Assembly (NCBI GenBank): GCA_018622495.1
Contig: CP076021.1
Location: forward strand, 744,001 to 808,000
DNA length: 64,000 nucleotides
Reading direction: 5' to 3'
Origin: Mycoplasmatota bacterium
GTDB lineage: Bacteria > Bacillota_I > Bacilli_A > Acholeplasmatales > Acholeplasmataceae
The notes beneath the pieces are model-generated. The model did not search any database. It had not been told where the DNA came from and saw nothing but the letters and a program-made list of their open reading frames with translations. This document shows positions 1-64,000 of this stretch, in pieces; position 1 is the first letter of the stretch, and each line of letters begins with the position of its first letter. The translations under genes were made by a program, and so were the position numbers.

Positions 1-2
1 AC

Positions 3-557
3 TTAACGACTTTACTTGCTAAAGACTTTGAAGTTATTGGATTAGACAATGATGAAGATATGTTAGTTTTAGCGAAACATAGATTAGCTAAAAATCATGT
101 TGATGCTCAATTATATCTTCATGACTTAAATGAAGAAATCACACTTAAGACAGATGTAATCGTTGCATGTTTTGATGTGTTAAATTATTTTTGTGATATA
201 ACATCTGTAATGCATCATTTTTATGAAGCATTAAACGATCACGGAGTTCTCGTTTTTGATATATATAAAGAAGAAATACTAGATATATATGATCAATATC
301 ATGAGATTGAAGAAAAACCATTGCCATATGCATGGTCAATTAATGTTAATCATAATGAAATTTTGCATCAAATCAAAGTTGAAGATACATCATATGACAT
401 TAAACAATATGTACACTCAACGCAAAGCTTTAAAAAAGTATTAGAATCATTAGGTTGTAAAGTTGACATTATAGATGGTCCAGATGAAAGAAAACACTAT
501 ATTATTGCAACTAAATTAAAAGGGTCTTTAAAAAATTGTATGGTAAAGACTAAATAG
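3..557 (+). CDS. SAM-dependent methyltransferase, YqeM-like (5' end outside window)
   Basis: Partial class I methyltransferase; the frame is open from base 3, so the N-terminus lies upstream. The visible part starts at the strand-2 acidic motif (VIGLDNDEDML), which normally contacts the ribose of S-adenosylmethionine, followed by DVIVACFDVLNYF, the usual motif IV area. In Bacillus the yqeM methyltransferase lies just upstream of comEA-comEC-holA-rpsT, the order found here, which supports the assignment; the substrate is unknown. The last 11 residues (GSLKNCMVKTK) are encoded by the end of the ISL3 element at 522. Without the element, the lysine codon at 519-521 would be followed directly by TAA (bases now at 2110-2112). 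The insertion therefore only added a short tail, and the gene may still work. Confidence 0.8.
   Translation, partial: LTTLLAKDFEVIGLDNDEDMLVLAKHRLAKNHVDAQLYLHDLNEEITLKTDVIVACFDVLNYFCDITSVMHHFYEALNDHGVLVFDIYKEEILDIYDQYHEIEEKPLPYAWSINVNHNEILHQIKVEDTSYDIKQYVHSTQSFKKVLESLGCKVDIIDGPDERKHYIIATKLKGSLKNCMVKTK
514..521. repeat. Target-site duplication, left copy (AATTAAAA)
   Basis: The 8-bp AATTAAAA immediately left of the ISL3-type element recurs exactly at 2102-2109, immediately right of it. Eight-bp duplications are typical of ISL3 transposition. The sequence is A+T-rich, so chance identity is possible, but position and length both fit. Confidence 0.65.
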
Positions 558-611
558 ACCTTTCCAAAATTGTATGGTCAATGTGACCTATAAAAAATTG
601 TATGGTAAGTT

Positions 612-639
612 AAAGGCACTCGCGGGAGTGCCTTTTTTT
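612..639 (+). terminator. Rho-independent terminator inside the ISL3 left end
   Basis: Inverted repeat AAAGGCACTC / GAGTGCCTTT with a short GCGG loop followed by seven T. It faces plus-strand transcription coming from the methyltransferase gene. It would stop antisense read-through into the transposase and separate the methyltransferase transcript from comEA. Confidence 0.75.
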
Positions 640-654
640 GCCATAACTCTTATT

Positions 655-1950
655 TTATTTGTTTTTTATAGGTATATCTTTATTAATTGCATACATAATC
701 TTGTTTCTCAATCGATTATAAGATTTAATACCATTAGATGTTTTGATCACAGTCTTTATTTTATTATTGACAGATTCAATAGGACCATTGGATATTCGTC
801 TTTTATCATAAACTAAAAAAGAATTTTTAATCTCATCTCTCCAGTTATTTAACGTTCTTCCAAATGATCTCATCCCTGCTAACTTATGATTTCTAAATAG
901 ATCTATGAGTTGGTTAAGCTCATCATCACACGTATCATAAGAGGCTGTTAGATTAAATGATCTATACCTTTCTTTTAAAAGATATGCATCTTTTAAATCA
1001 TCATTAGTAGATAACAAATAATGAAGAATATCCGATTTATGCCAATATGCATGTAGTTTTTGTATACGTATTTTCCCATCATAGATATCTTCATAGTTCT
1101 TGAGAAAGAAGTAATGAAATTTCTTTAACATGTAATAATACATATCATCATGAACTGGTGCACTTTTGTGTTGCTTGTATTTATTCATTGTATCAATTCT
1201 TATACGTTTGATGATTTCATTTAATGTCCTAATTAAATGAAATGAATCAACAGCTATTTTCGCTTGAGGTATACATAATTTGATGACATCTCTATAAGTT
1301 TGCCACATGTCCATCACGACGACTTCTACGCTTGATAACTCAGTTTTAGGGATTCTAGCGAAGTAATCAATTAAATAACGTTTATGTCTTGTTGGTAATA
1401 CATCAATGATTTTTCTATGCATGAAATCATATAAGATACATGCATATTTGTACTTGTGTGCTCTTGATATAAATACTTCATCGATATTGATCACTTTGGG
1501 TAGCTTTCGACGCTTCGCTTCTACATAACGATCAAATATATTGATCACTGTTTGGATACTAACATAATAGTGATGCGCAGCAGATGTAAATGTATGATTA
1601 TAATCTTTTAAATAGTTTAAAATAGACATCTTTGTATACAAACTTACATTTTCATTTGAGTCTCGATAGTGGATTGGACTCGCTAAAGGTTTTCTTACAA
1701 AGCTTACATTGATATCTTCTCATATGCCATCTAATCACGCTTTTTTCATGTGTAGATATTGAATGTATGATTTTTTTATATTTATATTCTAAAAATCTTA
1801 TATGAGCTGATCCATGATAGGGCATAATATTTGTTGTTTATAAAACTTTAATTCGATAATCAATACATTTCTTTCAAGCCTTGTTTCTAATAATTCAATC
1901 TTGCTTTTAAATTGTTCTAAGTGTAAAATATTTATGGTATCATAAGACAT
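655..1950 (-). pseudogene. ISL3-family transposase, frameshifted
   Basis: The intact 3' part (from 1641) encodes the DDE catalytic region of ISL3 transposases, with VINIDEVFISRAHKYKYACIL, VVVMDMWQTYRDVIK, AVDSFHLIR and a late ESVNNKIK block holding the glutamate. The original start is ATG at 1950, preceded by GGAGGACTTC. From there the frame gives a coiled N-terminus, then shifts near the zinc-finger motif TGC-CC (about 1824). The next frame continues HGSAHIRF ... RRYQCKLCKKTFSESNPLSR, with the CxxC pair. A second shift near 1668 restores the catalytic frame. Two indels make a functional full-length protein unlikely. A TTG at 1641 could start only the catalytic part. Confidence 0.8.
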
Positions 1951-2101
1951 GAAGTCCTCCTATTCTATAGTTATGGCTAATAACTCTATTATAAATGAGG
2001 ACTTCCTTTTTTATATAAAAAAATAGGCCTTTCAAAAATCGTATGGTATACCATACAATATTTTAAAGCCTATGATTGACCATACGATATTTTAAACATC
2101 T

Positions 2102-2109
2102 AATTAAAA
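2102..2109. repeat. Target-site duplication, right copy (AATTAAAA)
   Basis: Exact match of the 8 bp at 514-521, directly abutting the right end of the ISL3-type element. Confidence 0.65.
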
Positions 2110-2131
2110 TAATCATAGTAATAATGAAGTT

Positions 2132-2157
2132 TAACCTCTAATATATATTGGAGGTTA
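2132..2157 (+). promoter_or_regulatory. Hairpin burying the comEA ribosome-binding site
   Basis: TAACCTCTAAT (2132-2142) pairs with ATTGGAGGTTA (2147-2157): eleven pairs including one G-U, with a four-base loop ATAT. The 3' arm contains the whole GGAGG (2150-2154) of comEA, whose ATG is at 2163. Five T follow the stem (2158-2162), so the same structure could act as a weak intrinsic terminator. Either way it should limit comEA translation or expression. Confidence 0.6.
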
Positions 2158-2162
2158 TTTTT

Positions 2163-2669
2163 ATGCAAAGATTAATGATGATAATTGGTATAGTTACGCT
2201 TATATTAGGATTTGTTGTTTATCCTGATCAGGAAGAAAATGTTCAATATGTTGGTATAGAAAACGATATTTATATGTTAGAAGTTACCATTACAGGAGAA
2301 GTATATTTCCCTGGCACTTACTATTTTTATGGAGATGTCACTTATTATGATCTCATTGAGCAAGCAGGAGGATTAAAACCATCAGCAAATGATGAACAAA
2401 TAACGTATCAAAAAAGCATTACAACGCAAACACATGTCATTATTCCAAGTCAAGATATTGATGATGAACAAATTATTTATTTAGTAAATGTAAATGAAGC
2501 AAGTTTTCAAGAACTATTAGAGATAGAAGGCATGACAGAAACAAGAGCCGTAAATCTTATGATTTATAGAGAAACATATGGTGCATTTGTCTCAGTTGAT
2601 GACTTAATCAATGTAAAATATATTGGAACAGAAACACTTGAAAAAATACGTCCATTTATTACAGTTTGA
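2163..2669 (+). CDS. comEA: ComEA, DNA-receptor protein of the uptake machinery
   Basis: 168 residues. The N-terminal hydrophobic anchor (MQRLMMIIGIVTLILGFVV) is followed by an SLBB domain (TGEVYFPGTYYFYGD ... LIEQAGG) and a C-terminal pair of helix-hairpin-helix motifs (NVNEASFQELLEIEGMTETRA; YIGTETLEKIRPFITV) that bind double-stranded DNA. ComEA is membrane-anchored and hands incoming DNA to the ComEC channel, encoded next. ATG at 2163 was chosen because GGAGG lies 8 bases upstream; an in-frame TTG at 2148 precedes that site. The ribosome-binding site is inside a strong hairpin. The gene overlaps comEC. Confidence 0.9.
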   Translation: MQRLMMIIGIVTLILGFVVYPDQEENVQYVGIENDIYMLEVTITGEVYFPGTYYFYGDVTYYDLIEQAGGLKPSANDEQITYQKSITTQTHVIIPSQDIDDEQIIYLVNVNEASFQELLEIEGMTETRAVNLMIYRETYGAFVSVDDLINVKYIGTETLEKIRPFITV

Positions 2670-4707
2670 TAATATCTATATAGAAGGGTTTGCTATTGCT
2701 ATATGGATATTAAGTTTTCATCAAATATATATTTTAATACTATTTTTTTGTTATTTGTATATTCTTAGAAAACAAATCAAATGGTTAAGATTAATGATAT
2801 GTGTGATTGTTATATCTCTATCTTTTTTTATCATTGTGAAACAACAATCCATTATTCATATCTCAGGAAAAGCAAAAGTTATTGATATCAAAGACTATGA
2901 TACTTATGAAAGAGTTACTATACGCTATCAATTTAAAACATATCACATATATGATTATCAAAATTTATATGAGATTGGAGATCACTTATATTTAGATGGT
3001 GATATAGTAAGCTATAAACATGAAACGATACCTTTTGGATTTGATTTTAAAGAGTATTTTTTATCAAATGGAGTTTATGGAAAAGTAGAAAATATTGAAA
3101 ATCTTTCAATTGATCATGGATTTCACATCAACACATATAGATTACATTTATTAGAAAAACAAGATAACGATTATATTAAAGCACTTATATTTGGTCAAGC
3201 ATTTGATGATACAGAAATGGAAAGCATTTATCAAAATCTAGATATTTTGTTTTTATTAAACGTGTCAGGTTTACATGTTTATATGTTTATTTTAATACTT
3301 AAGAAAATAGGCTTTTATTTAAATATTGAAAACAAACATCAAAAAATAATGATTTTCATCGTTTATGTGTTGATTCTTTATTTATCACACATGGATTTAT
3401 CTGTACTCAGATTAATGATAGTCTTTATCATTTCAATATTTAATGGACACTTTGAATTAAGATTAAAAAAAATTGATCAACATGTGATAGCTTTTTTTAT
3501 ATGCTTATGCTTAAATATATATTTAATCTATAGTTTATCATTTTTAATGATGTTTATGATTGTTATGATTTTGCAAATAACTTCGTTTTTATATGAAAAA
3601 CAATCACCAATGATTAAAAAATATATGAATGCCTTGATGATATTAATTTGTTTAAGTCCACTTCAAAATCATTTATCGCTAAGTTATTATATGCTTTCAC
3701 CATTTTATATTGGCCTTTTTTGTTATGTGATTTATCCATTAAGTTGGATAACTTTGATATTACCTAAGTTTAATGTAGTATTTCAAATCATCATAAGTAA
3801 AGTTCATGCGTTGATGTATATGCTAGAAACGTATGAAATAAATATTGTTTATCATCGACTTGCGTCTATTGGTATTATCATAGCTTATGCATGTATTATC
3901 ATGACATTATTATCTAAAACGCACAAACAAGTCTTAGTAAGATTACTGATATGTTTATTCGTGTTTTATATGCCAACGATTAAGTTTAACTACATTAATG
4001 AAGATCTTTTTTATATGATTGATGTAGGTCAAGGTGATGGTTTTTATATGAAAACAGGGGATACGCATATAGTTGTTGATGCATTTAGTCAAACAACCAA
4101 TTTTTTAGAAAATCATGGTATTCGTCACATAGATTATTTAATACTTACACACAGTGATGAAGATCATACCAAAGAAGCACATATGATTATAGAAAGATTT
4201 GAAGTGAATGAAGTACTCATAAGCGCTTATGATACATCATATGATAAATTTGATGCGCATGTGAGACTCATTAAAGCTGATGACCAAATCATATTAAAAG
4301 AACAAACCATTAAATTTTATAATCCCATTTATGATTATCAAGATGCTAATAATAACTCACTAGTGTTTAAAATAAAGTTAGGCATATATGATTTTTTAAT
4401 GACAGGAGATATAGAAGAAATTGCTGAAATTAAAATTGTTGAAAAATACGGTAATCTCATCAATAGTGATGTATTAAAGGTCGCACATCATGGTTCTATG
4501 AGTTCAACATCAAAAATCTTTTTAGAAACTGTATCACCAAAGATAGCATTAATATCTGTAGGCTTAGATAATCGGTTTGATTTTCCTGCACAACAAACCA
4601 TAAATAGATTAAATGAAAGAGCTATAAAAATATATCGTAGTGATATCGATGGAACTGTGATTTATCAATATCAATTTAAGAAAGGAAAATGGATGGTATA
4701 TCTATGA
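2623..4707 (+). CDS. comEC: ComEC, DNA-uptake channel with metallo-beta-lactamase domain
   Basis: Up to 694 residues. It has N-terminal membrane segments, an OB-like extracytoplasmic part (about 80-150), the Competence transmembrane core (LNVSGLHVYMFILIL) and a C-terminal metallo-beta-lactamase fold with DVGQGDGFYMKTGDTHIVVD, LILTHSDEDHT and VAHHGSMSST. Known role: passage of single-stranded DNA through the membrane; the C-terminal domain is thought to degrade the other strand. The start is uncertain: the frame opens inside comEA, with TTG at 2623 or 2638 and no clear ribosome-binding site, so translation is probably coupled to comEA. No other competence genes lie in the window. Confidence 0.88.
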   Translation: MEQKHLKKYVHLLQFDNIYIEGFAIAIWILSFHQIYILILFFCYLYILRKQIKWLRLMICVIVISLSFFIIVKQQSIIHISGKAKVIDIKDYDTYERVTIRYQFKTYHIYDYQNLYEIGDHLYLDGDIVSYKHETIPFGFDFKEYFLSNGVYGKVENIENLSIDHGFHINTYRLHLLEKQDNDYIKALIFGQAFDDTEMESIYQNLDILFLLNVSGLHVYMFILILKKIGFYLNIENKHQKIMIFIVYVLILYLSHMDLSVLRLMIVFIISIFNGHFELRLKKIDQHVIAFFICLCLNIYLIYSLSFLMMFMIVMILQITSFLYEKQSPMIKKYMNALMILICLSPLQNHLSLSYYMLSPFYIGLFCYVIYPLSWITLILPKFNVVFQIIISKVHALMYMLETYEINIVYHRLASIGIIIAYACIIMTLLSKTHKQVLVRLLICLFVFYMPTIKFNYINEDLFYMIDVGQGDGFYMKTGDTHIVVDAFSQTTNFLENHGIRHIDYLILTHSDEDHTKEAHMIIERFEVNEVLISAYDTSYDKFDAHVRLIKADDQIILKEQTIKFYNPIYDYQDANNNSLVFKIKLGIYDFLMTGDIEEIAEIKIVEKYGNLINSDVLKVAHHGSMSSTSKIFLETVSPKIALISVGLDNRFDFPAQQTINRLNERAIKIYRSDIDGTVIYQYQFKKGKWMVYL

Positions 4708-4754
4708 TTTTTAGTGTTTTTTTAGTATAATAAATATAACGACTTGGAGGACTT

Positions 4755-5705
4755 ATGCAAGAACATATTTATGTATATAAAGGTAAAAATTCATTTTTAA
4801 ATAAACAAGCGATAACAAAAAAGATTTCTTCATATGATATAGATCCATTTAACATTATGCATTATGATTTATTAGACAATTCAAGTGATGATGTCTTAGA
4901 AGAACTTCAAACGATTGCTTTTTTTGCTGACTTAAAAATAATTGTATTAAAACACATTGAAGAAATAGATAATTATGCTGATTCAATTTTTAACACTTGG
5001 GAAAAATATTTTAAAAATCCAAATCCAGATGTTGTCTTAATTATTGAATTAGATGATAACTATGAAATATCTAAAAAGGTAAAAGATCTTATTTTTTCAT
5101 ATGCTTTTGTGGTTGAAATTGAAGATATGGATAAAAAAGACTACCCTAAATATATTGAAAAAGTATTAAAAGAAGAAGCGTATGAAATGAATCAATCTGC
5201 GATGATAATGTTGTGTGATCGAACAAATTATGAGTTTAACTTATTAATGCAAGAGCTCAACAAATTAAAAATATATAAAATCGATGAAAAAATCATTAAT
5301 GAGCAAGATGTATTAGCACTTGTACCAAGAAATTTAGAAGACAATATATTTGAGTTAACAAATGCGATGATTTTAAATGATCATGCTAAAACAATTGAGA
5401 TATATGAAGATCTTGTGACTCAAAGTGAAGATCCATTAAGAATTATTAATTTTATTGCAAATAAGATGAGGGAATTATTTCATGCAAAACTATTATTACA
5501 AAAAGGTTATACAAAAAATGATTTAGCAACTCATTTTGGGTATAGCAGTGGTAGAACATATTATTTAATGAAAAATGTATCTACACAAACACTTAAACAG
5601 CTTGAAAACCACTTGAAAAAACTATCTCAATTAGACTATGAAATAAAATCCGGTATTAAAAATAAAAGATTAGGTTTAGAACTATATTTGTTAGGAGCGT
5701 CATAA
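4755..5705 (+). CDS. holA: DNA polymerase III subunit delta
   Basis: 316 residues, normal for HolA, the clamp-loader subunit that opens the sliding clamp. The N-terminus has the family look (HIYVYKGKNSFLNKQAI), and the middle carries VVLIIELDDNYEISKKVKDL, followed by the helical domain with DRTNYEFNLLMQELNKLKIY and a C-terminal FHAKLLLQKGYTKNDLATHFG segment. The position after comEC is the same as in Bacillus. ATG follows GGAGG at 4746. TATAAT at 4726-4731 may be a -10 box, but no good -35 goes with it. The stop overlaps the next start (TAATG). Confidence 0.9.
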   Translation: MQEHIYVYKGKNSFLNKQAITKKISSYDIDPFNIMHYDLLDNSSDDVLEELQTIAFFADLKIIVLKHIEEIDNYADSIFNTWEKYFKNPNPDVVLIIELDDNYEISKKVKDLIFSYAFVVEIEDMDKKDYPKYIEKVLKEEAYEMNQSAMIMLCDRTNYEFNLLMQELNKLKIYKIDEKIINEQDVLALVPRNLEDNIFELTNAMILNDHAKTIEIYEDLVTQSEDPLRIINFIANKMRELFHAKLLLQKGYTKNDLATHFGYSSGRTYYLMKNVSTQTLKQLENHLKKLSQLDYEIKSGIKNKRLGLELYLLGAS

Positions 5706-6364
5706 TGTTTAAAAATAAAAGAGTATTACTATTTGACTTTGAAACAACTGGTTTAAATGCAGCTTATGAACAAATTATTGAAATTGGAGCTATTGTTCTA
5801 GAATTGAGAAATGGTAAATATGAAATCATAGAAGAACTATCTACATTAGTAGAAGCTCAAAAACCACTTTCTCCAAAAATTATAGAAATAACACATATCA
5901 CTGATGAGATGTTATTAAGAGATGGTATCCCTGAATCTGTTGCATTTCAAAAATTATTTGACATGTATCAAGATGAGAATACGTTATTAATTGCTTATAA
6001 TATATTATTTGATCTTTCATTTTTACAAGCACTATTTAGAAAATACTATCAACCTCAATTTGAAATTAAAAATGATATTTTAGATGTGATGGCAATTTAC
6101 AAAGATAGACATCGTTACCCACATCGCTTAGAAAGTGCAGTTCAAACATATCAAGTTAATATTAAAAACACACATAGAGCATTAGATGATATAAAAGCAA
6201 CTTATGAAGTCATTAAGGCACTTCAAGTAGAACAACCTAATATAAAACACTATGTCAATAAAATAGGATTTAATCCTAAATATGGCATCAAAGGACAAAA
6301 AATGCCACATGTACAATATATTGCACAATATGGCGGAAGACGTGAAATTGAAAAATCTGTATAA
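5705..6364 (+). CDS. DEDDh 3'-5' exonuclease (DnaQ/PolC type)
   Basis: 219 residues. The exonuclease motifs are visible: ExoI FDFETTGLNAAYEQIIEIGA, ExoII around AYNILFDLSFLQALF, and ExoIII HRALDD with the DEDDh histidine. Such stand-alone proteins resemble the proofreading domain of DNA polymerase III and may trim DNA or RNA 3' ends. The ATG overlaps the holA stop (TAATG), so the two are translationally coupled, which fits a replication-linked role. The C-terminal 40 residues (after ALQVEQPN) are outside the nuclease fold and unassigned. Confidence 0.85.
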   Translation: MFKNKRVLLFDFETTGLNAAYEQIIEIGAIVLELRNGKYEIIEELSTLVEAQKPLSPKIIEITHITDEMLLRDGIPESVAFQKLFDMYQDENTLLIAYNILFDLSFLQALFRKYYQPQFEIKNDILDVMAIYKDRHRYPHRLESAVQTYQVNIKNTHRALDDIKATYEVIKALQVEQPNIKHYVNKIGFNPKYGIKGQKMPHVQYIAQYGGRREIEKSV

Positions 6365-6365
6365 A

Positions 6366-6390
6366 AAAAGAAGCATTTAATATGCTTCTC
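6366..6390 (-). terminator. Terminator of rpsT
   Basis: GAAGCAT / ATGCTTC inverted repeat with a TTAAT loop; on the minus strand it is followed by a run of seven T. It also lies just after the plus-strand exonuclease gene and may serve both converging genes. Confidence 0.7.
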
Positions 6391-6392
6391 TT

Positions 6393-6653
6393 TTACAGGC
6401 TATTAACCAATTTTGAAAGTTGAGATTTGTTTCTTGCTACAAAGTTTTTATGATAAATACCTTTTGCAAGACCTTTATCAAGTTTCTTATGAGCAAAAGA
6501 TAAGTTTTCCAATGCTTTTTCTTTATCATTTGATTCAACTGATAACTCAACTGCTTTAATCGCTGATTTTACAGATGATTTAAATGATGCGTTAGTTAAG
6601 CGACGTTTTTCATTGGTCTTATTGCGTTTGATTTGTTGTTTAATGTTAGCCAC
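6393..6653 (-). CDS. rpsT: 30S ribosomal protein S20
   Basis: 86 residues, the usual length, starting (M)ANIKQQIKRNKTNEKRRLTN and ending with the helical NKSQLSKLVNSL. S20 binds 16S rRNA early in small-subunit assembly. GTG at 6653 is the start because AGGAGGTG sits directly upstream and the product then begins exactly like other S20 proteins; an upstream in-frame GTG at 6680 would translate the ribosome-binding site. The gene faces holA and the exonuclease gene tail to tail, as in Bacillus. Confidence 0.95.
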   Translation of the reverse strand: MANIKQQIKRNKTNEKRRLTNASFKSSVKSAIKAVELSVESNDKEKALENLSFAHKKLDKGLAKGIYHKNFVARNKSQLSKLVNSL

Positions 6654-6682
6654 AATTTCACCTCCTATAAATATGCACACTT

Positions 6683-6711
6683 ATTGTATCAAAAGGAGAT
6701 TAAAATTGCAA
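6683..6711 (-). promoter_or_regulatory. rpsT promoter
   Basis: On the minus strand: TTGCAA (-35, 6706-6711), 17-bp spacer, TACAAT (-10, 6683-6688). It points into rpsT about 30 bases from its start codon. TTGCAA is self-complementary, so it could also serve a weaker plus-strand promoter for pgsA (TATGAT at 6727-6732, 15-bp spacer). Confidence 0.65.
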
Positions 6712-6769
6712 CAAATATTAGTGATTTATGATAAAATATTTATGAAAAACTGCATAAAGAAGGGAAATT

Positions 6770-7339
6770 ATGACAACTGCAAACAAAATAACTTTATTTC
6801 GATTTTTTATTATCCCCATCATGCTTATTTTAATTTATATACCAGCGCTTAAAGAACCTATTGGGATGTTGGATTTATCTATAGGAGAATTCATTTTTTC
6901 AATACTATTTGTTGTTGCTGCATTAAGTGATTTTCTTGATGGATATATCGCAAGAAAATACAATCAAGTAACTACATTTGGGAAGTTTTTAGATCCTATC
7001 GCTGATAAAGTCTTAGTACTTATCGCTTTGCTCTTCCTTATGATACAAGATCCAAGTCGAGTTCCATTATGGGCAGTGATGATTGTGATTGTAAGAGAAT
7101 TTGTTGTTACAAGTATTAGACTTATATCAATGGATCAAGGAACTGTTATTGCTGCGTCACCGTATGGTAAAATAAAAACAGCATCAACAATGGTAGCATT
7201 AGTGTTATTATTATTTAATGATTTTGGATTAACACCATGGATTGCAAATATTATTTTTTGGTTTGCTATTTTAATGACTTTAGTAAGTGGTGTTGATTAT
7301 TTTATAAAAAATAGAAAAGCAATTTTATCAAGTATTTAA
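6770..7339 (+). CDS. pgsA: CDP-diacylglycerol-glycerol-3-phosphate phosphatidyltransferase
   Basis: 189 residues, an integral membrane CDP-alcohol phosphotransferase. It makes phosphatidylglycerol phosphate from CDP-diacylglycerol and glycerol 3-phosphate, the committed step to phosphatidylglycerol and cardiolipin. The catalytic signature is present: DFLDGYIARKYNQVTTFGKF followed by LDPIADK, giving DGxxAR ... GxxxDxxxD. Hydrophobic segments surround it. It lies directly before recA; in Bacillus cinA sits between them and is missing here. Confidence 0.92.
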   Translation: MTTANKITLFRFFIIPIMLILIYIPALKEPIGMLDLSIGEFIFSILFVVAALSDFLDGYIARKYNQVTTFGKFLDPIADKVLVLIALLFLMIQDPSRVPLWAVMIVIVREFVVTSIRLISMDQGTVIAASPYGKIKTASTMVALVLLLFNDFGLTPWIANIIFWFAILMTLVSGVDYFIKNRKAILSSI

Positions 7340-7386
7340 AGAGTAAAATATTTATATTTAGTTTAATATAATAATGGAGGTATATC

Positions 7387-8388
7387 ATGGATAACGATAA
7401 AAGAACGCAAGCGCTTGAAGCTGCAATGAAACAAATAGAAAAACAATATGGTAAAGGTTCAGTGATGCGTTTAGGGGATGAAGCTGATCGACATATTGCA
7501 GCAAATCCTACAGGATCACTCGCATTAGATATCGCATTAGGTATTGGTGGATATCCTAAAGGAAGAATTATTGAAATATATGGACCTGAAAGTTCTGGTA
7601 AAACGACATTAGCACTTCATGCAATTGCTGAAGTACAAAAAAGAGGTGGATATGTTGCATTTATCGATGCTGAACATGCACTTGATCCTCAGTATGCTAA
7701 AGCTTTAGGCGTTGATACAGATGCACTTATTTTATCTCAACCTGACACAGGTGAACAAGCATTAGAAATTGCTGAAGCACTTATTCGTTCTGGTTCAATT
7801 GATACGATAGTTGTAGATAGTGTTGCAGCATTAGTTCCAGAAGCTGAAATTAACGGTGATATGGGAGCATCTCATGTAGGTCTTCAAGCAAGACTTATGA
7901 GTCAAGCAATGCGTAAATTATCAGGTGTTATTTCAAAATCAGGAGCAACTGCAATTTTCATTAATCAAATACGTGAAAAAGTTGGTATTATGTTTGGTAA
8001 TCCTGAAACAACACCAGGTGGACGTGCTCTTAAATTCTATTCAAGTGTAAGATTAGAGATAAGAAGAAGTGAAGCATTAAAAGACGGTACTGATATAGTT
8101 GGTAATAAAGCCAAAATTAAAGTTGTTAAAAATAAAGTTGCGCCACCATTTAAAACAGTTGTCGTAGATATTATCTATGGTAAGGGTATTTCAAAAACTG
8201 GTGAACTTATTGATTTAGCAGTAGAGTTAGATCTTGTTAAGAAAAGTGGATCTTGGTATGCATATAATGGCGAAAAAATTGGTCAAGGTCGTGAAAATGC
8301 AAAACAATACTTAGAAGATCATCAAGATGTATTTGATACTATTAATCAAGAAATATTAGACCACTATCATATGACTGATAATAAATAA
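7387..8388 (+). CDS. recA: Recombinase RecA
   Basis: 333 residues. Walker A is GPESSGKTT, the Walker B area [12 protein letters not shown], with the conserved NQIREKVG and [13 protein letters not shown] loops. RecA forms filaments on single-stranded DNA and catalyses strand exchange; with ComEA/ComEC nearby it could also integrate DNA taken up from outside. ATG follows GGAGG at 7377. The acidic C-terminal tail is short. About 56 bases separate it from the next gene. Confidence 0.97.
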
Positions 8389-8443
8389 GGATATTTTATA
8401 TCCTTTTTATCTATATAATTAAAAACAAAAAGAGGTGATTTTT

Positions 8444-9589
8444 ATGAAACTGGCATTACAAATTGCATGGCGTTTTTTAATGTCTTCTAAAAGACAAACA
8501 TTACTTATTATTTTAGGTATAGCAGTGGGTGTATCCGTACAAGTTTTTATAGGTGCTCTTATTACTGGGTTACAAGTAAGTCTTGTTGATAAAACAATTG
8601 GATCAACTTCGCATGTAACAGTTGAAGTATCGGAAGGATATCTAACTGATTATGATGACGAATTACTAAATATTAAAAATACAAGTGAATCATTTAACGT
8701 GGTTTCACCTTCACTAGAAACAGGTGGATTTATTTCATTTGATGGGAACATGAAAGAAGTATTGTTAAGAGGATTAGATCTTGAAAAAGCTGAAAACATC
8801 TATGACTTTTCAAATAATTTATATGCAGGACGCATACCAAGCAGTGATAATGAAGTTTTATTAGGTATTGGTCTTCATGATACAACTGAAGTATTTTTAA
8901 ATGATTTAATTGATATTGAAATAGAAGGTGTCACACATCAATTAAAAGTTGTTGGATTTATGAGTTTTGGCGTATCAGCTATAGATGAATCATGGGCTGT
9001 TGCACCACTATCGACTGTACAACAATTAGTTGGGACAACTGGTATTAATCGTATTGAAACACAATTAGATGAAGTGTTTGAAGCCGAAGATATTGCATTA
9101 GCACTAACATCAGATTTTGATGATAGTTTTGAAATCAGTAATTGGATGAGTGATAATGAAGATTTATTAAGCGGTTTAACTGGACAAAGTGTTTCTTCTT
9201 TAATGATTCAAATATTTGTTATTATTTCTGTTGTATTAGGGATTTCATCAACACTAGCCATTACAGTGATGCAGAAGTCTCGACAATTAGGTATATTAAA
9301 AGCAATGGGGTTAACTGATACTAACGCTTCAAAAGTATTTGTTTCTGAAGGTATATTTTTAGGCATATTTGGAGCAATTGTAGGTATTTTATTAGGTATT
9401 GGACTACTTGTAGCATTTACTTCGTTTGCATTAAATCCTGATGGAACACCATTGATACCATTGACGATAGACCTTGGCTTTATTGCGTTATCTGGAGGAA
9501 TTGCGATTTTCGCATGTGTGGTTGCTTCATTGATTCCAGCGATTAAATCATCTAAACTAACAGTCATCGAGGTGATTAGAAATGCCTAA
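8444..9589 (+). CDS. ABC transporter permease, FtsX/LolC-MacB type
   Basis: About 381 residues. One N-terminal membrane helix (TLLIILGIAVGVSVQVFIGAL), a long extracytoplasmic domain (about 45-245), then three C-terminal helices of the FtsX domain with SRQLGILKAMGLTDTNASKVF. This is the layout of LolC/E, MacB and related permeases, which move lipoproteins, peptides or other membrane-bound cargo outward. ATG at 8444 follows AGAGGTGATT; an in-frame GTG at 8435 overlaps that site. The end overlaps the next gene by 8 bases, so permease and ATPase form one unit. Substrate unknown. Confidence 0.82.
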   Translation: MKLALQIAWRFLMSSKRQTLLIILGIAVGVSVQVFIGALITGLQVSLVDKTIGSTSHVTVEVSEGYLTDYDDELLNIKNTSESFNVVSPSLETGGFISFDGNMKEVLLRGLDLEKAENIYDFSNNLYAGRIPSSDNEVLLGIGLHDTTEVFLNDLIDIEIEGVTHQLKVVGFMSFGVSAIDESWAVAPLSTVQQLVGTTGINRIETQLDEVFEAEDIALALTSDFDDSFEISNWMSDNEDLLSGLTGQSVSSLMIQIFVIISVVLGISSTLAITVMQKSRQLGILKAMGLTDTNASKVFVSEGIFLGIFGAIVGILLGIGLLVAFTSFALNPDGTPLIPLTIDLGFIALSGGIAIFACVVASLIPAIKSSKLTVIEVIRNA

Positions 9590-10274
9590 TGTATTATCAC
9601 TAAAACATGTATGTAAAATATATAATGAAAATACTAAATTTCCAACACAGGTATTATTTGATATTAATTTAGATATTAAAGAAAAATCGTTTAATGCGAT
9701 CATCGGACAATCGGGTTCTGGTAAATCAACGATATTAAATATTTTGGGATTATTAGATGATCCGTCTTGTGGTCAAGTTTTCATTAATGATCAAGAAGTT
9801 GAATTACTCACTAAAAATGAAAAATCTCATATTAGAAATAATGTATTAGGTTTTATTTTCCAATTTCACTACTTACTTCCAGAATTCACAGCATTAGAAA
9901 ATGTTTTAATGCCTTATCGGATTTCAGGGAAAAAAGTTACGAAAGAAATTGAACAGCGTGCATTAGAATTATTAGAAGATGTTGGCTTAGGTGCATATAA
10001 AGATAATTTATCGACGAATTTATCAGGAGGACAACAACAAAGAGTTGCTATCGCACGTAGTTTAATGAATCATCCAAAGATTGTATTGGCTGATGAACCT
10101 ACTGGTAATCTTGACTCTGATACTACGGATCAAATTTATGATATTCTTAGAAAAGTCAATAAAAAATATGGTACAACATTTATTGTGATTACTCATAATG
10201 ATGATATTGCGAAAAAGGCTGACCGTATTATTGAATTAAAAGATGGAAAAGTATTAAATGATAAAACAATTTAA
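9582..10274 (+). CDS. ABC transporter ATP-binding protein, LolD/MacB type
   Basis: 230 residues with a complete nucleotide-binding domain: Walker A GQSGSGKST, Q-loop FIFQFHYLLPEFTALENV, signature LSGGQQQRVAIARSL, Walker B IVLADEPTGNLDS and switch histidine THND. The ENVLMPYRI and GNLD features place it in the LolD/MacB/FtsE group, matching the permease it overlaps. Presumably two copies of each protein, or one permease dimer, form the transporter. A strong terminator follows. Confidence 0.88.
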   Translation: MPNVLSLKHVCKIYNENTKFPTQVLFDINLDIKEKSFNAIIGQSGSGKSTILNILGLLDDPSCGQVFINDQEVELLTKNEKSHIRNNVLGFIFQFHYLLPEFTALENVLMPYRISGKKVTKEIEQRALELLEDVGLGAYKDNLSTNLSGGQQQRVAIARSLMNHPKIVLADEPTGNLDSDTTDQIYDILRKVNKKYGTTFIVITHNDDIAKKADRIIELKDGKVLNDKTI

Positions 10275-10280
10275 TGATAA

Positions 10281-10312
10281 AAAAAAGATGCAAATTTATT
10301 TTGCATCTTTTT
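10281..10312. terminator. Bidirectional terminator between converging genes
   Basis: GATGCAAA (10287-10294) and TTTGCATC (10300-10307) form the stem. A-tract on the left and T-tract on the right let it end both the ABC operon and the minus-strand gene at 10327. Confidence 0.8.
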
Positions 10313-10326
10313 ATACATATATGAAG

Positions 10327-10935
10327 TTAATCAAGAACTGAATCAGGATTATAATCATCTAAATTAATTTTTACATATTGTGTTTGTGTTGAAGTTGTTG
10401 ATCCTACATCATATGTGACATCAATTTTTAAGTATAAGAATGGTTCCTCAACGTTAACAAATATTAGTTTTCTTTGAGGTAATTCATAATTATAAACAAT
10501 AAGTGCATTTGTGTAACTGTCATCTGATAATGTAATCATTGTCCCGAGTTCTTTGTAGTCAATCCAATTGGTTTGCAATACCGGTGTTAGCGTGACTTTA
10601 CTTACTGAATAAGTGTTTCTAGCATCATAGGAAAACTTAAATTGATAGTAACCTGTTGCATCTACTGAGCCATCTTCATTAAATGAAGGGTATTTAAGTG
10701 TAGTCCAAATAAAATCCAAATCAATAATCTCTAAATCATCAATTTGTTCAAAAGAACTAATTTTTTCATTGGTCTCTTCATCAAAGATAACTTTATTATA
10801 TGTCAGATAAGTTCCTAGATAAGCTAAGAGTATAAGTGTTAGTGAAATGACAGTTATTGCAGTGATTATTAAAATTCTTATTCGATGTGTATGAAACCAT
10901 ATTAATTTGTTATTTTTTCCATTATTATATGCCAT
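10327..10935 (-). CDS. Membrane-anchored extracytoplasmic protein, function unknown
   Basis: 202 residues, no family recognised. A basic, asparagine-rich N-terminus is followed by one hydrophobic helix (IRILIITAITVISLTLILLAYLG, about 18-40), then a soluble, acidic, beta-rich domain (FSYDARNTYSVSKVTLTPV; LKIDVTYDVGSTTS) that should lie outside the cell. There is no lipobox. It is a single-gene unit between two terminator/promoter regions, with a poor ribosome-binding site (AAGGAG near 10941). Confidence 0.6.
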   Translation of the reverse strand: MAYNNGKNNKLIWFHTHRIRILIITAITVISLTLILLAYLGTYLTYNKVIFDEETNEKISSFEQIDDLEIIDLDFIWTTLKYPSFNEDGSVDATGYYQFKFSYDARNTYSVSKVTLTPVLQTNWIDYKELGTMITLSDDSYTNALIVYNYELPQRKLIFVNVEEPFLYLKIDVTYDVGSTTSTQTQYVKINLDDYNPDSVLD

Positions 10936-11026
10936 AAAAAACTCCTTGTTTAAACGTCTCTCTTAATATTATACTAGAAAAAACAAAAATATGAAAAATG
11001 TAAATAAAATCTTCGATGAATTTACA

Positions 11027-11056
11027 TTGACTTAACCCCTAAAAATCATGTATAAT
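11027..11056 (+). promoter_or_regulatory. rny promoter
   Basis: TTGACT (11027-11032), 18-bp spacer, TATAAT (11051-11056). It leaves an untranslated leader of roughly 65 bases before the rny ATG at 11129. Confidence 0.7.
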
Positions 11057-11128
11057 ATGCTTGTAAGTTAAATTCATTAGTTTAAGTATATAAACTTATA
11101 AATATAAAAAATAAATGGAGGTGGTAGA

Positions 11129-12712
11129 ATGCCTAATATCGCATTCTCATTAAACACATTAGAGTCACTCATCTCCATTTTGCTAGCATTGCTTATAGGA
11201 TTTGGAATTGGTTATATTATTCGTGTTTCTCATCACGAAAAAAGTATTAAAAATTCCAAAGCAATGGCTGAAAAAATTGTTGAAGACGGTAAAAAAGAAG
11301 CTGAAAAATTAAAAAGAGAAAACGTTTTAGAAGCTAAACAAGAAATTTTTACGCAAAGAAAAGATTTTGAAAATGATATGCGCGAAAGACGTCAAGTTGT
11401 TTTAACTTTAGAAAACAAAGTGACACAAAGAGAAGAAAACTTAAATAATCGTGCTATACATTTAGATCGCCGTGAGCAATCATTATCTTCACGTGAAGAA
11501 AGATTAGATCAACGTAAAGAACAACTTGAACAATTAAATAGCAAAGTGGAAGAAGTATTAAAAGAACAAGAACAAAAACTTGTTGAAATTTCCGGATTGG
11601 ATAAATCTTCTGCACAAGATATTATTATGTCTCGTGTTAAAGACCAAATGGCTGATGAAATCGCCATATTTATTCGTGACGAAGAAGAACAAGCAAAAAA
11701 TCAAGTTCAATCAAAATCAAAAGAATTATTGGCACTTGCAATTCAAAAATACGCAAGTGAAACAACAACTGAACGCACAGTATCAGTTGTAACACTACCT
11801 AACGATGAAATGAAAGGTCGTATTATTGGTAGAGAAGGACGAAACATTCGTACAATAGAAGCTTTAACTGGAGTCGATTTAATTATTGATGATACACCAG
11901 AAGCAGTTGTATTAAGTGGATTTGATCCTGTAAGAAGAGAAGTCGCTAAACGTGCTTTGACAACACTCGTTTCTGATGGTCGTATTCATCCAGGACGAAT
12001 TGAGGAAGTTGTTGAAAAAGCAAGAGTTGAAGTTGACATGTATATTAGAGAAGCTGGGGAAGACGCAATATTCCAGGTGGGTATAGGTCGTATTCATCCA
12101 GATTTAGTTAAATTATTAGGACGCTTAAGTTTTAGAACTAGTTACGGTCAAAATGTTTTAAAACACTCAATTGAAACTGCATTTTTAGCAGGTAAATTAG
12201 CTGTTGAAATCGGTGAAGATGAAATCTTAGCAAGACGTGCTGGATTACTTCATGATATTGGTAAAGCAGTTGACCATGAAGTTGAAGGTGGACACGTAGA
12301 AATTGGTGTTAATTTGGTAAGTCGTTATCGTGAACCAAAAGAAGTGATTGATGCGATTGCATCACATCATGGTGATAAAGATCCTGAATCTATCATTGCC
12401 ATCTTAGTTGCTGCAGCTGATGCATTAAGTGCTGCTAGACCTGGTGCGCGTAGTGAATCTATGGAAAACTATATTAAACGATTAGAACAATTAGAAACAA
12501 TTTCTAATGGTATCACAGGTGTTGACAAATCATTTGCGATTCAAGCTGGTCGTGAAATCAGAGTTATTGTTAAACCTGATCAAATCGATGATTTATCTGC
12601 ATTTAAAGTTGCAAGAGAAATCAAAGAACAAATTGAAGAAAAAATGTCATATCCAGGAACAATTAAAGTTACGGTTATTAGAGAAACAAGAGCAACTGAT
12701 ATTGCAAAATAA
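11129..12712 (+). CDS. rny: Ribonuclease Y
   Basis: 527 residues. N-terminal membrane helix ([19 protein letters not shown]), a long charged coiled coil (about 35-190), a KH RNA-binding domain ([21 protein letters not shown], near 225) and an HD phosphohydrolase domain with [12 protein letters not shown] and SHHGD. RNase Y is the endonuclease that starts mRNA turnover in Gram-positives lacking RNase E. ATG follows GGAGGTGG. It has its own promoter and a strong terminator. The neighbour ymdB is next to it in Bacillus too. Confidence 0.96.
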
Positions 12713-12714
12713 TA

Positions 12715-12735
12715 AAGAGGCCGTTGGCCTCTTTT
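12715..12735 (+). terminator. Terminator after rny
   Basis: AAGAGGCC GTT GGCCTCTT hairpin followed by T-rich sequence, directly after the rny stop. Partial read-through into ymdB 30 bases on is possible. Confidence 0.75.
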
Positions 12736-12764
12736 CACTTTTATTTTAGAAAGAAGGAATTGAT

Positions 12765-13529
12765 ATGAAAGTATTATTTGTAGGTGATATTTATGGAGAA
12801 AGTGGCGTCAATACTTTAGCGCATTTCCTTCCGGAAATAAAAGAAATTTATAAACCTAATATTATAATTGCTAACGGAGAAAATGCAGCTAATGGTAGAG
12901 GCATTAATAAAAAAATATATAAGCAATTAATGACACTTGGTGTACATATGATTACGATGGGTAATTGGGTATGGGGACATAGAGAATTATATGAATTTAT
13001 AGAAGATGCAAATATTGTGAGACCGTTCAATTATTTTGATGCACCAGGGCACGGCTATAAAATTATTAAGTATAATGATAAAAAAATATTAGTCATTAAT
13101 GCTTTAGGGCGCATTTTTATGAATCCTAACTTAGAAAATCCTTTTTTAGGATTAAAAAATATATTAGAATCTGTAGATGCAGATTATAAAATTATTGATT
13201 TTCATGCTGAAGCAACCTCTGAGAAGGTTGCACTAGGCTTATATTTAGATGGACTAGCTTCAGCTATTTTGGGAACACATACACATGTTCCTACTGCAGA
13301 TGCAAGAGTACTTCCTAAAGGGACACTCTATATTAGTGATGTTGGAGTCACTGGACCACTTAATGGTGTGATTGGTGTTGATAAAGATATTGTCATTAAT
13401 CGATTTTTAAATGGTCATTCAGTCCCTAATGTTATTGCTGATGGTGCAGTACAATTAAATGCAGTCATTTTGGATTTGTGTAAAAATACAATTAAACACA
13501 TTCATCTTGAGAGCGAAACGGTGTCATAA
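12765..13529 (+). CDS. ymdB: YmdB-type metallophosphoesterase
   Basis: 254 residues, matching the YmdB/TIGR00282 family throughout: VGDIYGESGVNTL, IANGENAANGRGI, TMGNWVWGHREL, FHAEATSEKVALG, GTHTHVPTADARVL and DVGVTGP supply the two-metal ligands. Family members hydrolyse 2',3'-cyclic nucleotides and, in Bacillus, influence RNase Y-dependent mRNA levels and biofilm decisions. Adjacency to rny is conserved. ATG is preceded by AAGAAGGAATT. Confidence 0.9.
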   Translation: MKVLFVGDIYGESGVNTLAHFLPEIKEIYKPNIIIANGENAANGRGINKKIYKQLMTLGVHMITMGNWVWGHRELYEFIEDANIVRPFNYFDAPGHGYKIIKYNDKKILVINALGRIFMNPNLENPFLGLKNILESVDADYKIIDFHAEATSEKVALGLYLDGLASAILGTHTHVPTADARVLPKGTLYISDVGVTGPLNGVIGVDKDIVINRFLNGHSVPNVIADGAVQLNAVILDLCKNTIKHIHLESETVS

Positions 13530-13567
13530 AACACAACGATTATATATAATAAAACTGGGTGATAATA

Positions 13568-15006
13568 ATGAATCATGTTGATATAGATAAATATTTCAAA
13601 CCTGACTTAAAAAAGGCAAGAAAAAGAACAAAAAATACAATTAAAGAAGTATCATTTAAATTAGGTGTAACCCACGAACAAATGGGATTACATAAAAAAT
13701 ATCAAATACACACATATGGATGTCAAGGCAATGAAGCTGATGGTGAAACCATGGCAGGTATTCTTGAAATGATGGGATTTACGAAGACAGATGTTGAACG
13801 AGAAAGTGATGTTATCATATTAAATACATGTGCTATTCGTGAAAATGCTGAAAATCGTATTTGGGGAGAACTCGGCAGATTAAAAGCATATAAACGTGAA
13901 AACCCTGATCTAATTTTGGGATTAGCGGGGTGTATGGCTCAAGAAGAGAATGTTGTTGAGCGTGTATTAAAAAAATATCAACACGTTGATATTGTTTTTG
14001 GTACGCATAATATTCATAAATTACCTGAATACATGGAAACTGCAATGTTTTCTAAAGAACGCGTGATTGAAGTATATTCTAAAGAAGGCGACATTGTAGA
14101 GAATTTACCAAAAACAAGAAATCATCAATATAAAGCTTGGGTTAATATTATGTTTGGCTGTGACGAATTTTGTACTTACTGTATCGTACCATATACAAGA
14201 GGAAAAGAACGTTCTAGATCTAAAGAAGAGATTATTGAAGAGGTGAAATCTCTTGTTGATCAAGGTTATGTAGAAATTACAGTGCTTGGACAAAATGTTA
14301 ACGCATATGGTAAAGATTTTAAAGATAAAGATTATACATTTGGTGATTTACTAAGAGATTTAAATGAAACAGGCATTAAACGCATTAGATTTACAACTTC
14401 TCATCCTCACGATTTAGATCGTAAAACGATGGAAGCTATTAGAGATTGTGAACATGTGATGCCATTTTTCCATCTTCCTGTACAATCTGGAAGTAATAAA
14501 GTATTAAAAAAAATGAATCGACATTATACTAAAGAATCTTATTTAAAAGTTTTAGGTGAATTAAAAGAAATGGTTCCAGGCATATCAATTACGACAGATA
14601 TAATCGTTGGGTTCCCAGGGAAACAGAAGAAGATTTTGAAGAAACGCTTGATTTAGTTGAAAAAGCAGCATTTGAAGGTGCATTTACATTTGTTTTCTCA
14701 AAAAGAGAAGGTACACCTGCAGCAACTTTTGAAGATGATACACCTGAAGAAGAAAAGAAACAAAGATTATATCGTTTAAATCACCTAATTAATGATGGTT
14801 ATTTAAACGGTAACGAACGTTTTGTTGGTGAAATAGCACAAGTGTTAGTTGATGGCGTTTCTAAGCATAATGATGAAGTGTTAGCTGGATACAGCCAACA
14901 TAATAAACTTGTTAATTTTATTGGAGATAAATCACTAATTGGCAAACTTGTTAATGTTAAAATAACAAGTGCTAAGACTTGGTACTTAAAAGGTGAACTC
15001 ATATGA
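13568..15006 (+). pseudogene. miaB: tRNA methylthiotransferase MiaB, single frameshift
   Basis: The gene covers a full MiaB: N-terminal UPF0004 domain with TYGCQGNEADGE and NTCAIRENAE, radical-SAM motif CDEFCTYCIVPYTRG, and a C-terminal TRAM domain (FVGEIAQVLVDG ... SAKTWYLKGELI). The first frame breaks at GFPG, then KQKK and a stop at 14656. The +1 frame carries straight on ETEEDFEETLDLVEKAAFEG to 15006. Loss of one G in the CCAGGG run near 14620 explains it exactly. MiaB adds the 2-methylthio group to i6A37, whose first step is made by MiaA at 21342. Either the gene is recently dead or the read has an indel. ATG at 13568 suits the GGGTGAT site. Confidence 0.85.
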
Positions 15007-15338
15007 GTGCAAAAGAAGAACTACTTCAATTAATTAAAGATAACGAAAGTGTTAAACGATATCAACAAATTGAGACGGTAATTAACAAAGATAAAACGCT
15101 TAAAAAAAATATAAATAAATTAAAATCAATTCAAAAACAATTGATAAACGCAAAAGAAATAAATAAAACAGAAGCTATCAATAAATTTCAATCAGAATTT
15201 GATCAATTATTAGAAGAGATAGAATCTTTTCCTTTGATGAGTGAATATCTAGATTTACAAGAAGAAATCAATCATATGGTTAAAGAAGTACTTCAAATTA
15301 TAGAAAACCAAATCAATGAAGGTATAGATGGGGTATAA
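15003..15338 (+). CDS. YlbF/YmcA-family protein
   Basis: 111 residues, entirely helical and coiled-coil-like, with the family pattern KDNESVKRYQQIETVINKDK ... FPLMSEYLDLQEEINHMVKEVLQII. It sits between miaB and mutS as ymcA does in Bacillus, with the start overlapping the miaB stop (ATGA). In Bacillus, YmcA, YlbF and YaaT form a complex that affects RNase Y-dependent mRNA processing and competence; rny, comEA and comEC are in this window. Whether the partners exist elsewhere cannot be seen. Confidence 0.8.
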   Translation: MSAKEELLQLIKDNESVKRYQQIETVINKDKTLKKNINKLKSIQKQLINAKEINKTEAINKFQSEFDQLLEEIESFPLMSEYLDLQEEINHMVKEVLQIIENQINEGIDGV

Positions 15339-15429
15339 AAAAGCCATTTAAGGCGAAAAAACGTAATATATTTGAATTACGTAGTAAATCATAGTAAAAT
15401 GAACTTAAAGATATAATAGGAGGGATTTT

Positions 15430-17100
15430 ATGCCGAAGTTTACAAAAGATACTGAAGTATTACTAGGGGATAAGACAGTTAAAATTGAAGAAATACTAAA
15501 ATCAATTATATATTTGCCAGGAAGCAATGTTTATAATTTTTTCAATAGCATCGGATTAAATGTTCCAAGAGAATTAAGAATTTATGTTTTAAGAGAAAAT
15601 TTAAGAGAAAAGGTAGCTGAAACTAGAAAATCTAGATTAACATTAGCAGATGAACTAAATTATAGATTATCTTGGTTTAGTGAGTTTACAGAATCACAAT
15701 TAGAAAATCTGTTAGTTTTCTTTAATGATCAAAAAATTACAAAAAGATATTTAGAAGATTTGTGGACGGATCTATTTGGCTATATGGTTGAAAAAAAAGT
15801 ACCTCCATTTGAATTAGAAAAACTTGTTAAAGAAAGTATTGATTATGTAAAAGCTAATGATTTATCACTCCCAGAAATAGGACAATATAACTTAGATATT
15901 GAACCTATGTTTTATGATAGTTTTGGACGTATTGATGGTGTTTCACCAAATAAGATTAGAAATGTTTTATATAAGAGTTCTACCATTAATGAAATTCGTG
16001 CACTTGGTAAAAAATATGAAGTTAATATTCCTAGAAGACTTAAAAAAACTCAATTAGCTGATATTATTGTTGCTGAATTAAAAGATAAAGGCGAATATAC
16101 CGAAGCATTAGAAAATCAAGTAAGATCTATGAGTGTTATCATTATGCAAAGATTTGCTATTGATCATGACATTAAAGCTTCTACTGAACTTAAAAAAGAA
16201 GAAGTTATTGAATATATACTTAAAAACTCAAAAGAAACAAAAGAAACATATTTTATTCCTAAATCTAGGGATGTTTATGAAAAAGAATTAACGAGTGAAG
16301 AAGTAAAAGAAGAACCTGAAGTTGTAGTTGCACCAATTGTCGCAGTTAAAGAAACTCAGGAAGAAGTAAAAGAAGAACCAGCAGTTGAGGAAGAACCAGT
16401 TGTTGAAGAAGAACCAGTTGTTGAAGAAGAACCGGTCATTGAAGAAGAAGTTTCAGAAGTTAAAACCGAAGTTGTTGAAGAAAAAACAGTTGTTGAGAAA
16501 GTTCAATATGTTGCACCTCAAGTAAACTTAGATGCATTAGTAGATGAAGTGAAAAAATTACGTGAGGCAGTGCAATCATTTGAATTGAAGACTGTTGACG
16601 AACAAGAAATAGAAGAAGATAAAGAAGAAACAGATGAATCTGGGCATCCTTTATTAGATATTAAAGATCCTCATGATGATCAAAAAATTGAAGTTATTAA
16701 TTCAGCGGAATATATTGGTTCTGCAAAAGATTATAAAAAAGTAGTTAGAAAAGAAGATGCATTGGCAAGAGAAAAATTAATTGAAGAACAGAAAGCAGAA
16801 ATGGCATCAAATAAAGAAGAAACTGAATTACCAGGTGAAGTTAGATTTCTTGGTAGAGTAGGTAAAGCAATATTTAAAGGCCTAAGTAAAGTAATTCTTT
16901 TAATTGTTAAGTGGGTTTCCATCTTAGCACTTATAGGCGTTGTATTATTAGTTGCATATGCTGCAATTGATTATGCTGTGCAAATTACTTTCCTTGACTC
17001 ATTTACAAATTCAATTAATAGTTTACAAATAGCTGGTAAAGGTATTATTGATCATATTTGGAGTTTCTTTGCATCTCTCGGATGGCAGCAAGCAGTTTAA
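15430..17100 (+). CDS. Acidic membrane protein with Rho-N/SAP-like segments, unknown function
   Basis: 556 residues, not recognised as a whole. The first 200 residues are helical. About 185-285 holds two segments resembling SAP/Rho-N helical hairpins (LGKKYEVNIPRRLKKTQLAD; ASTELKKEEVIEYILKNSK), which in other proteins bind nucleic acid. Then comes a very acidic low-complexity stretch with tandem VVEEEP units (about 310-345), more charged sequence, and a C-terminal membrane helix (ILLIVKWVSILALIGVVLLVAYAAI) with a short outside tail. This suggests a tail-anchored cytoplasmic protein. It has its own AGGAGG site and lies where Bacillus has cotE. Confidence 0.6.
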   Translation: MPKFTKDTEVLLGDKTVKIEEILKSIIYLPGSNVYNFFNSIGLNVPRELRIYVLRENLREKVAETRKSRLTLADELNYRLSWFSEFTESQLENLLVFFNDQKITKRYLEDLWTDLFGYMVEKKVPPFELEKLVKESIDYVKANDLSLPEIGQYNLDIEPMFYDSFGRIDGVSPNKIRNVLYKSSTINEIRALGKKYEVNIPRRLKKTQLADIIVAELKDKGEYTEALENQVRSMSVIIMQRFAIDHDIKASTELKKEEVIEYILKNSKETKETYFIPKSRDVYEKELTSEEVKEEPEVVVAPIVAVKETQEEVKEEPAVEEEPVVEEEPVVEEEPVIEEEVSEVKTEVVEEKTVVEKVQYVAPQVNLDALVDEVKKLREAVQSFELKTVDEQEIEEDKEETDESGHPLLDIKDPHDDQKIEVINSAEYIGSAKDYKKVVRKEDALAREKLIEEQKAEMASNKEETELPGEVRFLGRVGKAIFKGLSKVILLIVKWVSILALIGVVLLVAYAAIDYAVQITFLDSFTNSINSLQIAGKGIIDHIWSFFASLGWQQAV

Positions 17101-17133
17101 TCATTACAGTATAAATAAAGGGGGTCACAAAAA

Positions 17134-19650
17134 GTGAAACAAAATTATACCCCAATGATGCAACAATATTTGAAAATTAAAGAAGACTACGCTGACGCGA
17201 TAGTCTTTTTTAGATTAGGCGATTTCTATGAAATGTTTTTTGATGATGCAATTTTAGCATCAAAAGTATTGGAAATTGCACTTACTTCAAGAGATGCAGG
17301 TGAAAAAGTACCTATGTGTGGTGTACCTTTTCATGCTGTAAAACCCTATATTCAAAAACTTATAGAAAAAGGGTTTAAAATTGCACTCGTTGAACAAGTT
17401 AGTGAACCGGGAAAGGGATTAGTTGAAAGAAAAGTCGTCAGACTAATCACACCGGGAACAGTTTTTGAAGATGGTATATTAGATGCAAATAGCCATAATT
17501 TTATTGGTAATATTGCATTAACTGAAAAAGGATATGCTTTAACGTATGTTGATATATCAACAGGTGAAGCATTTTTAACTGATGGATTAGAAAAATTTGA
17601 AATCGTTGATTATATTTATAGTTTAAAAATTAAAGAGATTGTTTGTCCGCCACACTTTGATCAAAAAATTCTTGATGCATTAGAACAACATCAAGTGCTT
17701 GTTTCTATATCAAGTTCATTTGATATTGGAGATCATAAATATCTTCAAAATTTAGATCGTGATCAAAAACGAGCAGCATCTCACTTATTAAACTATTTAA
17801 AAGAAACACAACAACAAAACATGGCACATTTAATGCCTTTTGAACTTGTTAAAAATGTTTCTCATATGCATATTGATTTTCGTGTGAAAAAACATTTAGA
17901 AATTCAAGATTCATTAACTAATCAAGATCAAACAACACTTATATATTGGTTAAATCATTGTCAAACAGCAATGGGATCAAGATATTTAAAACATATGTTT
18001 AATCATCCTTTGTATGATGAAGATCAATTAAATCAAAGATATGATTTAATTGATGCATTTGGATTATATCAACCACGTCAAAATGTACTTGAAAGCTTAA
18101 GATATATTTATGATATTAATCGTATTGTAGGTAGAGTGGCATTTAAATCTATCAATGCAAGAGATTTATATCAATTAAAAGAAACACTAAAATATATTCC
18201 TATATTAAAAAATGATTTACATAGTTATCAACATCCAATTATTGAACATCTCATTGAACAAATGGATAGTCATGATGATTTATATCTTCGTCTTAATCAA
18301 GCGATTGTTGATGAACCACCTTTAACTATTAAAGATGGTAATATCATTAAAGAAGGATATAGTGAAACCTTAGACGCATTAAGAAATATAAATCATGATG
18401 CTCAAACATGGTTGTCTCAATTTGAAATAGATGAACGTGAAAAAACAGGCATTAAAAATTTAAAAGTTGGATATAATAGAGTATTTGGATATTATATTGA
18501 AATATCTAAAGGACAAACACAATTTGTTGATGATAGTTTTGGTTATGAACGAAAACAAACACTTACAAATAGTGAAAGATACATTTCTCCTATATTAAAA
18601 GAAAAAGAAGAAATGATTTTACATGCTAAAGAAAAAGCGATTGCGATGGAATATGAATTATTCGTAGAACTTCGTAGTGATGTTGAAAGATATGCTCAAT
18701 CTCTTCAAGTGTTATCAACACTAATTGCTAAGATTGATGTATTTTTAAATTTAGCTGTGATGGTAGAAAAATATAGATTAGTTAGACCAAATCTTACAAA
18801 AGAACGTCAAGTTAAAATTGTCAAAGGTAGACATTTAGTAGTTGAACAATTTACGAAATTTATTGAAAATGATATTATGATGGATCCCGGTGAAATCTTT
18901 TTAATTACCGGTCCAAATATGAGTGGTAAATCAACTTATATGCGTATGTTTGCATTGATGGTATATATGGCTCAAAGTGGCTCTTATGTGCCTGCAGAAA
19001 GCGCAACAATGCCAATTTATGATGCTTTATTTACACGCATAGGATCTTCAGATGATCTTAGTGGTGGTAAATCAACATTTATGGTAGAAATGGTTGAATC
19101 TAATGAAGCTCTTACTAGAGCTACAAATAAATCACTTATTCTTTTTGATGAAATCGGTAGAGGGACTGCCACTTATGATGGTATGGCACTTGCTCAAGGT
19201 ATGATTGAATATATTCATGAAAAAATAGGTGCACAAACACTTTTTTCAACACATTATCATGAATTAACATTCTTAGAACAAACATTATCACGTTGTACAA
19301 ACTTATGTGTTAAAGCTAAAGAAGAAAAAAACACGATGGTTTTTCTACATCATGTTGAAAAAGGTACGACAGATAAATCTTATGGGATACAAGTGGCAAG
19401 TCTTGCACATTTACCAAAAATCCTTATTGAACGAAGTCAAGATATATTAAAACAATTAGAAGCTAAAGAACAAAAAGTTGTTTTAGATTTATTTAACTAC
19501 GATGATTATGAATCTAAATTAGAACAAACTTTAAGTCAAACTGAAATTGATGTTTTAAATGAGATTGAAGCATTAAAAACTGATGAAATAACACCATTAG
19601 ATGCACTCTTATTAATTAAACATCTTCAATCGAATTTAAAAAAGAAATAG
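17134..19650 (+). CDS. mutS: DNA mismatch repair protein MutS
   Basis: 838 residues, normal for MutS1. The mismatch-reading motif FFRLGDFYEMFFDDA is near residue 25; the ATPase part has Walker A TGPNMSGKSTYMR, Walker B ILFDEIGRGTATYDG and THYHELT. It recognises mismatches and recruits MutL, encoded 9 bases later. The start is GTG, preceded by AAGGGGGT, and the product begins TPMMQQYLKIK like other MutS proteins. Confidence 0.96.
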   Translation: MKQNYTPMMQQYLKIKEDYADAIVFFRLGDFYEMFFDDAILASKVLEIALTSRDAGEKVPMCGVPFHAVKPYIQKLIEKGFKIALVEQVSEPGKGLVERKVVRLITPGTVFEDGILDANSHNFIGNIALTEKGYALTYVDISTGEAFLTDGLEKFEIVDYIYSLKIKEIVCPPHFDQKILDALEQHQVLVSISSSFDIGDHKYLQNLDRDQKRAASHLLNYLKETQQQNMAHLMPFELVKNVSHMHIDFRVKKHLEIQDSLTNQDQTTLIYWLNHCQTAMGSRYLKHMFNHPLYDEDQLNQRYDLIDAFGLYQPRQNVLESLRYIYDINRIVGRVAFKSINARDLYQLKETLKYIPILKNDLHSYQHPIIEHLIEQMDSHDDLYLRLNQAIVDEPPLTIKDGNIIKEGYSETLDALRNINHDAQTWLSQFEIDEREKTGIKNLKVGYNRVFGYYIEISKGQTQFVDDSFGYERKQTLTNSERYISPILKEKEEMILHAKEKAIAMEYELFVELRSDVERYAQSLQVLSTLIAKIDVFLNLAVMVEKYRLVRPNLTKERQVKIVKGRHLVVEQFTKFIENDIMMDPGEIFLITGPNMSGKSTYMRMFALMVYMAQSGSYVPAESATMPIYDALFTRIGSSDDLSGGKSTFMVEMVESNEALTRATNKSLILFDEIGRGTATYDGMALAQGMIEYIHEKIGAQTLFSTHYHELTFLEQTLSRCTNLCVKAKEEKNTMVFLHHVEKGTTDKSYGIQVASLAHLPKILIERSQDILKQLEAKEQKVVLDLFNYDDYESKLEQTLSQTEIDVLNEIEALKTDEITPLDALLLIKHLQSNLKKK

Positions 19651-19659
19651 GTGATTTGC

Positions 19660-21345
19660 ATGTCTGTTATTAAAAAAATGGATCATAAACTCTCGAATAT
19701 GATTGCTGCTGGTGAAGTTGTTGAAAGACCAAGTTCAGTCATTAAAGAACTCGTAGAAAATGCGATTGATGCACATGCGACTAAAATCAAAATTGAAGTT
19801 TTAGGATTTGGTATGGAAAAAATCTCTGTCACTGATAATGGTGATGGCATGAGTCAAGAAGATGCAAAACTTGCATTTGAAAGATATGCAACAAGTAAAA
19901 TTAAATCTGAAATGGATTTATCCCATATACATACCTTAGGGTTTAGAGGAGAGGCACTTGCTGCAATTTCAGCAGTATCAAAAGTCGTACTTAAAACTAA
20001 AACTGAAGATGATTTAGGTAGTGAAGTTATATATGAAGGTGGAAACTTTGTTAGTTCATCTCAAGCAGCCATGAACAAAGGTACTCAAATTGATGTGATG
20101 AATCTTTTTTATAATACTCCTGCACGATTTAAATATATTAAATCTGAATATACTGAAAAATATGCCATTATTGATATATTTGATCGACTTGCTTTAGCCA
20201 ATCCTTCAATCTATATGCAATTATCTTTTGATGGTAAATTATATAAAGAAACTTATGGCAATCATGACTTTTATCAATTAATCGATCAAATATATGGCAA
20301 ACAGATGACTAAAGGATTAACGATAGCATCACATGAAGTATCGCATATTCAAATGAAAGCATATTTGTTATCACCACATATAGTAAGATCAAGAAAAAAA
20401 GATATTTCAATTTTTATTAATCATCGATATATTAAAAATTATCGTTTAACACAAGCTGTGATTGATGGATATCATTCATTTTTAATGGTTTCAAAATATC
20501 CTATAGCGATCATCGATATTGTTATGGACCCAAGCTTATTGGATGTGAATGTACATCCGCAAAAATATGAGGTCAAATTTGTTAATGAAACTTTTTTATC
20601 TTTCGAATTAGAAAATATGATTAAAAAAGCTTTACAAGAAAAAAACTTACCTATTCAAGAAAATCTATCTTCAATTAAAAAAGAATGGAAACAAGAATCA
20701 TTTACAAGACCTTCTTTATTAAATGAAGCACCAATGATAAATGAGAATGACGAAAACTCATCTGAACCTCTTAATAAATTACCTTATTTAGAATATATTG
20801 GTATCTTTTCAGGCACGTATCTTTTATTTCAAAATGATGAAGGCCTATATTTGATGGATCAGCATGCTGCAGCAGAACGTATTCGCTATGAACATTATTA
20901 TGAAGCATTAGGCAATCCAAAGTTTGCGATTAAAGAAAGACTTATACCTATTGAGCTATCATTATCTAATGATGATATAGACAAATTACTTTCATATGAA
21001 AAAATATTAAATAAACATGGATTTAATTTCCATCAAAAACAATTGATATCAACACCGACATGGCTTAGAGATGAAGAAATAGATATTGCTATTGAATCTA
21101 TATTTAGTCAATTAGATGAATATCAAAAACTAGACATTAAAACGCTTAGGGATGCACTTGCGAAAGATGTTAGCTGTAAGGGCGCTATTAAGGCAAATCA
21201 TCATATTTCTAGACAAGAAGTTTTTAAAATATTAGAAGAGTTACGCTTATGTAAAAATCCTTACACATGTCCACACGGTAGACCAACGATTATAAAATTA
21301 ACGCACTATGAAATAGAGCGTATGTTTAAGCGTGTTGTATCATGA
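19660..21345 (+). CDS. mutL: DNA mismatch repair endonuclease MutL
   Basis: 561 residues. GHKL ATPase motifs: ELVENAIDAHATKI, VTDNGDGM and GFRGEALAAIS. The C-terminal domain has MDQHAAAERIRYEHYYE, which fits the DQHA-xx-E-xxxx-E metal site of endonuclease-type MutL, plus SCKGAIKAN and CPHGRPT. Nicking activity is therefore expected, as in other bacteria lacking MutH. ATG at 19660 follows AGGTGATT; the in-frame GTG at 19651 is part of that site. The stop overlaps miaA (ATGA). Confidence 0.95.
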   Translation: MSVIKKMDHKLSNMIAAGEVVERPSSVIKELVENAIDAHATKIKIEVLGFGMEKISVTDNGDGMSQEDAKLAFERYATSKIKSEMDLSHIHTLGFRGEALAAISAVSKVVLKTKTEDDLGSEVIYEGGNFVSSSQAAMNKGTQIDVMNLFYNTPARFKYIKSEYTEKYAIIDIFDRLALANPSIYMQLSFDGKLYKETYGNHDFYQLIDQIYGKQMTKGLTIASHEVSHIQMKAYLLSPHIVRSRKKDISIFINHRYIKNYRLTQAVIDGYHSFLMVSKYPIAIIDIVMDPSLLDVNVHPQKYEVKFVNETFLSFELENMIKKALQEKNLPIQENLSSIKKEWKQESFTRPSLLNEAPMINENDENSSEPLNKLPYLEYIGIFSGTYLLFQNDEGLYLMDQHAAAERIRYEHYYEALGNPKFAIKERLIPIELSLSNDDIDKLLSYEKILNKHGFNFHQKQLISTPTWLRDEEIDIAIESIFSQLDEYQKLDIKTLRDALAKDVSCKGAIKANHHISRQEVFKILEELRLCKNPYTCPHGRPTIIKLTHYEIERMFKRVVS

Positions 21346-22211
21346 AAAAGGTTATCGTCATCGTTGGACCTACTGCATCTGGAAAAACGAAGTTATCAAT
21401 TGATTTAGCAAAAGCACTTCACACAGATATTATTAATGGTGATTCTGTACAAATTTATAAAAGACTAGATATTGGTTCAGCAAAAATAACTGATGAAGAA
21501 AAACAAGGTATTAAACATCATTTATTAGATGTGATTGAACCTAGTCACAAGTATAGTGTTTATCAATATCAACAAGATGTAAGAGCGATGATTAAAGATA
21601 TAGATCTACCTATGATTGTTGGAGGTACGGGATTATATATTAAAGCAGCTTTATATGATTATCAATTTGATCCAGAAAGTAAACATCATGATAACGAAGA
21701 TATCTATCAAAAATATAGTACTCAAGAGATATATGAGATGTTAATAAAACTAGATCCTAATATAAAAATTGATGAAAAAAATAGAAGAAGAGTTATTAGA
21801 GCACTTCAATTAGCTAAAGAAGGTCATCACAGATCTCAAAAACAAAACAAAGATGTATTATTATATGAACCACTTATTATCTATTTAGATCTTGATCGTC
21901 AAGTTTTAGAACAACGATTAATAAAAAGATTAGAAATTCAACTTGCACAAGGCTTTATAAATGAGGTAAAATCATTACTAGATGATGATATTGAAATTAA
22001 TGCGATAGGTTATCGTGCAATTGCTTCATATCTAAAAGAAGAAATCACTTTAGAAGAAGCCAAACAATTAATTATTAAAAAAAGTAAAGCACTAGCCAAA
22101 AAACAAAAAACATGGTTTAAAAATCAAATGCGTCCAATAATGTTTGATGCATTAAGTGATACATTATATGAAGATGTCTTACAAGAAATCAAAACATTTC
22201 TAAAAAACTAA
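21342..22211 (+). CDS. miaA: tRNA dimethylallyltransferase
   Basis: 289 residues. P-loop VGPTASGKTKLS, GDSVQIYKRLDIGSAK, GGTGLYIKAALYDY and the C-terminal AIGYRAIASYL are all MiaA hallmarks. The enzyme prenylates A37 of tRNAs reading UNN codons; MiaB would then methylthiolate it, but miaB is frameshifted in this sequence. It overlaps mutL, continuing the mutS-mutL-miaA operon. Confidence 0.95.
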   Translation: MKKVIVIVGPTASGKTKLSIDLAKALHTDIINGDSVQIYKRLDIGSAKITDEEKQGIKHHLLDVIEPSHKYSVYQYQQDVRAMIKDIDLPMIVGGTGLYIKAALYDYQFDPESKHHDNEDIYQKYSTQEIYEMLIKLDPNIKIDEKNRRRVIRALQLAKEGHHRSQKQNKDVLLYEPLIIYLDLDRQVLEQRLIKRLEIQLAQGFINEVKSLLDDDIEINAIGYRAIASYLKEEITLEEAKQLIIKKSKALAKKQKTWFKNQMRPIMFDALSDTLYEDVLQEIKTFLKN

Positions 22212-22229
22212 TATAAAGGGAGACGTATC

Positions 22230-22724
22230 ATGAAAATATATTTAATTGGAATGCCTGGATCAGGAAAGACAACGATTGCTTTAAAACTTGCTAAAGCTTT
22301 AGGGTACACCTATATTGATCTTGACGGCATGATTGAAAAAGATGCACATCTATTTACTGAAGAAATTTTTGAAAAATATGGCGAAGAAAAATTTAGAGCA
22401 TTAGAAACTAATGCATTAAAAAATTGTCCAAAAGATGGTGATTATGTCATTGCTTGTGGTGGTGGTATTGTGACACAAAAAGAAAATAAAGCTTTGATGA
22501 ATGGTGTAAAGTTTTATTTAGACACTGATATTGATATTATTAAAAAAAGATTAGAACAAGATTATCAAAGACCACTATTAAAAGAAAAAACATTAGAACA
22601 ATTATTTGATGAGCGTTTCTTAAAATATCAAGATTTTGCAGATGCCATAGTATCAAATAATTATGATATTGAGCAAACGGTAAAAGTATTACTAAACTAT
22701 ATTAAAAACGAGGAATACAAATGA
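22230..22724 (+). CDS. aroK: Shikimate kinase
   Basis: 164 residues. P-loop GMPGSGKTT, the shikimate-binding DLDGMIEKD and FRALETNAL motifs, and CGGGIVT. It phosphorylates shikimate in chorismate synthesis. It overlaps aroQ by 4 bases (ATGA) and follows AGGGAGAC. No other pathway gene apart from aroQ lies in the window. Confidence 0.9.
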   Translation: MKIYLIGMPGSGKTTIALKLAKALGYTYIDLDGMIEKDAHLFTEEIFEKYGEEKFRALETNALKNCPKDGDYVIACGGGIVTQKENKALMNGVKFYLDTDIDIIKKRLEQDYQRPLLKEKTLEQLFDERFLKYQDFADAIVSNNYDIEQTVKVLLNYIKNEEYK

Positions 22725-23149
22725 ATCTCTTAGTTATCCATGGACCTAATTTAAACATGCTTGGAAAAAGAAATCCTAAACATTATGGACACTTAACATT
22801 ACAAGAATTATATGAAACATTATCTGATGAATTTCCTGATGTTGATTTTTCATTTTATCAAAGCAATTATGAAGGTGAAATTATTGAAGCATTACATGAA
22901 GTTTTTACAGAAAACTTTGATGCTATTTTAATTAATCCTGGTGCGTTTACGCACACAAGTATCGCGATCAGAGATGCACTTGAAATGATTGAATTACCTA
23001 AAGTTGAAGTGCATTTATCAAATATAGATAAACGTGAAGATTTTCGTAAAATTGATTATTTTAAAGATATAGTAAACAAAAGATTTATGGGACATCAATT
23101 AGATAGTTATATAGAAGCTATTGCTTATCTATTAGAATTGGTTGCTTAA
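22721..23149 (+). CDS. aroQ: 3-dehydroquinate dehydratase, type II
   Basis: 142 residues, standard for the dodecameric type II enzyme: VIHGPNLNMLGKRNPKHYG (lid with catalytic Arg/Tyr), QSNYEGEIIEAL, INPGAFTHTSIAIRDAL and EVHLSNIDKREDFR. It dehydrates 3-dehydroquinate to 3-dehydroshikimate. It is coupled to aroK, and the aroQ-efp order matches Bacillus. Confidence 0.93.
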   Translation: MNLLVIHGPNLNMLGKRNPKHYGHLTLQELYETLSDEFPDVDFSFYQSNYEGEIIEALHEVFTENFDAILINPGAFTHTSIAIRDALEMIELPKVEVHLSNIDKREDFRKIDYFKDIVNKRFMGHQLDSYIEAIAYLLELVA

Positions 23150-23170
23150 AAGATAGTTTTCATGTATAAT
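23142..23170 (+). promoter_or_regulatory. efp promoter
   Basis: TTGCTT (23142-23147), 17-bp spacer, TATAAT (23165-23170) preceded by TG. It overlaps the end of aroQ and would give a short leader before efp. Confidence 0.55.
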
Positions 23171-23204
23171 TAACGCGGAAAAAAATATGAGGAGCTAACA
23201 ATTT

Positions 23205-23768
23205 ATGATTAGTACAAATGAATTTAAAACAGGACAAACTATTGCATTTGATGGAAATATATTTCAAGTAATTGAATTTATGCATGTTAAACCAGGTAAA
23301 GGTAGTGCATTCGTTAGAACAAAATTAAGAAACTTAAGAACAGGTGCTGTCATTGATTATACATTTAATGCAGGCACAAAAGTTGAACGAGCACAAATTG
23401 ATAAAACATCGATGCAATACTTATATGCAAATGGAGATCGTCATGTATTTATGAATAATGAAACTTATGAACAAATTGAAATTCCAGAATTTCAAATTGA
23501 AAAGGAATTAAAATTCATATATGATAGTATGAATGTTGATGTTATGTTTTATGATGGAAGAGAAATTTTAGGTGTAAATTTACCTGATAAAGTTGTCTTA
23601 GAAGTTGTAGATACAATGCCTGCAGTTAAAGGTGATACTAAAACAAATGCTTTAAAAGATGCAACTATGCAAACAGGTTTATTAGTTAAAGTACCAATGT
23701 TTATTACAATCGGTGAACGTCTTATTGTCAGTACAAATGATGGTTCATATGTATCAAGAGATAAATAA
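23205..23768 (+). CDS. efp: Translation elongation factor P
   Basis: 187 residues, full length, with three beta-barrel domains. The domain I loop [14 protein letters not shown] carries the usual lysine (K32 region), and the C-terminal signature [20 protein letters not shown] is present. EF-P relieves ribosome stalling at polyproline. How the lysine would be modified cannot be told from this window. The AGGAGCTAAC site is close to the consensus. Confidence 0.95.
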
Positions 23769-23818
23769 TCACTTTTAAAGTGATTTTTTTTTGCAAAAAA
23801 AAGCACTAAAGTGCTTTT
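23766..23818. terminator. Two back-to-back terminators between efp and the GntR pair
   Basis: First hairpin AATCACTTT/AAAGTGATT (23767-23785) followed by T8 ends efp on the plus strand. The second, AAAAGCAC TAAA GTGCTTTT (about 23799-23818), preceded by an A-run, ends the minus-strand regulator operon and overlaps its stop codon. Confidence 0.8.
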
Positions 23819-24560
23819 ATAAGGTTATTTCTTTTGAAAATTTATAATGACTTGTTGTATAAAGTTCAGCATAACCAATAAAATTATTTAAATTATCAAA
23901 TAAATGAGATTGAACTAAAAAAGTTGTTGTATGCTTATTTTCTTTAAGTAATGCTGCAATATGAGCATCCATTTGAACAGATTTAATCATTCGATCAGCA
24001 TGTCCAAGTGTTAAGTGATATTTTTGTCTAAAGACCTCATATATTATATTGCATTTATCAAAATAAGATTTGAAATCAGGAAATTTATCAAGTGAAATAA
24101 ATTCATCGACAACAATGACTGGAGAACCATTTGATAAATATAAAATACGTAAATTTAAAATGTTTTCATTGTGGCTAAATCTTGTTTTATCACAAAAAGC
24201 ATTATCTGCTTTAAACACTTTAGACTCAATGACTTGATGACTTGGCGTATGTCCATTATAAATTATACTTTCTTTTAGTGTCTCTAATTTTGAAAATAGA
24301 TTATTAGTATCTTCAATATAAGAAATAATGTACTGTTTATTATATTTGCGCACATAATGATTTAGAGAAAGTAATTTGTATGCATATTGTATTTCTTTTA
24401 AATCAACATTTAAAAGTTTAGCAAATTCTTGTTCGTTGGGTAGAGGATAATAGTTTGGCAACTGTTTAGTAACGATTGCATTAAAAATAGAATTGAAAAT
24501 CTGCATGCCTAAAGAAGAATTTTTACGACGATCTAGTTTAATCAAGGATTCTAATTTCAT
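23817..24560 (-). CDS. GntR/HutC-family regulator with UTRA domain (second of a pair)
   Basis: 247 residues. The N-terminal winged helix is weaker than in its neighbour (SLGMQIFNSIFNAIVTKQ ... PLPNEQEFAKLLNVDLKEIQ), and the wing is diverged. The C-terminal UTRA ligand domain has NLRILYLSNGSPVIVVDEFISLDKFPDF and ends with a beta pair (FIGYAELYTTSHYKFSKE). The start overlaps the stop of the upstream regulator (ATGA). A second, partly degenerate regulator translated with the first suggests a heteromeric repressor or a sensor variant. The ligand is unknown, and no sugar transporter lies nearby. Confidence 0.75.
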   Translation of the reverse strand: MKLESLIKLDRRKNSSLGMQIFNSIFNAIVTKQLPNYYPLPNEQEFAKLLNVDLKEIQYAYKLLSLNHYVRKYNKQYIISYIEDTNNLFSKLETLKESIIYNGHTPSHQVIESKVFKADNAFCDKTRFSHNENILNLRILYLSNGSPVIVVDEFISLDKFPDFKSYFDKCNIIYEVFRQKYHLTLGHADRMIKSVQMDAHIAALLKENKHTTTFLVQSHLFDNLNNFIGYAELYTTSHYKFSKEITL

Positions 24561-25282
24561 ATAGCAGTCACCTCGAATTCAATATATTCAGATGCAGTAT
24601 AAATTGTATAATAAGCTAATTTTTCGTGATGTTGATTTTCTATGTAACTACGTATGAGATAACCAGGAGAATCTTTTTGTATATCCAATAATTCTGAAAT
24701 ATCTGAAGGTAGTGTGACAGGATGAAAAATTTGTCTTATTTTTTTAGGTTTTAATTGATATTTTGATGAAATTAAATCTAAAGTACTAAATTTTCGAAGA
24801 TGTTCGGGTCTAAGGTTAGGAAAAAATTTTTCAGGGAAAAATATATAATTATATAAAATAGGTTCATTTTTATATTTTGTGATGATTTTAGCAACAAAAA
24901 TATTTTCATTTGGGTCAATATCCATCCATTGATGCGCCATGTAATGTTTTAATTTATCAAAACTTAAGACAACACGTTTAGTTTTATCTAATAATGCAGT
25001 TAGAGATAATAATCCTTTGTTTAAGTTTAAAACATAGGGTTTTTTAGTATTGACATAAGTACCTTTTCCACGAATACGTTTCACAAGATTTTTTTGAACA
25101 AGATCTTCATAAGCCTTTTTGACAACGATAGAACTAATTTCATAGATATAACAAATCATTGACTCTGTAGGCAGTTTAGTGCCATGTTTTAAAACACCTA
25201 ATTCTATATGATGTCTTATTGAATCAGATATTTGAATATATAACGGTATTTTTGAAGTTTTATCTATTATTATATAGTCCAT
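24557..25282 (-). CDS. GntR/HutC-family regulator with UTRA domain (first of a pair)
   Basis: 241 residues. A good GntR winged helix (PLYIQISDSIRHHIELGVL, GTKLPTESMICYIYEISSIVVKKAYEDL, RIRGKGTYVN) is followed by a UTRA domain (EPILYNYIFFPEKFFPNLRP; SPGYLIRSYIENQHHEKLAYY). ATG at 25282 follows GGAGGGACTT; an in-frame TTG at 25294 lies before that site. It is divergent from rluB with about 100 bases between, so it may regulate itself there. Confidence 0.82.
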   Translation of the reverse strand: MDYIIIDKTSKIPLYIQISDSIRHHIELGVLKHGTKLPTESMICYIYEISSIVVKKAYEDLVQKNLVKRIRGKGTYVNTKKPYVLNLNKGLLSLTALLDKTKRVVLSFDKLKHYMAHQWMDIDPNENIFVAKIITKYKNEPILYNYIFFPEKFFPNLRPEHLRKFSTLDLISSKYQLKPKKIRQIFHPVTLPSDISELLDIQKDSPGYLIRSYIENQHHEKLAYYTIYTASEYIEFEVTAI

Positions 25283-25357
25283 AAGTCCCTCCAACTATAT
25301 TATACCAAAAATATTTAATTTTTTTTAGTAGCTAAACATAAAATGGTAAATCATTTA

Positions 25358-25366
25358 TGCTATAAT
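25358..25366 (+). promoter_or_regulatory. Extended -10 promoter of rluB
   Basis: TGCTATAAT is a full extended -10 element; the -35 is weak. It lies so close to ATG 25371 that this codon would be at or before the transcript start, favouring ATG 25383 as the real rluB start. Confidence 0.5.
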
Positions 25367-25382
25367 ATGTATGGTGATAAAT

Positions 25383-26117
25383 ATGGAAAGACTACAAAAA
25401 GTATTAGCAAACGCAAATGTTGCGTCTAGAAGAAAATCAGAACAAATGATTTCTGAAGGACGTGTTGCTGTTAATGGTGAAATCATATCAAGTTTAGGTT
25501 ATAAAGTTGGTAAAAATGATGTTATCAAAGTTGATGGTAAAACAATTGATCAAACAAAAAAAATATATTATTTATTAAATAAACCAACGGGTGTTTTATC
25601 AACTGCTAAAGACGAAAAAGGTAGAAAAACAGTGATTGATTTATTGCTTCCTGAAGATAAAGATAAAAGAGTCTATCCTGTTGGAAGACTTGATTACGAT
25701 TCTGCAGGTATCTTATTATTAACAAATGATGGCGATTTAACTTACCGATTAACACATCCAAAGTATGAAGTTGAGAAAGAATACTTAGTGAGAGTTAAAG
25801 GTATTGTTATTAGAAAAGATGTCGTTAAGTTAAGAAAAGGATTGAAAATTGATGGTGTATTTATGAAACCCAAATTTATTCAATTACTTGAACTTGATAA
25901 AAAAAACCAATCAACACTTTTTGTCATAGTCTTAACTGAGGGTAGAAACCGAGAAATTAGAAAATTATTTGAGAGTATTCATCATGAAGTCAAGACGTTA
26001 ACGCGTACACGATATGATTTTTTAACACTTGATGGTGTAGAACGAGGACGATATCGTTCTTTAAAGATACACGAAGTAAAACAATTATATGGGCATACTC
26101 AAAGAAAATTAACATAA
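25383..26117 (+). CDS. rluB: Ribosomal large-subunit pseudouridine synthase B (RsuA/RluB family)
   Basis: 244 residues. N-terminal S4 RNA-binding domain (ERLQKVLANANVASRRKSEQ) and catalytic domain with the aspartate motif GRLDYDSAGILLLTNDGDL. It isomerises a uridine in 23S rRNA helix 89-90 in well-studied homologues; the exact site here is inferred. It lies upstream of cmk as in many Firmicutes. Confidence 0.9.
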   Translation: MERLQKVLANANVASRRKSEQMISEGRVAVNGEIISSLGYKVGKNDVIKVDGKTIDQTKKIYYLLNKPTGVLSTAKDEKGRKTVIDLLLPEDKDKRVYPVGRLDYDSAGILLLTNDGDLTYRLTHPKYEVEKEYLVRVKGIVIRKDVVKLRKGLKIDGVFMKPKFIQLLELDKKNQSTLFVIVLTEGRNREIRKLFESIHHEVKTLTRTRYDFLTLDGVERGRYRSLKIHEVKQLYGHTQRKLT

Positions 26118-26172
26118 TTAGTCTTTAAAATGACTAAAAATATGTTATAATTAATATGTATGGAGGAATCTC

Positions 26173-26847
26173 ATGTCTGGATTTAAATTAGCAATAGATG
26201 GACCGGCAGGATCAGGCAAATCTACAATAAGCAAACTTATTGCAACAAGATTAGGGTGGACACATATTGATACGGGGGCAATGTATAGGGCAGTTACACT
26301 AGAAGCACTAGAACTAGGTATTGACCTTCATTTAGAATCATCGTATCTTTTTTTAGAATCTATGTTAATTCATTATGATAATGATCGTATATATATAGAT
26401 GACAAAGATGTCACAGAAGAGATTCGCCAACATCAGGTTACACAAAATGTTTCATTAGTTTCAAGTTTTCCATATGTTCGTAAAAAAATGGTTGAATTGC
26501 AAAAAAAAGCAGCAACCAAAGGCATGATCGTTATGGATGGTAGAGATATAGGTACTGTTGTTTTACCAAATGCAGATCTAAAAATATTTTTAACAGCACA
26601 TATAGAAGAACGTGCTAAAAGAAGATATAAAGAAGATGTGAATAAAGGTAAAAAAGTAAATATAGATCAAGTTATCGAGGATATTGGCACGCGTGATATA
26701 AAAGATTCAACACGTGAAACCTCACCGCTGAAAAAAGCGAAAGATGCCATAGAATTAGATACAACTCATTTGACAATCGATGAAGTTGTAGAAAAAATAA
26801 TTATACAAGTAAATAAAAAACTAGAAAATCTAGTTAATTATAGTTGA
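26173..26847 (+). CDS. cmk: Cytidylate kinase
   Basis: 224 residues. P-loop DGPAGSGKSTISK, the CMP-binding IDTGAMYRAVTLEAL, the DGRDIGTVVLPNADLKIFL block and the lid SPLKKAKDAIELDTT. It phosphorylates CMP and dCMP. ATG follows GGAGG; TATAAT near 26147 is a likely -10. Confidence 0.95.
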   Translation: MSGFKLAIDGPAGSGKSTISKLIATRLGWTHIDTGAMYRAVTLEALELGIDLHLESSYLFLESMLIHYDNDRIYIDDKDVTEEIRQHQVTQNVSLVSSFPYVRKKMVELQKKAATKGMIVMDGRDIGTVVLPNADLKIFLTAHIEERAKRRYKEDVNKGKKVNIDQVIEDIGTRDIKDSTRETSPLKKAKDAIELDTTHLTIDEVVEKIIIQVNKKLENLVNYS

Positions 26848-26869
26848 TTGCAAAGAAGGAGATTTTATA

Positions 26870-28267
26870 ATGCAGAATAATATTACTGAATTGAAGAGGG
26901 GCCAAATCGTAGAAGGTACCGTCGTCAAAGTAGAAGAAAACACCATTTATTTGGATGTACAATTTTTCACAGAAGGGAAAATACATCTGGATAACTATGA
27001 CAAACCAGCACCATCTACATTTATCGGTTTAATTTCCGTTGGTGATGTTGTCAAAGCGAAAGTACAAAAAATTACTGATGAACCCGCTCAAATCTTATTA
27101 TCTCGTTTACCTTTGTTGTATCACGAAAAGTTTGAGCAAGTTAAAGCACTTGTTGACTCTAAAGAAATTGTTAAAGCTAAAGTTAAATTTGTTAAAGAAA
27201 AAGGTATCATTTTAACTTATATGGGTCAAGAGGTATTTTTACCATACAGTTTATTAGATTACGATCTTGTAAATGATAAAGAAAATTTACAAGGTAAAGT
27301 ATTGGACATACAAATTATTGAGGCTACACAAAGAGGCCGCTCTAAGAGAATTGTTGCATCAAGAAAAGAAATCTTTGAAAAAGCAAGACAAGAAGCTTAT
27401 GAAAAGAGACTAGAATTGAGACAAAAAGAATTAGAAGACATCAACACTGGCGATGTATTAACTGGTAAAGTTGATAAAATTGAAAAACATGCTGCAACTA
27501 TTCGTTTTGAACATGTTGTTGGATTATTAAGAATTTCACAAGTAAGTCATCATCGTATTGAAAAAATCAATGATGAATTAGAACTTGGACAAGAAGTAGA
27601 AGTTAAAGTAATTAAAAAAGAAGGTAATCGTTTAGATTTATCAATGAAAGCTCTTCTTAAAACACCTTATGAATTATTTTATGATAATCATAAAATTGGT
27701 GATGAAGTTACAGGCAAAGTTTTCCAAAAACTTCCATTTGGTTTAATTATTGAAGTTGATAAAGATGTTCGTGGTTTATTACATAAAAATGAATTCTCAT
27801 GGAATCCGAATGATAATTTTGATGATTTCGTGAAAATTGATGATGAAGTTACTTTAGGTATCATTCAAATGGATCCTAAAAAAGAACGTATTGCTTTATC
27901 AAGAAAAGTATTAGAATCAAATCCATGGAAAGATGTTACTGTTAAACGTGGTGACGTTGTAAAAGCTAAAGTTGCAGAAGTTAATGATAAAAATATTCAA
28001 TTAGAAGTACAAGGTGTACTTGGTGAAGTGCCTATTGGTGAGTTATCAGTAAATCACATTTCTAAGATTGAAGACTATTTTGCAGTTGGTGATGAAGTTG
28101 AAGCTGTTGTTACTGATGTAAAAAGAAATCAATGGATGTTAAAACTTTCAATTAAACAAGTATTAGAAAAACAAGAACGTGAATCTTATGAAAAATATTT
28201 AGAAGATGATGACGCATCTGATAAAATTACTCTTGGAGATTTATTCGAAGACGACTTAAAAAAATAG
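26870..28267 (+). CDS. S1-domain RNA-binding protein (RpsA-like, YpfD type)
   Basis: 465 residues with four S1 repeats, seen as repeated VGDVVKAKVQKI / TGDVLTGKVDKIEKHAATIRF / IGDEVTGKVFQKLPFGLIIEV / RGDVVKAKVAEVNDKNIQLEV segments. That is shorter than six-domain E. coli S1, and the product should be called an S1-like protein rather than true ribosomal S1. The cmk-ypfD-der order is conserved in Firmicutes. It follows a strong AAGGAGA site. Confidence 0.88.
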   Translation: MQNNITELKRGQIVEGTVVKVEENTIYLDVQFFTEGKIHLDNYDKPAPSTFIGLISVGDVVKAKVQKITDEPAQILLSRLPLLYHEKFEQVKALVDSKEIVKAKVKFVKEKGIILTYMGQEVFLPYSLLDYDLVNDKENLQGKVLDIQIIEATQRGRSKRIVASRKEIFEKARQEAYEKRLELRQKELEDINTGDVLTGKVDKIEKHAATIRFEHVVGLLRISQVSHHRIEKINDELELGQEVEVKVIKKEGNRLDLSMKALLKTPYELFYDNHKIGDEVTGKVFQKLPFGLIIEVDKDVRGLLHKNEFSWNPNDNFDDFVKIDDEVTLGIIQMDPKKERIALSRKVLESNPWKDVTVKRGDVVKAKVAEVNDKNIQLEVQGVLGEVPIGELSVNHISKIEDYFAVGDEVEAVVTDVKRNQWMLKLSIKQVLEKQERESYEKYLEDDDASDKITLGDLFEDDLKK

Positions 28268-28277
28268 GTGATGAATT

Positions 28278-29594
28278 ATGCCTTATAAAGTAGCAATCGT
28301 AGGAAGACCAAATGTCGGGAAATCAACATTATTTAATCGATTAGTTGGCGAAAGATACGCCATAACTGATGATCAAGCAGGTGTTACACGTGACAGAATT
28401 TATGGACGTGCCGAATGGTTAACCAAAAACTACAGGGTTATCGATACTGGTGGCATCGACATTGGCGATGCCCCTTTTTTAAATCAAATCAAAGCACAAG
28501 CTCAAATGGCAATGGATGAAGCTGATGCCATTATTTTTGTCGTTGATGGAAAAGTGGGTTTGACAGACTCAGATTTTTATATTGCAAAAATGCTTTATAA
28601 AGCCGATAAACCTATTATACTAGCAGTAAATAAAATAGATGATGTTAATCAAATGCAAAATGTTTATGAATTTTATAGTCTTGGTTTTGGAGATCCTATT
28701 GGGATATCTTCTTATCATGGTTTAGGTACCGGAGACTTATCTGATCGTATTATTGAACATTTAACAGAAGATGAAATTGTTTATGATGAGAGTGTTCTTC
28801 GTTTTTGTGTTGTTGGTCGACCAAATGTTGGTAAATCATCATTAACAAATGCGATTTTAGGTGAAGAACGTGTCATTGTAAGTGAAATTAGTGGAACAAC
28901 AAGAGATGCTATTGATACTCCGTTTACTAAAGATAAAAAAGACTATGTTGTTATTGATACAGCAGGGATTAAAAAACGTGGACGCATTTATGAAAATGCG
29001 GATAAATATAGTGTTATTAGAGCCATTGCTGGTTTAGAACGCAGTGATGTCGCATTATTAGTTATTGATGGTGAAGAAGGCGTTATTGAACAAGATAAAC
29101 ACGTTGCTGGTTATATTGTCGATGCACATAAAGCTGTCGTTATTGTCGTTAATAAATGGGATGCTATTGAAAAAAATGATAAAACTATGCATAAAATGGA
29201 GAAAAAAATTAAAGAAGAATTTAAATTTTTAGATTATGCAGATATTATTTTTACATCAGCAAAAGATAAATCTCGTATTCATACTATTTTTCCTGCATTA
29301 AATGAAGCATATGAAAATTATCAAAAAGAAGTACCAACAAGAATTTTAAATGAATTATTAAGAGATACAGTGATGATGAATCCACCTTCAATTTTTAATA
29401 GAGGTAAAGCATCATTTCACTATATGACGCAAGTTGCTATTAAGCCACCTACGTTTTTAGTATTTGTCAATAATCCTGACTATATACATTTTTCTTATCA
29501 AAGATATTTACAAAATCAATTTAGAGCATCGATAGATTTCAAAGGAACTCCAATTAGATTTGTTTTCATAAAGAAGGACAGCAATGAAATTTAG
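28278..29594 (+). CDS. der: Ribosome-assembly GTPase Der (EngA)
   Basis: 438 residues with the unique double G-domain: GRPNVGKSTLFNRL/DTGGID/NKID in the first half, GRPNVGKSSLTNAIL/DTAGIKKRG/NKWD in the second, and a C-terminal KH-like domain (KPPTFLVFVNNPDYIHFSYQ). It is essential for 50S subunit maturation. The stop overlaps gpsA by 11 bases. Confidence 0.96.
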   Translation: MPYKVAIVGRPNVGKSTLFNRLVGERYAITDDQAGVTRDRIYGRAEWLTKNYRVIDTGGIDIGDAPFLNQIKAQAQMAMDEADAIIFVVDGKVGLTDSDFYIAKMLYKADKPIILAVNKIDDVNQMQNVYEFYSLGFGDPIGISSYHGLGTGDLSDRIIEHLTEDEIVYDESVLRFCVVGRPNVGKSSLTNAILGEERVIVSEISGTTRDAIDTPFTKDKKDYVVIDTAGIKKRGRIYENADKYSVIRAIAGLERSDVALLVIDGEEGVIEQDKHVAGYIVDAHKAVVIVVNKWDAIEKNDKTMHKMEKKIKEEFKFLDYADIIFTSAKDKSRIHTIFPALNEAYENYQKEVPTRILNELLRDTVMMNPPSIFNRGKASFHYMTQVAIKPPTFLVFVNNPDYIHFSYQRYLQNQFRASIDFKGTPIRFVFIKKDSNEI

Positions 29595-30579
29595 TATTAT
29601 TGGTGGTGGTGCATGGGGCACAACACTTGGACAACTCTTAACAGACAATGGTCATGAAGTATTAATTTATGATATTAAAGATATGCATGTTGAAAAAATC
29701 AATCATCATTTGCATCCATTCTTTGATACAACACTACCGCAATCCATGAGAGCCACATCAGATTTTAAAGAAGTGATAGATTTTTCATCTACATATTTAT
29801 TAAGTGTACCAACAAAAGTTGTTAGAGATGTATTAAAAAAGATGAATACATATTTAAGTCAACCAAGCACATTCATTAATGTGTCTAAAGGGATTGAACC
29901 ACTAACATCAAAACGTGTGAGTGAAATTGTTAATGAAGAGATTAATCCAAAATATTTTAAAGGATTTGTTGTCTTAACAGGGCCATCTCATGCCGAAGAA
30001 GTCATACTTAGAAAATTAACTTTACTCGTCACTGCAAGTGATGATCAACAATTAGCATCAGATATGCAACACATATTCTCAAATGACGCATATTTGCGCG
30101 TTTATACGTCTAATGATCTTACTGGATGTGAAGTTGGTGGTGCAGTTAAAAATGCAATTGCTGTGATTTCAGGCGCTTGTACAGGCTTAGGATTAGGTGA
30201 GAATGCACGTGCAGCAGTGATTACAAGAGGTATTGTTGAAATTGTAAGAATTGTTGAAGTTATGGGCGGAAAAAAAGAAACAGCATTTGGTCTTACAGGT
30301 GTAGGTGATTTAATTGTTACAGCTTCATCTGAAAATTCTAGAAACTTTAGTGCAGGTAAGAAACTTGGACAAGGATTTTCTATCGATCAAATCTATAAAG
30401 AACAAAAACAAACCATTGAAGGTATTCGAACAATTGAAGCAATGCATGACCTTGCATTTAAGCACAAAATAGAATTACCAATGATAGAAATAGCATATAA
30501 AATCATCCATAATCAAGTATCAATGGAAGATGCAGTAACTCAATTATTATCAAGAGACCTCAAGTCAGAAGACTTCTAA
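29584..30579 (+). CDS. gpsA: Glycerol-3-phosphate dehydrogenase [NAD(P)+]
   Basis: 331 residues. The nucleotide-binding motif GGGAWGTTLGQLL starts the protein; KGIEP, GPSHAEEV, GCEVGGAVKNAIAVISG (catalytic lysine) and GVGDLIVTASSENSRNF follow. It reduces dihydroxyacetone phosphate to glycerol 3-phosphate, the backbone for phospholipids and for the pgsA substrate. It is embedded in der with its site AAGAAGGAC inside the der end. Confidence 0.95.
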   Translation: MKFSIIGGGAWGTTLGQLLTDNGHEVLIYDIKDMHVEKINHHLHPFFDTTLPQSMRATSDFKEVIDFSSTYLLSVPTKVVRDVLKKMNTYLSQPSTFINVSKGIEPLTSKRVSEIVNEEINPKYFKGFVVLTGPSHAEEVILRKLTLLVTASDDQQLASDMQHIFSNDAYLRVYTSNDLTGCEVGGAVKNAIAVISGACTGLGLGENARAAVITRGIVEIVRIVEVMGGKKETAFGLTGVGDLIVTASSENSRNFSAGKKLGQGFSIDQIYKEQKQTIEGIRTIEAMHDLAFKHKIELPMIEIAYKIIHNQVSMEDAVTQLLSRDLKSEDF

Positions 30580-30678
30580 ATATACATTTTGTCTTACTAA
30601 AGCGGTTAAAAAGTAAATAATAGTTGCTTTATATGTAAAAAATTGATAAAATATAATTACTTTAAAGGAGGTAATGTT

Positions 30679-30954
30679 ATGAACAAGACTGAACTTATTG
30701 CAGTTGTTGCTAACAGAGCAGGAGTTACACAAAAAAATGCTGAATTAGTACTTAGTGCTTTTACAGACACAATTGCGGAAACACTTGGCAGACGCGGCGA
30801 AAAAGTCGTTGTCACTGGATTTGGTACTTTCGAAGTACGTCACAGAGTGGCAAGATCTGGTAAAAACCCTCGTACTGGAGAAGTTATTACAGTACCGGCA
30901 CAAAACACACCAGCTTTCAAGGCAGGGAAATTACTTAAAGATGCAGTAAAATGA
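30679..30954 (+). CDS. hup: DNA-binding protein HU
   Basis: 91 residues starting MNKTELIAVVANRAGVTQKNAE, with the DNA-arm sequence RHRVARSGKNPRTGEVITVPA. ATG at 30679 follows AAAGGAGGT; an upstream in-frame codon at 30643 would read through the site. TATAAT at 30652-30657 is a likely -10. HU compacts DNA and supports replication and repair. A terminator follows at once. Confidence 0.95.
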   Translation: MNKTELIAVVANRAGVTQKNAELVLSAFTDTIAETLGRRGEKVVVTGFGTFEVRHRVARSGKNPRTGEVITVPAQNTPAFKAGKLLKDAVK

Positions 30955-30960
30955 TATGAT

Positions 30961-30996
30961 AAAAATTGTCTATGTTAACGATAGACAATTTTTTTT
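30961..30996 (+). terminator. Terminator after hup
   Basis: AATTGTCTAT / ATAGACAATT arms with loop GTTAACG and eight T. Confidence 0.85.
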
Positions 30997-31046
30997 GCAT
31001 ATTTTTCAGTAAAATCAGTTAAAATAAAGATAAGGGTGGTGTATTT

Positions 31047-32003
31047 ATGGAAAATGTTTTTATTGAAGCTGCGTCAAATCATTTAAATGAAGTCAAACAA
31101 TATATGACACATTTAGAAATGACTGATGAAAATCATAAGAGTCTATTACATTATGCTGTTGCAGGTAGTGCAAATGATGTCATTCGCTATTTATTAGACT
31201 TAAACATTTCTGTTAACATGGTCGATCAATATGGTGAAACACCATTATTTGATTGTGCAAGAAAAGCGAAAATTAATATCGCAAAATTACTAATTTCAAA
31301 ATATGCTCAAGTCAACATAGAAAACAGAAGACAAGAATCACCCATTCATCTTGCAAGCTTTAAAGGTAATTTAGATATGATTAAGTTACTTGTAGAATCA
31401 GGTGCATTTCTTAATAAAGAAACACAAGATGGATTACTTCCTATTCATTATGCTATTGCAGGTGGTCAAACACATGCTATTGAATACTTACTTAAAATCA
31501 GTCATCAATCGTATCATTTAAAAGATAGTCATGGTCAATCATTATTACATCATGCAACCAAGACATCAAATATTGAGATGATTAAAAAATTATTAGAATC
31601 TGGGCTTGATGTTAATGTCTTAAATGATGTATTTGAAACACCGATATTTAATGCAGTAAGATTTTCTACATTAGAAAGTGTTAAATTACTATTAAGTTAT
31701 GATGCATTACTAGATGTTAAAAATAGAAGATTTGAAACACCGCTTGATATTGCAAAAATATTTAATAAATATGATATGATAGATTTTCTAAGTGAGTATC
31801 TAGAAACTCCAACGTATCAAAATCTAGTTAAAAATCAACTTTTAACAATTGCTGTTTTAAATAGAGATCATATTTATTTAAGAAAACTTGTTGAACAACA
31901 ACACCGATTAAAAAAAGATAGATATAATAAAACTGCATTAGATTATGCAAAAACATATAGATTGAATTTGTGTGTTAACATTTTAAGAGATTTAGAAGTA
32001 TAA
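31047..32003 (+). CDS. Ankyrin-repeat protein
   Basis: 318 residues, almost wholly ankyrin repeats: about seven units with the TPL-family pattern, for example HKSLLHYAVAGSANDVIRYL, GETPLFDCARKAKINIAKLL, ESPIHLASFKGNLDMIKLL and GQSLLHHATKTSNIEMIKKL. There is no signal peptide or membrane helix, so a cytoplasmic protein-binding scaffold is likely. The partner is unknown. It stands alone between two terminators. Confidence 0.85.
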   Translation: MENVFIEAASNHLNEVKQYMTHLEMTDENHKSLLHYAVAGSANDVIRYLLDLNISVNMVDQYGETPLFDCARKAKINIAKLLISKYAQVNIENRRQESPIHLASFKGNLDMIKLLVESGAFLNKETQDGLLPIHYAIAGGQTHAIEYLLKISHQSYHLKDSHGQSLLHHATKTSNIEMIKKLLESGLDVNVLNDVFETPIFNAVRFSTLESVKLLLSYDALLDVKNRRFETPLDIAKIFNKYDMIDFLSEYLETPTYQNLVKNQLLTIAVLNRDHIYLRKLVEQQHRLKKDRYNKTALDYAKTYRLNLCVNILRDLEV

Positions 32004-32045
32004 AAAAAAGAACTTATAAATAGATTTCATTTATAAGTTCTTTTG
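32003..32045. terminator. Bidirectional terminator
   Basis: Long stem AAGAACTTATAAAT / ATTTATAAGTTCTT with an A-run before and T-run after. It serves both the ankyrin gene and the converging protease gene. Confidence 0.8.
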
Positions 32046-32049
32046 TTAT

Positions 32050-33540
32050 TTAAATAAATAATATAGCGACAATGCTTATTAAGTTGGAAATCATATGTAC
32101 TGCGATTGGGTAGAAAATATTTTTCTTTGTTCTTATATAAATAAGACCAAAAACAAATCCCATAATAATATAACTTACACCATTAATTAAAGCATCAACT
32201 AAAGATGCTTCACTTAGCAAGTGAATAGCACCAAAAACAAATGATGATACAACAAGTGCTATATAAGGTTTTTTAATAAGCCCGAATATAGCTTTTCTAA
32301 ATACTAATTCTTCAACAATAGGACCTAAAACAACTGCACTTAAAACCATAAATATAGCACCATTAGAGTTTAATGTTTGTTCTATAGTGAGTTGATTGAT
32401 AGATACTTCAACAGGCTGATCAAAGAGAAATGATAAACCGCTTGCGAAAGTTGCTGAGATTAAATTTGCAAATATTAAGAATACGTAACCTGTGACAATC
32501 GTTGCAAGTATTTTAGATTTAGATTCAACTTTTAATTCACCAAAGTCATATGATAAGCTAGGTTTTAATAAGATAATTAATACAGGGAATATTAATAAAT
32601 ATATGAGGAAATTAATTAATCCACTAATAAAACCAGTAAAATCCCATCCGAAACTATTTAAGTAATAAGCGGGCATATCTAAAAGTTCACCAGTTGATAT
32701 AGTGAGTTGATCGGTATAAGTATAAATATTTATTTCGTCACCATTTTGAAATAAGAGTGTTTCACCAGTAAATATTTGATATAAAGCTAAATATCCCATA
32801 TTGGATACTTCAGTATTATCACGATGATAAATCACATAATATGTTTCATTATAATCAGTGACACTGATTTCATTTGCATATGATGCATAGTAATTGTCAT
32901 ATAGATTTTTATCAATCAGTGCAATACCATCGGTATCTTCGATAATAGCATCTAAAATGAGTCGTTCATATGAAACGAGATCAATAGAAGGTGCAAGTAT
33001 ATCTGATAAAATCGTTGCATCATCGTAAATATGAATAGTTACTTTTTCCATATCTGAAGTTGACCAATAAGCTAGACTTCCACTAATGATATCAAATACT
33101 ACGTCATCACCAACGACTATATATGCACTTTGATCAGTAGTATAATCATTAATAATATAATTATTATTAATATTGTACAACATCGTATATGATCCATAAA
33201 CACCTACTTCATTAACATAACCATCATATTGTGATGCTAAATCTTCATTATAGGTTTCAGTTTCAATCAGTGCTAAGCCATAAGTGTCGTTAATTAAATC
33301 ACTTAAGACAACTTCATCTTTTGTATAATAATGAATATTATCTTCATCAGAAATAAATAATATTTGTATGATTGATGCAACAATAAACATAATCAAAATA
33401 TAATAAAGAATTGAAAAACCATATCTACTTTTGTTTTGTTCAGGTTCTTCAACAACTTTTTTAATTTTTAATTCTTCTGCAAATAAATCTTCAAATTTTA
33501 AAATATTTCCTTCATTACTGTTTTTGTTTTCTTCATTCAT
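32050..33540 (-). CDS. CPBP-family intramembrane protease with duplicated outer domain
   Basis: 496 residues. The C-terminal third is an ABI/CAAX protease domain with E410-E411 (VEELVFRKAIF), H440 (FGAIHLL) and H482/N486 (AVHMISNLI), all catalytic motifs present. The N-terminus has an acidic cytoplasmic tail and one membrane helix (about 45-65). It is followed by about 220 extracytoplasmic residues containing two related units: LSDLINDTYGLALIETETY... and LDAIIEDTDGIALIDKNLY..., each ending in a -VTIHIYDD / -INIYTYTD strand. I do not know this combination. CPBP proteases process prenylated or membrane peptides, or act as scaffolds. Confidence 0.8.
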   Translation of the reverse strand: MNEENKNSNEGNILKFEDLFAEELKIKKVVEEPEQNKSRYGFSILYYILIMFIVASIIQILFISDEDNIHYYTKDEVVLSDLINDTYGLALIETETYNEDLASQYDGYVNEVGVYGSYTMLYNINNNYIINDYTTDQSAYIVVGDDVVFDIISGSLAYWSTSDMEKVTIHIYDDATILSDILAPSIDLVSYERLILDAIIEDTDGIALIDKNLYDNYYASYANEISVTDYNETYYVIYHRDNTEVSNMGYLALYQIFTGETLLFQNGDEINIYTYTDQLTISTGELLDMPAYYLNSFGWDFTGFISGLINFLIYLLIFPVLIILLKPSLSYDFGELKVESKSKILATIVTGYVFLIFANLISATFASGLSFLFDQPVEVSINQLTIEQTLNSNGAIFMVLSAVVLGPIVEELVFRKAIFGLIKKPYIALVVSSFVFGAIHLLSEASLVDALINGVSYIIMGFVFGLIYIRTKKNIFYPIAVHMISNLISIVAILFI

Positions 33541-33645
33541 ATGTAATCACCCTGCTTTATTATAACTTATCAATGGTTTAAATGGTAGGTTTCTCATAAA
33601 ATATGTGATAAAATGTTTTTATAATCTATGAGGGTGAATAATTAA

Positions 33646-34233
33646 ATGAAACTATTAATTGCAAGTCAAAATAAGCATAAAATTGAAGAGATAAAGCAAA
33701 TATTTAATTTAACAAATGTTGAATTATTAAATCTTGAACAATTTAATGATCAAGATGATGTTGTAGAAGATGGTCAAACATTTTTAGATAATGCAATTTT
33801 AAAAGCAAAATATTTTGCTAAAAAGTATCATATACCAACACTTTCAGATGATTCAGGGCTAGTTGTTGAGGCTTTATATGGTATGCCAGGTATTCATTCA
33901 AAAAGATATAGTGGTGGCAATGATAAAGATAACTATATAAAGTTATTAGATGAAATGAAACATATTAAACAAAGGCAAGCTTATTTTATTACTGTTATCG
34001 CAATTTATTTTCCTAATGGTCATATATTTCATTTTGAAGGTCGTGTAAATGGTGAAATCGCAATGACACCTAAAGGTGAAAATGGATTTGGTTATGATCC
34101 TATCTTTTATATCCCTTCGCTTGGTAAGCATATGGCGTAATTAGATGCATCCATTAAAAATCAAATCTCGCATCGAGCACAAGCATTAATTAAAGTTAAG
34201 GAGCATATGAATGAAATTATTAATTACAAGTGA
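33646..34233 (+). pseudogene. rdgB: XTP/dITP pyrophosphatase RdgB with in-frame stop near the C-terminus
   Basis: The first 164 residues match RdgB/Ham1: LIASQNKHKIEEIKQIF, SDDSGLVVEALYGMPGIHSKRY and GENGFGYDPIFYIPSLGKHMA. A TAA at 34138 then interrupts the frame, which continues without shift LDASIKNQISHRAQALIKV and ends at 34233. The missing part (normally TMAEL...K..ISHRA..AL) contains the conserved SHR substrate-binding motif, so the truncated protein is probably inactive. The enzyme removes ITP, dITP and XTP from the nucleotide pool. The rdgB-phosphodiesterase order is as in Bacillus ysnA-ysnB. Confidence 0.85.
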
Positions 34234-34651
34234 CGTTCATGGTGCAGAAGACAGATTAGCTAAAGTGATAAAAAGACATCAAGATGTAGATTATCATTTA
34301 AATGCAGGAGATATGTGTTTAGATCAACATACGTATGCTAAACATTTATTAATTACGGTTAAAGGTAATAATGATTTTAGTAGCATTGAACCATATCATC
34401 GTATTTTAGAGTTAAAAGACTTAAAAGTATATTTAACACATGGACATATAGAACATGTAAAATATGGACTAGAATCACTTAAAAATCAAGCAAAAAATGT
34501 AGATGCCAAACTTATTGTGTTTGGGCATACTCACAAAAGATATTTAGAAACTGACGAAGATATTACAATATTGAATCCAGGAGCGTTAGGTGATTTTCAT
34601 AAAAGCTATGCAATTTATGAAAATGGTCAAGTCACCTTTTATGAACTATGA
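34211..34651 (+). CDS. YfcE/MJ0936-type metallophosphodiesterase (YsnB-like)
   Basis: 146 residues. Metal-binding motifs of the calcineurin-like fold are present: SDVHGAEDRL, NAGDMCLD, KGNNDF, LTHGH and FGHTHKR, and the product ends with the family's NPGALGDFHKSYAI. Members hydrolyse phosphodiesters in vitro; the cellular substrate is unknown. It overlaps the original end of rdgB and the start of the next gene (ATGA). Confidence 0.88.
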   Translation: MKLLITSDVHGAEDRLAKVIKRHQDVDYHLNAGDMCLDQHTYAKHLLITVKGNNDFSSIEPYHRILELKDLKVYLTHGHIEHVKYGLESLKNQAKNVDAKLIVFGHTHKRYLETDEDITILNPGALGDFHKSYAIYENGQVTFYEL

Positions 34652-35523
34652 AAAATCAAACAGAACAATTAATTAAAGAAAGAGCTGCAAAAGCTTTTAA
34701 TACAACACCAGAAGAGATTAAAATTGTTAATCGTCTCATGGGTGGTATGAGTCATTTAACTTACCATATAGAATTCAATTGCGTTGGATATACATATAGA
34801 GTTATTGGTAAAGATGGCAACTTATTTGTAGATAGAAAAATTGAGTTAGATAATTTAAATCGCATTAAACCACTAGGGCTAAATAATGAAACAGTATACT
34901 TTGATGTGGAGTCTGGTGATAAAGCTGCTAAATTTGTTGAAGGTGATGTATTAACTACACTAGATTTTAAACAGCATTTAGATGATGTTGTTAAAATGTT
35001 AAAAACATTACATGAATCTTCAATTAAACCTGCAAGCGATTATGGTTTAATCGATCGATTAAATCTATATGAATCATTTACAAATGAAAATGATCCTTTA
35101 TATGATCAATTGAAAAAAATATGGATTGATAAATATTTAAATGAACGTGCAAATAAACCTAAAGTATTTTGTCATAATGATGCGCAGAGATCAAATATGG
35201 TTATTGGTAAAGAAAAATTATATTTACTTGATTGGGAATATGCAGGATATAATGAATTTTATTATGATATTGCTAGTTTTGGTAATGTCGCATTTGAAGA
35301 TGCACTTTTATTGTTAAATGCATATTTAGGTAGAGATGCAACCAAAGAAGAACAAGATCTTGTTAGATTTTATCGTATGTTTCAGGCACTTCAATGGCAT
35401 CAAGTTGCAACACGCAAAGATATGGTAGGTTTATCTGAAGTTGTTGGCTTTGATTTTAAAATGCTTGCAAAAAAATACTTAAATCTAGCTCAAACCTTAT
35501 ATAATGAAATAGACAAAGCATAA
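34648..35523 (+). CDS. Choline/ethanolamine kinase-family phosphotransferase (LicA-like)
   Basis: 291 residues of the APH/ChoK fold: HLTYHIEFNCVGYTYRV N-lobe, Brenner motif VFCHNDAQRSNMVIG and metal motif LLDWEYAGYNEFYYDIASFGN. Such bacterial enzymes phosphorylate choline, or act on other small alcohols, before attachment to surface lipids. No licB/C genes are adjacent, so the substrate remains open. It overlaps the phosphodiesterase gene. Confidence 0.8.
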   Translation: MKNQTEQLIKERAAKAFNTTPEEIKIVNRLMGGMSHLTYHIEFNCVGYTYRVIGKDGNLFVDRKIELDNLNRIKPLGLNNETVYFDVESGDKAAKFVEGDVLTTLDFKQHLDDVVKMLKTLHESSIKPASDYGLIDRLNLYESFTNENDPLYDQLKKIWIDKYLNERANKPKVFCHNDAQRSNMVIGKEKLYLLDWEYAGYNEFYYDIASFGNVAFEDALLLLNAYLGRDATKEEQDLVRFYRMFQALQWHQVATRKDMVGLSEVVGFDFKMLAKKYLNLAQTLYNEIDKA

Positions 35524-35546
35524 TTAATTTGATTGGGGTGTTAAAA

Positions 35547-38540
35547 TTGCGTTTATCTGACATTTTGAATTTAGAAAAAAAACCACATAGTTTATCTATT
35601 ATTAAAGATTTTCTAAGTCAATCTTTAAGTCATTTAGACTATCAAGCAGCATATCATTACTATTTTGACATCGCGATGAGTTTATCGCTTTTTGATCTTG
35701 TTTATGATGAAGGAAATACTGTCTTAAAAGAAATTCAAAATCAAAGTGAAACTCTATATTATGAAAAAATATTAAAACATCTTATTGATGCAAGTATTGC
35801 ACTTTCAAAATTTAATGATACTAAAAGATATATTGAATTAAGAAAAAATGCATTACCCATGATTAATCAGTACCAAGGTATATTAGATGATATTGCTTAT
35901 AAAAAAGCATTAAATGAACCTTATTTAGAAGATGTTTTAAAAGTTTTACAAGATTTAATTCCTGATCAAGTGAAGATATATTGTTTAGAAGAACTTGTAA
36001 AACTATATGAAAATGATCATCAATATGAGATGGCACTTAATCAAATATATGCATTATATCAATTTGATTTAATGGATGAATATATTTCTAAAGAGATTAA
36101 TTTATTGGTTGCACTTGAAAGATATGATGAAGCAAGATCTAAAGCACAACAATATTTAAAAACACATCCAGAAAATATGTATATAGTTTTAAACTTGATT
36201 CATATTTATTATCAACAAAAAGATTATTTTAAAGCATCTAATTTAGATGCTGAGTATGAAGAGATGTTTCCATTACAAGATGATCAATACCAAATGGAAG
36301 CTTATCAATTGTTTATTGATTTATATAAAGCTATGGATAATAAGTTGTCTTTAGATTTATATCAAAAAAAACTTAAGAAATTAAAAAAATCTTCAACTAA
36401 AAAAATAACACAAGCATCGATTGAAAAAGAAAAAGATAATATTGTTATTATTGAAAAACATGAAGAAAAACAGTTAGTTTCTAAAAATTTATTAAAGCAT
36501 TTGGAAATCAGTACTGATCTCATTGAATATGCACATCTTATTGATGAAAAATTACCTTTAAGAGAATATTTAAGAATATTTTTTATGCATTTTGAAAAAT
36601 ATATAGAAACAAAAGAAATGATGATTTATACAGATCAAATGACACCTAATTTTTTCTATTACAAAAAAGAAAGATTATATGATAAGGTATTGACGCCATT
36701 AATGATAGATGACACATTTATTGCTCATGTGATGCATACAGGAGAAGAAATATATGAGTTAACAAAAACATTTAAATGGCAAAAGAATGTTATTTCACAA
36801 AAAGATTTTGATGAAGATGTATCTTTTGTATATGCATTTCCTTTAGGTGACATGGGTGTATTTGCTGTATATTTTAATGAAGTGATTCATGATCCAGCTA
36901 TACATTATGATTTATTAAAGTTGGTGTCTAGCATATTATTTGCACATCTATTAGATGAACAAAAAATGCTTCATTTAAAAAATGAAAATCATATGCATAA
37001 ACAAATACTAAATGCACCTATTATTGCATATCGATTACATAGTGATCAAGGGTCTACATATAACGATTTAGCAATGAAAATGTTTGATATTGATAAACAT
37101 CATCATATGGAACTGTTTTTAAGAGATGTAAGTTATGAATATGTACATCTTTACCAACAAGCTATATCAGCTTGTTTAAGACAAGCAGGCACAATGAAAC
37201 ATTTAAATTATGTTTATCAAAATAAGCATATTGAAGAAAAAATGTATAGTTTTAAAGAAGGAGATGAAACTTACGTTATGAGTTTCTTTTACGATCAAAG
37301 TATAGAAGTTGATAAAGCAAAACAACTTATTGAACAAGCAACTGTTGATCAAAGTTCTGGACTATATAACCGCAATGCACTAGATCATGCAATGGATGAA
37401 CTGAAAGAAGATAAGGTTAGTTTTTGTTTAGTTGAACTAGATGACCATATGAAACATATCTATGGTAGCGAGCAAATGCAAAAGTTTTTTAAAGAATTTG
37501 CTCAAGTATCTAAGAAGTTTTTTAAGGATGCACAAATATATCGATTTGATTTTAATCAAATATTAATTGCATTACCTTTAAACGATATAAGAACTGTGAC
37601 TAAATTACTTAGAGATTATGTTAAGCATTTAGAAAGTTATCAAGTACAAACGCTAGCGTATGAAAAATTTAATACAAGTATTGGTGTACTTAGATATCCT
37701 GTGGTAACTGTTGAAAAACAAAAAGATAAATTATATAGATTTTTCCATATTGCATTAGAAAAATCTAAGAGAAATAAAGAAGATGCAATATATTACTTTG
37801 TATATCGCGATTATGAAGAAGAACTATTTGAACAACAAGTCATCGATTATTTAAATATCGCTATAGAAACAAGAAATATCGGATTAGTTTTTAATCAAGT
37901 CATTGATATGCGTAAAAATATTGTTTGGCAATATGAAAGTGAATTAGTCATTACAGAACTTACGATTGATGCGAAGTATTTATTAGCAATCGCTGAAAAG
38001 CGTAATCGATTAGTTGATATTGAACATTTCCATATTGAAAAAGTGTGTGAGTTTCTTGTTGAACTAGAAAAACAAACAGAAAGACTTATTAAAATAACGA
38101 TACCAATTTCTAAACAAACTTTTTTAGATCCTAAATTTAACAGTTACTTACTGCAAACTTTAAAATCATATGGTATCCCATATGAATTTATCCGTATTAA
38201 AGTGATGATGGATGTTCATTCTAAACATTACATGACACATATCCAAGAACTTATTGATCAAGGTATTGCACTTGATACAACAAGTATAGATATGGCGATT
38301 AATTATCCTTTTAATGCACTTCATTTAGATATTCAAAAAGATAGTTTGAAATTTAGTGAATACTTAAAACGCATGAAAGAAATGCTTGATGAATTTCAAA
38401 TGGCTTTAATTGTTCGTGGTGTTAAAGTAAAAGAACAAAAAGAAATGTTACAACGTCTTGGTATTAATTATCTAGAAGGTTCGTTATATAAAGAATTACC
38501 AGCACCAGTTTTACTAAGAAAGATTAAGGATACATTATGA
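35547..38540 (+). CDS. TPR protein with degenerate GGDEF and EAL domains
   Basis: 997 residues. About 1-290 form TPR-like helical pairs (DEYISKEINLLVALERYDEA; ENMYIVLNLIHIYYQQKDYF). About 320-590 are mixed and may be GAF/PAS-like. About 600-760 follow the GGDEF fold, beginning SSGLYNRNALDHAMDELK, but the signature is RFDFN in place of GGDEF (about 665-669). About 770-997 follow the EAL fold (IGLVFNQVIDMRKNIVWQYE ... LGINYLEGSLYKELPAP), with SEL in place of EAL near 795 and the usual metal residues not evident. Cyclic di-GMP turnover is therefore unlikely; binding or scaffolding is possible. TTG at 35547 is chosen for GGGGTG six bases before. It overlaps the next gene (ATGA). Confidence 0.75.
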   Translation: MRLSDILNLEKKPHSLSIIKDFLSQSLSHLDYQAAYHYYFDIAMSLSLFDLVYDEGNTVLKEIQNQSETLYYEKILKHLIDASIALSKFNDTKRYIELRKNALPMINQYQGILDDIAYKKALNEPYLEDVLKVLQDLIPDQVKIYCLEELVKLYENDHQYEMALNQIYALYQFDLMDEYISKEINLLVALERYDEARSKAQQYLKTHPENMYIVLNLIHIYYQQKDYFKASNLDAEYEEMFPLQDDQYQMEAYQLFIDLYKAMDNKLSLDLYQKKLKKLKKSSTKKITQASIEKEKDNIVIIEKHEEKQLVSKNLLKHLEISTDLIEYAHLIDEKLPLREYLRIFFMHFEKYIETKEMMIYTDQMTPNFFYYKKERLYDKVLTPLMIDDTFIAHVMHTGEEIYELTKTFKWQKNVISQKDFDEDVSFVYAFPLGDMGVFAVYFNEVIHDPAIHYDLLKLVSSILFAHLLDEQKMLHLKNENHMHKQILNAPIIAYRLHSDQGSTYNDLAMKMFDIDKHHHMELFLRDVSYEYVHLYQQAISACLRQAGTMKHLNYVYQNKHIEEKMYSFKEGDETYVMSFFYDQSIEVDKAKQLIEQATVDQSSGLYNRNALDHAMDELKEDKVSFCLVELDDHMKHIYGSEQMQKFFKEFAQVSKKFFKDAQIYRFDFNQILIALPLNDIRTVTKLLRDYVKHLESYQVQTLAYEKFNTSIGVLRYPVVTVEKQKDKLYRFFHIALEKSKRNKEDAIYYFVYRDYEEELFEQQVIDYLNIAIETRNIGLVFNQVIDMRKNIVWQYESELVITELTIDAKYLLAIAEKRNRLVDIEHFHIEKVCEFLVELEKQTERLIKITIPISKQTFLDPKFNSYLLQTLKSYGIPYEFIRIKVMMDVHSKHYMTHIQELIDQGIALDTTSIDMAINYPFNALHLDIQKDSLKFSEYLKRMKEMLDEFQMALIVRGVKVKEQKEMLQRLGINYLEGSLYKELPAPVLLRKIKDTL

Positions 38541-39613
38541 GTCTAGAAAAGTTAAAACCCTATATTTTAGCACTTGATAAAGATGAACAAAACAGTTATG
38601 GTTATCGCGCAAAAGCGGCTTATGAAATGCTGGGTAATATTGATGTGATGATTGATGCCTATCTTAAAGATGAAGTCTATCATAAAGGTGAAACCCTACT
38701 TGATGTATTTGGCTTATTGCAGGGGTTTTTCGTCGGTATAGATGGTTTATATGATCTTGCGATAGGACTTACACATTATAAGTATCATATCAATATAAAT
38801 CAAAACAAAATACTACATCAACTTAAATATATTAGAAATGATATTGTAGGTCATCCAACAAATAGAACATATCAACAAGGCTCTATTGGATTCTCAATGT
38901 TAATCCCTAATAGTCTTACAAGGGATACAATGAGCTATGAAACTTATATCTATCGTAAAAATAAATTAGATATTAGAAAAGAAGTCGTTGTTTTTAAAGA
39001 TATGATTCATGCATATCAAACAGAAAAAGAACAACTCGTAAACGATATCTTTGAGTTTGTTAGACAAACGCCAATAAACGGTCAGTTATTAAATGATTTA
39101 TTAGATCTATACGATACGTTAAATCTTGACTTAGTAGATAAGATTAAAATATATTTTATGGATAAATATGGGCTTAATGAAAAATCTAAGCATCGTTTTT
39201 TGTGGAGACTTTCACTACTTAAAACACTTATTTTATGGCATGATCATGATGAAGAAATCAATGGCTTTATTACATATATGAGTAAACTACAAGTTGAAAA
39301 ATTATATGATATTATTTGTGACATGCAAGAAGTCAGTGGTAAAAAGATGTATACAAGTATTCCACATATACTTAGTGATTTTTATAAATTTATGAGAAAA
39401 AAACAAGATGAAGCGCTTGTTTTATTAGATAATATACATGATTATGATCATCCCATGCACGCACTTGATTTTGAAAAACTTTTAGGATTAAATCCAAAAG
39501 GTGGAGCTTATAAGATATTAGAGTTCTTAAAAGCACAAAATGATGAAGAAAAGGTGTATTTAATAGGATCAACGTTAAAAAATTATAGACCCAAAAACAA
39601 TTCAAAAAAATAA
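38537..39613 (+). CDS. Unknown helical protein with HEPN-like Rx5H motif
   Basis: 358 residues, no family assigned. Two helices (LLDVFGLLQGFFVGIDGLYDLAIGL and KILHQLKYIRNDIVGHP) end in R100-N-D-I-V-G-H106, matching the RN...H spacing of HEPN nucleases and their inactive relatives. The remaining 250 residues are helical without clear motifs. No partner nucleotidyltransferase is next to it; instead its start overlaps the stop of the degenerate GGDEF-EAL protein, so the two are surely co-made. Confidence 0.6.
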   Translation: MSLEKLKPYILALDKDEQNSYGYRAKAAYEMLGNIDVMIDAYLKDEVYHKGETLLDVFGLLQGFFVGIDGLYDLAIGLTHYKYHININQNKILHQLKYIRNDIVGHPTNRTYQQGSIGFSMLIPNSLTRDTMSYETYIYRKNKLDIRKEVVVFKDMIHAYQTEKEQLVNDIFEFVRQTPINGQLLNDLLDLYDTLNLDLVDKIKIYFMDKYGLNEKSKHRFLWRLSLLKTLILWHDHDEEINGFITYMSKLQVEKLYDIICDMQEVSGKKMYTSIPHILSDFYKFMRKKQDEALVLLDNIHDYDHPMHALDFEKLLGLNPKGGAYKILEFLKAQNDEEKVYLIGSTLKNYRPKNNSKK

Positions 39614-39647
39614 ATAATGTGATATAATAATTTGTGAGGTGTTTAAT

Positions 39648-39845
39648 ATGGCTTGGAGCAATGAAACTTACCTAATTGGTGAAAAAGTAAAAATTGATGG
39701 TGAAAAAGGATTTGGTGTGATTACACGTATTGATAAACTACGCGGACTTATCTATGTTTTATACAAAAGAGGTCGTGAAGAAGCATATCCATATCCGTAA
39801 GCAATCGATCAAAAAGTACTTAAAGTAGAAGTACACCAAAAGTAA
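39648..39845 (+). pseudogene. Small KOW-like protein interrupted by in-frame TAA
   Basis: ATG after GAGGTG opens a frame of 50 residues (MAWSNETYLIGEKVKIDGEK, then GFGVITRIDKLRGLIYVLYK and RGREEAYPYP), closed by TAA at 39798. The same frame continues AIDQKVLKVEVHQK to a second TAA at 39845, right at a terminator. VKIDGEKGFGVITRID-type sequence resembles small KOW/SH3-like barrels. Position of the terminator and the clean continuation suggest the original gene was 65 codons. Function unknown. The 50-residue product lacks what looks like the last strand. Confidence 0.55.
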
Positions 39846-39868
39846 ACATTTTATGTTTGCTTTTTTTG
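39842..39868 (+). terminator. Terminator after the small KOW-like gene
   Basis: AGTAAACAT TTT ATGTTTGCT hairpin followed by seven T, starting inside the second stop codon of the gene at 39648. Confidence 0.75.
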
Positions 39869-39871
39869 TAA

Positions 39872-40243
39872 ATGATGATGCATAAATTTAAGAATTTCTG
39901 GGTTAAGTTTTTTAAAGTTGTTTGGGCTGTTATAAAATCAATGAACACTTTTAGAGGATATTTAGCACTTTTTATCGCATATCTTATTTATCATGGATGG
40001 GCTGTCTTTTTTGTTGCATTTGGTAGCATTGTAGGTAATGCTTGGATGATTGGTATCGGGACTGCTGTGATTCTTTTTTGGTTTGGTCCAGGTACACCGG
40101 TGATTCCTTTAATTATAGTGACTGCATTATTTATAAAAAAATATATTTTATTTGATAGAAAACATCATGTAAATATTAGAGAAGAATGGAAAAAACTAAA
40201 TGATGTAAAAGTTTTTCAAAATGAAAAGCATAAAAGCCTTTAA
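39872..40243 (+). CDS. Small membrane protein, unknown function
   Basis: About 123 residues with two to three hydrophobic helices (RGYLALFIAYLIYHGWAVFFVAFG; AWMIGIGTAVILFWFGPGTPVIPLIIVTALFI) between basic ends. No clear ribosome-binding site precedes the start, and the first ATGs sit right after the upstream terminator, so the exact start (39872 or 39878) and expression level are unsure. The pattern FWFGPGTPVIPL is distinctive, but I do not recognise a family. Confidence 0.55.
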   Translation: MMMHKFKNFWVKFFKVVWAVIKSMNTFRGYLALFIAYLIYHGWAVFFVAFGSIVGNAWMIGIGTAVILFWFGPGTPVIPLIIVTALFIKKYILFDRKHHVNIREEWKKLNDVKVFQNEKHKSL

Positions 40244-40256
40244 GGCTTTTTTTTAT
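40229..40256 (+). terminator. Terminator overlapping the stop codon of the membrane protein
   Basis: AAAAGCCTT TAAGGCTTTT followed by T; the TAA of the gene at 39872 lies in the loop/stem. Confidence 0.75.
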
Positions 40257-40333
40257 TGAAATTATACTAAAATTTATGTTTTATTTGTGGTAGAATTAAT
40301 ATACACGAGACATTTTTTTATAAGGAGACCAAA

Positions 40334-41332
40334 ATGCTTTTTGATTCTTTTTTAGTGAAAAACTTAAAACTTGATAATAGAACAGTGATGGCACCTATGT
40401 GCATGTATGAAAGTGATGAAAATGGATTAGTTAATGATTTTCATGTTATTCATTATGCTACACGAGCAATTGGTGGTGTTGGACTTATTATTCAAGAAGC
40501 AACTGCTATAGATCCTGATGGTAGAATTAGTGTTAATGATTTAGGTATTTGGAATGATGATCATATCGATGGATTAAAAATGATTGTTGATACAGTGCAC
40601 AGATATCATTGCCCTATTGGTATTCAAATTAATCATGCTGGTAGAAAAGCAAGAGTGGAACATAAGATTGCGCCAAGTGCAATCGCATTTAATGATGAGA
40701 AAGATTTACCAGTAGCAATGACTGAAGATATGATTGAACGTATGGTCTATCAGTTTAGAGAAGCAGCGGGAAGAGCGCATGAAGCTGGTTATGATTTATT
40801 AGAATTACACGCAGCACATGGCTATTTATTATTTCAATTTTTATCACCTCTTTCAAATAAAAGAGATGATCAATATAAAGATGGTGTCATTGTCCTAAAG
40901 AAAGTCATTAAGGCTGTTAGAGATGTATGGCCTCAGGATAAAGCATTAGCAATTAGAGTTTCAGCGTATGAATATGTTGAAGGTGGGATTACACCAGAGA
41001 TGATTGCAAAAGTATTAAATGAAGTTAAAGATTTAGGCATAGATTTAGTTGATGTGAGTTCTGGTGGTAATGTTATAGCAAACATAAAAGCTTATCCAGG
41101 ATATCAATTAGAATTTGCTAAAACAATAAAAAAAATGACTGGATTACCAGTCATTGGTGGTGGAATGATTGAAGATCTTAGACAAGCTGAGCAAGCGATT
41201 AAGGATAAGTCATGTGATTTAGTTTTTTATGGAAGATTACTACTTAGAAATCCTTATTATGTTATTAATCATGCAAAAGATTTAAATGTCGAAATCAATT
41301 ATCCGAAACCTTACAAAAGAGGTCAAAAATGA
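40334..41332 (+). CDS. NADH:flavin oxidoreductase, Old Yellow Enzyme family (NamA/YqjM-like)
   Basis: 332 residues of an FMN TIM barrel: NRTVMAPMCMYESDENG at the start (the cysteine that tunes the flavin in YqjM-type enzymes), QINHAGRKARVE, ELHAAHGYLLFQFLSPLSNKRDD and VIGGGMIEDLRQAEQA. It reduces activated C=C bonds with NAD(P)H; the physiological substrate is unknown, possibly stress electrophiles. Start after AAGGAGACC. It overlaps queH (ATGA). Confidence 0.9.
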   Translation: MLFDSFLVKNLKLDNRTVMAPMCMYESDENGLVNDFHVIHYATRAIGGVGLIIQEATAIDPDGRISVNDLGIWNDDHIDGLKMIVDTVHRYHCPIGIQINHAGRKARVEHKIAPSAIAFNDEKDLPVAMTEDMIERMVYQFREAAGRAHEAGYDLLELHAAHGYLLFQFLSPLSNKRDDQYKDGVIVLKKVIKAVRDVWPQDKALAIRVSAYEYVEGGITPEMIAKVLNEVKDLGIDLVDVSSGGNVIANIKAYPGYQLEFAKTIKKMTGLPVIGGGMIEDLRQAEQAIKDKSCDLVFYGRLLLRNPYYVINHAKDLNVEINYPKPYKRGQK

Positions 41333-41862
41333 AAGTATTAATGCATATGTGCTGTGCTCCTTGTGCAGTGTATCCAGTAGAAACATTACAAGAAAGAGAT
41401 ATTGATGTTGATGGATTGTATTACAATCCTAACATCCATCCAATTGAAGAATTTCAGAAACGAGAAGAAAACGTAGAAAAACTTGCAAATGACAAAGGAT
41501 TAACAGTTTATTATTATCCTGATTTTGAAGAAGATTTATGGCGAGCACTTGCAGAAGGAGATAAATCTAGATGTAACATGTGTTATACAAAAAGAATTAA
41601 AAAACTTTTTGATGTTGCAAAAGAAAAAGGATATGAAGCAGTAACAACAAGTTTACTTGTAAGTCCTTATCAAGATCATGAAATGATTAAGAAAATTGCT
41701 GAATCTTATAGTAAAAAGACTGGGATAAAGTTTTTATATGAAGATTTTAGAGTAGGTTATAGAGAAGGGCAAAAGAAAGCAAAACAATATGGATTATATT
41801 GTCAAAGATATTGTGGGTGTATTTTGAGTTTGAAGGAAAGAATTAAAGAAATAACATTATAG
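41329..41862 (+). CDS. queH: Epoxyqueuosine reductase QueH
   Basis: 177 residues, full length for QueH (formerly DUF208). Cysteine motifs MCCAPCAVYP, SRCNMCYTKR and YCQRYCGCILS bind the iron-sulfur cluster and extra iron. It catalyses the last step of queuosine formation at tRNA position 34, replacing QueG. No other queuosine gene is in the window, so upstream steps or salvage must lie elsewhere. The accessory defence cluster begins only 9 bases after its stop. Confidence 0.92.
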   Translation: MKVLMHMCCAPCAVYPVETLQERDIDVDGLYYNPNIHPIEEFQKREENVEKLANDKGLTVYYYPDFEEDLWRALAEGDKSRCNMCYTKRIKKLFDVAKEKGYEAVTTSLLVSPYQDHEMIKKIAESYSKKTGIKFLYEDFRVGYREGQKKAKQYGLYCQRYCGCILSLKERIKEITL

Positions 41863-41871
41863 GAGGGGAAA

Positions 41872-42378
41872 ATGGCATCAAAAATAACTACAAGAATTAT
41901 TGTGGACGTCAAAAATGGTGATGTATTTGATGAAAATAGATTAACCAAAATAAATGGTGAAAGAAGAAAGAGTAATACAGGCACATATTTTTTATGTAGT
42001 TCTAAAGACTATTCGGAGTATTTACCTTTTTTTAGTATATGTGATAATTATAAATTTGAAATAGATAAAATATCCGAGTATAGAATAGTCTTTAAAGCGA
42101 AATTCTATAAAGATAAAGATAATTATTTAGATAAAATGAATAATTTTGATAAATATTGTGATATTCTTGTCAACACTGATTACAATAGTACAAATATTAA
42201 TTTACGACAAAATGATACAAGATATTTTCTAAGATTCACAAATAATAAAGAGGAGTTAGTGGATGCTTTTCGTCACATACTGTATGGTGATTTGTCATCT
42301 ATTGTTTTAGAGTTTGATGGTAATATTTGTAGTATATATCCAGTTGTCAAATATGAAGAAAAACTATTTTTTGATTGA
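41872..42378 (+). CDS. First gene of the defence cluster, unknown function
   Basis: 168 residues, not recognised. Starts at ATG after AGGAGGGG, 9 bases from queH. It is rich in lysine, aspartate and tyrosine with alternating strands (TTRIIVDVKNGDVFDEN; EYRIVFKAKFYKDKDN; RYFLRFTNNKEELVDAF) and ends in a strand-rich block (SSIVLEFDGNICSIYPVVKY). No membrane helix, helix-turn-helix or nuclease motif is evident. Being first in the operon it could be a specificity, adaptor or control protein; that is a guess. Confidence 0.65.
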   Translation: MASKITTRIIVDVKNGDVFDENRLTKINGERRKSNTGTYFLCSSKDYSEYLPFFSICDNYKFEIDKISEYRIVFKAKFYKDKDNYLDKMNNFDKYCDILVNTDYNSTNINLRQNDTRYFLRFTNNKEELVDAFRHILYGDLSSIVLEFDGNICSIYPVVKYEEKLFFD

Positions 42379-42389
42379 GAGGGGAAAAA

Positions 42390-45131
42390 ATGGGACTTGA
42401 AATACAAAGTAAAGAAAACAATAAATACATAGTTTGGATAAAAAGTGCATTAGAAAATGGTATAAGTTGGGAAAAAATAAAGTTTGGGAATAATGATAAC
42501 ATTGAAGATTTAGTGATGTTTCTAGAGGAACAAAAAAATAGAAATTTCTGGAAAATTGACACTGAAGGATGGTGTACATTAGTAGATAAATATAGAAATT
42601 TTGTAAAAACATGTAAAACAGTAATTATTTCACATCCCGATAATCCTAGTGATATTGTAATACCAGAGCATGGTATTTTTTCAGCTTACATGGATAAATT
42701 AAGAAAGAATAAATTTTCAGATCTTAGTTTAGGAAATATTGAAGCGTCAACTGTTGATATTTTATCAAGATTAAATGAAAAGACAAAGCAAGTTGATCCT
42801 GTAAGAGGATTAGTTATGGGTAATGTTCAATCTGGTAAGACTGCGAATATGGCTGCTCTCATGGCTCTTGCTGCGGATTATGGATATAATATGTTTATTG
42901 TGCTTTCAGGTACTATTGAAAATTTAAGAATACAAACAGAAGAAAGATTAATACGAGACTTGAATAATAGTACAACAAAAGTCCAATTCATTCTATTAAA
43001 GCATTTATCTGCAAAAAGATCTGAAGTTGATTTATCAAACTTATATCTTGAGGAAAATTCTAATAAAAGATATTTAAATGTTTGTTTAAAAAATTCAAGT
43101 AGACTTAGAGATTTATTGAATTGGTTAAACAAAGATCAAAGGGCAAAAAAACATCTAAAGATTTTAGTTATAGATGATGAAGCAGATCAAGCAGGGATCA
43201 ATACTGCAAATCTTGATAAGAAATTACAAACTAGAATAAATAATCTTGTTACTAAATTGGTTTTTGCAGGACACAATAAGCCAGGTGGTGTTATTGTGCC
43301 TTATAAAGCTATGAACTATATTGCATATACAGCAACACCATATGCAAATTTTTTAAATGAAGCAAATGATTCATCTTTGTATCCGAAAAATTTTATCGCT
43401 ACTTTAAATCTATCGAGTGAGTATTTTGGACCGCAACAAATATTTGGTTATGATGAAGGTGAATACGAAGGGTTATCAATAATTAACGAAATAGGAACTG
43501 ATGATCTTGAAATTATTAAACATTATTTAGAAATGCCTAAATCATTATCGGATGCTATAAGTTGGTTTTTATGTACAGTTGCTGTCTTTAGATATTATAA
43601 AATAAATAGTCCTGCTACAATGTTAATTCATACTAGTCACAAACAAAATGATCATAAAAATATGGCGGACTTAATTAAAAATTTCTTTAATATAATATCA
43701 AAAGATAAGAATTATATAAATAAAATAGAGCAAATATGGAATGATCAAACACAAAAATTTTCTATTGATAAATTTTATGAACAATATAGTGACTATGGGA
43801 TAGAAAAAGAATTCATAAATAAGTATCCTTACTTTCATGAATTAAAAGAAGAGATAGAAAGACTTATTAAAGGGAATTTAAATAATATTCTTTTAGCTGA
43901 AGATAAATCTTTTAAGTTCACTAAGAGTGTACATCTATGTGTCGATAACTGTGCAAATAATAAAAATGAAGATGATATTCACTTAAGACTTGCATATCCT
44001 AAAAAAAGTGATAATCTTAATTTTTCATCAGCATTTATTGTGATAGGCGGATCAACTTTATCAAGAGGATTGACACTTGAAGGACTTACGACAACTTACT
44101 TTGTTAGAAATTCTCAACAAGCTGATACTTTAATGCAAATGGGTAGATGGTTTGGGTATCGTAGAGGCTATGAATTGTTACCTAGATTATGGTTATCTAA
44201 TAAAACGACGAGTCAATTCGAATTTTTATCGCAGCTTGATTTTGATCTGAGAAATGAGCTAAGTAGCATGCAGATGAAAGGTAAAAAGCCGAGTGAGTAT
44301 GGACCAAGAATAAATAAACTTCCACAAATTTCGTTTCTTAAAGTGACTAGCAAAAAAAAGATGCAAAATTCAATCATTGTTGAAGGGGGTTTTAATGACT
44401 ATAAAGGACAAACTACAGCAATGTATAGAGATGATACAATAATAGAGAGCAACTTCAAAAAAACATATAATTTTATTAAAAACCTTGGAAAAAACAATCA
44501 GGATTTCAAGAATAGTTTTAATCATAATTCATATGTTTGGATTGATGTTCATTATAATAAAATATTTGATTTTCTGTTATCATTGGAATATCCAGCGATA
44601 AATTCAGTGCATTTAGATATGAAAGAAATTAGCAATTGGTACAAAAAAAGTTATAGTCATGATGAATTGGATCAATGGAATGTTGTTGTACCAGGATTGA
44701 ATGAAGCAGTTAACAAAGTAGATTTTGGAAATATAAAATTGAATTTAATTAATCGTACAATTTTTGAAGATAGTGATGAAAATATTATGAAATTTGGATC
44801 AATAACTGATCCTAAAGCTAAAAAAATGGATGTTGATGAAAGTAAAATTATAAATTTTAATTCAAAAGACAGTTATAAAATCCATAGATTAAAAGCAGGA
44901 TATGATAAAACCCCGGTATTAGTTATTTATGTCATTGATAAAAATAGTTCGGTGAAACATAGTTTTAAAAATTCTAGTAGAAAATCTAGAATTGATTTAA
45001 ATGTGAAACAACATATAATTGGTTATGATATATATATACCATACGGTGATGAAGCAAAACAAAAAATAGAAAGTAAAATTACAGTTAGACTTGATTTCGA
45101 CATTAATGGGGGAGATATAGATGAAATGTAA
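42390..45131 (+). CDS. Z1-domain SF2-type helicase/ATPase
   Basis: About 913 residues. Walker A MGNVQSGKTANMAAL lies near residue 145-158, Walker B LVIDDEADQAG near 258, a motif III-like YTATPYANFL follows, and the Z1 region has VIGGSTLSRGLTLEGL, VRNSQQADTLMQMGRWFGYR and RGYELLPRLWLS, which carries the motif VI arginines. Z1 ATPases occur almost only in predicted restriction systems beside MORC/MutL ATPases and are thought to translocate on DNA. ATG at 42390 follows GAGAGGGG; an in-frame TTG at 42375 overlaps the site. The end overlaps the GHKL gene by 11 bases. Confidence 0.85.
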   Translation: MGLEIQSKENNKYIVWIKSALENGISWEKIKFGNNDNIEDLVMFLEEQKNRNFWKIDTEGWCTLVDKYRNFVKTCKTVIISHPDNPSDIVIPEHGIFSAYMDKLRKNKFSDLSLGNIEASTVDILSRLNEKTKQVDPVRGLVMGNVQSGKTANMAALMALAADYGYNMFIVLSGTIENLRIQTEERLIRDLNNSTTKVQFILLKHLSAKRSEVDLSNLYLEENSNKRYLNVCLKNSSRLRDLLNWLNKDQRAKKHLKILVIDDEADQAGINTANLDKKLQTRINNLVTKLVFAGHNKPGGVIVPYKAMNYIAYTATPYANFLNEANDSSLYPKNFIATLNLSSEYFGPQQIFGYDEGEYEGLSIINEIGTDDLEIIKHYLEMPKSLSDAISWFLCTVAVFRYYKINSPATMLIHTSHKQNDHKNMADLIKNFFNIISKDKNYINKIEQIWNDQTQKFSIDKFYEQYSDYGIEKEFINKYPYFHELKEEIERLIKGNLNNILLAEDKSFKFTKSVHLCVDNCANNKNEDDIHLRLAYPKKSDNLNFSSAFIVIGGSTLSRGLTLEGLTTTYFVRNSQQADTLMQMGRWFGYRRGYELLPRLWLSNKTTSQFEFLSQLDFDLRNELSSMQMKGKKPSEYGPRINKLPQISFLKVTSKKKMQNSIIVEGGFNDYKGQTTAMYRDDTIIESNFKKTYNFIKNLGKNNQDFKNSFNHNSYVWIDVHYNKIFDFLLSLEYPAINSVHLDMKEISNWYKKSYSHDELDQWNVVVPGLNEAVNKVDFGNIKLNLINRTIFEDSDENIMKFGSITDPKAKKMDVDESKIINFNSKDSYKIHRLKAGYDKTPVLVIYVIDKNSSVKHSFKNSSRKSRIDLNVKQHIIGYDIYIPYGDEAKQKIESKITVRLDFDINGGDIDEM

Positions 45132-47109
45132 GATCGAAAAACATGTAAATATGTCTTTTACAGGTTCTAATGTATTAGCACAAATTCAGGATAATAGTAC
45201 ACCTAATATTGACTTATTAGTTAGAGAATCTATACAAAATAGTGCTGATGCAATACTAGATAATAAAGAATTTGCAAGAATAAATTATAAAGTTGGAGAA
45301 TTTGACACTGAACTATTCAAAAATATGTTTAGAAAATTTGAATACATAGATGAAAACAAACTTGATAATTATGGAAAATATTTGAGTATTTCTGATGAAA
45401 ATACCACTGGACTACTTGGCGATCATAAAAAGTCAAAAAACAAACCTCAAAATTTATATAATTTAGTTTACGATATTATGAATCAAACCGGAAAGAAAAG
45501 TGATGCTGGTGGTTCTTGGGGGATAGGGAAATCAGTCTACTATAGATTTGGTAGGGGATTTTGTATCTATTATTCAAGAACACTAGAAAACAATGAGTTT
45601 ATAGATAAATTAGCAATAGTTTTTATAGAAGATGAAAATAACGAAAATAACATCATTATAAATAACAATAATCGAGGAATTGCATTTTTTGGTGATATTG
45701 ATTACAATAGTGAAAATGAACCACCAATGCCAATATATGATAGGAATGAAATTAGAGAAATATTGAGTATTTTCAAACAAGATTTATACGAAAATGAAGT
45801 CACTGGTACTGTAGTAATTATTCCGTATTTAAATGAGAAAAAATTTTTAAAGAAACTTAATGATGAAGAAAATTATTGGTGGAAAAACGATTTTAGTAAA
45901 ACTATAGAAATTGCTATTCAAAGATGGTATTTTCCGCGATTACAAAACAAAAAATTTAAAGGTAAATATATTATTGTTGGTATTGATGATGAACCTGTCA
46001 AATTAAATCATTTTTTTGGCCAATTACAAAAAATGTACAATGGAGATGATGAAAAATCATATCATCGAAAAATAAGAAGTAAAAATCCAAAAATTGATCT
46101 TGGAGATTTATATATAAGGAAATTTGAATCAAGTGAATTGTTTATGAATAAACCTTATTCATATCCTGATCCGCTTACAATGCTTGATTTATTTAATGAA
46201 AGAGATGATTCCCTTCCAATTATTGGATTAACTAGATCTTCAGGAATGATAACTTCGTATGATAGTAAATTTAGAAACGCATCATTAAATGATAATGAAT
46301 ATTTAATAGGTATTTTCAAATTAGACAAAGAGGAAAAATATCAAAATGAAAGACTTGAAGAATACATAAGAGCAACTGAAAAAGCTAACCATAAAGATTG
46401 GCAAGATGCAAATGTTGAAAAGTTCCCTCAATTATCTGATAAGACTCCAGTAAGAAAAATATTCGGACAAATAAATTCTGTTATAATGTCAAAATATAAA
46501 ATTTCAGAAGTTGAAATTAATGATAGTTCGGACTCTAAATTAAGAAAAATTTTAGGTAAGTTGTTGATGCCACCTTCAGGTTTTGGGGATGGTGCAGATG
46601 TTGGTCGTAAAAAGCCGGGGGAAAATAAACCTAAAGCGACAAAAAAGAAAAAATCAGTGATCTTGCAACTTGGATTTGAAAATGGTAGATTATTATTTCA
46701 AACAAGTACTTATTTAGAAGAAAGTGACAAGATAGATTTTGTTTTTAAAATCAAATCCGGAGCAAAAACTTATAGTTTTGTTGAGTGGATAAATATGGGG
46801 TTTGAACTTCCATGCAAGCTATACGATATGAGTTTAAGTGGTTTAGTAATTGGAAAAGAAAAAATAAAGGGAAGTAAAAAAATATTGTTTGAGACTAAAA
46901 TGGGAGATAAATTACTCGCTAAATCTTTGAAAATACAATTCCTTAAAACATTATCTGGTATCCCTTATGGTATTTCAATGACGAATGTTAATATTGAAGA
47001 TGAAGTTATCAAAATTATTTTCACAGTAAGTGTTGAACCTTTGGATTCTACATATAGTATCTCAATAGATTCATCTATAAAAAAAGATTTAGAAGGTGAA
47101 TATAAATGA
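45121..47109 (+). CDS. MORC/MutL-type GHKL ATPase
   Basis: 662 residues. Motif I is LLVRESIQNSADAILD (the N-box asparagine and catalytic glutamate), motif II ISDENTTGLLG and motif III GGSWGIGKSVYYRFG near residues 129-143, with TGTVVIIPYL after that. This is the Bergerat fold of the MORC/MutL group found in restriction clusters; these dimerise on ATP and probably clamp DNA. A lysine-rich linker (GENKPKATKKKKSV, about 500-520) separates a beta-rich C-terminal domain. It overlaps both neighbours. Confidence 0.85.
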   Translation: MKCKIEKHVNMSFTGSNVLAQIQDNSTPNIDLLVRESIQNSADAILDNKEFARINYKVGEFDTELFKNMFRKFEYIDENKLDNYGKYLSISDENTTGLLGDHKKSKNKPQNLYNLVYDIMNQTGKKSDAGGSWGIGKSVYYRFGRGFCIYYSRTLENNEFIDKLAIVFIEDENNENNIIINNNNRGIAFFGDIDYNSENEPPMPIYDRNEIREILSIFKQDLYENEVTGTVVIIPYLNEKKFLKKLNDEENYWWKNDFSKTIEIAIQRWYFPRLQNKKFKGKYIIVGIDDEPVKLNHFFGQLQKMYNGDDEKSYHRKIRSKNPKIDLGDLYIRKFESSELFMNKPYSYPDPLTMLDLFNERDDSLPIIGLTRSSGMITSYDSKFRNASLNDNEYLIGIFKLDKEEKYQNERLEEYIRATEKANHKDWQDANVEKFPQLSDKTPVRKIFGQINSVIMSKYKISEVEINDSSDSKLRKILGKLLMPPSGFGDGADVGRKKPGENKPKATKKKKSVILQLGFENGRLLFQTSTYLEESDKIDFVFKIKSGAKTYSFVEWINMGFELPCKLYDMSLSGLVIGKEKIKGSKKILFETKMGDKLLAKSLKIQFLKTLSGIPYGISMTNVNIEDEVIKIIFTVSVEPLDSTYSISIDSSIKKDLEGEYK

Positions 47110-48062
47110 AAACCTTTAACTTTTATGAAACAATAAATGATGAAAAATATTTAATAAACGGAATATCCTGTGTTGCAGATACGCTAAAGATCGAAATAAA
47201 TAAAGAATTTTATGATTTTATCAATGATAAAAAAATAATTATAAACGAAAATAGTGTTTTAGGCATAGATGATAATATTACATTTACATTAGATGATCCT
47301 AATGGGATTTGGGAATCAAATAAAGTAACTTTAAATTTAAATATTAAAATTAATTCAATTAGAAACCTTTTTGGAGAAACATGTTATGTTTATAAAGATG
47401 CAATTTTAGGAATTGGTGTAGAATATAAATCTAAAATGTCCAGAATTAGAGAAGCAGTTAAGATAGCATCTTTGACAAATAAGGATATTAATCTAGATGT
47501 GACTAAAACTATTGAATTATATAATTTGAAGAGTGATATAGAATTCAAATTGATTGTTTATATTGAGGGGAAAGGTTCAATTGGAGGTTCCAAAAGTTTT
47601 GCTAATGAAATAGGATTAATTATTGCCAATTTTAATTTTTTAAAGTTGAAATTTGAAGGAGAATCTTCTTTATTTCCAATATCTCATTTTATAGAACAAA
47701 ATGGCCCTCTTTGGAAATTGGAATGTAAGTATACAGATATTTACGAAGACCAGTTTTCAGATGAAAACGTAAGAATACTTATAAATAAAGCTAATAAAAG
47801 TTATCAATTTATACAACAAGGCAATTCAAACTATAATCCATCATTTTTATCTGAAGTTCTATCATCTGCAGTAGCAACACTAATAGCTAATATTTTAAGA
47901 GATGAAAATGATAAAATATATTTTGAAAAAGCAAATTCGGAAAACAGTATTTTAAGCTTATTAAGGTATTTTCAGGAAAAATTAGGTTTTGATTATCGTA
48001 ATGGCTATATTAAATTATTCATCTCTGTAAAAAAATATTTTGATAAGGAGTTTAAATTATGA
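47106..48062 (+). CDS. Unknown beta-rich protein of the defence cluster
   Basis: 318 residues, not recognised. The first 180 residues are strand-rich (KVTLNLNIKINSIRNLFGET; VYKDAILGIGVEYKSKMS), followed by an alpha/beta part (ETCY, FLKLKFEGESSLFPISHFIE) and a helical C-terminus (LSSAVATLIANILRDENDKI; SILSLLRYFQEKLGF). No catalytic motif is evident. It overlaps the GHKL gene and the next gene by 4 bases each (ATGA), so it is probably produced in a fixed ratio with the ATPase and may be its partner. Confidence 0.65.
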   Translation: MKTFNFYETINDEKYLINGISCVADTLKIEINKEFYDFINDKKIIINENSVLGIDDNITFTLDDPNGIWESNKVTLNLNIKINSIRNLFGETCYVYKDAILGIGVEYKSKMSRIREAVKIASLTNKDINLDVTKTIELYNLKSDIEFKLIVYIEGKGSIGGSKSFANEIGLIIANFNFLKLKFEGESSLFPISHFIEQNGPLWKLECKYTDIYEDQFSDENVRILINKANKSYQFIQQGNSNYNPSFLSEVLSSAVATLIANILRDENDKIYFEKANSENSILSLLRYFQEKLGFDYRNGYIKLFISVKKYFDKEFKL

Positions 48063-48769
48063 CAATCAGAACATTAAAAAAAGAACATTCAGAAAAGCAT
48101 CTAAGAAAGTTTATTGAATCACCGAAAGATTTTTTTGAAAATTTGTCAAATGACTATATCAAAATAAGAAATGAACTGAAAGATTTGTATCTTAATTCAT
48201 GCGAATTTAGAGACTCAGGTAAATTAAATCAGTATCAAACTGATTTATCGTTTGCACTTAAAATTTATAAATACTTTAATGATTATTCATGGTTTGATGT
48301 AACACGTGCATCTGATTATGGCTTTTGGAGATATATATGCGTACAAGTAGTACCAGATATTATTCAAGATAGACATGGAATCAATGATTACTCATATTAT
48401 TATTCGAAAAATGTAAGAATATATTTACCTGCAATGTGGTGGTATATACATATGTCATATCAGGGGGATATAAATAAGACGAAAGTTACTTTAAGTGGTT
48501 TGAATACTGATTATATCTTACAACTAGTCGAGAGACCAGGTAAGGACGGTTTATATGTTTCGATTTCTAGATTAATAATGTATTATATTGGTATTTTACC
48601 AAAAAATATATTAGAAAATAAAATTGACAATAAGAATTTACTTAGAAGAGTTTTAATACAAAATACTTCAAGGATGAATAATTATAATTTAATATTTGAT
48701 CATAATGAAGATTTTTATGTTCAAACATTGTTTTTGAAATGTGGTGTAAAGGTGAAAGATTATGAATGA
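48059..48769 (+). CDS. Unknown protein of the defence cluster (possibly DUF6339-like)
   Basis: 236 residues, mainly helical. Distinctive conserved-looking blocks are SWFDVTRASDYGFWRYICVQVVPDIIQDRH, shown here in parts as DYGFWRYICVQVVPDI, then RIYLPAMWWYIHMSY. The FWRY...VPDI and WWY pattern recalls the DUF6339 family described around defence genes, but I cannot confirm it. There is no nuclease motif. It overlaps both neighbours, by 4 and 8 bases. Confidence 0.6.
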   Translation: MTIRTLKKEHSEKHLRKFIESPKDFFENLSNDYIKIRNELKDLYLNSCEFRDSGKLNQYQTDLSFALKIYKYFNDYSWFDVTRASDYGFWRYICVQVVPDIIQDRHGINDYSYYYSKNVRIYLPAMWWYIHMSYQGDINKTKVTLSGLNTDYILQLVERPGKDGLYVSISRLIMYYIGILPKNILENKIDNKNLLRRVLIQNTSRMNNYNLIFDHNEDFYVQTLFLKCGVKVKDYE

Positions 48770-49661
48770 TTTGAGAAGCGAACTAATAAGTTTGGAAATG
48801 TTGCCAAAAAACATGATAAAAAATATTTCGTCAAGGAATGGACAATATAAGACTTTTATTGCTAAAGATGTTAATACTTATGGTGTAGCTATTATGAATC
48901 CAAACAATAACATAGTAAACGAAAAATTTTTGAATGTATACATAAAGAATATGGAGTTTACAATTTCGGATATGACGCTTCCTGTTTTGTATTTGTTTAC
49001 TAATAACGATATTGAAATAATACATTTTGTGTTTTTAGCAGAAAGTTTTTTGGAAATTTCAAATGAAAATACAATTATTGAAGAACCATTACTTTGGATT
49101 GAGCAATGGAAAAATATGCTTGGTGATTCAAAAAAACGGTATAAGGTATATGATGTTATAGGAGAATTAATCACTTTAAATTATTGCTTAGAGAAAAAAC
49201 AAGAAGTACATTGGCAAGCTTCACAAATGGGTGTTCATGATATCGAAAGTGAGCATGAAAGTATAGAAGTTAAATCAAGTATAAAAAGAAGTGAAACGAG
49301 AATAACGATAAATAGCGCTTTTCAATTGTTCAGTGAAAAACAAGAATTTTTGTATTATTGTAGATTTGAAAGTAATCCAATGGGTACATATAGTATTAAT
49401 TCACTGTCTAAAAAAATAGCTGAAGCAGGTTATAATATAGATAAATTAGAAATGGAATTGTCTAAGCTGGGTTATCCTAAAGGAATAAGCACTAGAGAAA
49501 ATAGTTTTAATTTGATAGAATTTAGAAAATATAAAATAGAAAAAGAAACATTTCCTCAAATATCATTAGAAAAAATCAATGAATTATCACCAAAAAAAAA
49601 TATAGTATCATATACTATTGAGTTAGATTTATCGGGGATTCAGTATAAAAACATTATTTAA
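48762..49661 (+). CDS. PD-(D/E)XK restriction-type nuclease (DUF4420/PF14390-like)
   Basis: 299 residues. The nuclease core is visible: DVIGELITLNYCLEK supplies the early glutamate helix (about 128-142), HWQASQMGVHDIE the catalytic aspartate (about D158), and IEVKSSIKRSETRITIN the E-x-K pair (about E168/K170). This is the arrangement of the PD-(D/E)XK motif family PF14390, often encoded beside Z1 and MORC genes. It is the likely DNA-cleaving subunit of the cluster. The two methylases follow directly. Confidence 0.78.
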   Translation: MNDLRSELISLEMLPKNMIKNISSRNGQYKTFIAKDVNTYGVAIMNPNNNIVNEKFLNVYIKNMEFTISDMTLPVLYLFTNNDIEIIHFVFLAESFLEISNENTIIEEPLLWIEQWKNMLGDSKKRYKVYDVIGELITLNYCLEKKQEVHWQASQMGVHDIESEHESIEVKSSIKRSETRITINSAFQLFSEKQEFLYYCRFESNPMGTYSINSLSKKIAEAGYNIDKLEMELSKLGYPKGISTRENSFNLIEFRKYKIEKETFPQISLEKINELSPKKNIVSYTIELDLSGIQYKNII

Positions 49662-49675
49662 TTAAGAGGGTATGT

Positions 49676-50767
49676 ATGATGAAATTAGCAACAGTATTTA
49701 GTGGTGTAGGTGCTATCGAGCAAGCACTACTAAAAAAGAATATTAAACATGATATAATATTTGCCTGTGACAATGGAGAGAGATATATAGATGTTGATGA
49801 GCAAGAAATCCTTAATAAAACTGAGAGTATGACTGAATTTGAAAAACAATCTTATATAAAAGAGATCTATGATGAGACAGGAAAACCTAATTATGTAAAA
49901 AAGACATATTTTTTAAATTATAAGGTTAAAGAAGAAAATTGGTATGAAGATATAAGATTTATCAATGGGGATATATATAAAAACCAGGTAGATTTATTTG
50001 TTGGTGGAAGTCCTTGTCAAAGTTTTTCTCTTATGGGGAAAAGAGGAGGATTAGAGGATACTAGAGGTACGCTATTCTATAATTATGCAAATTTGATAAA
50101 ACAAATTCAACCTAAAGTATTCGTTTTTGAAAATGTACTTGGTATTCTATCGCATGATGGGAAAAACACGTGGCAAACAATAGAAGGAGTATTTGAAGCT
50201 CTTGGTTATAAAATCTTTGGACCAAAGACTTTAAATGCAGTTGATTTTGGAATACCTCAAAACAGAAAAAGAGTCTTTGTTGTGGGATTTAAAAATAAAA
50301 ATGTTGAATTTAAATTTCCTACTGGAAACAAAGAGATTTTGCATATGTCAAACTTTTTTCATGAAAAAAAAAGAATACCAGCAAAACACTATCTAGGAGA
50401 AAAAGGATTTAAGTTTGTTACTAGCCCTAAATATAGAGGTCGTGCTAGAGTGAATAGAGACATCATTCGTACACAAAAGGCGAATCAACAGTTCAACTGG
50501 AATGGAGATTTTATATTTGAACCTCTTGAAAAAGTTGAAATGGATGCAGAGATTATGGGACGAGCTTATGTAGGAAAATTTAATGGTGAAAAAGGTGTGA
50601 TTAGACAAATGACACATAGAGAATGCTTTAATTTAATGGGGTTTCCTAAAACATTTAAAATAGATGTACCAAATATTCAAGCCTATAGACAAGCTGGGAA
50701 TTCCATTGTTGTGAATGTATTAGAAGCCATAGTTGAAGAAATAATGAAAGTTGTTGATTTTAAATGA
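49676..50767 (+). CDS. C5-cytosine DNA methyltransferase 1
   Basis: About 363 residues. Motif I ATVFSGVGAIEQALL, motif IV GGSPCQSFSLMGKRGGLEDTRG with the catalytic cysteine near 113, motif VI FVFENVLGIL, motif VIII PQNRKRVFVVGF, and motifs IX-X RECFNLMGFPKTF/RQAGNSIVVNV are all present. Between motifs I and IV there is an insert of about 60 residues (EILNKTESMTEFEKQSYIKE and following) shared with methylase 2. Start ATG 49676 or 49679; AGAGGG spacing favours 49679. It should protect host DNA from the cluster's nuclease. The stop overlaps methylase 2. Confidence 0.93.
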   Translation: MMKLATVFSGVGAIEQALLKKNIKHDIIFACDNGERYIDVDEQEILNKTESMTEFEKQSYIKEIYDETGKPNYVKKTYFLNYKVKEENWYEDIRFINGDIYKNQVDLFVGGSPCQSFSLMGKRGGLEDTRGTLFYNYANLIKQIQPKVFVFENVLGILSHDGKNTWQTIEGVFEALGYKIFGPKTLNAVDFGIPQNRKRVFVVGFKNKNVEFKFPTGNKEILHMSNFFHEKKRIPAKHYLGEKGFKFVTSPKYRGRARVNRDIIRTQKANQQFNWNGDFIFEPLEKVEMDAEIMGRAYVGKFNGEKGVIRQMTHRECFNLMGFPKTFKIDVPNIQAYRQAGNSIVVNVLEAIVEEIMKVVDFK

Positions 50768-51876
50768 AAAAAATTAAATTAGCAACTGTATTTAGTGGCA
50801 TCGGATCACCAGAGTTTGCACTAAGGAGATTAAATATTCCGCATGAATCAATATTTGCTTGTGATAATGGAAATAGAATGATACAATATGATGAAGATTC
50901 TATTAAAAAGCAATTAAATACATTTGAAACTATTGATGAAAAAATAGAATTTGTTGAAAATGTATACAAAAATTCAACAAGAAAAACTAATTTTGTTCAG
51001 CAATCTTATTTAGCAAATTATGGAGAAAACACAAAATATTTTTTTCAAGATATTAAATTTATTGATGGTAAAGATTTTATCAATAAAATAGATTTATTTA
51101 TTGGAGGAAGTCCTTGTCAAAGTTTTTCTACTGTTGGTCATGGTTTAGGTTTAGATGATGCACGTGGAACTTTATTTTATGATTTTGCTAGACTTGTAAA
51201 AGAGATAAAACCAAAGGTGTTTATTTATGAAAATGTTAGAGGTTTATATACACATGATAAAAAAAACACATGGGATATTATTACTGGAATTTTTGAAAAT
51301 TCTTTAAGTGAATACACTATTAGTCATACTATTCTGAACTCTTTAGATTACGGAATCCCACAAAATAGAAGAAGAATATTCGTAGTAGGTGTCTTAGGAA
51401 ATAAAAAATATAAGTTTCCTTCACCAATCCCACTTAAGTTTAATCTGAATGATTTTAGAATTGAAAATTGTAGTTTAGGTAATTTTAGTAGCAATAAAAA
51501 AGGCGATATTATTATTAGAAGAATTCCCGGAAAAGTCGATTCTAAATATACTCTATCTCCAAGTGTTAAGAAATATGTAATGTCTTCAGGAACAAAGTCT
51601 TTTTACATTAAACCTAAAATAGATTTAGAAATAGCTAGACCTATTCTTGCTACCATGGGTAATAAACATCGTGCAGGAGTAGATAATTATTTTTCCCTTG
51701 GCAATGGAGATATAAGAATGTTGACAGAAAATGAAGCTTTAAGATTAATGGGTTTCACGGATGATTTCAAGGTTGTAGTTTCAAAAAATCAAATGTATCA
51801 TCAAGCTGGAAATAGTATTGTCGTTGATGTAATGATGGCAATGATTAAAGAATTAAAAATACAAGAATTAATATAA
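50764..51876 (+). CDS. C5-cytosine DNA methyltransferase 2
   Basis: 370 residues, paralogous to the gene before it: ATVFSGIGSPEFALRRL, GGSPCQSFSTVGHGLGLDDARG (C118), FIYENVRGLYTHDKKNTW, PQNRRRIFVVGV and RLMGFTDDF/HQAGNSIVVDV. It has the same insert after motif I. The target-recognition part (about 235-310: RRIPGKVDSKYTLSPSVKKY and after) is clearly different from that of methylase 1, so the two probably methylate different sequences or opposite strands of an asymmetric site. The start overlaps methylase 1 by 4 bases. Confidence 0.93.
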   Translation: MKKIKLATVFSGIGSPEFALRRLNIPHESIFACDNGNRMIQYDEDSIKKQLNTFETIDEKIEFVENVYKNSTRKTNFVQQSYLANYGENTKYFFQDIKFIDGKDFINKIDLFIGGSPCQSFSTVGHGLGLDDARGTLFYDFARLVKEIKPKVFIYENVRGLYTHDKKNTWDIITGIFENSLSEYTISHTILNSLDYGIPQNRRRIFVVGVLGNKKYKFPSPIPLKFNLNDFRIENCSLGNFSSNKKGDIIIRRIPGKVDSKYTLSPSVKKYVMSSGTKSFYIKPKIDLEIARPILATMGNKHRAGVDNYFSLGNGDIRMLTENEALRLMGFTDDFKVVVSKNQMYHQAGNSIVVDVMMAMIKELKIQELI

Positions 51877-51892
51877 TTGAGGAGATTTAAGA

Positions 51893-52495
51893 ATGAAAAT
51901 ATCAGTAGGCGGCATGATCGCATCAGGAAAATCAACACTAGTCAAAAGACTAGGAGAAGCATTAGACTTACCAGTAATGGAAGAATTTGAAAAAGATGAT
52001 GAGGTATTCAACACATTGCTTGGATGGCTATATGAACAAAAAGACAACGTAGAAATGTTGCTTCAAATATATTTTATTCATAATCATTGGTTAAATCAAA
52101 AGAAATATGACAATGATTTCATTGTCGATAGAGATTTAATTGAACATTGGCTATTTGCACAACACAATCTGCAAAAAATGCCAACCATCATGAATATGTA
52201 TAATGGCGTATTTCATGCATATATGAATCAAATAAAAAAAGCTGATCTTTATATCATTTTAGATGTAGATTGGAATAGTTTTAAAGAACGTGTGTTATCT
52301 AGAGGTAGAGAACAAGAAATTGAGAACTTTGATAAAAATGAAGCATACTTTAGAAGTCTAATTTCAGATTATGTACCAAAAGTAGAAGCGCAATGTCGTG
52401 TATATGATGTACCTCATATTATTTTAAATACATCAGGTAAAACTGAAGATGAAGTCTTCGAATTAGCTTTAAAAGAAATTGATAAGATAAAATAA
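51893..52495 (+). CDS. Deoxynucleoside kinase (dAdo/dGuo kinase type)
   Basis: 200 residues. P-loop GGMIASGKSTLVKRL, the VDRDLIEHWLFAQHNL block with the catalytic and ERS-like residues, and the lid RGREQEIENF. It salvages deoxynucleosides to dNMPs, typical for organisms with limited nucleotide synthesis. It is a housekeeping gene 16 bases after the defence cluster, with AGGAG before ATG. It marks the right border of the accessory genes. Confidence 0.88.
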   Translation: MKISVGGMIASGKSTLVKRLGEALDLPVMEEFEKDDEVFNTLLGWLYEQKDNVEMLLQIYFIHNHWLNQKKYDNDFIVDRDLIEHWLFAQHNLQKMPTIMNMYNGVFHAYMNQIKKADLYIILDVDWNSFKERVLSRGREQEIENFDKNEAYFRSLISDYVPKVEAQCRVYDVPHIILNTSGKTEDEVFELALKEIDKIK

Positions 52496-52530
52496 TACAA
52501 GGGTCTGTAAATAAATAAAAGCCCATAAAC

Positions 52531-52563
52531 AAAAACTGGATCTCGTTAGAGACCCAGTTTTTT
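52531..52563 (+). terminator. Terminator in the left end of the IS1182-type element
   Basis: AAAACTGG-TCTC / GAGA-CCAGTTTT stem with a GTTA loop and one mismatch pair, then T6. It ends transcripts arriving from the kinase gene before they enter the transposase gene. TATAAT at 52566 follows directly and probably drives the transposase. Confidence 0.7.
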
Positions 52564-52577
52564 GGTATAATTGAAGT

Positions 52578-54078
52578 ATGAAAAGCACTCAATTAACACA
52601 TAATTATTTTAACGCAAAACAATTAAAATTACCACTATCTTTAGACATTTTAATACCTTTTGATAGTGAAGTGAGAACATTTGACGAAGTATTTTCAAAA
52701 TTGGAGGTAGGGAAATACTTAAAAACCGAAAAAGATCCAAGAGGAAGAATCGGATATCATAAAGTCAACATGTTAAAATTGATATTGTTTTGTCGAGATG
52801 GAAAAAATTCAAAGTTTAAGAGCGATGGAAAAAGCTGCAAGACATGATATTAGAATCATGTGGCTAACAGATGAACTTAAACCAAGTCATCAAGCGATTA
52901 AAGATTTCATCGACAGACATTTAGTTGAAGGTATCAAAGACATCTTCTATGAACTTTCAAAATATCTCGTTGACAAAGAAAACATCAATACTGATATCAT
53001 ATATATTGATGGAACAAAAATAGAATCAAGTGCGAACAAATATACATTTGTATGGAAAAAATCAATCCTCAAGTTTAGAGATAAACTATATAAGAAAATA
53101 ACAAAAACGCTTAAAACACTTAATGATCGTTATCAATTAGAAGGCATCTACTTTCCAATTGATGAAAGCTATGAGCTATCATATTTAGAACGTATCAAGA
53201 GATTTTTAGAAAAAGAGATTCATAAACATTCAATTAAATTTGTTTATGGTAAAGGAAGACGAAAAACAGCATTACAAAGAGATCATGAACACATTGATAC
53301 GTATATAGAGAAATTAAAACAATACACCAAAGACTTAAAGATTATGGGTAATGATAGAAACTCATATGCAAAAACAGATGTAGACGCTACATTTATGCAT
53401 ATGAAAGAAGATCATATGAGAAATAGTCAATTAAAACCAGGCTATAACATTCAAATCGGTGTATCAGATGAATATATATGTCATCTTGATATATTTAGTG
53501 AACGCAGTGATTATAAAACACTGATACCCTTTTTAGAAGGATATAAAGATAGATATGGTTATTATCCAACCTATCCAGTAGCAGATGCTGGATATGGTGG
53601 GCTAATGAATTATCGGTATTTGAAGTTTAATGATATGAAACTTTATCAAAAATATGGGATGTATAGTAAAGATACGCATGACAAGAAACGTATCAATGAT
53701 CCATATTTCACGCATAAACTTATAAAAAATGGTGATGATTATGTGGGTACCAATGGTGATAGACTTAAATACCTTTATAAAAATAATAGGGGCAACGATG
53801 TCTATCTTCTACCAAGCGGTAAACGTAAAGAGATAAACAAAGAAAATATAGGTTATCAAAAAGAAGTTATTAAAAATCTATCATCACCATTAGGTATAGA
53901 ACTTCGCATGCAAAGATCGATACAAGTTGAAGGTGCATTTGGTGTACTTAAAACTGCATTTGGATTTAGAAGATTTAGAAGACGACATACTCAAAATGTA
54001 AGATTAGAGTTATTTTTGGTAGCCATAGGGTATAATCTATCAAAATATCACAATAAAAGGTATAGAATTACACATTAG
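52578..54078 (+). pseudogene. IS1182-family transposase, frameshifted
   Basis: The N-terminal frame (LTHNYFNAKQLKLPLSLDIL ... RIGYHKVNMLKLILFC) is the DUF772-like domain of IS1182 transposases. It leaves frame near 52790, and the next frame continues MEKIQSLRAMEKAARHDIRI and covers the DDE domain: TDIIYIDGTKIESSANKY, PVADAGYGGLMNYRYL and IQVEGAFGVLKTAFGFRRFR. A single indel splits it. The C-terminal frame is long and undisturbed, so the damage may be recent. Confidence 0.85.
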
Positions 54079-54096
54079 ATATCCACAAAAAAGCAT

Positions 54097-54118
54097 AAGA
54101 TTTATAGAAATCTTTTTT
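54097..54118 (+). terminator. Terminator after the IS1182-type transposase
   Basis: AAGATTT ATAG AAATCTT with T-run, about 20 bases after the transposase stop. Confidence 0.6.
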
Positions 54119-54166
54119 GAATATGCCTAAAAACAGGTGTTTTTTTATATTTATCCACATTAGATA

Positions 54167-54190
54167 AAAGAAAAAGGACCGATAGGTCCA
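54167..54190 (-). terminator. Terminator in the right end of the IS1182-type element (minus strand)
   Basis: GGACC TATC GGTCC on the minus strand followed by TTTTTC. It would stop minus-strand transcription entering the element from the right. Confidence 0.5.
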
Positions 54191-54265
54191 TGAAGTGGTT
54201 ATAACTTCATTTCTTTACAGTCCCTTTCTTTATAATATAGGTATAGAAATATTAAGGAGTTAACT

Positions 54266-55045
54266 ATGACATTTACGATGTGGTCTTTTAGCCATTATTT
54301 ATTTATAGTTTCACCTTTTTTAGTGACTATGTTATATTATTATTTATTTAAAAATAAAACATACTAGCAAAAAAGAATGATAGGTATCATCACAAGTATT
54401 GTCATGATATTGTTATTAATATCTAGAAATATAGAAATTTTTGTCTGAAAAGGATATGCTTATGATCATGAGCTTATTCCTCTTCAAATATGTCATTTCG
54501 CAAATTTTGTTCTATTATATGCATTTGTTAAAGATTCTAAATCAGTTTTTGGATTTGCTTTAATGTTTAACTTACCAGCAGCATTTCTATCTATATTATT
54601 TGCTGATGGATTAGAAAATTATGATACAATCTTATCATTTAGAGGCATAGCTTATATATTTGGTCATATGCTTATCGTGTCTACGACACTTTGGGCATTT
54701 ATTGAAAAGTTTGCTATTCTTGATAAGAAAACCTATCAAAATACTTTAAGTATTACATTTGTTTTATCAGTATTTGTAAATAATCTTTTTAGTATTTTTA
54801 ATATTGGTCATGCAAATTTCTTTTATTCTGCAAGACCACAAGGTGGAACACCGCTTGAAACATTCTTTTTGTGGGGTGCAAATATAACGATTGGTGATCA
54901 GTTTATGATTAACCCGATCTATTTAATTATGATGATATTAACAGGACTTGTCTTGATAAGTAGTATGTATGGCTTATTTAAAGATATAGAAAAAGCAGCA
55001 GAAAGACAACCTAGCTTGAATACAGTTTCAAATCATTGTCTTTAA
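54266..55045 (+). pseudogene. YwaF/TIGR02206-type membrane protein, two in-frame stops
   Basis: Frame MTFTMWSFSHYLFIVSPFLV runs to TAG (54365, codon 34), continues QKRMIGIITSIVMILLL to TGA (54446, codon 61) and then without shift to 55045. It aligns over its length with the intact gene at 55140 (MTFTMWSFEHYLFILSPFVV). It is a tandem duplicate killed by two point changes and no indel. A start at 54563 could make only the last 160 residues. The ribosome-binding site AAGGAGTTAACT is intact. Confidence 0.85.
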
Positions 55046-55072
55046 AGTTATAGATATATGTGAATAAACGAT

Positions 55073-55100
55073 AAAAACTTCACATTAGTGAAGTTTTTTT
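55073..55100 (+). terminator. Terminator between the two ywaF-type copies
   Basis: AAAACTTCAC ATTA GTGAAGTTTT hairpin with T7. Confidence 0.8.
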
Positions 55101-55139
55101 ATATAATGGAATTATATTATCGGTTAAGGGGAACTAATC

Positions 55140-55925
55140 ATGACATTTACAATGTGGTCTTTTGAACACTATTTGTTTATTCTGTCACCTTTTGTAGTTG
55201 CAATCACGTTATATTTTTTGTTTAGACGAAAAAATCATGCATATAAACGTATCGTTGGTATTGTATTAAGTCTTGTGATGATAACCATATTAATTTTTAG
55301 AAATATAGAATTATTCTTCTTAGAAGACTTTACGAATTATTTTGAATTAATACCTTTTCAAATATGTCATTTTGCAAACTTTGTTTTACTATATGCATTT
55401 GTAAAAGATTCAAAAGCAGCATTTGGATTTGCTTTACTCTTAAATTTACCGATGGCAATGTTATCCATTATATTTGTAGATAGTTTATCTCATTACACTA
55501 ATATTATTACTTTTAGAGGTATAGCTTATATTTTAGGGCATATGCTTATTGTATCTACTAGTATTTGGATTTTCCTTGAAGGTTTTGTTCAACTTAATAG
55601 AAAAATTATTGAACAAACATTATTAATTACACTGATTGATTTTACTTTTATGGTATTTATTAATCAAATATTTAGAAGTATTGGCTTAGGCGATTCAAAT
55701 TATTTTTACACATATATACCTGAACCTGGAACACCACTTGTTACACTTCATAGACTGGGTATATCATTTACATTAGGCGATCAATTTGTAATTAATCCAA
55801 TCTATATCATAGGATTAATGGCGATTGGATCATCAGTTATCGCACTGATGTATATTACATTAAGAACAATTGAAAAATCAACAAATAAAGCATATCAATT
55901 AGAACCAATATATTTGAAAAAATAA
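55140..55925 (+). CDS. YwaF/TIGR02206-type integral membrane protein
   Basis: 261 residues, six to seven hydrophobic helices. The family's hallmark is a histidine/proline pattern in membrane segments; here ELIPFQICHFANFVLLYAF and FRGIAYILGHMLIVSTS are the conserved parts, plus ALLLNLPMAMLSI and the loop FTLGDQFVINPIYIIGL. Function is unknown for the family. ATG follows AAGGGG. It is the intact member of a tandem pair, and its neighbour at 54266 is broken. Confidence 0.75.
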   Translation: MTFTMWSFEHYLFILSPFVVAITLYFLFRRKNHAYKRIVGIVLSLVMITILIFRNIELFFLEDFTNYFELIPFQICHFANFVLLYAFVKDSKAAFGFALLLNLPMAMLSIIFVDSLSHYTNIITFRGIAYILGHMLIVSTSIWIFLEGFVQLNRKIIEQTLLITLIDFTFMVFINQIFRSIGLGDSNYFYTYIPEPGTPLVTLHRLGISFTLGDQFVINPIYIIGLMAIGSSVIALMYITLRTIEKSTNKAYQLEPIYLKK

Positions 55926-55960
55926 ATTTATATAATTAATAGAAATCATATATACCTAGT

Positions 55961-55978
55961 TATTTGATGTATCAAATA
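55961..55978 (+). promoter_or_regulatory. Palindrome upstream of the BusR-like gene, possible operator
   Basis: TATTTGATGTATCAAATA is an 8+2+8 perfect inverted repeat. TTGATG inside it (55964-55969) could be the -35 of a promoter with TATGTT at 55986. A repressor bound here would block that promoter; autoregulation by the BusR-like protein is the simplest idea. Confidence 0.45.
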
Positions 55979-56013
55979 CTAATCTTATGTTAAAATAATG
56001 AAAGAGGTACATC

Positions 56014-56637
56014 ATGGAAAAAGAAAAAGTAATGCCAAGATATGAAATAATTGCATATAAAATAGCACAAAAGATACATCAAGGATTTTTTGCAGAAAAA
56101 TCTAAATTAAGCGGAAGAACACTATTATCTTCGGAGTTTAATGTCTCTAGTGAGACGATTAGAAAAGCATTAGTCCTATTAAGCAATTACAATGTTGTTT
56201 TAGTCAAAGAACAAAGTGGTGTATTTGTTCTATCAAAAGAAAATGCTAAAACATTTCTAGAAACACATGAACAAAAACAAAAATTTAAACATATAGGATT
56301 AGAAATAGAAGAACTTCTTCAAGAACAACATAGCATTCAATTAGAAATTCAAAAGAAAATGAGACAATTAAAACAATCTAATGAACTTTTCCCTTTTGAG
56401 TATTTCACCATTGATTTATCAGAATTCGAGCATATTTCTAATGAAACTATTGCATCATTAGATTTATATCAAAAAACTGGTGGTTTAGTCATTGCATATG
56501 AATTAAATCATAAAATGTATCAGATTCCAAATCCTAATACATTACTAAATCCTCATATGATTATTTACATGATGGGTAATCATTCAATCAAAAAATTAGT
56601 TATAAACTACTTTAAAAAATATAAAAAATCGCTATAA
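56014..56637 (+). CDS. BusR-like regulator: GntR helix-turn-helix plus RCK_C domain
   Basis: 207 residues. Residues about 8-75 form a GntR winged helix (RYEIIAYKIAQKIHQGFFAE, SSEFNVSSETIRKALVLLSN, VKEQSGVFVLS). About 80-120 are a coiled coil (GLEIEELLQEQHSIQLEIQKK). The C-terminus is an RCK_C/TrkA-C domain (TGGLVIAYELNHKMYQIPNP ... LNPHMIIYMMGN). This architecture is that of BusR from lactic bacteria, which binds c-di-AMP and represses the betaine importer busA. A betaine importer is encoded directly downstream, so the same circuit is likely. Starts after AAAGAGGTAC. Its own terminator separates it from the transporter genes. Confidence 0.82.
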   Translation: MEKEKVMPRYEIIAYKIAQKIHQGFFAEKSKLSGRTLLSSEFNVSSETIRKALVLLSNYNVVLVKEQSGVFVLSKENAKTFLETHEQKQKFKHIGLEIEELLQEQHSIQLEIQKKMRQLKQSNELFPFEYFTIDLSEFEHISNETIASLDLYQKTGGLVIAYELNHKMYQIPNPNTLLNPHMIIYMMGNHSIKKLVINYFKKYKKSL

Positions 56638-56655
56638 AATAAGTGATTTTTTTTT
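56625..56655 (+). terminator. Terminator after the BusR-like gene
   Basis: AAATCGCT / AGTGATTT stem (one G-U pair) with nine T; the stop codon is in the loop. Confidence 0.7.
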
Positions 56656-56662
56656 ATGTCCC

Positions 56663-56700
56663 TTTACTAACTGACAACTTTATGATACAATAAGAGTTGT
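56663..56700 (+). promoter_or_regulatory. Promoter of the betaine importer with overlapping inverted repeat
   Basis: TTTACT (-35, 56663-56668), 17-bp spacer, TACAAT (-10, 56686-56691). ACAACT at 56674-56679 and AGTTGT at 56695-56700 form an inverted repeat with 15 bases between, bracketing the -10. This is where a repressor such as the BusR-like protein would be expected to act. Confidence 0.55.
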
Positions 56701-56728
56701 AAATTAACGAAAAGAGGAGAGAGACTAT

Positions 56729-57718
56729 ATGAAACTTTTTAAGAAGTTTTTTTTATTAATGTTCGCTGTTATTACTGTATTGTCAGTAGCAGCTTGTCAG
56801 TATGATTCTGATGTAATCGTAATCGCTGAAGGTGATTGGGATAGTAATATATTCTATAATGAAATGGTTAAAATTATTATTGAAGAAGGATATGATACTG
56901 AAGTAGAAATAACACAAGTAGGTACACAAGTTATGACACTAGGTTTAATCGATGGAGATATTGATTTAAATATAGAGACATGGGCTGCTAATATGGGTAC
57001 TTATGAAGATGATATTGCTGAAGGTAGATATGATGAATTAGGAACAAACTTTGATGATAACTATCAAGGCTTATATATTCCTACATATATTCAAGAAGCA
57101 AACCCAGGTTTAGTTTCAGTTCAAGATTTAGTGGACTATAAAGCATTATTCCCAGATCCTGAAATTACAAATTGGGATCCAGAAACTGATAAAGCCGTTG
57201 TTTATGGTGGACCATCAGGTTGGGGTGCTTCTAAATTTTATACAGCTAAATTTGAAAATGAAGAATTATATAAAGATTTAGTAGATAATTTTGAATTTAG
57301 AACAATTGAAGCAACTGCAACATTAAATGCAACTATTGCTAGTGCAAATGATAATGAAGAAGCATGGGTTGGTTACTATTGGGAACCAACTGATATTATG
57401 GGTATTTATGATATGGTCTTGTTAGAAGACGATATAGCATTTGATTCTGAAACAGGTGCAGGTAATCTACCTACAACACCAGTAACAATTGTTTCAACTG
57501 ATGGATTTAAAGAAGATTATCCTGAAATCGCAGATTTCTTATCAAATATGAGTACTTCATCAGCAGTTGTTAATGATGTTTTAGCTTATAAAACTCAACA
57601 AGGACTTGATATCCAAGCAGTTACAGTTTGGTGGATGCAAGAAAATGTTGATATGTGGAGTAGTTGGGTAACAGAAGATGCAGCAACTAAAATTAATGAT
57701 GCATTGGATGCTATGTAA
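56729..57718 (+). CDS. Glycine betaine/proline ABC transporter substrate-binding lipoprotein
   Basis: 329 residues. Lipoprotein signal peptide with lipobox VAAC (Cys23), then an OpuAC-type type II binding fold: IAEGDWDSNIFYNEMVKIII, INIETWAANMGTYEDD-like region (seen as NIETWAANMG), YIPTYI and AWVGYYWEPTDIM, which supplies tryptophans of the aromatic betaine cage. It captures osmoprotectant outside the cell and delivers it to the permease encoded next. It has a strong GAGGAGAG site and is first in the transporter operon. Confidence 0.88.
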   Translation: MKLFKKFFLLMFAVITVLSVAACQYDSDVIVIAEGDWDSNIFYNEMVKIIIEEGYDTEVEITQVGTQVMTLGLIDGDIDLNIETWAANMGTYEDDIAEGRYDELGTNFDDNYQGLYIPTYIQEANPGLVSVQDLVDYKALFPDPEITNWDPETDKAVVYGGPSGWGASKFYTAKFENEELYKDLVDNFEFRTIEATATLNATIASANDNEEAWVGYYWEPTDIMGIYDMVLLEDDIAFDSETGAGNLPTTPVTIVSTDGFKEDYPEIADFLSNMSTSSAVVNDVLAYKTQQGLDIQAVTVWWMQENVDMWSSWVTEDAATKINDALDAM

Positions 57719-57744
57719 TTTATAAAAATTAAATAAAAAATATG

Positions 57745-57772
57745 AATATGCAGCATAATCATGCTGCATATT
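57745..57772 (+). promoter_or_regulatory. Intercistronic stem-loop between binding protein and permease
   Basis: AATATGCAGCAT AATC ATGCTGCATATT, a perfect 12-bp stem, not followed by a T-run. It probably protects the upstream mRNA or attenuates, giving more binding protein than permease. Confidence 0.65.
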
Positions 57773-57799
57773 TAGTACGTAAAAAAATGGAGGTAATTT

Positions 57800-58846
57800 A
57801 TGTTACAAATACCAGAATGGTTAGATTTCGGAGAAAATATTTCTGAATTCATTGATAACTTTTTTGAAGGGTTTAAAAATATTTTTGGCGGATTATTTGA
57901 TGTTATTAAAACAATAATTATTAGTTTGCTCGAAGTTATTCAAAATATTTTAACAAATTCACCGTGGTGGATTTGGATAGTAATGATTTTAATTTATGTA
58001 GGTTTTACATTTTTCACTAAAATTAAGTCAAGAATTAAATGGGGAGCAATCTTTGGTGTAATGATTTTATGGTTAGTATTTTATAATGCTGTCATTGAAA
58101 ATCCAGCTATTGATGTTAATCTAGGTGATTTAACAACACCATGGTGGATATTTGTGATTCTATTATTCTTTGCGACTAAATACTTATACAATAGTTACAA
58201 AATGGCAAGTGTTTTAAGTGTATTATTGTTACTTATTGGTGTATTTGGTGTATGGGATGAAATGATGAGCACAGTATCTATTATTATTATTGCAGTTATC
58301 TTTAGTTTTTTCATAGGTATTCCTTTTGGTATATTAATGGCAAAATCAACAATTGCTAAAAGTATTATTCAACCTATACTAGATATGATGCAAACAATTC
58401 CATCTTTTGTATATTTAATACCAGCAATTATGTTATTCGGTATTGGTAGAGTTCCAGCTGCATTTGCAACTGTTATATATGCTGCGCCACCACTGATTAG
58501 ATTGACTTATTTAGGTATTGTTAATGTTGATGAAGAAATGATCGAGGCTGGACTTGCTTTTGGTTCAACACCAAGACAATTATTATTTAAAGTTCAAATC
58601 CCTCAAGCATTATCAACAATTGCAACCGGTTTAAACCAAACGACAATGATGGCTGTATCAATGGTTGTTATTGCATCTATGATTGGTGCTGGTGGTTTAG
58701 GTAGTATCGTTTTACAAGCGAATACACAAATTGCTATTGGTGATGGTTTTGTCGGTGGTTTTGCGATTGTATTCTTAGCAATTATATTAGATAGATTACT
58801 ACAAGGTGTAGCTAATAAAATTGAATCATCAAGAGGTGAAGCGTAA
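57800..58846 (+). CDS. Glycine betaine ABC transporter permease
   Basis: 348 residues. Three N-terminal hydrophobic segments precede the binding-protein-dependent transport domain with helices and the EAA loop (DEEMIEAGLAFGSTPRQLLFKVQIPQA, coupling to the ATPase). GIPFGILMAKSTIAKSIIQP and QTIPSFVYLIPAIMLFGIG are typical of OpuAB/ProW. TAATG overlap with the ATPase gene. It transports betaine or proline betaine inward under osmotic stress. Confidence 0.88.
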   Translation: MLQIPEWLDFGENISEFIDNFFEGFKNIFGGLFDVIKTIIISLLEVIQNILTNSPWWIWIVMILIYVGFTFFTKIKSRIKWGAIFGVMILWLVFYNAVIENPAIDVNLGDLTTPWWIFVILLFFATKYLYNSYKMASVLSVLLLLIGVFGVWDEMMSTVSIIIIAVIFSFFIGIPFGILMAKSTIAKSIIQPILDMMQTIPSFVYLIPAIMLFGIGRVPAAFATVIYAAPPLIRLTYLGIVNVDEEMIEAGLAFGSTPRQLLFKVQIPQALSTIATGLNQTTMMAVSMVVIASMIGAGGLGSIVLQANTQIAIGDGFVGGFAIVFLAIILDRLLQGVANKIESSRGEA

Positions 58847-60024
58847 TGGGAATGTCTATATCAGTTAAAAATATGAGTGTGATTTTTGGAACAGATAAAC
58901 AAAAAGAAGCAGCACTTAAATTATTAGATTCAGATTTAACGACTCAAGAAATTAAAGAAAAAACTGGTGCGACAGTAGCAAATCGCAACGTTAATTTTGA
59001 AATAGAAGAAAATGAGATGTTTGTGATCGTTGGATTATCTGGTAGTGGTAAATCAACTTTTATTCGTACACTTAATTTATTAAATGTACCAACTAGGGGT
59101 GACGTTATCGTTGGTGGAAATAATGTTACACAAATGTCTAAAGAAGAACTAAGAAATTTTAGAAGAAAAGATGTTTCAATGGTATTTCAACACTTTGGCT
59201 TATTTAGTCATATGACAGTTTTAGGTAATGTTGAATATCCATTAGAAATTCAAAATGTAGAGATTAAAAAACGAAGAAAAATAGCTTTAGAAGCCATAGA
59301 TAGTGTAGGTTTAGGTGGATGGGACTCATCACTTATTAGTGAATTATCAGGAGGGATGCGTCAACGTGTTGGCTTAGCAAGAGCGTTAACCAATGATCCT
59401 AAATTACTATTAATGGATGAACCATACAGTGCACTTGATCCGCTTATTAGACGTGATATGCAAAATGAATTATTAACATTAGAAGATGATTCTGAAAGAA
59501 CAATTGTATTTATTACACATGATATGAATGAAGCATTTAGATTAGGTGATCGTATTGCACTGATGAAGGATGGTGAAGTGATCCAAATTGGAACACCTGA
59601 CCAATTCTTTAGTAATCCGGCAAATGATTATGTGAAAGATTTTATTGCAGATGTTGATAAATCTAGAATCTTAAAAGTTAGAGCAGTGATGCGTAAAATT
59701 TACGATGTAGTCTTATATAATGATTCGGTTGATGATGTTAAAACATTCTTAAATGATAAAGAACTTGATTATTGTTATGTTGTTGATGAAAAGCGTAAAC
59801 TAATGGGATATGTTGAAAAAGAAGCAGTTATGAAATCAAGAGCAAAAACGATTGAAAAGCTTGTACAAACCGAAGGTTATGAATTTGCAAGACGTAATGA
59901 TTATTTAAGAGACGTTTATTCACAATTAAAAGAATCAACTTATGATGTACCTGTCATTGATAATAAAGGTAAATTTAGAGGTGTTTTAGGACATGATGAT
60001 ATTATAGAAGCATTAACAGAATAA
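58846..60024 (+). CDS. Glycine betaine ABC transporter ATP-binding protein with CBS pair
   Basis: 392 residues. Walker A VGLSGSGKSTFIR, signature ELSGGMRQRVGLARALTNDP, Walker B LLLMDEPYSALDP and ITHDMNEAFRLGDRIALMKDG are typical OpuAA/ProV. Residues about 270-390 form two CBS motifs (MRKIYDVVLYNDSVDDVKTF; QLKESTYDVPVIDNKGKFRG), which in relatives sense ionic strength and in some bind c-di-AMP. Together with the BusR-like regulator this points to control of betaine uptake at both gene and protein level. Confidence 0.9.
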   Translation: MGMSISVKNMSVIFGTDKQKEAALKLLDSDLTTQEIKEKTGATVANRNVNFEIEENEMFVIVGLSGSGKSTFIRTLNLLNVPTRGDVIVGGNNVTQMSKEELRNFRRKDVSMVFQHFGLFSHMTVLGNVEYPLEIQNVEIKKRRKIALEAIDSVGLGGWDSSLISELSGGMRQRVGLARALTNDPKLLLMDEPYSALDPLIRRDMQNELLTLEDDSERTIVFITHDMNEAFRLGDRIALMKDGEVIQIGTPDQFFSNPANDYVKDFIADVDKSRILKVRAVMRKIYDVVLYNDSVDDVKTFLNDKELDYCYVVDEKRKLMGYVEKEAVMKSRAKTIEKLVQTEGYEFARRNDYLRDVYSQLKESTYDVPVIDNKGKFRGVLGHDDIIEALTE

Positions 60025-60032
60025 ATAAATAT

Positions 60033-60065
60033 AAGAACATGTTTAAAAAAGCATGTTCTTTTTTT
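60033..60065 (+). terminator. Terminator of the betaine transporter operon
   Basis: AAGAACATG / CATGTTCTT arms, loop TTTAAAAAAG, then T-run. Confidence 0.8.
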
Positions 60066-60129
60066 GCTTAATTTTAGAAGATAAAATATATATAAGTATA
60101 TAATAAAAGAAAAAGGAGTGAATTGATAT

Positions 60130-60498
60130 ATGGCACTAGGTGCATTTTCATTAAGCTTAAATATTAAAGATATTCATCAATCTTTAGCATTTTATAAAGC
60201 GTAAGGATTTTTTGAATTAGGTGGAGATATAGATAATCATTGGATTATTTTAAAACAGGGATCTCATGTCATTGGACTATTTCAAGGTATGTTTGAAGAT
60301 AATATTTTAACATTTAATCCTGGCTATGATCAAAATGGAAATACACTTCAATCATTTGAATATATTAGAAGTATCTATAAAAAAATATCAGCTAAGGGCA
60401 TTGTTATTGACTCTAAAATAGAAACCAAAGATGGACAAGCTAGTTTTATGATTGAAGATTCTGATGGGAATAAAATACTTTTTGATCAACATTTTTAA
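60130..60498 (+). pseudogene. VOC/glyoxalase-family protein interrupted by in-frame TAA
   Basis: Frame MALGAFSLSLNIKDIHQSLA then FYKA meets TAA at 60202 (codon 25) and continues GFFELGGDIDNHWIILKQGS ... MIEDSDGNKILFDQHF to 60498. The VOC pattern SLAFYkxLGFxxxGG predicts leucine at the stop position, so TTA to TAA would be a single change. Total 122 codons matches a single-module VOC protein. The ribosome-binding site AAAGGAGTGA is intact. A start at 60289 would give only the C-terminal half. Confidence 0.75.
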
Positions 60499-60502
60499 TA
60501 AA

Positions 60503-60528
60503 CGCATAAGAGTGGTTTATCTCATGCG
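60503..60528. other. Hairpin between the VOC and MazG-like genes
   Basis: CGCATAAGA (60503-60511) pairs with TCTCATGCG (60520-60528) apart from one A-C mismatch. There is no T-run after it; it could be a weak terminator or an operator for the extended -10 promoter TGGTATAAT at 60536-60544. Confidence 0.4.
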
Positions 60529-60569
60529 ATAAACATGGTATAATAAAGAAAAAAAGTGTAGGTTTTATC

Positions 60570-60896
60570 ATGACTTTAGATGAATTGCAATTATTAATCA
60601 AAACATTTGTTGAAACAAGACAAATTGACACTTCTGTATCTAATCGTATGCTCGATGTTTTATCTGAAGCAGGTGAATTATCAAAAGAAGTGCTTAAGAG
60701 TACAGATTACGGAAAAAAATCTTTTGAATTGACTCAAGCGTTTGTCGAAGAGTTTGGTGATGTATTCTTTTCTCTTATTTGTTTAGCAAATCGTGTGGAT
60801 ATCAATATTGAAGATATGATAGATCAAGCATTAATTAAATATCATAAGAGATTCTTAGAACATCAACATATAGGTTCTGTTGAAAAGAAAAAATAA
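60570..60896 (+). CDS. MazG-like nucleotide pyrophosphohydrolase
   Basis: 108 residues, all-alpha. The E-x-x-E ... E-x-x-D metal pattern is visible as VLSEAGELSKEVLKS and FVEEFGDVFFSLICLANRVDI, followed by ALIKYHKRFLEH. These single-domain enzymes hydrolyse (d)NTPs or modified nucleotides to monophosphates. It could partly take over house-cleaning if rdgB is really inactive; that is an inference. The promoter is the extended -10 at 60536-60544. The ribosome-binding site is weak (AGTGTAGG). Confidence 0.82.
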   Translation: MTLDELQLLIKTFVETRQIDTSVSNRMLDVLSEAGELSKEVLKSTDYGKKSFELTQAFVEEFGDVFFSLICLANRVDINIEDMIDQALIKYHKRFLEHQHIGSVEKKK

Positions 60897-60912
60897 GTTT
60901 TTCATTTTTTAG

Positions 60913-60941
60913 TTGACAAGTTGATGTGATGTGTTTATAAT
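60913..60941 (+). promoter_or_regulatory. Promoter of the trpB T-box transcript
   Basis: TTGACA (60913-60918), 17-bp spacer, TATAAT (60936-60941): a perfect consensus promoter, strongest in the window by eye. Transcription should start near 60948, just before the T-box leader. Confidence 0.85.
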
Positions 60942-60957
60942 GATATTAAATCAATGA

Positions 60958-61198
60958 TTGGAAAGAGTAAGTTTATCGATTTTATTCAAGAGAGTATGTG
61001 GATGGTGTGAACATACATAAAATGATTAACCGAATGGATCCATGAGAGGAAGTTTGAAATAAGTATGACTTCACGGGTACGCCCGTTAAAGCGTTAAGAT
61101 ATGTTAGTATCTAATGAGGGTTCTTAAAGAAGAACTAAAAAAAGGTGGTACCGCGATATATTCGTCCTTTATGCTTTTGCATAGAGGACTTTTTTATT
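60958..61198 (+). promoter_or_regulatory. Tryptophan T-box riboswitch
   Basis: Leader with AAGAGAGT ... GGATGGTGTGAAC (AG bulge and distal loop of stem I), a specifier region CGAATGGATCC where TGG at 61035-61037 reads tryptophan, and the T-box AAGGTGGTACCGCG (61142-61155) that pairs with the uncharged tRNA end. The terminator is GTCCT-TATGC / GCATA-AGGAC with T6 (61164-61196). Uncharged tRNA-Trp should favour the antiterminator and so turn on trpB. Confidence 0.9.
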
Positions 61199-61217
61199 TT
61201 TAGAAAGGAGGTATCAA

Positions 61218-61229
61218 ATGGGTCCTTGA
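61218..61229 (+). other. Three-codon open frame with a strong ribosome-binding site
   Basis: AAAGGAGGT is followed 5 bases later by ATG GGT CCT TGA (Met-Gly-Pro-stop). It lies between the T-box terminator and trpB. The perfect site makes it likely to be translated; it may be a leftover of a deleted first gene of the operon or a leader peptide. Confidence 0.4.
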
Positions 61230-61290
61230 AGAAATCTGAGTAACACTTATATGACATCTTACAAAAATAGAATGAAAGGAATTAAAAAAG

Positions 61291-62472
61291 ATGAAATTAC
61301 AATTTGGAAAATTCGGAGGACAATTTGTACCTCCTCAAGTAGTCACAGCATTAAATGAATTAGAAGTAGCGTTTGAGGATGCTAAAAATGATTCATCATT
61401 TTTAGAAGAGTTTAGATATTATTTAAAAGATTATGTAGGACGTCCTAGTCCATTATATTATGCGGAACAATTAACTAAAAAACTTGGTGGTGCAAAAATA
61501 TATTTAAAACGTGAAGATTTAAATCATACGGGTGCACATAAAATAAATAATACAATTGGACAAATATTACTTGCTAGACGTATGGGTAAAAAAAGAATTA
61601 TAGCAGAAACTGGTGCAGGGCAACATGGTGTTGCTAGTGCAACAGCTGCAGCAATGTTTGGCATGGAATGTGAAGTCTTCCAAGGTGAATTAGATACACA
61701 AAGACAACGTTTAAATGTATTTAGAATGGAAATGTTAGGTGCGAAGGTAACGCCTGTTACACAAGGTACAAAGACATTAGCGGATGCAGTTGATTATGCG
61801 ATTAATGAATGGGTTAAACGCGTTGATGACACATTCTATTTATTGGGTAGTGCAGTTGGACCTCATCCATATCCATCAATTGTTAAATATTTTCAAAAGA
61901 TTATTGGTGAAGAAGCTAAAGTTCAAATCATGGAAAAAGAACAACGCATGCCAGACTATGTGATAGCTTGTGTTGGCGGTGGATCTAATGCGATTGGTCT
62001 ATTTACTGATTTCATTAAAGAAAAAGAAGTTAAAATGATTGGCGTAGAAGCTGCAGGTAAAGGGTTAAACACAAAAGATCATGCTGCAACCATGACACTT
62101 GGTCGTGAAGGTGTTATCCATGGCATGAATACTAAAGCTATCTTTGATGAAGATGGAAATGTCTCTCCAGTGTATTCTATTTCTGCAGGGCTAGATTATC
62201 CAGGTGTTGGCCCAGAACATGCTCATTTACAAGATATTAAACGTGTTAAATATGAAAGTTGTACTGATCAAGAAGCAGTTGATGCATTTTTAGAATTATC
62301 AAGAGTCGAAGGTATTATTCCTGCGATTGAATCATCTCATGCCATTGCACATGTCATGAAACTTGCACCAACACTTGATAAAGATAAAATTATTATTGTT
62401 AATTTATCTGGTCGTGGTGATAAAGATGTTGAAGCTATTGAAGCATTTTTAAATGAAAAACAAATGCATTAA
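61291..62472 (+). CDS. trpB: Tryptophan synthase beta chain
   Basis: 393 residues, TrpB1 type. [14 protein letters not shown] start, [18 protein letters not shown] with the pyridoxal-phosphate lysine, [25 protein letters not shown] (phosphate loop), and [10 protein letters not shown] end. It joins indole and serine to tryptophan. No trpA or other trp gene is adjacent; the next gene is a GH65 phosphorylase. The cell may therefore use scavenged indole. Expression is controlled by the tryptophan T-box upstream. Site AAAGGAAT, 10 bases before ATG. Confidence 0.93.
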
Positions 62473-62489
62473 TAAACCAAATCAATGAT

Positions 62490-62518
62490 TTGTCTTAGTA
62501 GCCTAATCATTGTATAAT
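62490..62518 (+). promoter_or_regulatory. Promoter of the GH65 gene, with flanking inverted repeat
   Basis: TTGTCT (62490-62495), 17-bp spacer, TATAAT (62513-62518). CAATGATT (62483-62490) and AATCATTG (62505-62512) form an 8-bp inverted repeat that brackets the -35 and spacer and is a plausible repressor site. Confidence 0.6.
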
Positions 62519-62531
62519 AAATGTATACAAA

Positions 62532-62564
62532 AAATGATTTTTATACTCCGTATAGAAATCATTT
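62532..62564 (+). promoter_or_regulatory. Large hairpin/operator in the GH65 leader
   Basis: AAATGATTTTTATAC (62532-62546) and GTATAGAAATCATTT (62550-62564) pair at 14 of 15 positions with a TCC loop. It lies just after the expected transcript start and before the AGAGG site (62571-62575). It could be an operator or a 5' stem that stabilises the mRNA. A GTATAC box flanks it on each side (62523 and 62575). Confidence 0.55.
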
Positions 62565-62582
62565 ATTATTAGAGGTATACAT

Positions 62583-64000
62583 ATGCGCATAAAACAAGAA
62601 GAATATATCATCAAAAGAAATCAAAGAATGTCATTAGAAGACCTATATAGTGATGAAACAATCTTTTCACTTGCTAATGGTTCACTTGGAACAAGAGGAC
62701 ATTTTGCAGAAGGTTATGGTACGGATGATTTCCCGATTACTTTGCTTAATGGATTTTATAATACTTATCCGTTAAGATATGAAGAAAACTATACGGGATT
62801 TCCTCAACAAGGACAAATGATTGTTACATTACCTGATGTATCATTTATACAATTAGTCACTGATGATGGCAAAATCGATCGTCATCATGCTAAATTAATA
62901 TCATTGGAACGCATGCTTGATATGCGTAAAGGATATACGAAAAGAACAGCTATATATTTAACAAAAAAAGAGCATACATTTGAAATAAATGAATATAAAA
63001 TATTAACATCAAATAGAAATGAGATTGTAACAAAACTAATAGTTTCTTCAAAAGATTATGAAGGACCACTAGAAATACGATCTCATTTAAGTATGCCTAA
63101 AATTAAATATACATATCATAGTGATCCAAGACTACCAGATGCAAAAAGACATTTAGAATTAACAGAACTTAAATCAATTGATCAAATTGCATATTTAAAA
63201 GCAAAAACAACTGCAACTAAGCAAAAAATTAATGTTTCAATGACGCATGATATCAAAGTTGAATATGAAAAAGCTTATGAAGATATTATTGGCGTACATC
63301 ATACAACTTTAAAAAATAATGAACCTTTTGAAATGACGAAATATGCATTGTATACGACACCAACAGTTCAAAAAAGATTTCATGAAAAAATTGAAAAATT
63401 AAATGATTTTATATATCCATTTGAAAAATATATTGAAGATGAAATGACAAATCGTAGAAATTTTTGGAAAAACTCGCCTATTTATCTTTCAGATAAGGAT
63501 ATAGAGATGGCTTTACGCTATAATGTGTATCAATTGCATTTAAATGCTGGTAAACATAATGAAACACATATTGCTGCTAAAGGTATTACAGGTGAAGGCT
63601 ATGATGGTCATTACTTTTGGGATACTGAAGCATATATGTTGCCATACTTTATATTAACAAATCCTAAAAAAGCTAGAAAAATATTAATCTATAGATATTT
63701 AACTTTAAATCAATCACGAAGAGAAGCAAGGAATTTAGGTGTCAATCGTGGTGCTAAAATTGCATGGCGAACAATAAATGGAGAAGAATCTTCTGCATAT
63801 TTTTTAGCTGGTAATGCTCAAGTGCATATTAATAGTGACGTAGCATTAGCTATTAAAAATTATTTTAATGCAACAAATGATGTTAATTTCATGATTAAAT
63901 ACGGTATGGAAGTTGTTTTAGAAACTGCATTATTTTTATTTGAATATGGTTTCTTTGATGATTTTCATCAATTTCATATTTATCAAGTCACTGGACCAGA
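62583..64000 (+). CDS. Glycoside hydrolase family 65 phosphorylase (3' end outside window)
   Basis: 472 codons visible, open at the window end. The N-terminal beta-sandwich domain begins YIIKRNQRMSLEDLYSDETI, FSLANGSLGTRGHFAEGYG. The (alpha/alpha)6 barrel shows HIAAKGITGEGYDGHYFWDTEAYMLPYF in parts as GEGYDGHYFWDTE, then LGVNRGAKIAWRTINGEESS and QVHINSDVALAI, all GH65 signatures. Members phosphorolyse maltose, trehalose, kojibiose or nigerose; which one cannot be decided here. The catalytic glutamate region would lie just past the window end. A maltose- or trehalose-type operon probably continues downstream. Confidence 0.88.
   Translation, partial: MRIKQEEYIIKRNQRMSLEDLYSDETIFSLANGSLGTRGHFAEGYGTDDFPITLLNGFYNTYPLRYEENYTGFPQQGQMIVTLPDVSFIQLVTDDGKIDRHHAKLISLERMLDMRKGYTKRTAIYLTKKEHTFEINEYKILTSNRNEIVTKLIVSSKDYEGPLEIRSHLSMPKIKYTYHSDPRLPDAKRHLELTELKSIDQIAYLKAKTTATKQKINVSMTHDIKVEYEKAYEDIIGVHHTTLKNNEPFEMTKYALYTTPTVQKRFHEKIEKLNDFIYPFEKYIEDEMTNRRNFWKNSPIYLSDKDIEMALRYNVYQLHLNAGKHNETHIAAKGITGEGYDGHYFWDTEAYMLPYFILTNPKKARKILIYRYLTLNQSRREARNLGVNRGAKIAWRTINGEESSAYFLAGNAQVHINSDVALAIKNYFNATNDVNFMIKYGMEVVLETALFLFEYGFFDDFHQFHIYQVTGP

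Follow-up and report, generated by a model that had tools for sequence, protein, structure and literature searches.

A Z1 helicase island with a paraMORC2-type ATPase and two companion proteins as a candidate ATP-dependent restriction–modification system

Genes of the island and their genomic setting

The window, by which we mean the whole 64,000-nucleotide stretch of Mycoplasmatota DNA that was analyzed, contains the eight-gene island listed in Table 1. The preliminary description of this DNA had claimed eight co-oriented genes, and all eight open reading frames do lie on the forward strand between 41872 and 51876, with no internal stop codon. From the Z1 gene through to M2, the successive junctions measure −11, −4, −4, −8, +14, and −4 bp (negative values being overlaps). 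P1 lies 9 bp from queH, the left neighbor of the island, and is separated by 11 bp from Z1 if the latter starts at ATG 42390, which is preceded by the ribosome-binding site GAGAGGGG and was preferred over the TTG.

Table 1 Genes of the island, with window coordinates and the basis of each assignment
Gene or product	Coordinates	Strand	Remarks
P1	41872..42378	+	168 aa; family-less, rare accessory
Z1-type SF2 helicase/ATPase (motor)	42390..45131	+	PF10593, 1.7e-58; listed ORF start is TTG 42375
MORC-like (paraMORC2-type) GHKL-motif ATPase	45121..47109	+	motifs, ExxxH, PDC-M33A
P4	47106..48062	+	318 aa; conserved subunit, family-less; predicted β-sandwich with C-terminal helices
P5	48059..48769	+	236 aa; putative divergent DUF6339, predicted all-helical
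DUF4420 PD-(D/E)XK nuclease	48762..49661	+	PF14390, 1.3e-16
C5-cytosine methylase M1	49676..50767	+	PF00145, 2.4e-66
C5-cytosine methylase M2	50764..51876	+	PF00145, 9.4e-61

The Z1, PD-(D/E)XK, and C5-methylase motifs proposed earlier were borne out, as the catalytic motifs are all intact and the expected Pfam families matched the Z1 protein, the nuclease, and both methylases. The motifs comprise Walker A GNVQSGKT149, DDEAD267, TATP319, and DTLMQMGRWFG584 in Z1, and GEL134, HD159, and EVK169 in the nuclease. M1 and M2 both carry PCQSF and QNRxR, with ENV at position 152 in M1 and IYENVRG in M2; each combines the PF00145 match with the PCQ, ENV, and QxRxR motifs by which a type II C5 methyltransferase is recognized. 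These two are the only C5 methylases in the host genome, a location that would suit a modification island that has become domesticated or inactive and serves mainly for methylation (epigenetic regulation). We regard this as highly improbable, given that every restriction-side gene is intact and retains its catalytic motifs.

The anticipated Pfam HATPase match to the MORC-like ATPase was absent, and neither this protein nor P1, P4, or P5 gave any Pfam match above the cut-off. The ATPase nevertheless contains the GHKL motifs in order (ExxQNSxDA36, DxxTxGLxG92, GGSWGIGK130, and TGT228), with key positions invariant across 29 sequences. Its ExxxH motif (E420 and H424, in the C-terminal part of the S5 region) is invariant in 29/29, and is given as a paraMORC2 feature in the available text of Iyer et al. 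(PMC2292703). The PADLOC model PDC-M33A matched 28 of the 29 family members; the match of the window ATPase was at 1.8e-13. When the family was compared by hhalign with MutL, the E-value was 0.055, below significance albeit in the correct register at the N box; comparison with classical MORC gave 0.3, also below significance, although the comparison of classical MORC with MutL was significant at 8e-8. It is the motifs that carry the putative GHKL membership of this protein. The MORC-type assignment of the preliminary description thus stood as regards the ordered GHKL motifs, but the invariant ExxxH points to paraMORC2 rather than to MORC proper.

No informative family model for P4 was found in Pfam, PADLOC, or NCBIfam. 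Its AlphaFold2 model (pLDDT 80) is a β-sandwich with C-terminal helices, for which a fold search returned weak matches to UNC119/RhoGDI-type β-sandwiches (E about 5e-4, TM 0.25–0.40); these are too weak to assign a function and indicate the fold class only. P5 appears to belong to DUF6339 as a divergent member, since 15 of 29 sequences of its family matched PF19866 (best 6.7e-55), with no match for the window P5 itself at 0.01. Similarly, some members of the P5 alignment matched PADLOC PDC-M33C and the window P5 did not. The all-helical AlphaFold2 model of P5 (pLDDT 91) is confident but found no match in the PDB or in the viral folds of BFVD, and its fold thus gave no clue to function. P1 has a single homologue, 41% identical and likewise directly upstream of Z1 (locus L013, 9409–9936); a 392-genome search returned weak matches only, which are probably due to chance, and no homologues were found in viral contigs or plasmids. 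A relationship to the small c14 protein of loci L008 and L016 was rejected, as hhalign gave no signal and a score under those of the controls.

The 1.6-Mb host genome, Acholeplasma-like in its gene content and size, contains one Z1 gene. In a sister species, synteny of the left flank extends through queH, after which an unrelated 877-aa gene is present in place of the island as far as the contig end. The slot behind queH is therefore variable, which would agree with horizontal acquisition of the island. The start of the 877-aa protein (L142, 99–2732) resembles a PLD-domain helicase, as judged by eye, which suggests a defense hotspot. Close relatives carried by phages or plasmids were looked for and rejected, with no ATPase match in viral contigs and phages and one distant match on a plasmid. 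On its right, the island is flanked by a gene for a deoxynucleoside kinase and by a transposase. The kinase, which has a patchy distribution in relatives (9 of 41 genomes, host counted), was not seen alongside the system in other genomes. The transposase (DDE_Tnp_1, window 52578–54078) is split into two overlapping reading frames and is probably a frameshifted insertion sequence. Elsewhere in the window, the frame of miaB (13559–14990) breaks near 14,620, where a 365-aa reading frame stops early and the remainder continues in another frame, which may reflect either a frameshift or a sequencing error.

Recurrence and co-divergence of the core proteins

We surveyed 84 Z1 loci with iterated HMMs; these comprised 80 loci from a Z1-alignment scan of genome contigs, three genomes found earlier, and the window, and 83 are independent, as one locus entered through two collections, once as L048 and once as L009. 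The scan was seeded with Z1 proteins of the type found here and ranked by similarity, so the counts that follow are not natural frequencies. Across many phyla, the ATPase was found in 59 of the 84 loci, P4 in 56, and P5 in 56, and neither P4 nor P5 occurred in any locus that lacked the ATPase. Only four ATPase loci are missing P4 or P5, three of them near contig ends. The median spacing, both between the ATPase and P4 and between P4 and P5, is a 4-bp overlap. Recovery of the same gene content in more than 50 loci of other genomes places the cluster far beyond chance. The three uncharacterized proteins had been expected to co-occur with the Z1 and MORC-like genes, which held for P4 and P5 (each in 56 of 59 ATPase loci) but not for P1, which has a homologue in one other genome only and was therefore rejected as a core subunit. 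We refer to the ATPase, P4, and P5 as the trio.

Two gene orders prevail: Z1–ATPase–P4–P5–(methylase)–nuclease in a class found mainly in Firmicutes, and Z1–nuclease–ATPase–P4–P5 in a class of Proteobacteria and Actinobacteria. In the 49 full loci, a distance matrix was obtained for each of the five core proteins (Z1, the ATPase, P4, P5, and the nuclease), and any two of these matrices were correlated with Spearman coefficients of 0.81–0.87, to which shared ancestry contributes as well as interaction. The same five proteins correlated with the methylase of their locus at 0.19–0.29, a value that is lowered in part by differences between loci in the kind of methylase and by the presence of several at one locus. 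The co-occurrence of all eight families, which the preliminary description had put forward for survey, is accordingly narrowed to the five co-inherited ones, with P1 rare and the methylases not tracking the others. Since these five recur in several phyla, they represent a widespread candidate DNA-defense machine and not a one-off arrangement.

In the Z1 tree, the window groups with L013, L008, and L016 in one clade (SH-aLRT 99). Presence of the trio requires 3 changes on this tree, against a mean of 23 for shuffled labels, and presence of classical MORC requires 2, against a shuffled mean of 20; these small numbers indicate two old and stable Z1 classes. Of the 25 trio-less loci, 23 encode a classical MORC; this protein usually has about 490 aa, and its gene usually precedes Z1 immediately. 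An AIPR protein is added at many such loci, among them the Sinorhizobium locus L095, an arrangement also seen in MZA.

A few loci depart from these patterns. Two Bacteroidota loci (L022, 9328–12772; L045, 6247–9724) pair a trio-clade Z1 with only a 217–225 aa protein (MADxIKVTFPDG...), and no nuclease, ATPase, or methylase was detected nearby, the L022 locus ending just after Z1; a two-gene system is possible. A Chlorobiaceae MAG (L023, 2117–18142) contains a tandem duplication, with two ATPase–P4–P5–nuclease sets around one Z1. At L047, L059, and L088, the trio system adjoins a classical-MORC/AIPR system, two of the three with two Z1 genes.

The ATPase, a 288–356 aa protein in the position of P4, and a DUF6339-type protein were also found together without Z1, at L012, L103, L104, and L105, which indicates that other chassis can make use of the trio. 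These loci, and the single PADLOC candidate that covers both the ATPase and DUF6339, could be taken to mean that the island combines two loosely coupled modules merely travelling together, namely a complete CglI-like restriction–modification system (Z1, DUF4420, and methylases) and a separate trio unit equivalent to PDC-M33. We consider this unlikely, because co-divergence between Z1 and the trio (0.85–0.87) is as tight as within the trio, the genes overlap, the trio is flanked by Z1 and the nuclease in the class found mainly in Firmicutes, and the trio-less Z1 loci have, with two exceptions, classical MORC in its stead. A single system built around the five core proteins is our preferred reading. 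We propose more tentatively that paraMORC, P4, and DUF6339 may constitute a portable three-protein ATPase module, a DNA clamp that would license cleavage in different restriction chassis.

Two of the Z1-less loci have further features. On a Halomicrobium urmianum plasmid (L012, 1–11909), two paraMORC genes diverge, each with a weakly P4-like neighbor, and a C5 methylase is encoded between them. At L105 (5321–17133), the trio lies beside a 1777-aa protein and a gene that, by eye, resembles a Dam-type methylase.

Exchange of the nuclease and the methylases

Four loci (L030, L031, L038, and L039), which form one supported Z1 subclade, lack DUF4420 and encode an NgoFVII-type PLD nuclease directly after P5. 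A B3-like DNA-binding domain was detected with this nuclease in three of the four, weakly so in L038. The corresponding models, PF09565 and PF20731, matched only in relatives such as L030, the window having DUF4420. The resulting PLD-B3 architecture is that of the R proteins of CglI and NgoAVII, and its presence in the nuclease slot is our strongest lead to the mechanism. When identities were examined segment by segment, no hypervariable recognition region clearly stood out in any core subunit; by identity, P4 is the most divergent (0.35), followed by DUF4420 (0.37), and Z1 is the least divergent (0.48).

On the methylase tree, M1 and M2 belong to sister clades, and L008 and L016 contain separate orthologues of each; the two thus look like products of an old duplication that have stayed together. 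At L013, one full-length methylase groups with M2, and the other match covers only 187 aa. The tree otherwise resolves position-specific clades, one of them nested between P5 and the nuclease. The methylases are modular, and the paired arrangement is a feature of one subclade; the paired C5 methylases of the preliminary description are confirmed by Pfam but are not general to the family. Two adjacent C5 methylases serve one restriction system in the BsuMI and LlaJI type of restriction–modification, as here, although the restriction side there is based on a McrB-like GTPase in place of Z1/MORC. Near 25 trio loci there are genes for a protein cluster that matches Vsr, the nuclease that repairs 5-methylcytosine deamination; no Vsr was found in the host genome.

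Relation to known systems and a proposed mechanism

The core ideas were predicted earlier, by Iyer, Abhiman, and Aravind in 2008 and by the PADLOC candidates PDC-M33A/C. The available text of the former describes a ‘third type’ of MORC/paraMORC2 operon, with Z1 plus MORC/paraMORC restriction, and proposes that bacterial MORC relatives loop DNA within restriction systems (PMC2292703). Shared with those operons are a Z1-type SF2 helicase with DThhQxuRhFG, an E-D-ExK nuclease, a GHKL-S5 ATPase (putative here), Dcm, Vsr, and paraMORC2 with ExxxH, whereas P4 or DUF6339 subunits, a PLD-B3 replacement, and a paired-methylase subclade do not appear in that text as available. The window ATPase and relatives of its P5 match the M33A and M33C models of the PADLOC system, which differs in being a candidate only; P4 matches no PADLOC model, and here the genes lie within a Z1/DUF4420 restriction–modification core.

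MZA shares distantly related Z1 and DUF4420 proteins, but the window scores (244 bits against NCBIfam MzaC and 38 bits against MzaD) are far under the equivalog cut-offs of 1500 and 420. Those cut-offs, together with the absence of an AIPR-family MzaE among the eight proteins, rule out membership of MZA, the trio here replacing classical MORC/AIPR. CglI, NgoAVII, and BceSIV likewise combine a Z1-containing SF2 ATPase, a nuclease, and a methylase (PMC4267653, PMC5737866), but the window has PD-(D/E)XK instead of PLD-B3 and adds the trio and a second methylase. The gene list of CDBH8_0988–0994 in Corynebacterium diphtheriae BH8, comprising Z1, DUF4420, a Dcm-like methylase, and three unclassified proteins, is also similar, but that island has an EcoRII-like nuclease too (PMC5379612). 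In the open-access literature searched, we found neither the five-gene unit, nor P4, nor a function for DUF6339 described, and no experimentally characterized paraMORC2 complex. The earlier suggestion of an undescribed composition can therefore be kept for the five-gene unit and P4 within that literature, but not for the ATPase and DUF6339, already PADLOC candidates.

On balance, we think it reasonably likely that the cluster is an ATP-dependent restriction–modification system with a five-subunit restriction machine, one that would probably be CglI-like. The multi-subunit, ATP-driven system first envisaged is thereby retained through its co-inherited core, with P1 outside it. CglI is a methylation-sensitive ATPase that cleaves asymmetric sites and translocates on DNA after binding an unmethylated site (PMC4267653, PMC5737866); it works without any MORC partner, which leaves the role of the trio unconstrained.

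We infer the following biochemistry, as well as an anti-phage activity and assembly into a single physical complex. M1 and M2 would place 5-methylcytosine at target sites in the host, and, because two paralogous methylases are kept side by side, each would probably modify its own strand of an asymmetric site. On unmethylated incoming DNA, this site would be found by the nuclease subunit, namely DUF4420 in the window and PLD-B3 in relatives. That subunit would recruit Z1, which, if it acts as CglI does, would translocate along the DNA at the cost of ATP. The least certain step is that of the trio, which may act as a clamp or licensing module gated by ATP; it would hold or loop the DNA and allow cleavage only once the motor and the nuclease engage productively. 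The PD-(D/E)XK domain would then make the cut.

An alternative assigns the trio a sensory role of the abortive-infection or Type IV-like kind, in which it would detect infection or modified or invaded DNA and turn the nuclease loose on DNA of every kind, the methylases serving only to keep it silent. In sister Z1 systems, the position of the trio is indeed filled by classical MORC and, often, by AIPR (abortive infection phage resistance), and there are other contexts in which trios are found without Z1. We nonetheless view this as fairly unlikely: no toxin-like domain was detected among the eight gene products (the sole Pfam match bearing a toxin name, that of P1, fell far under the cut-off), and the frequent C5 methylases, often with Vsr, argue for site-based discrimination between self and non-self.

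For the restriction–modification reading that we favor, the consistent five-gene unit, with its two specified partner proteins, offers a handle for testing the DNA-looping idea of 2008. The survey also separates two old Z1 restriction classes, one with classical MORC, often accompanied by AIPR, and the other with paraMORC, P4, and DUF6339, and the exchangeable nuclease slot provides a guide to which parts carry the chemistry and which may control it. If the portable clamp proved true, the family would form a separate class of ATP-dependent restriction machines and offer a minimal bacterial model of MORC ATPase action on DNA.
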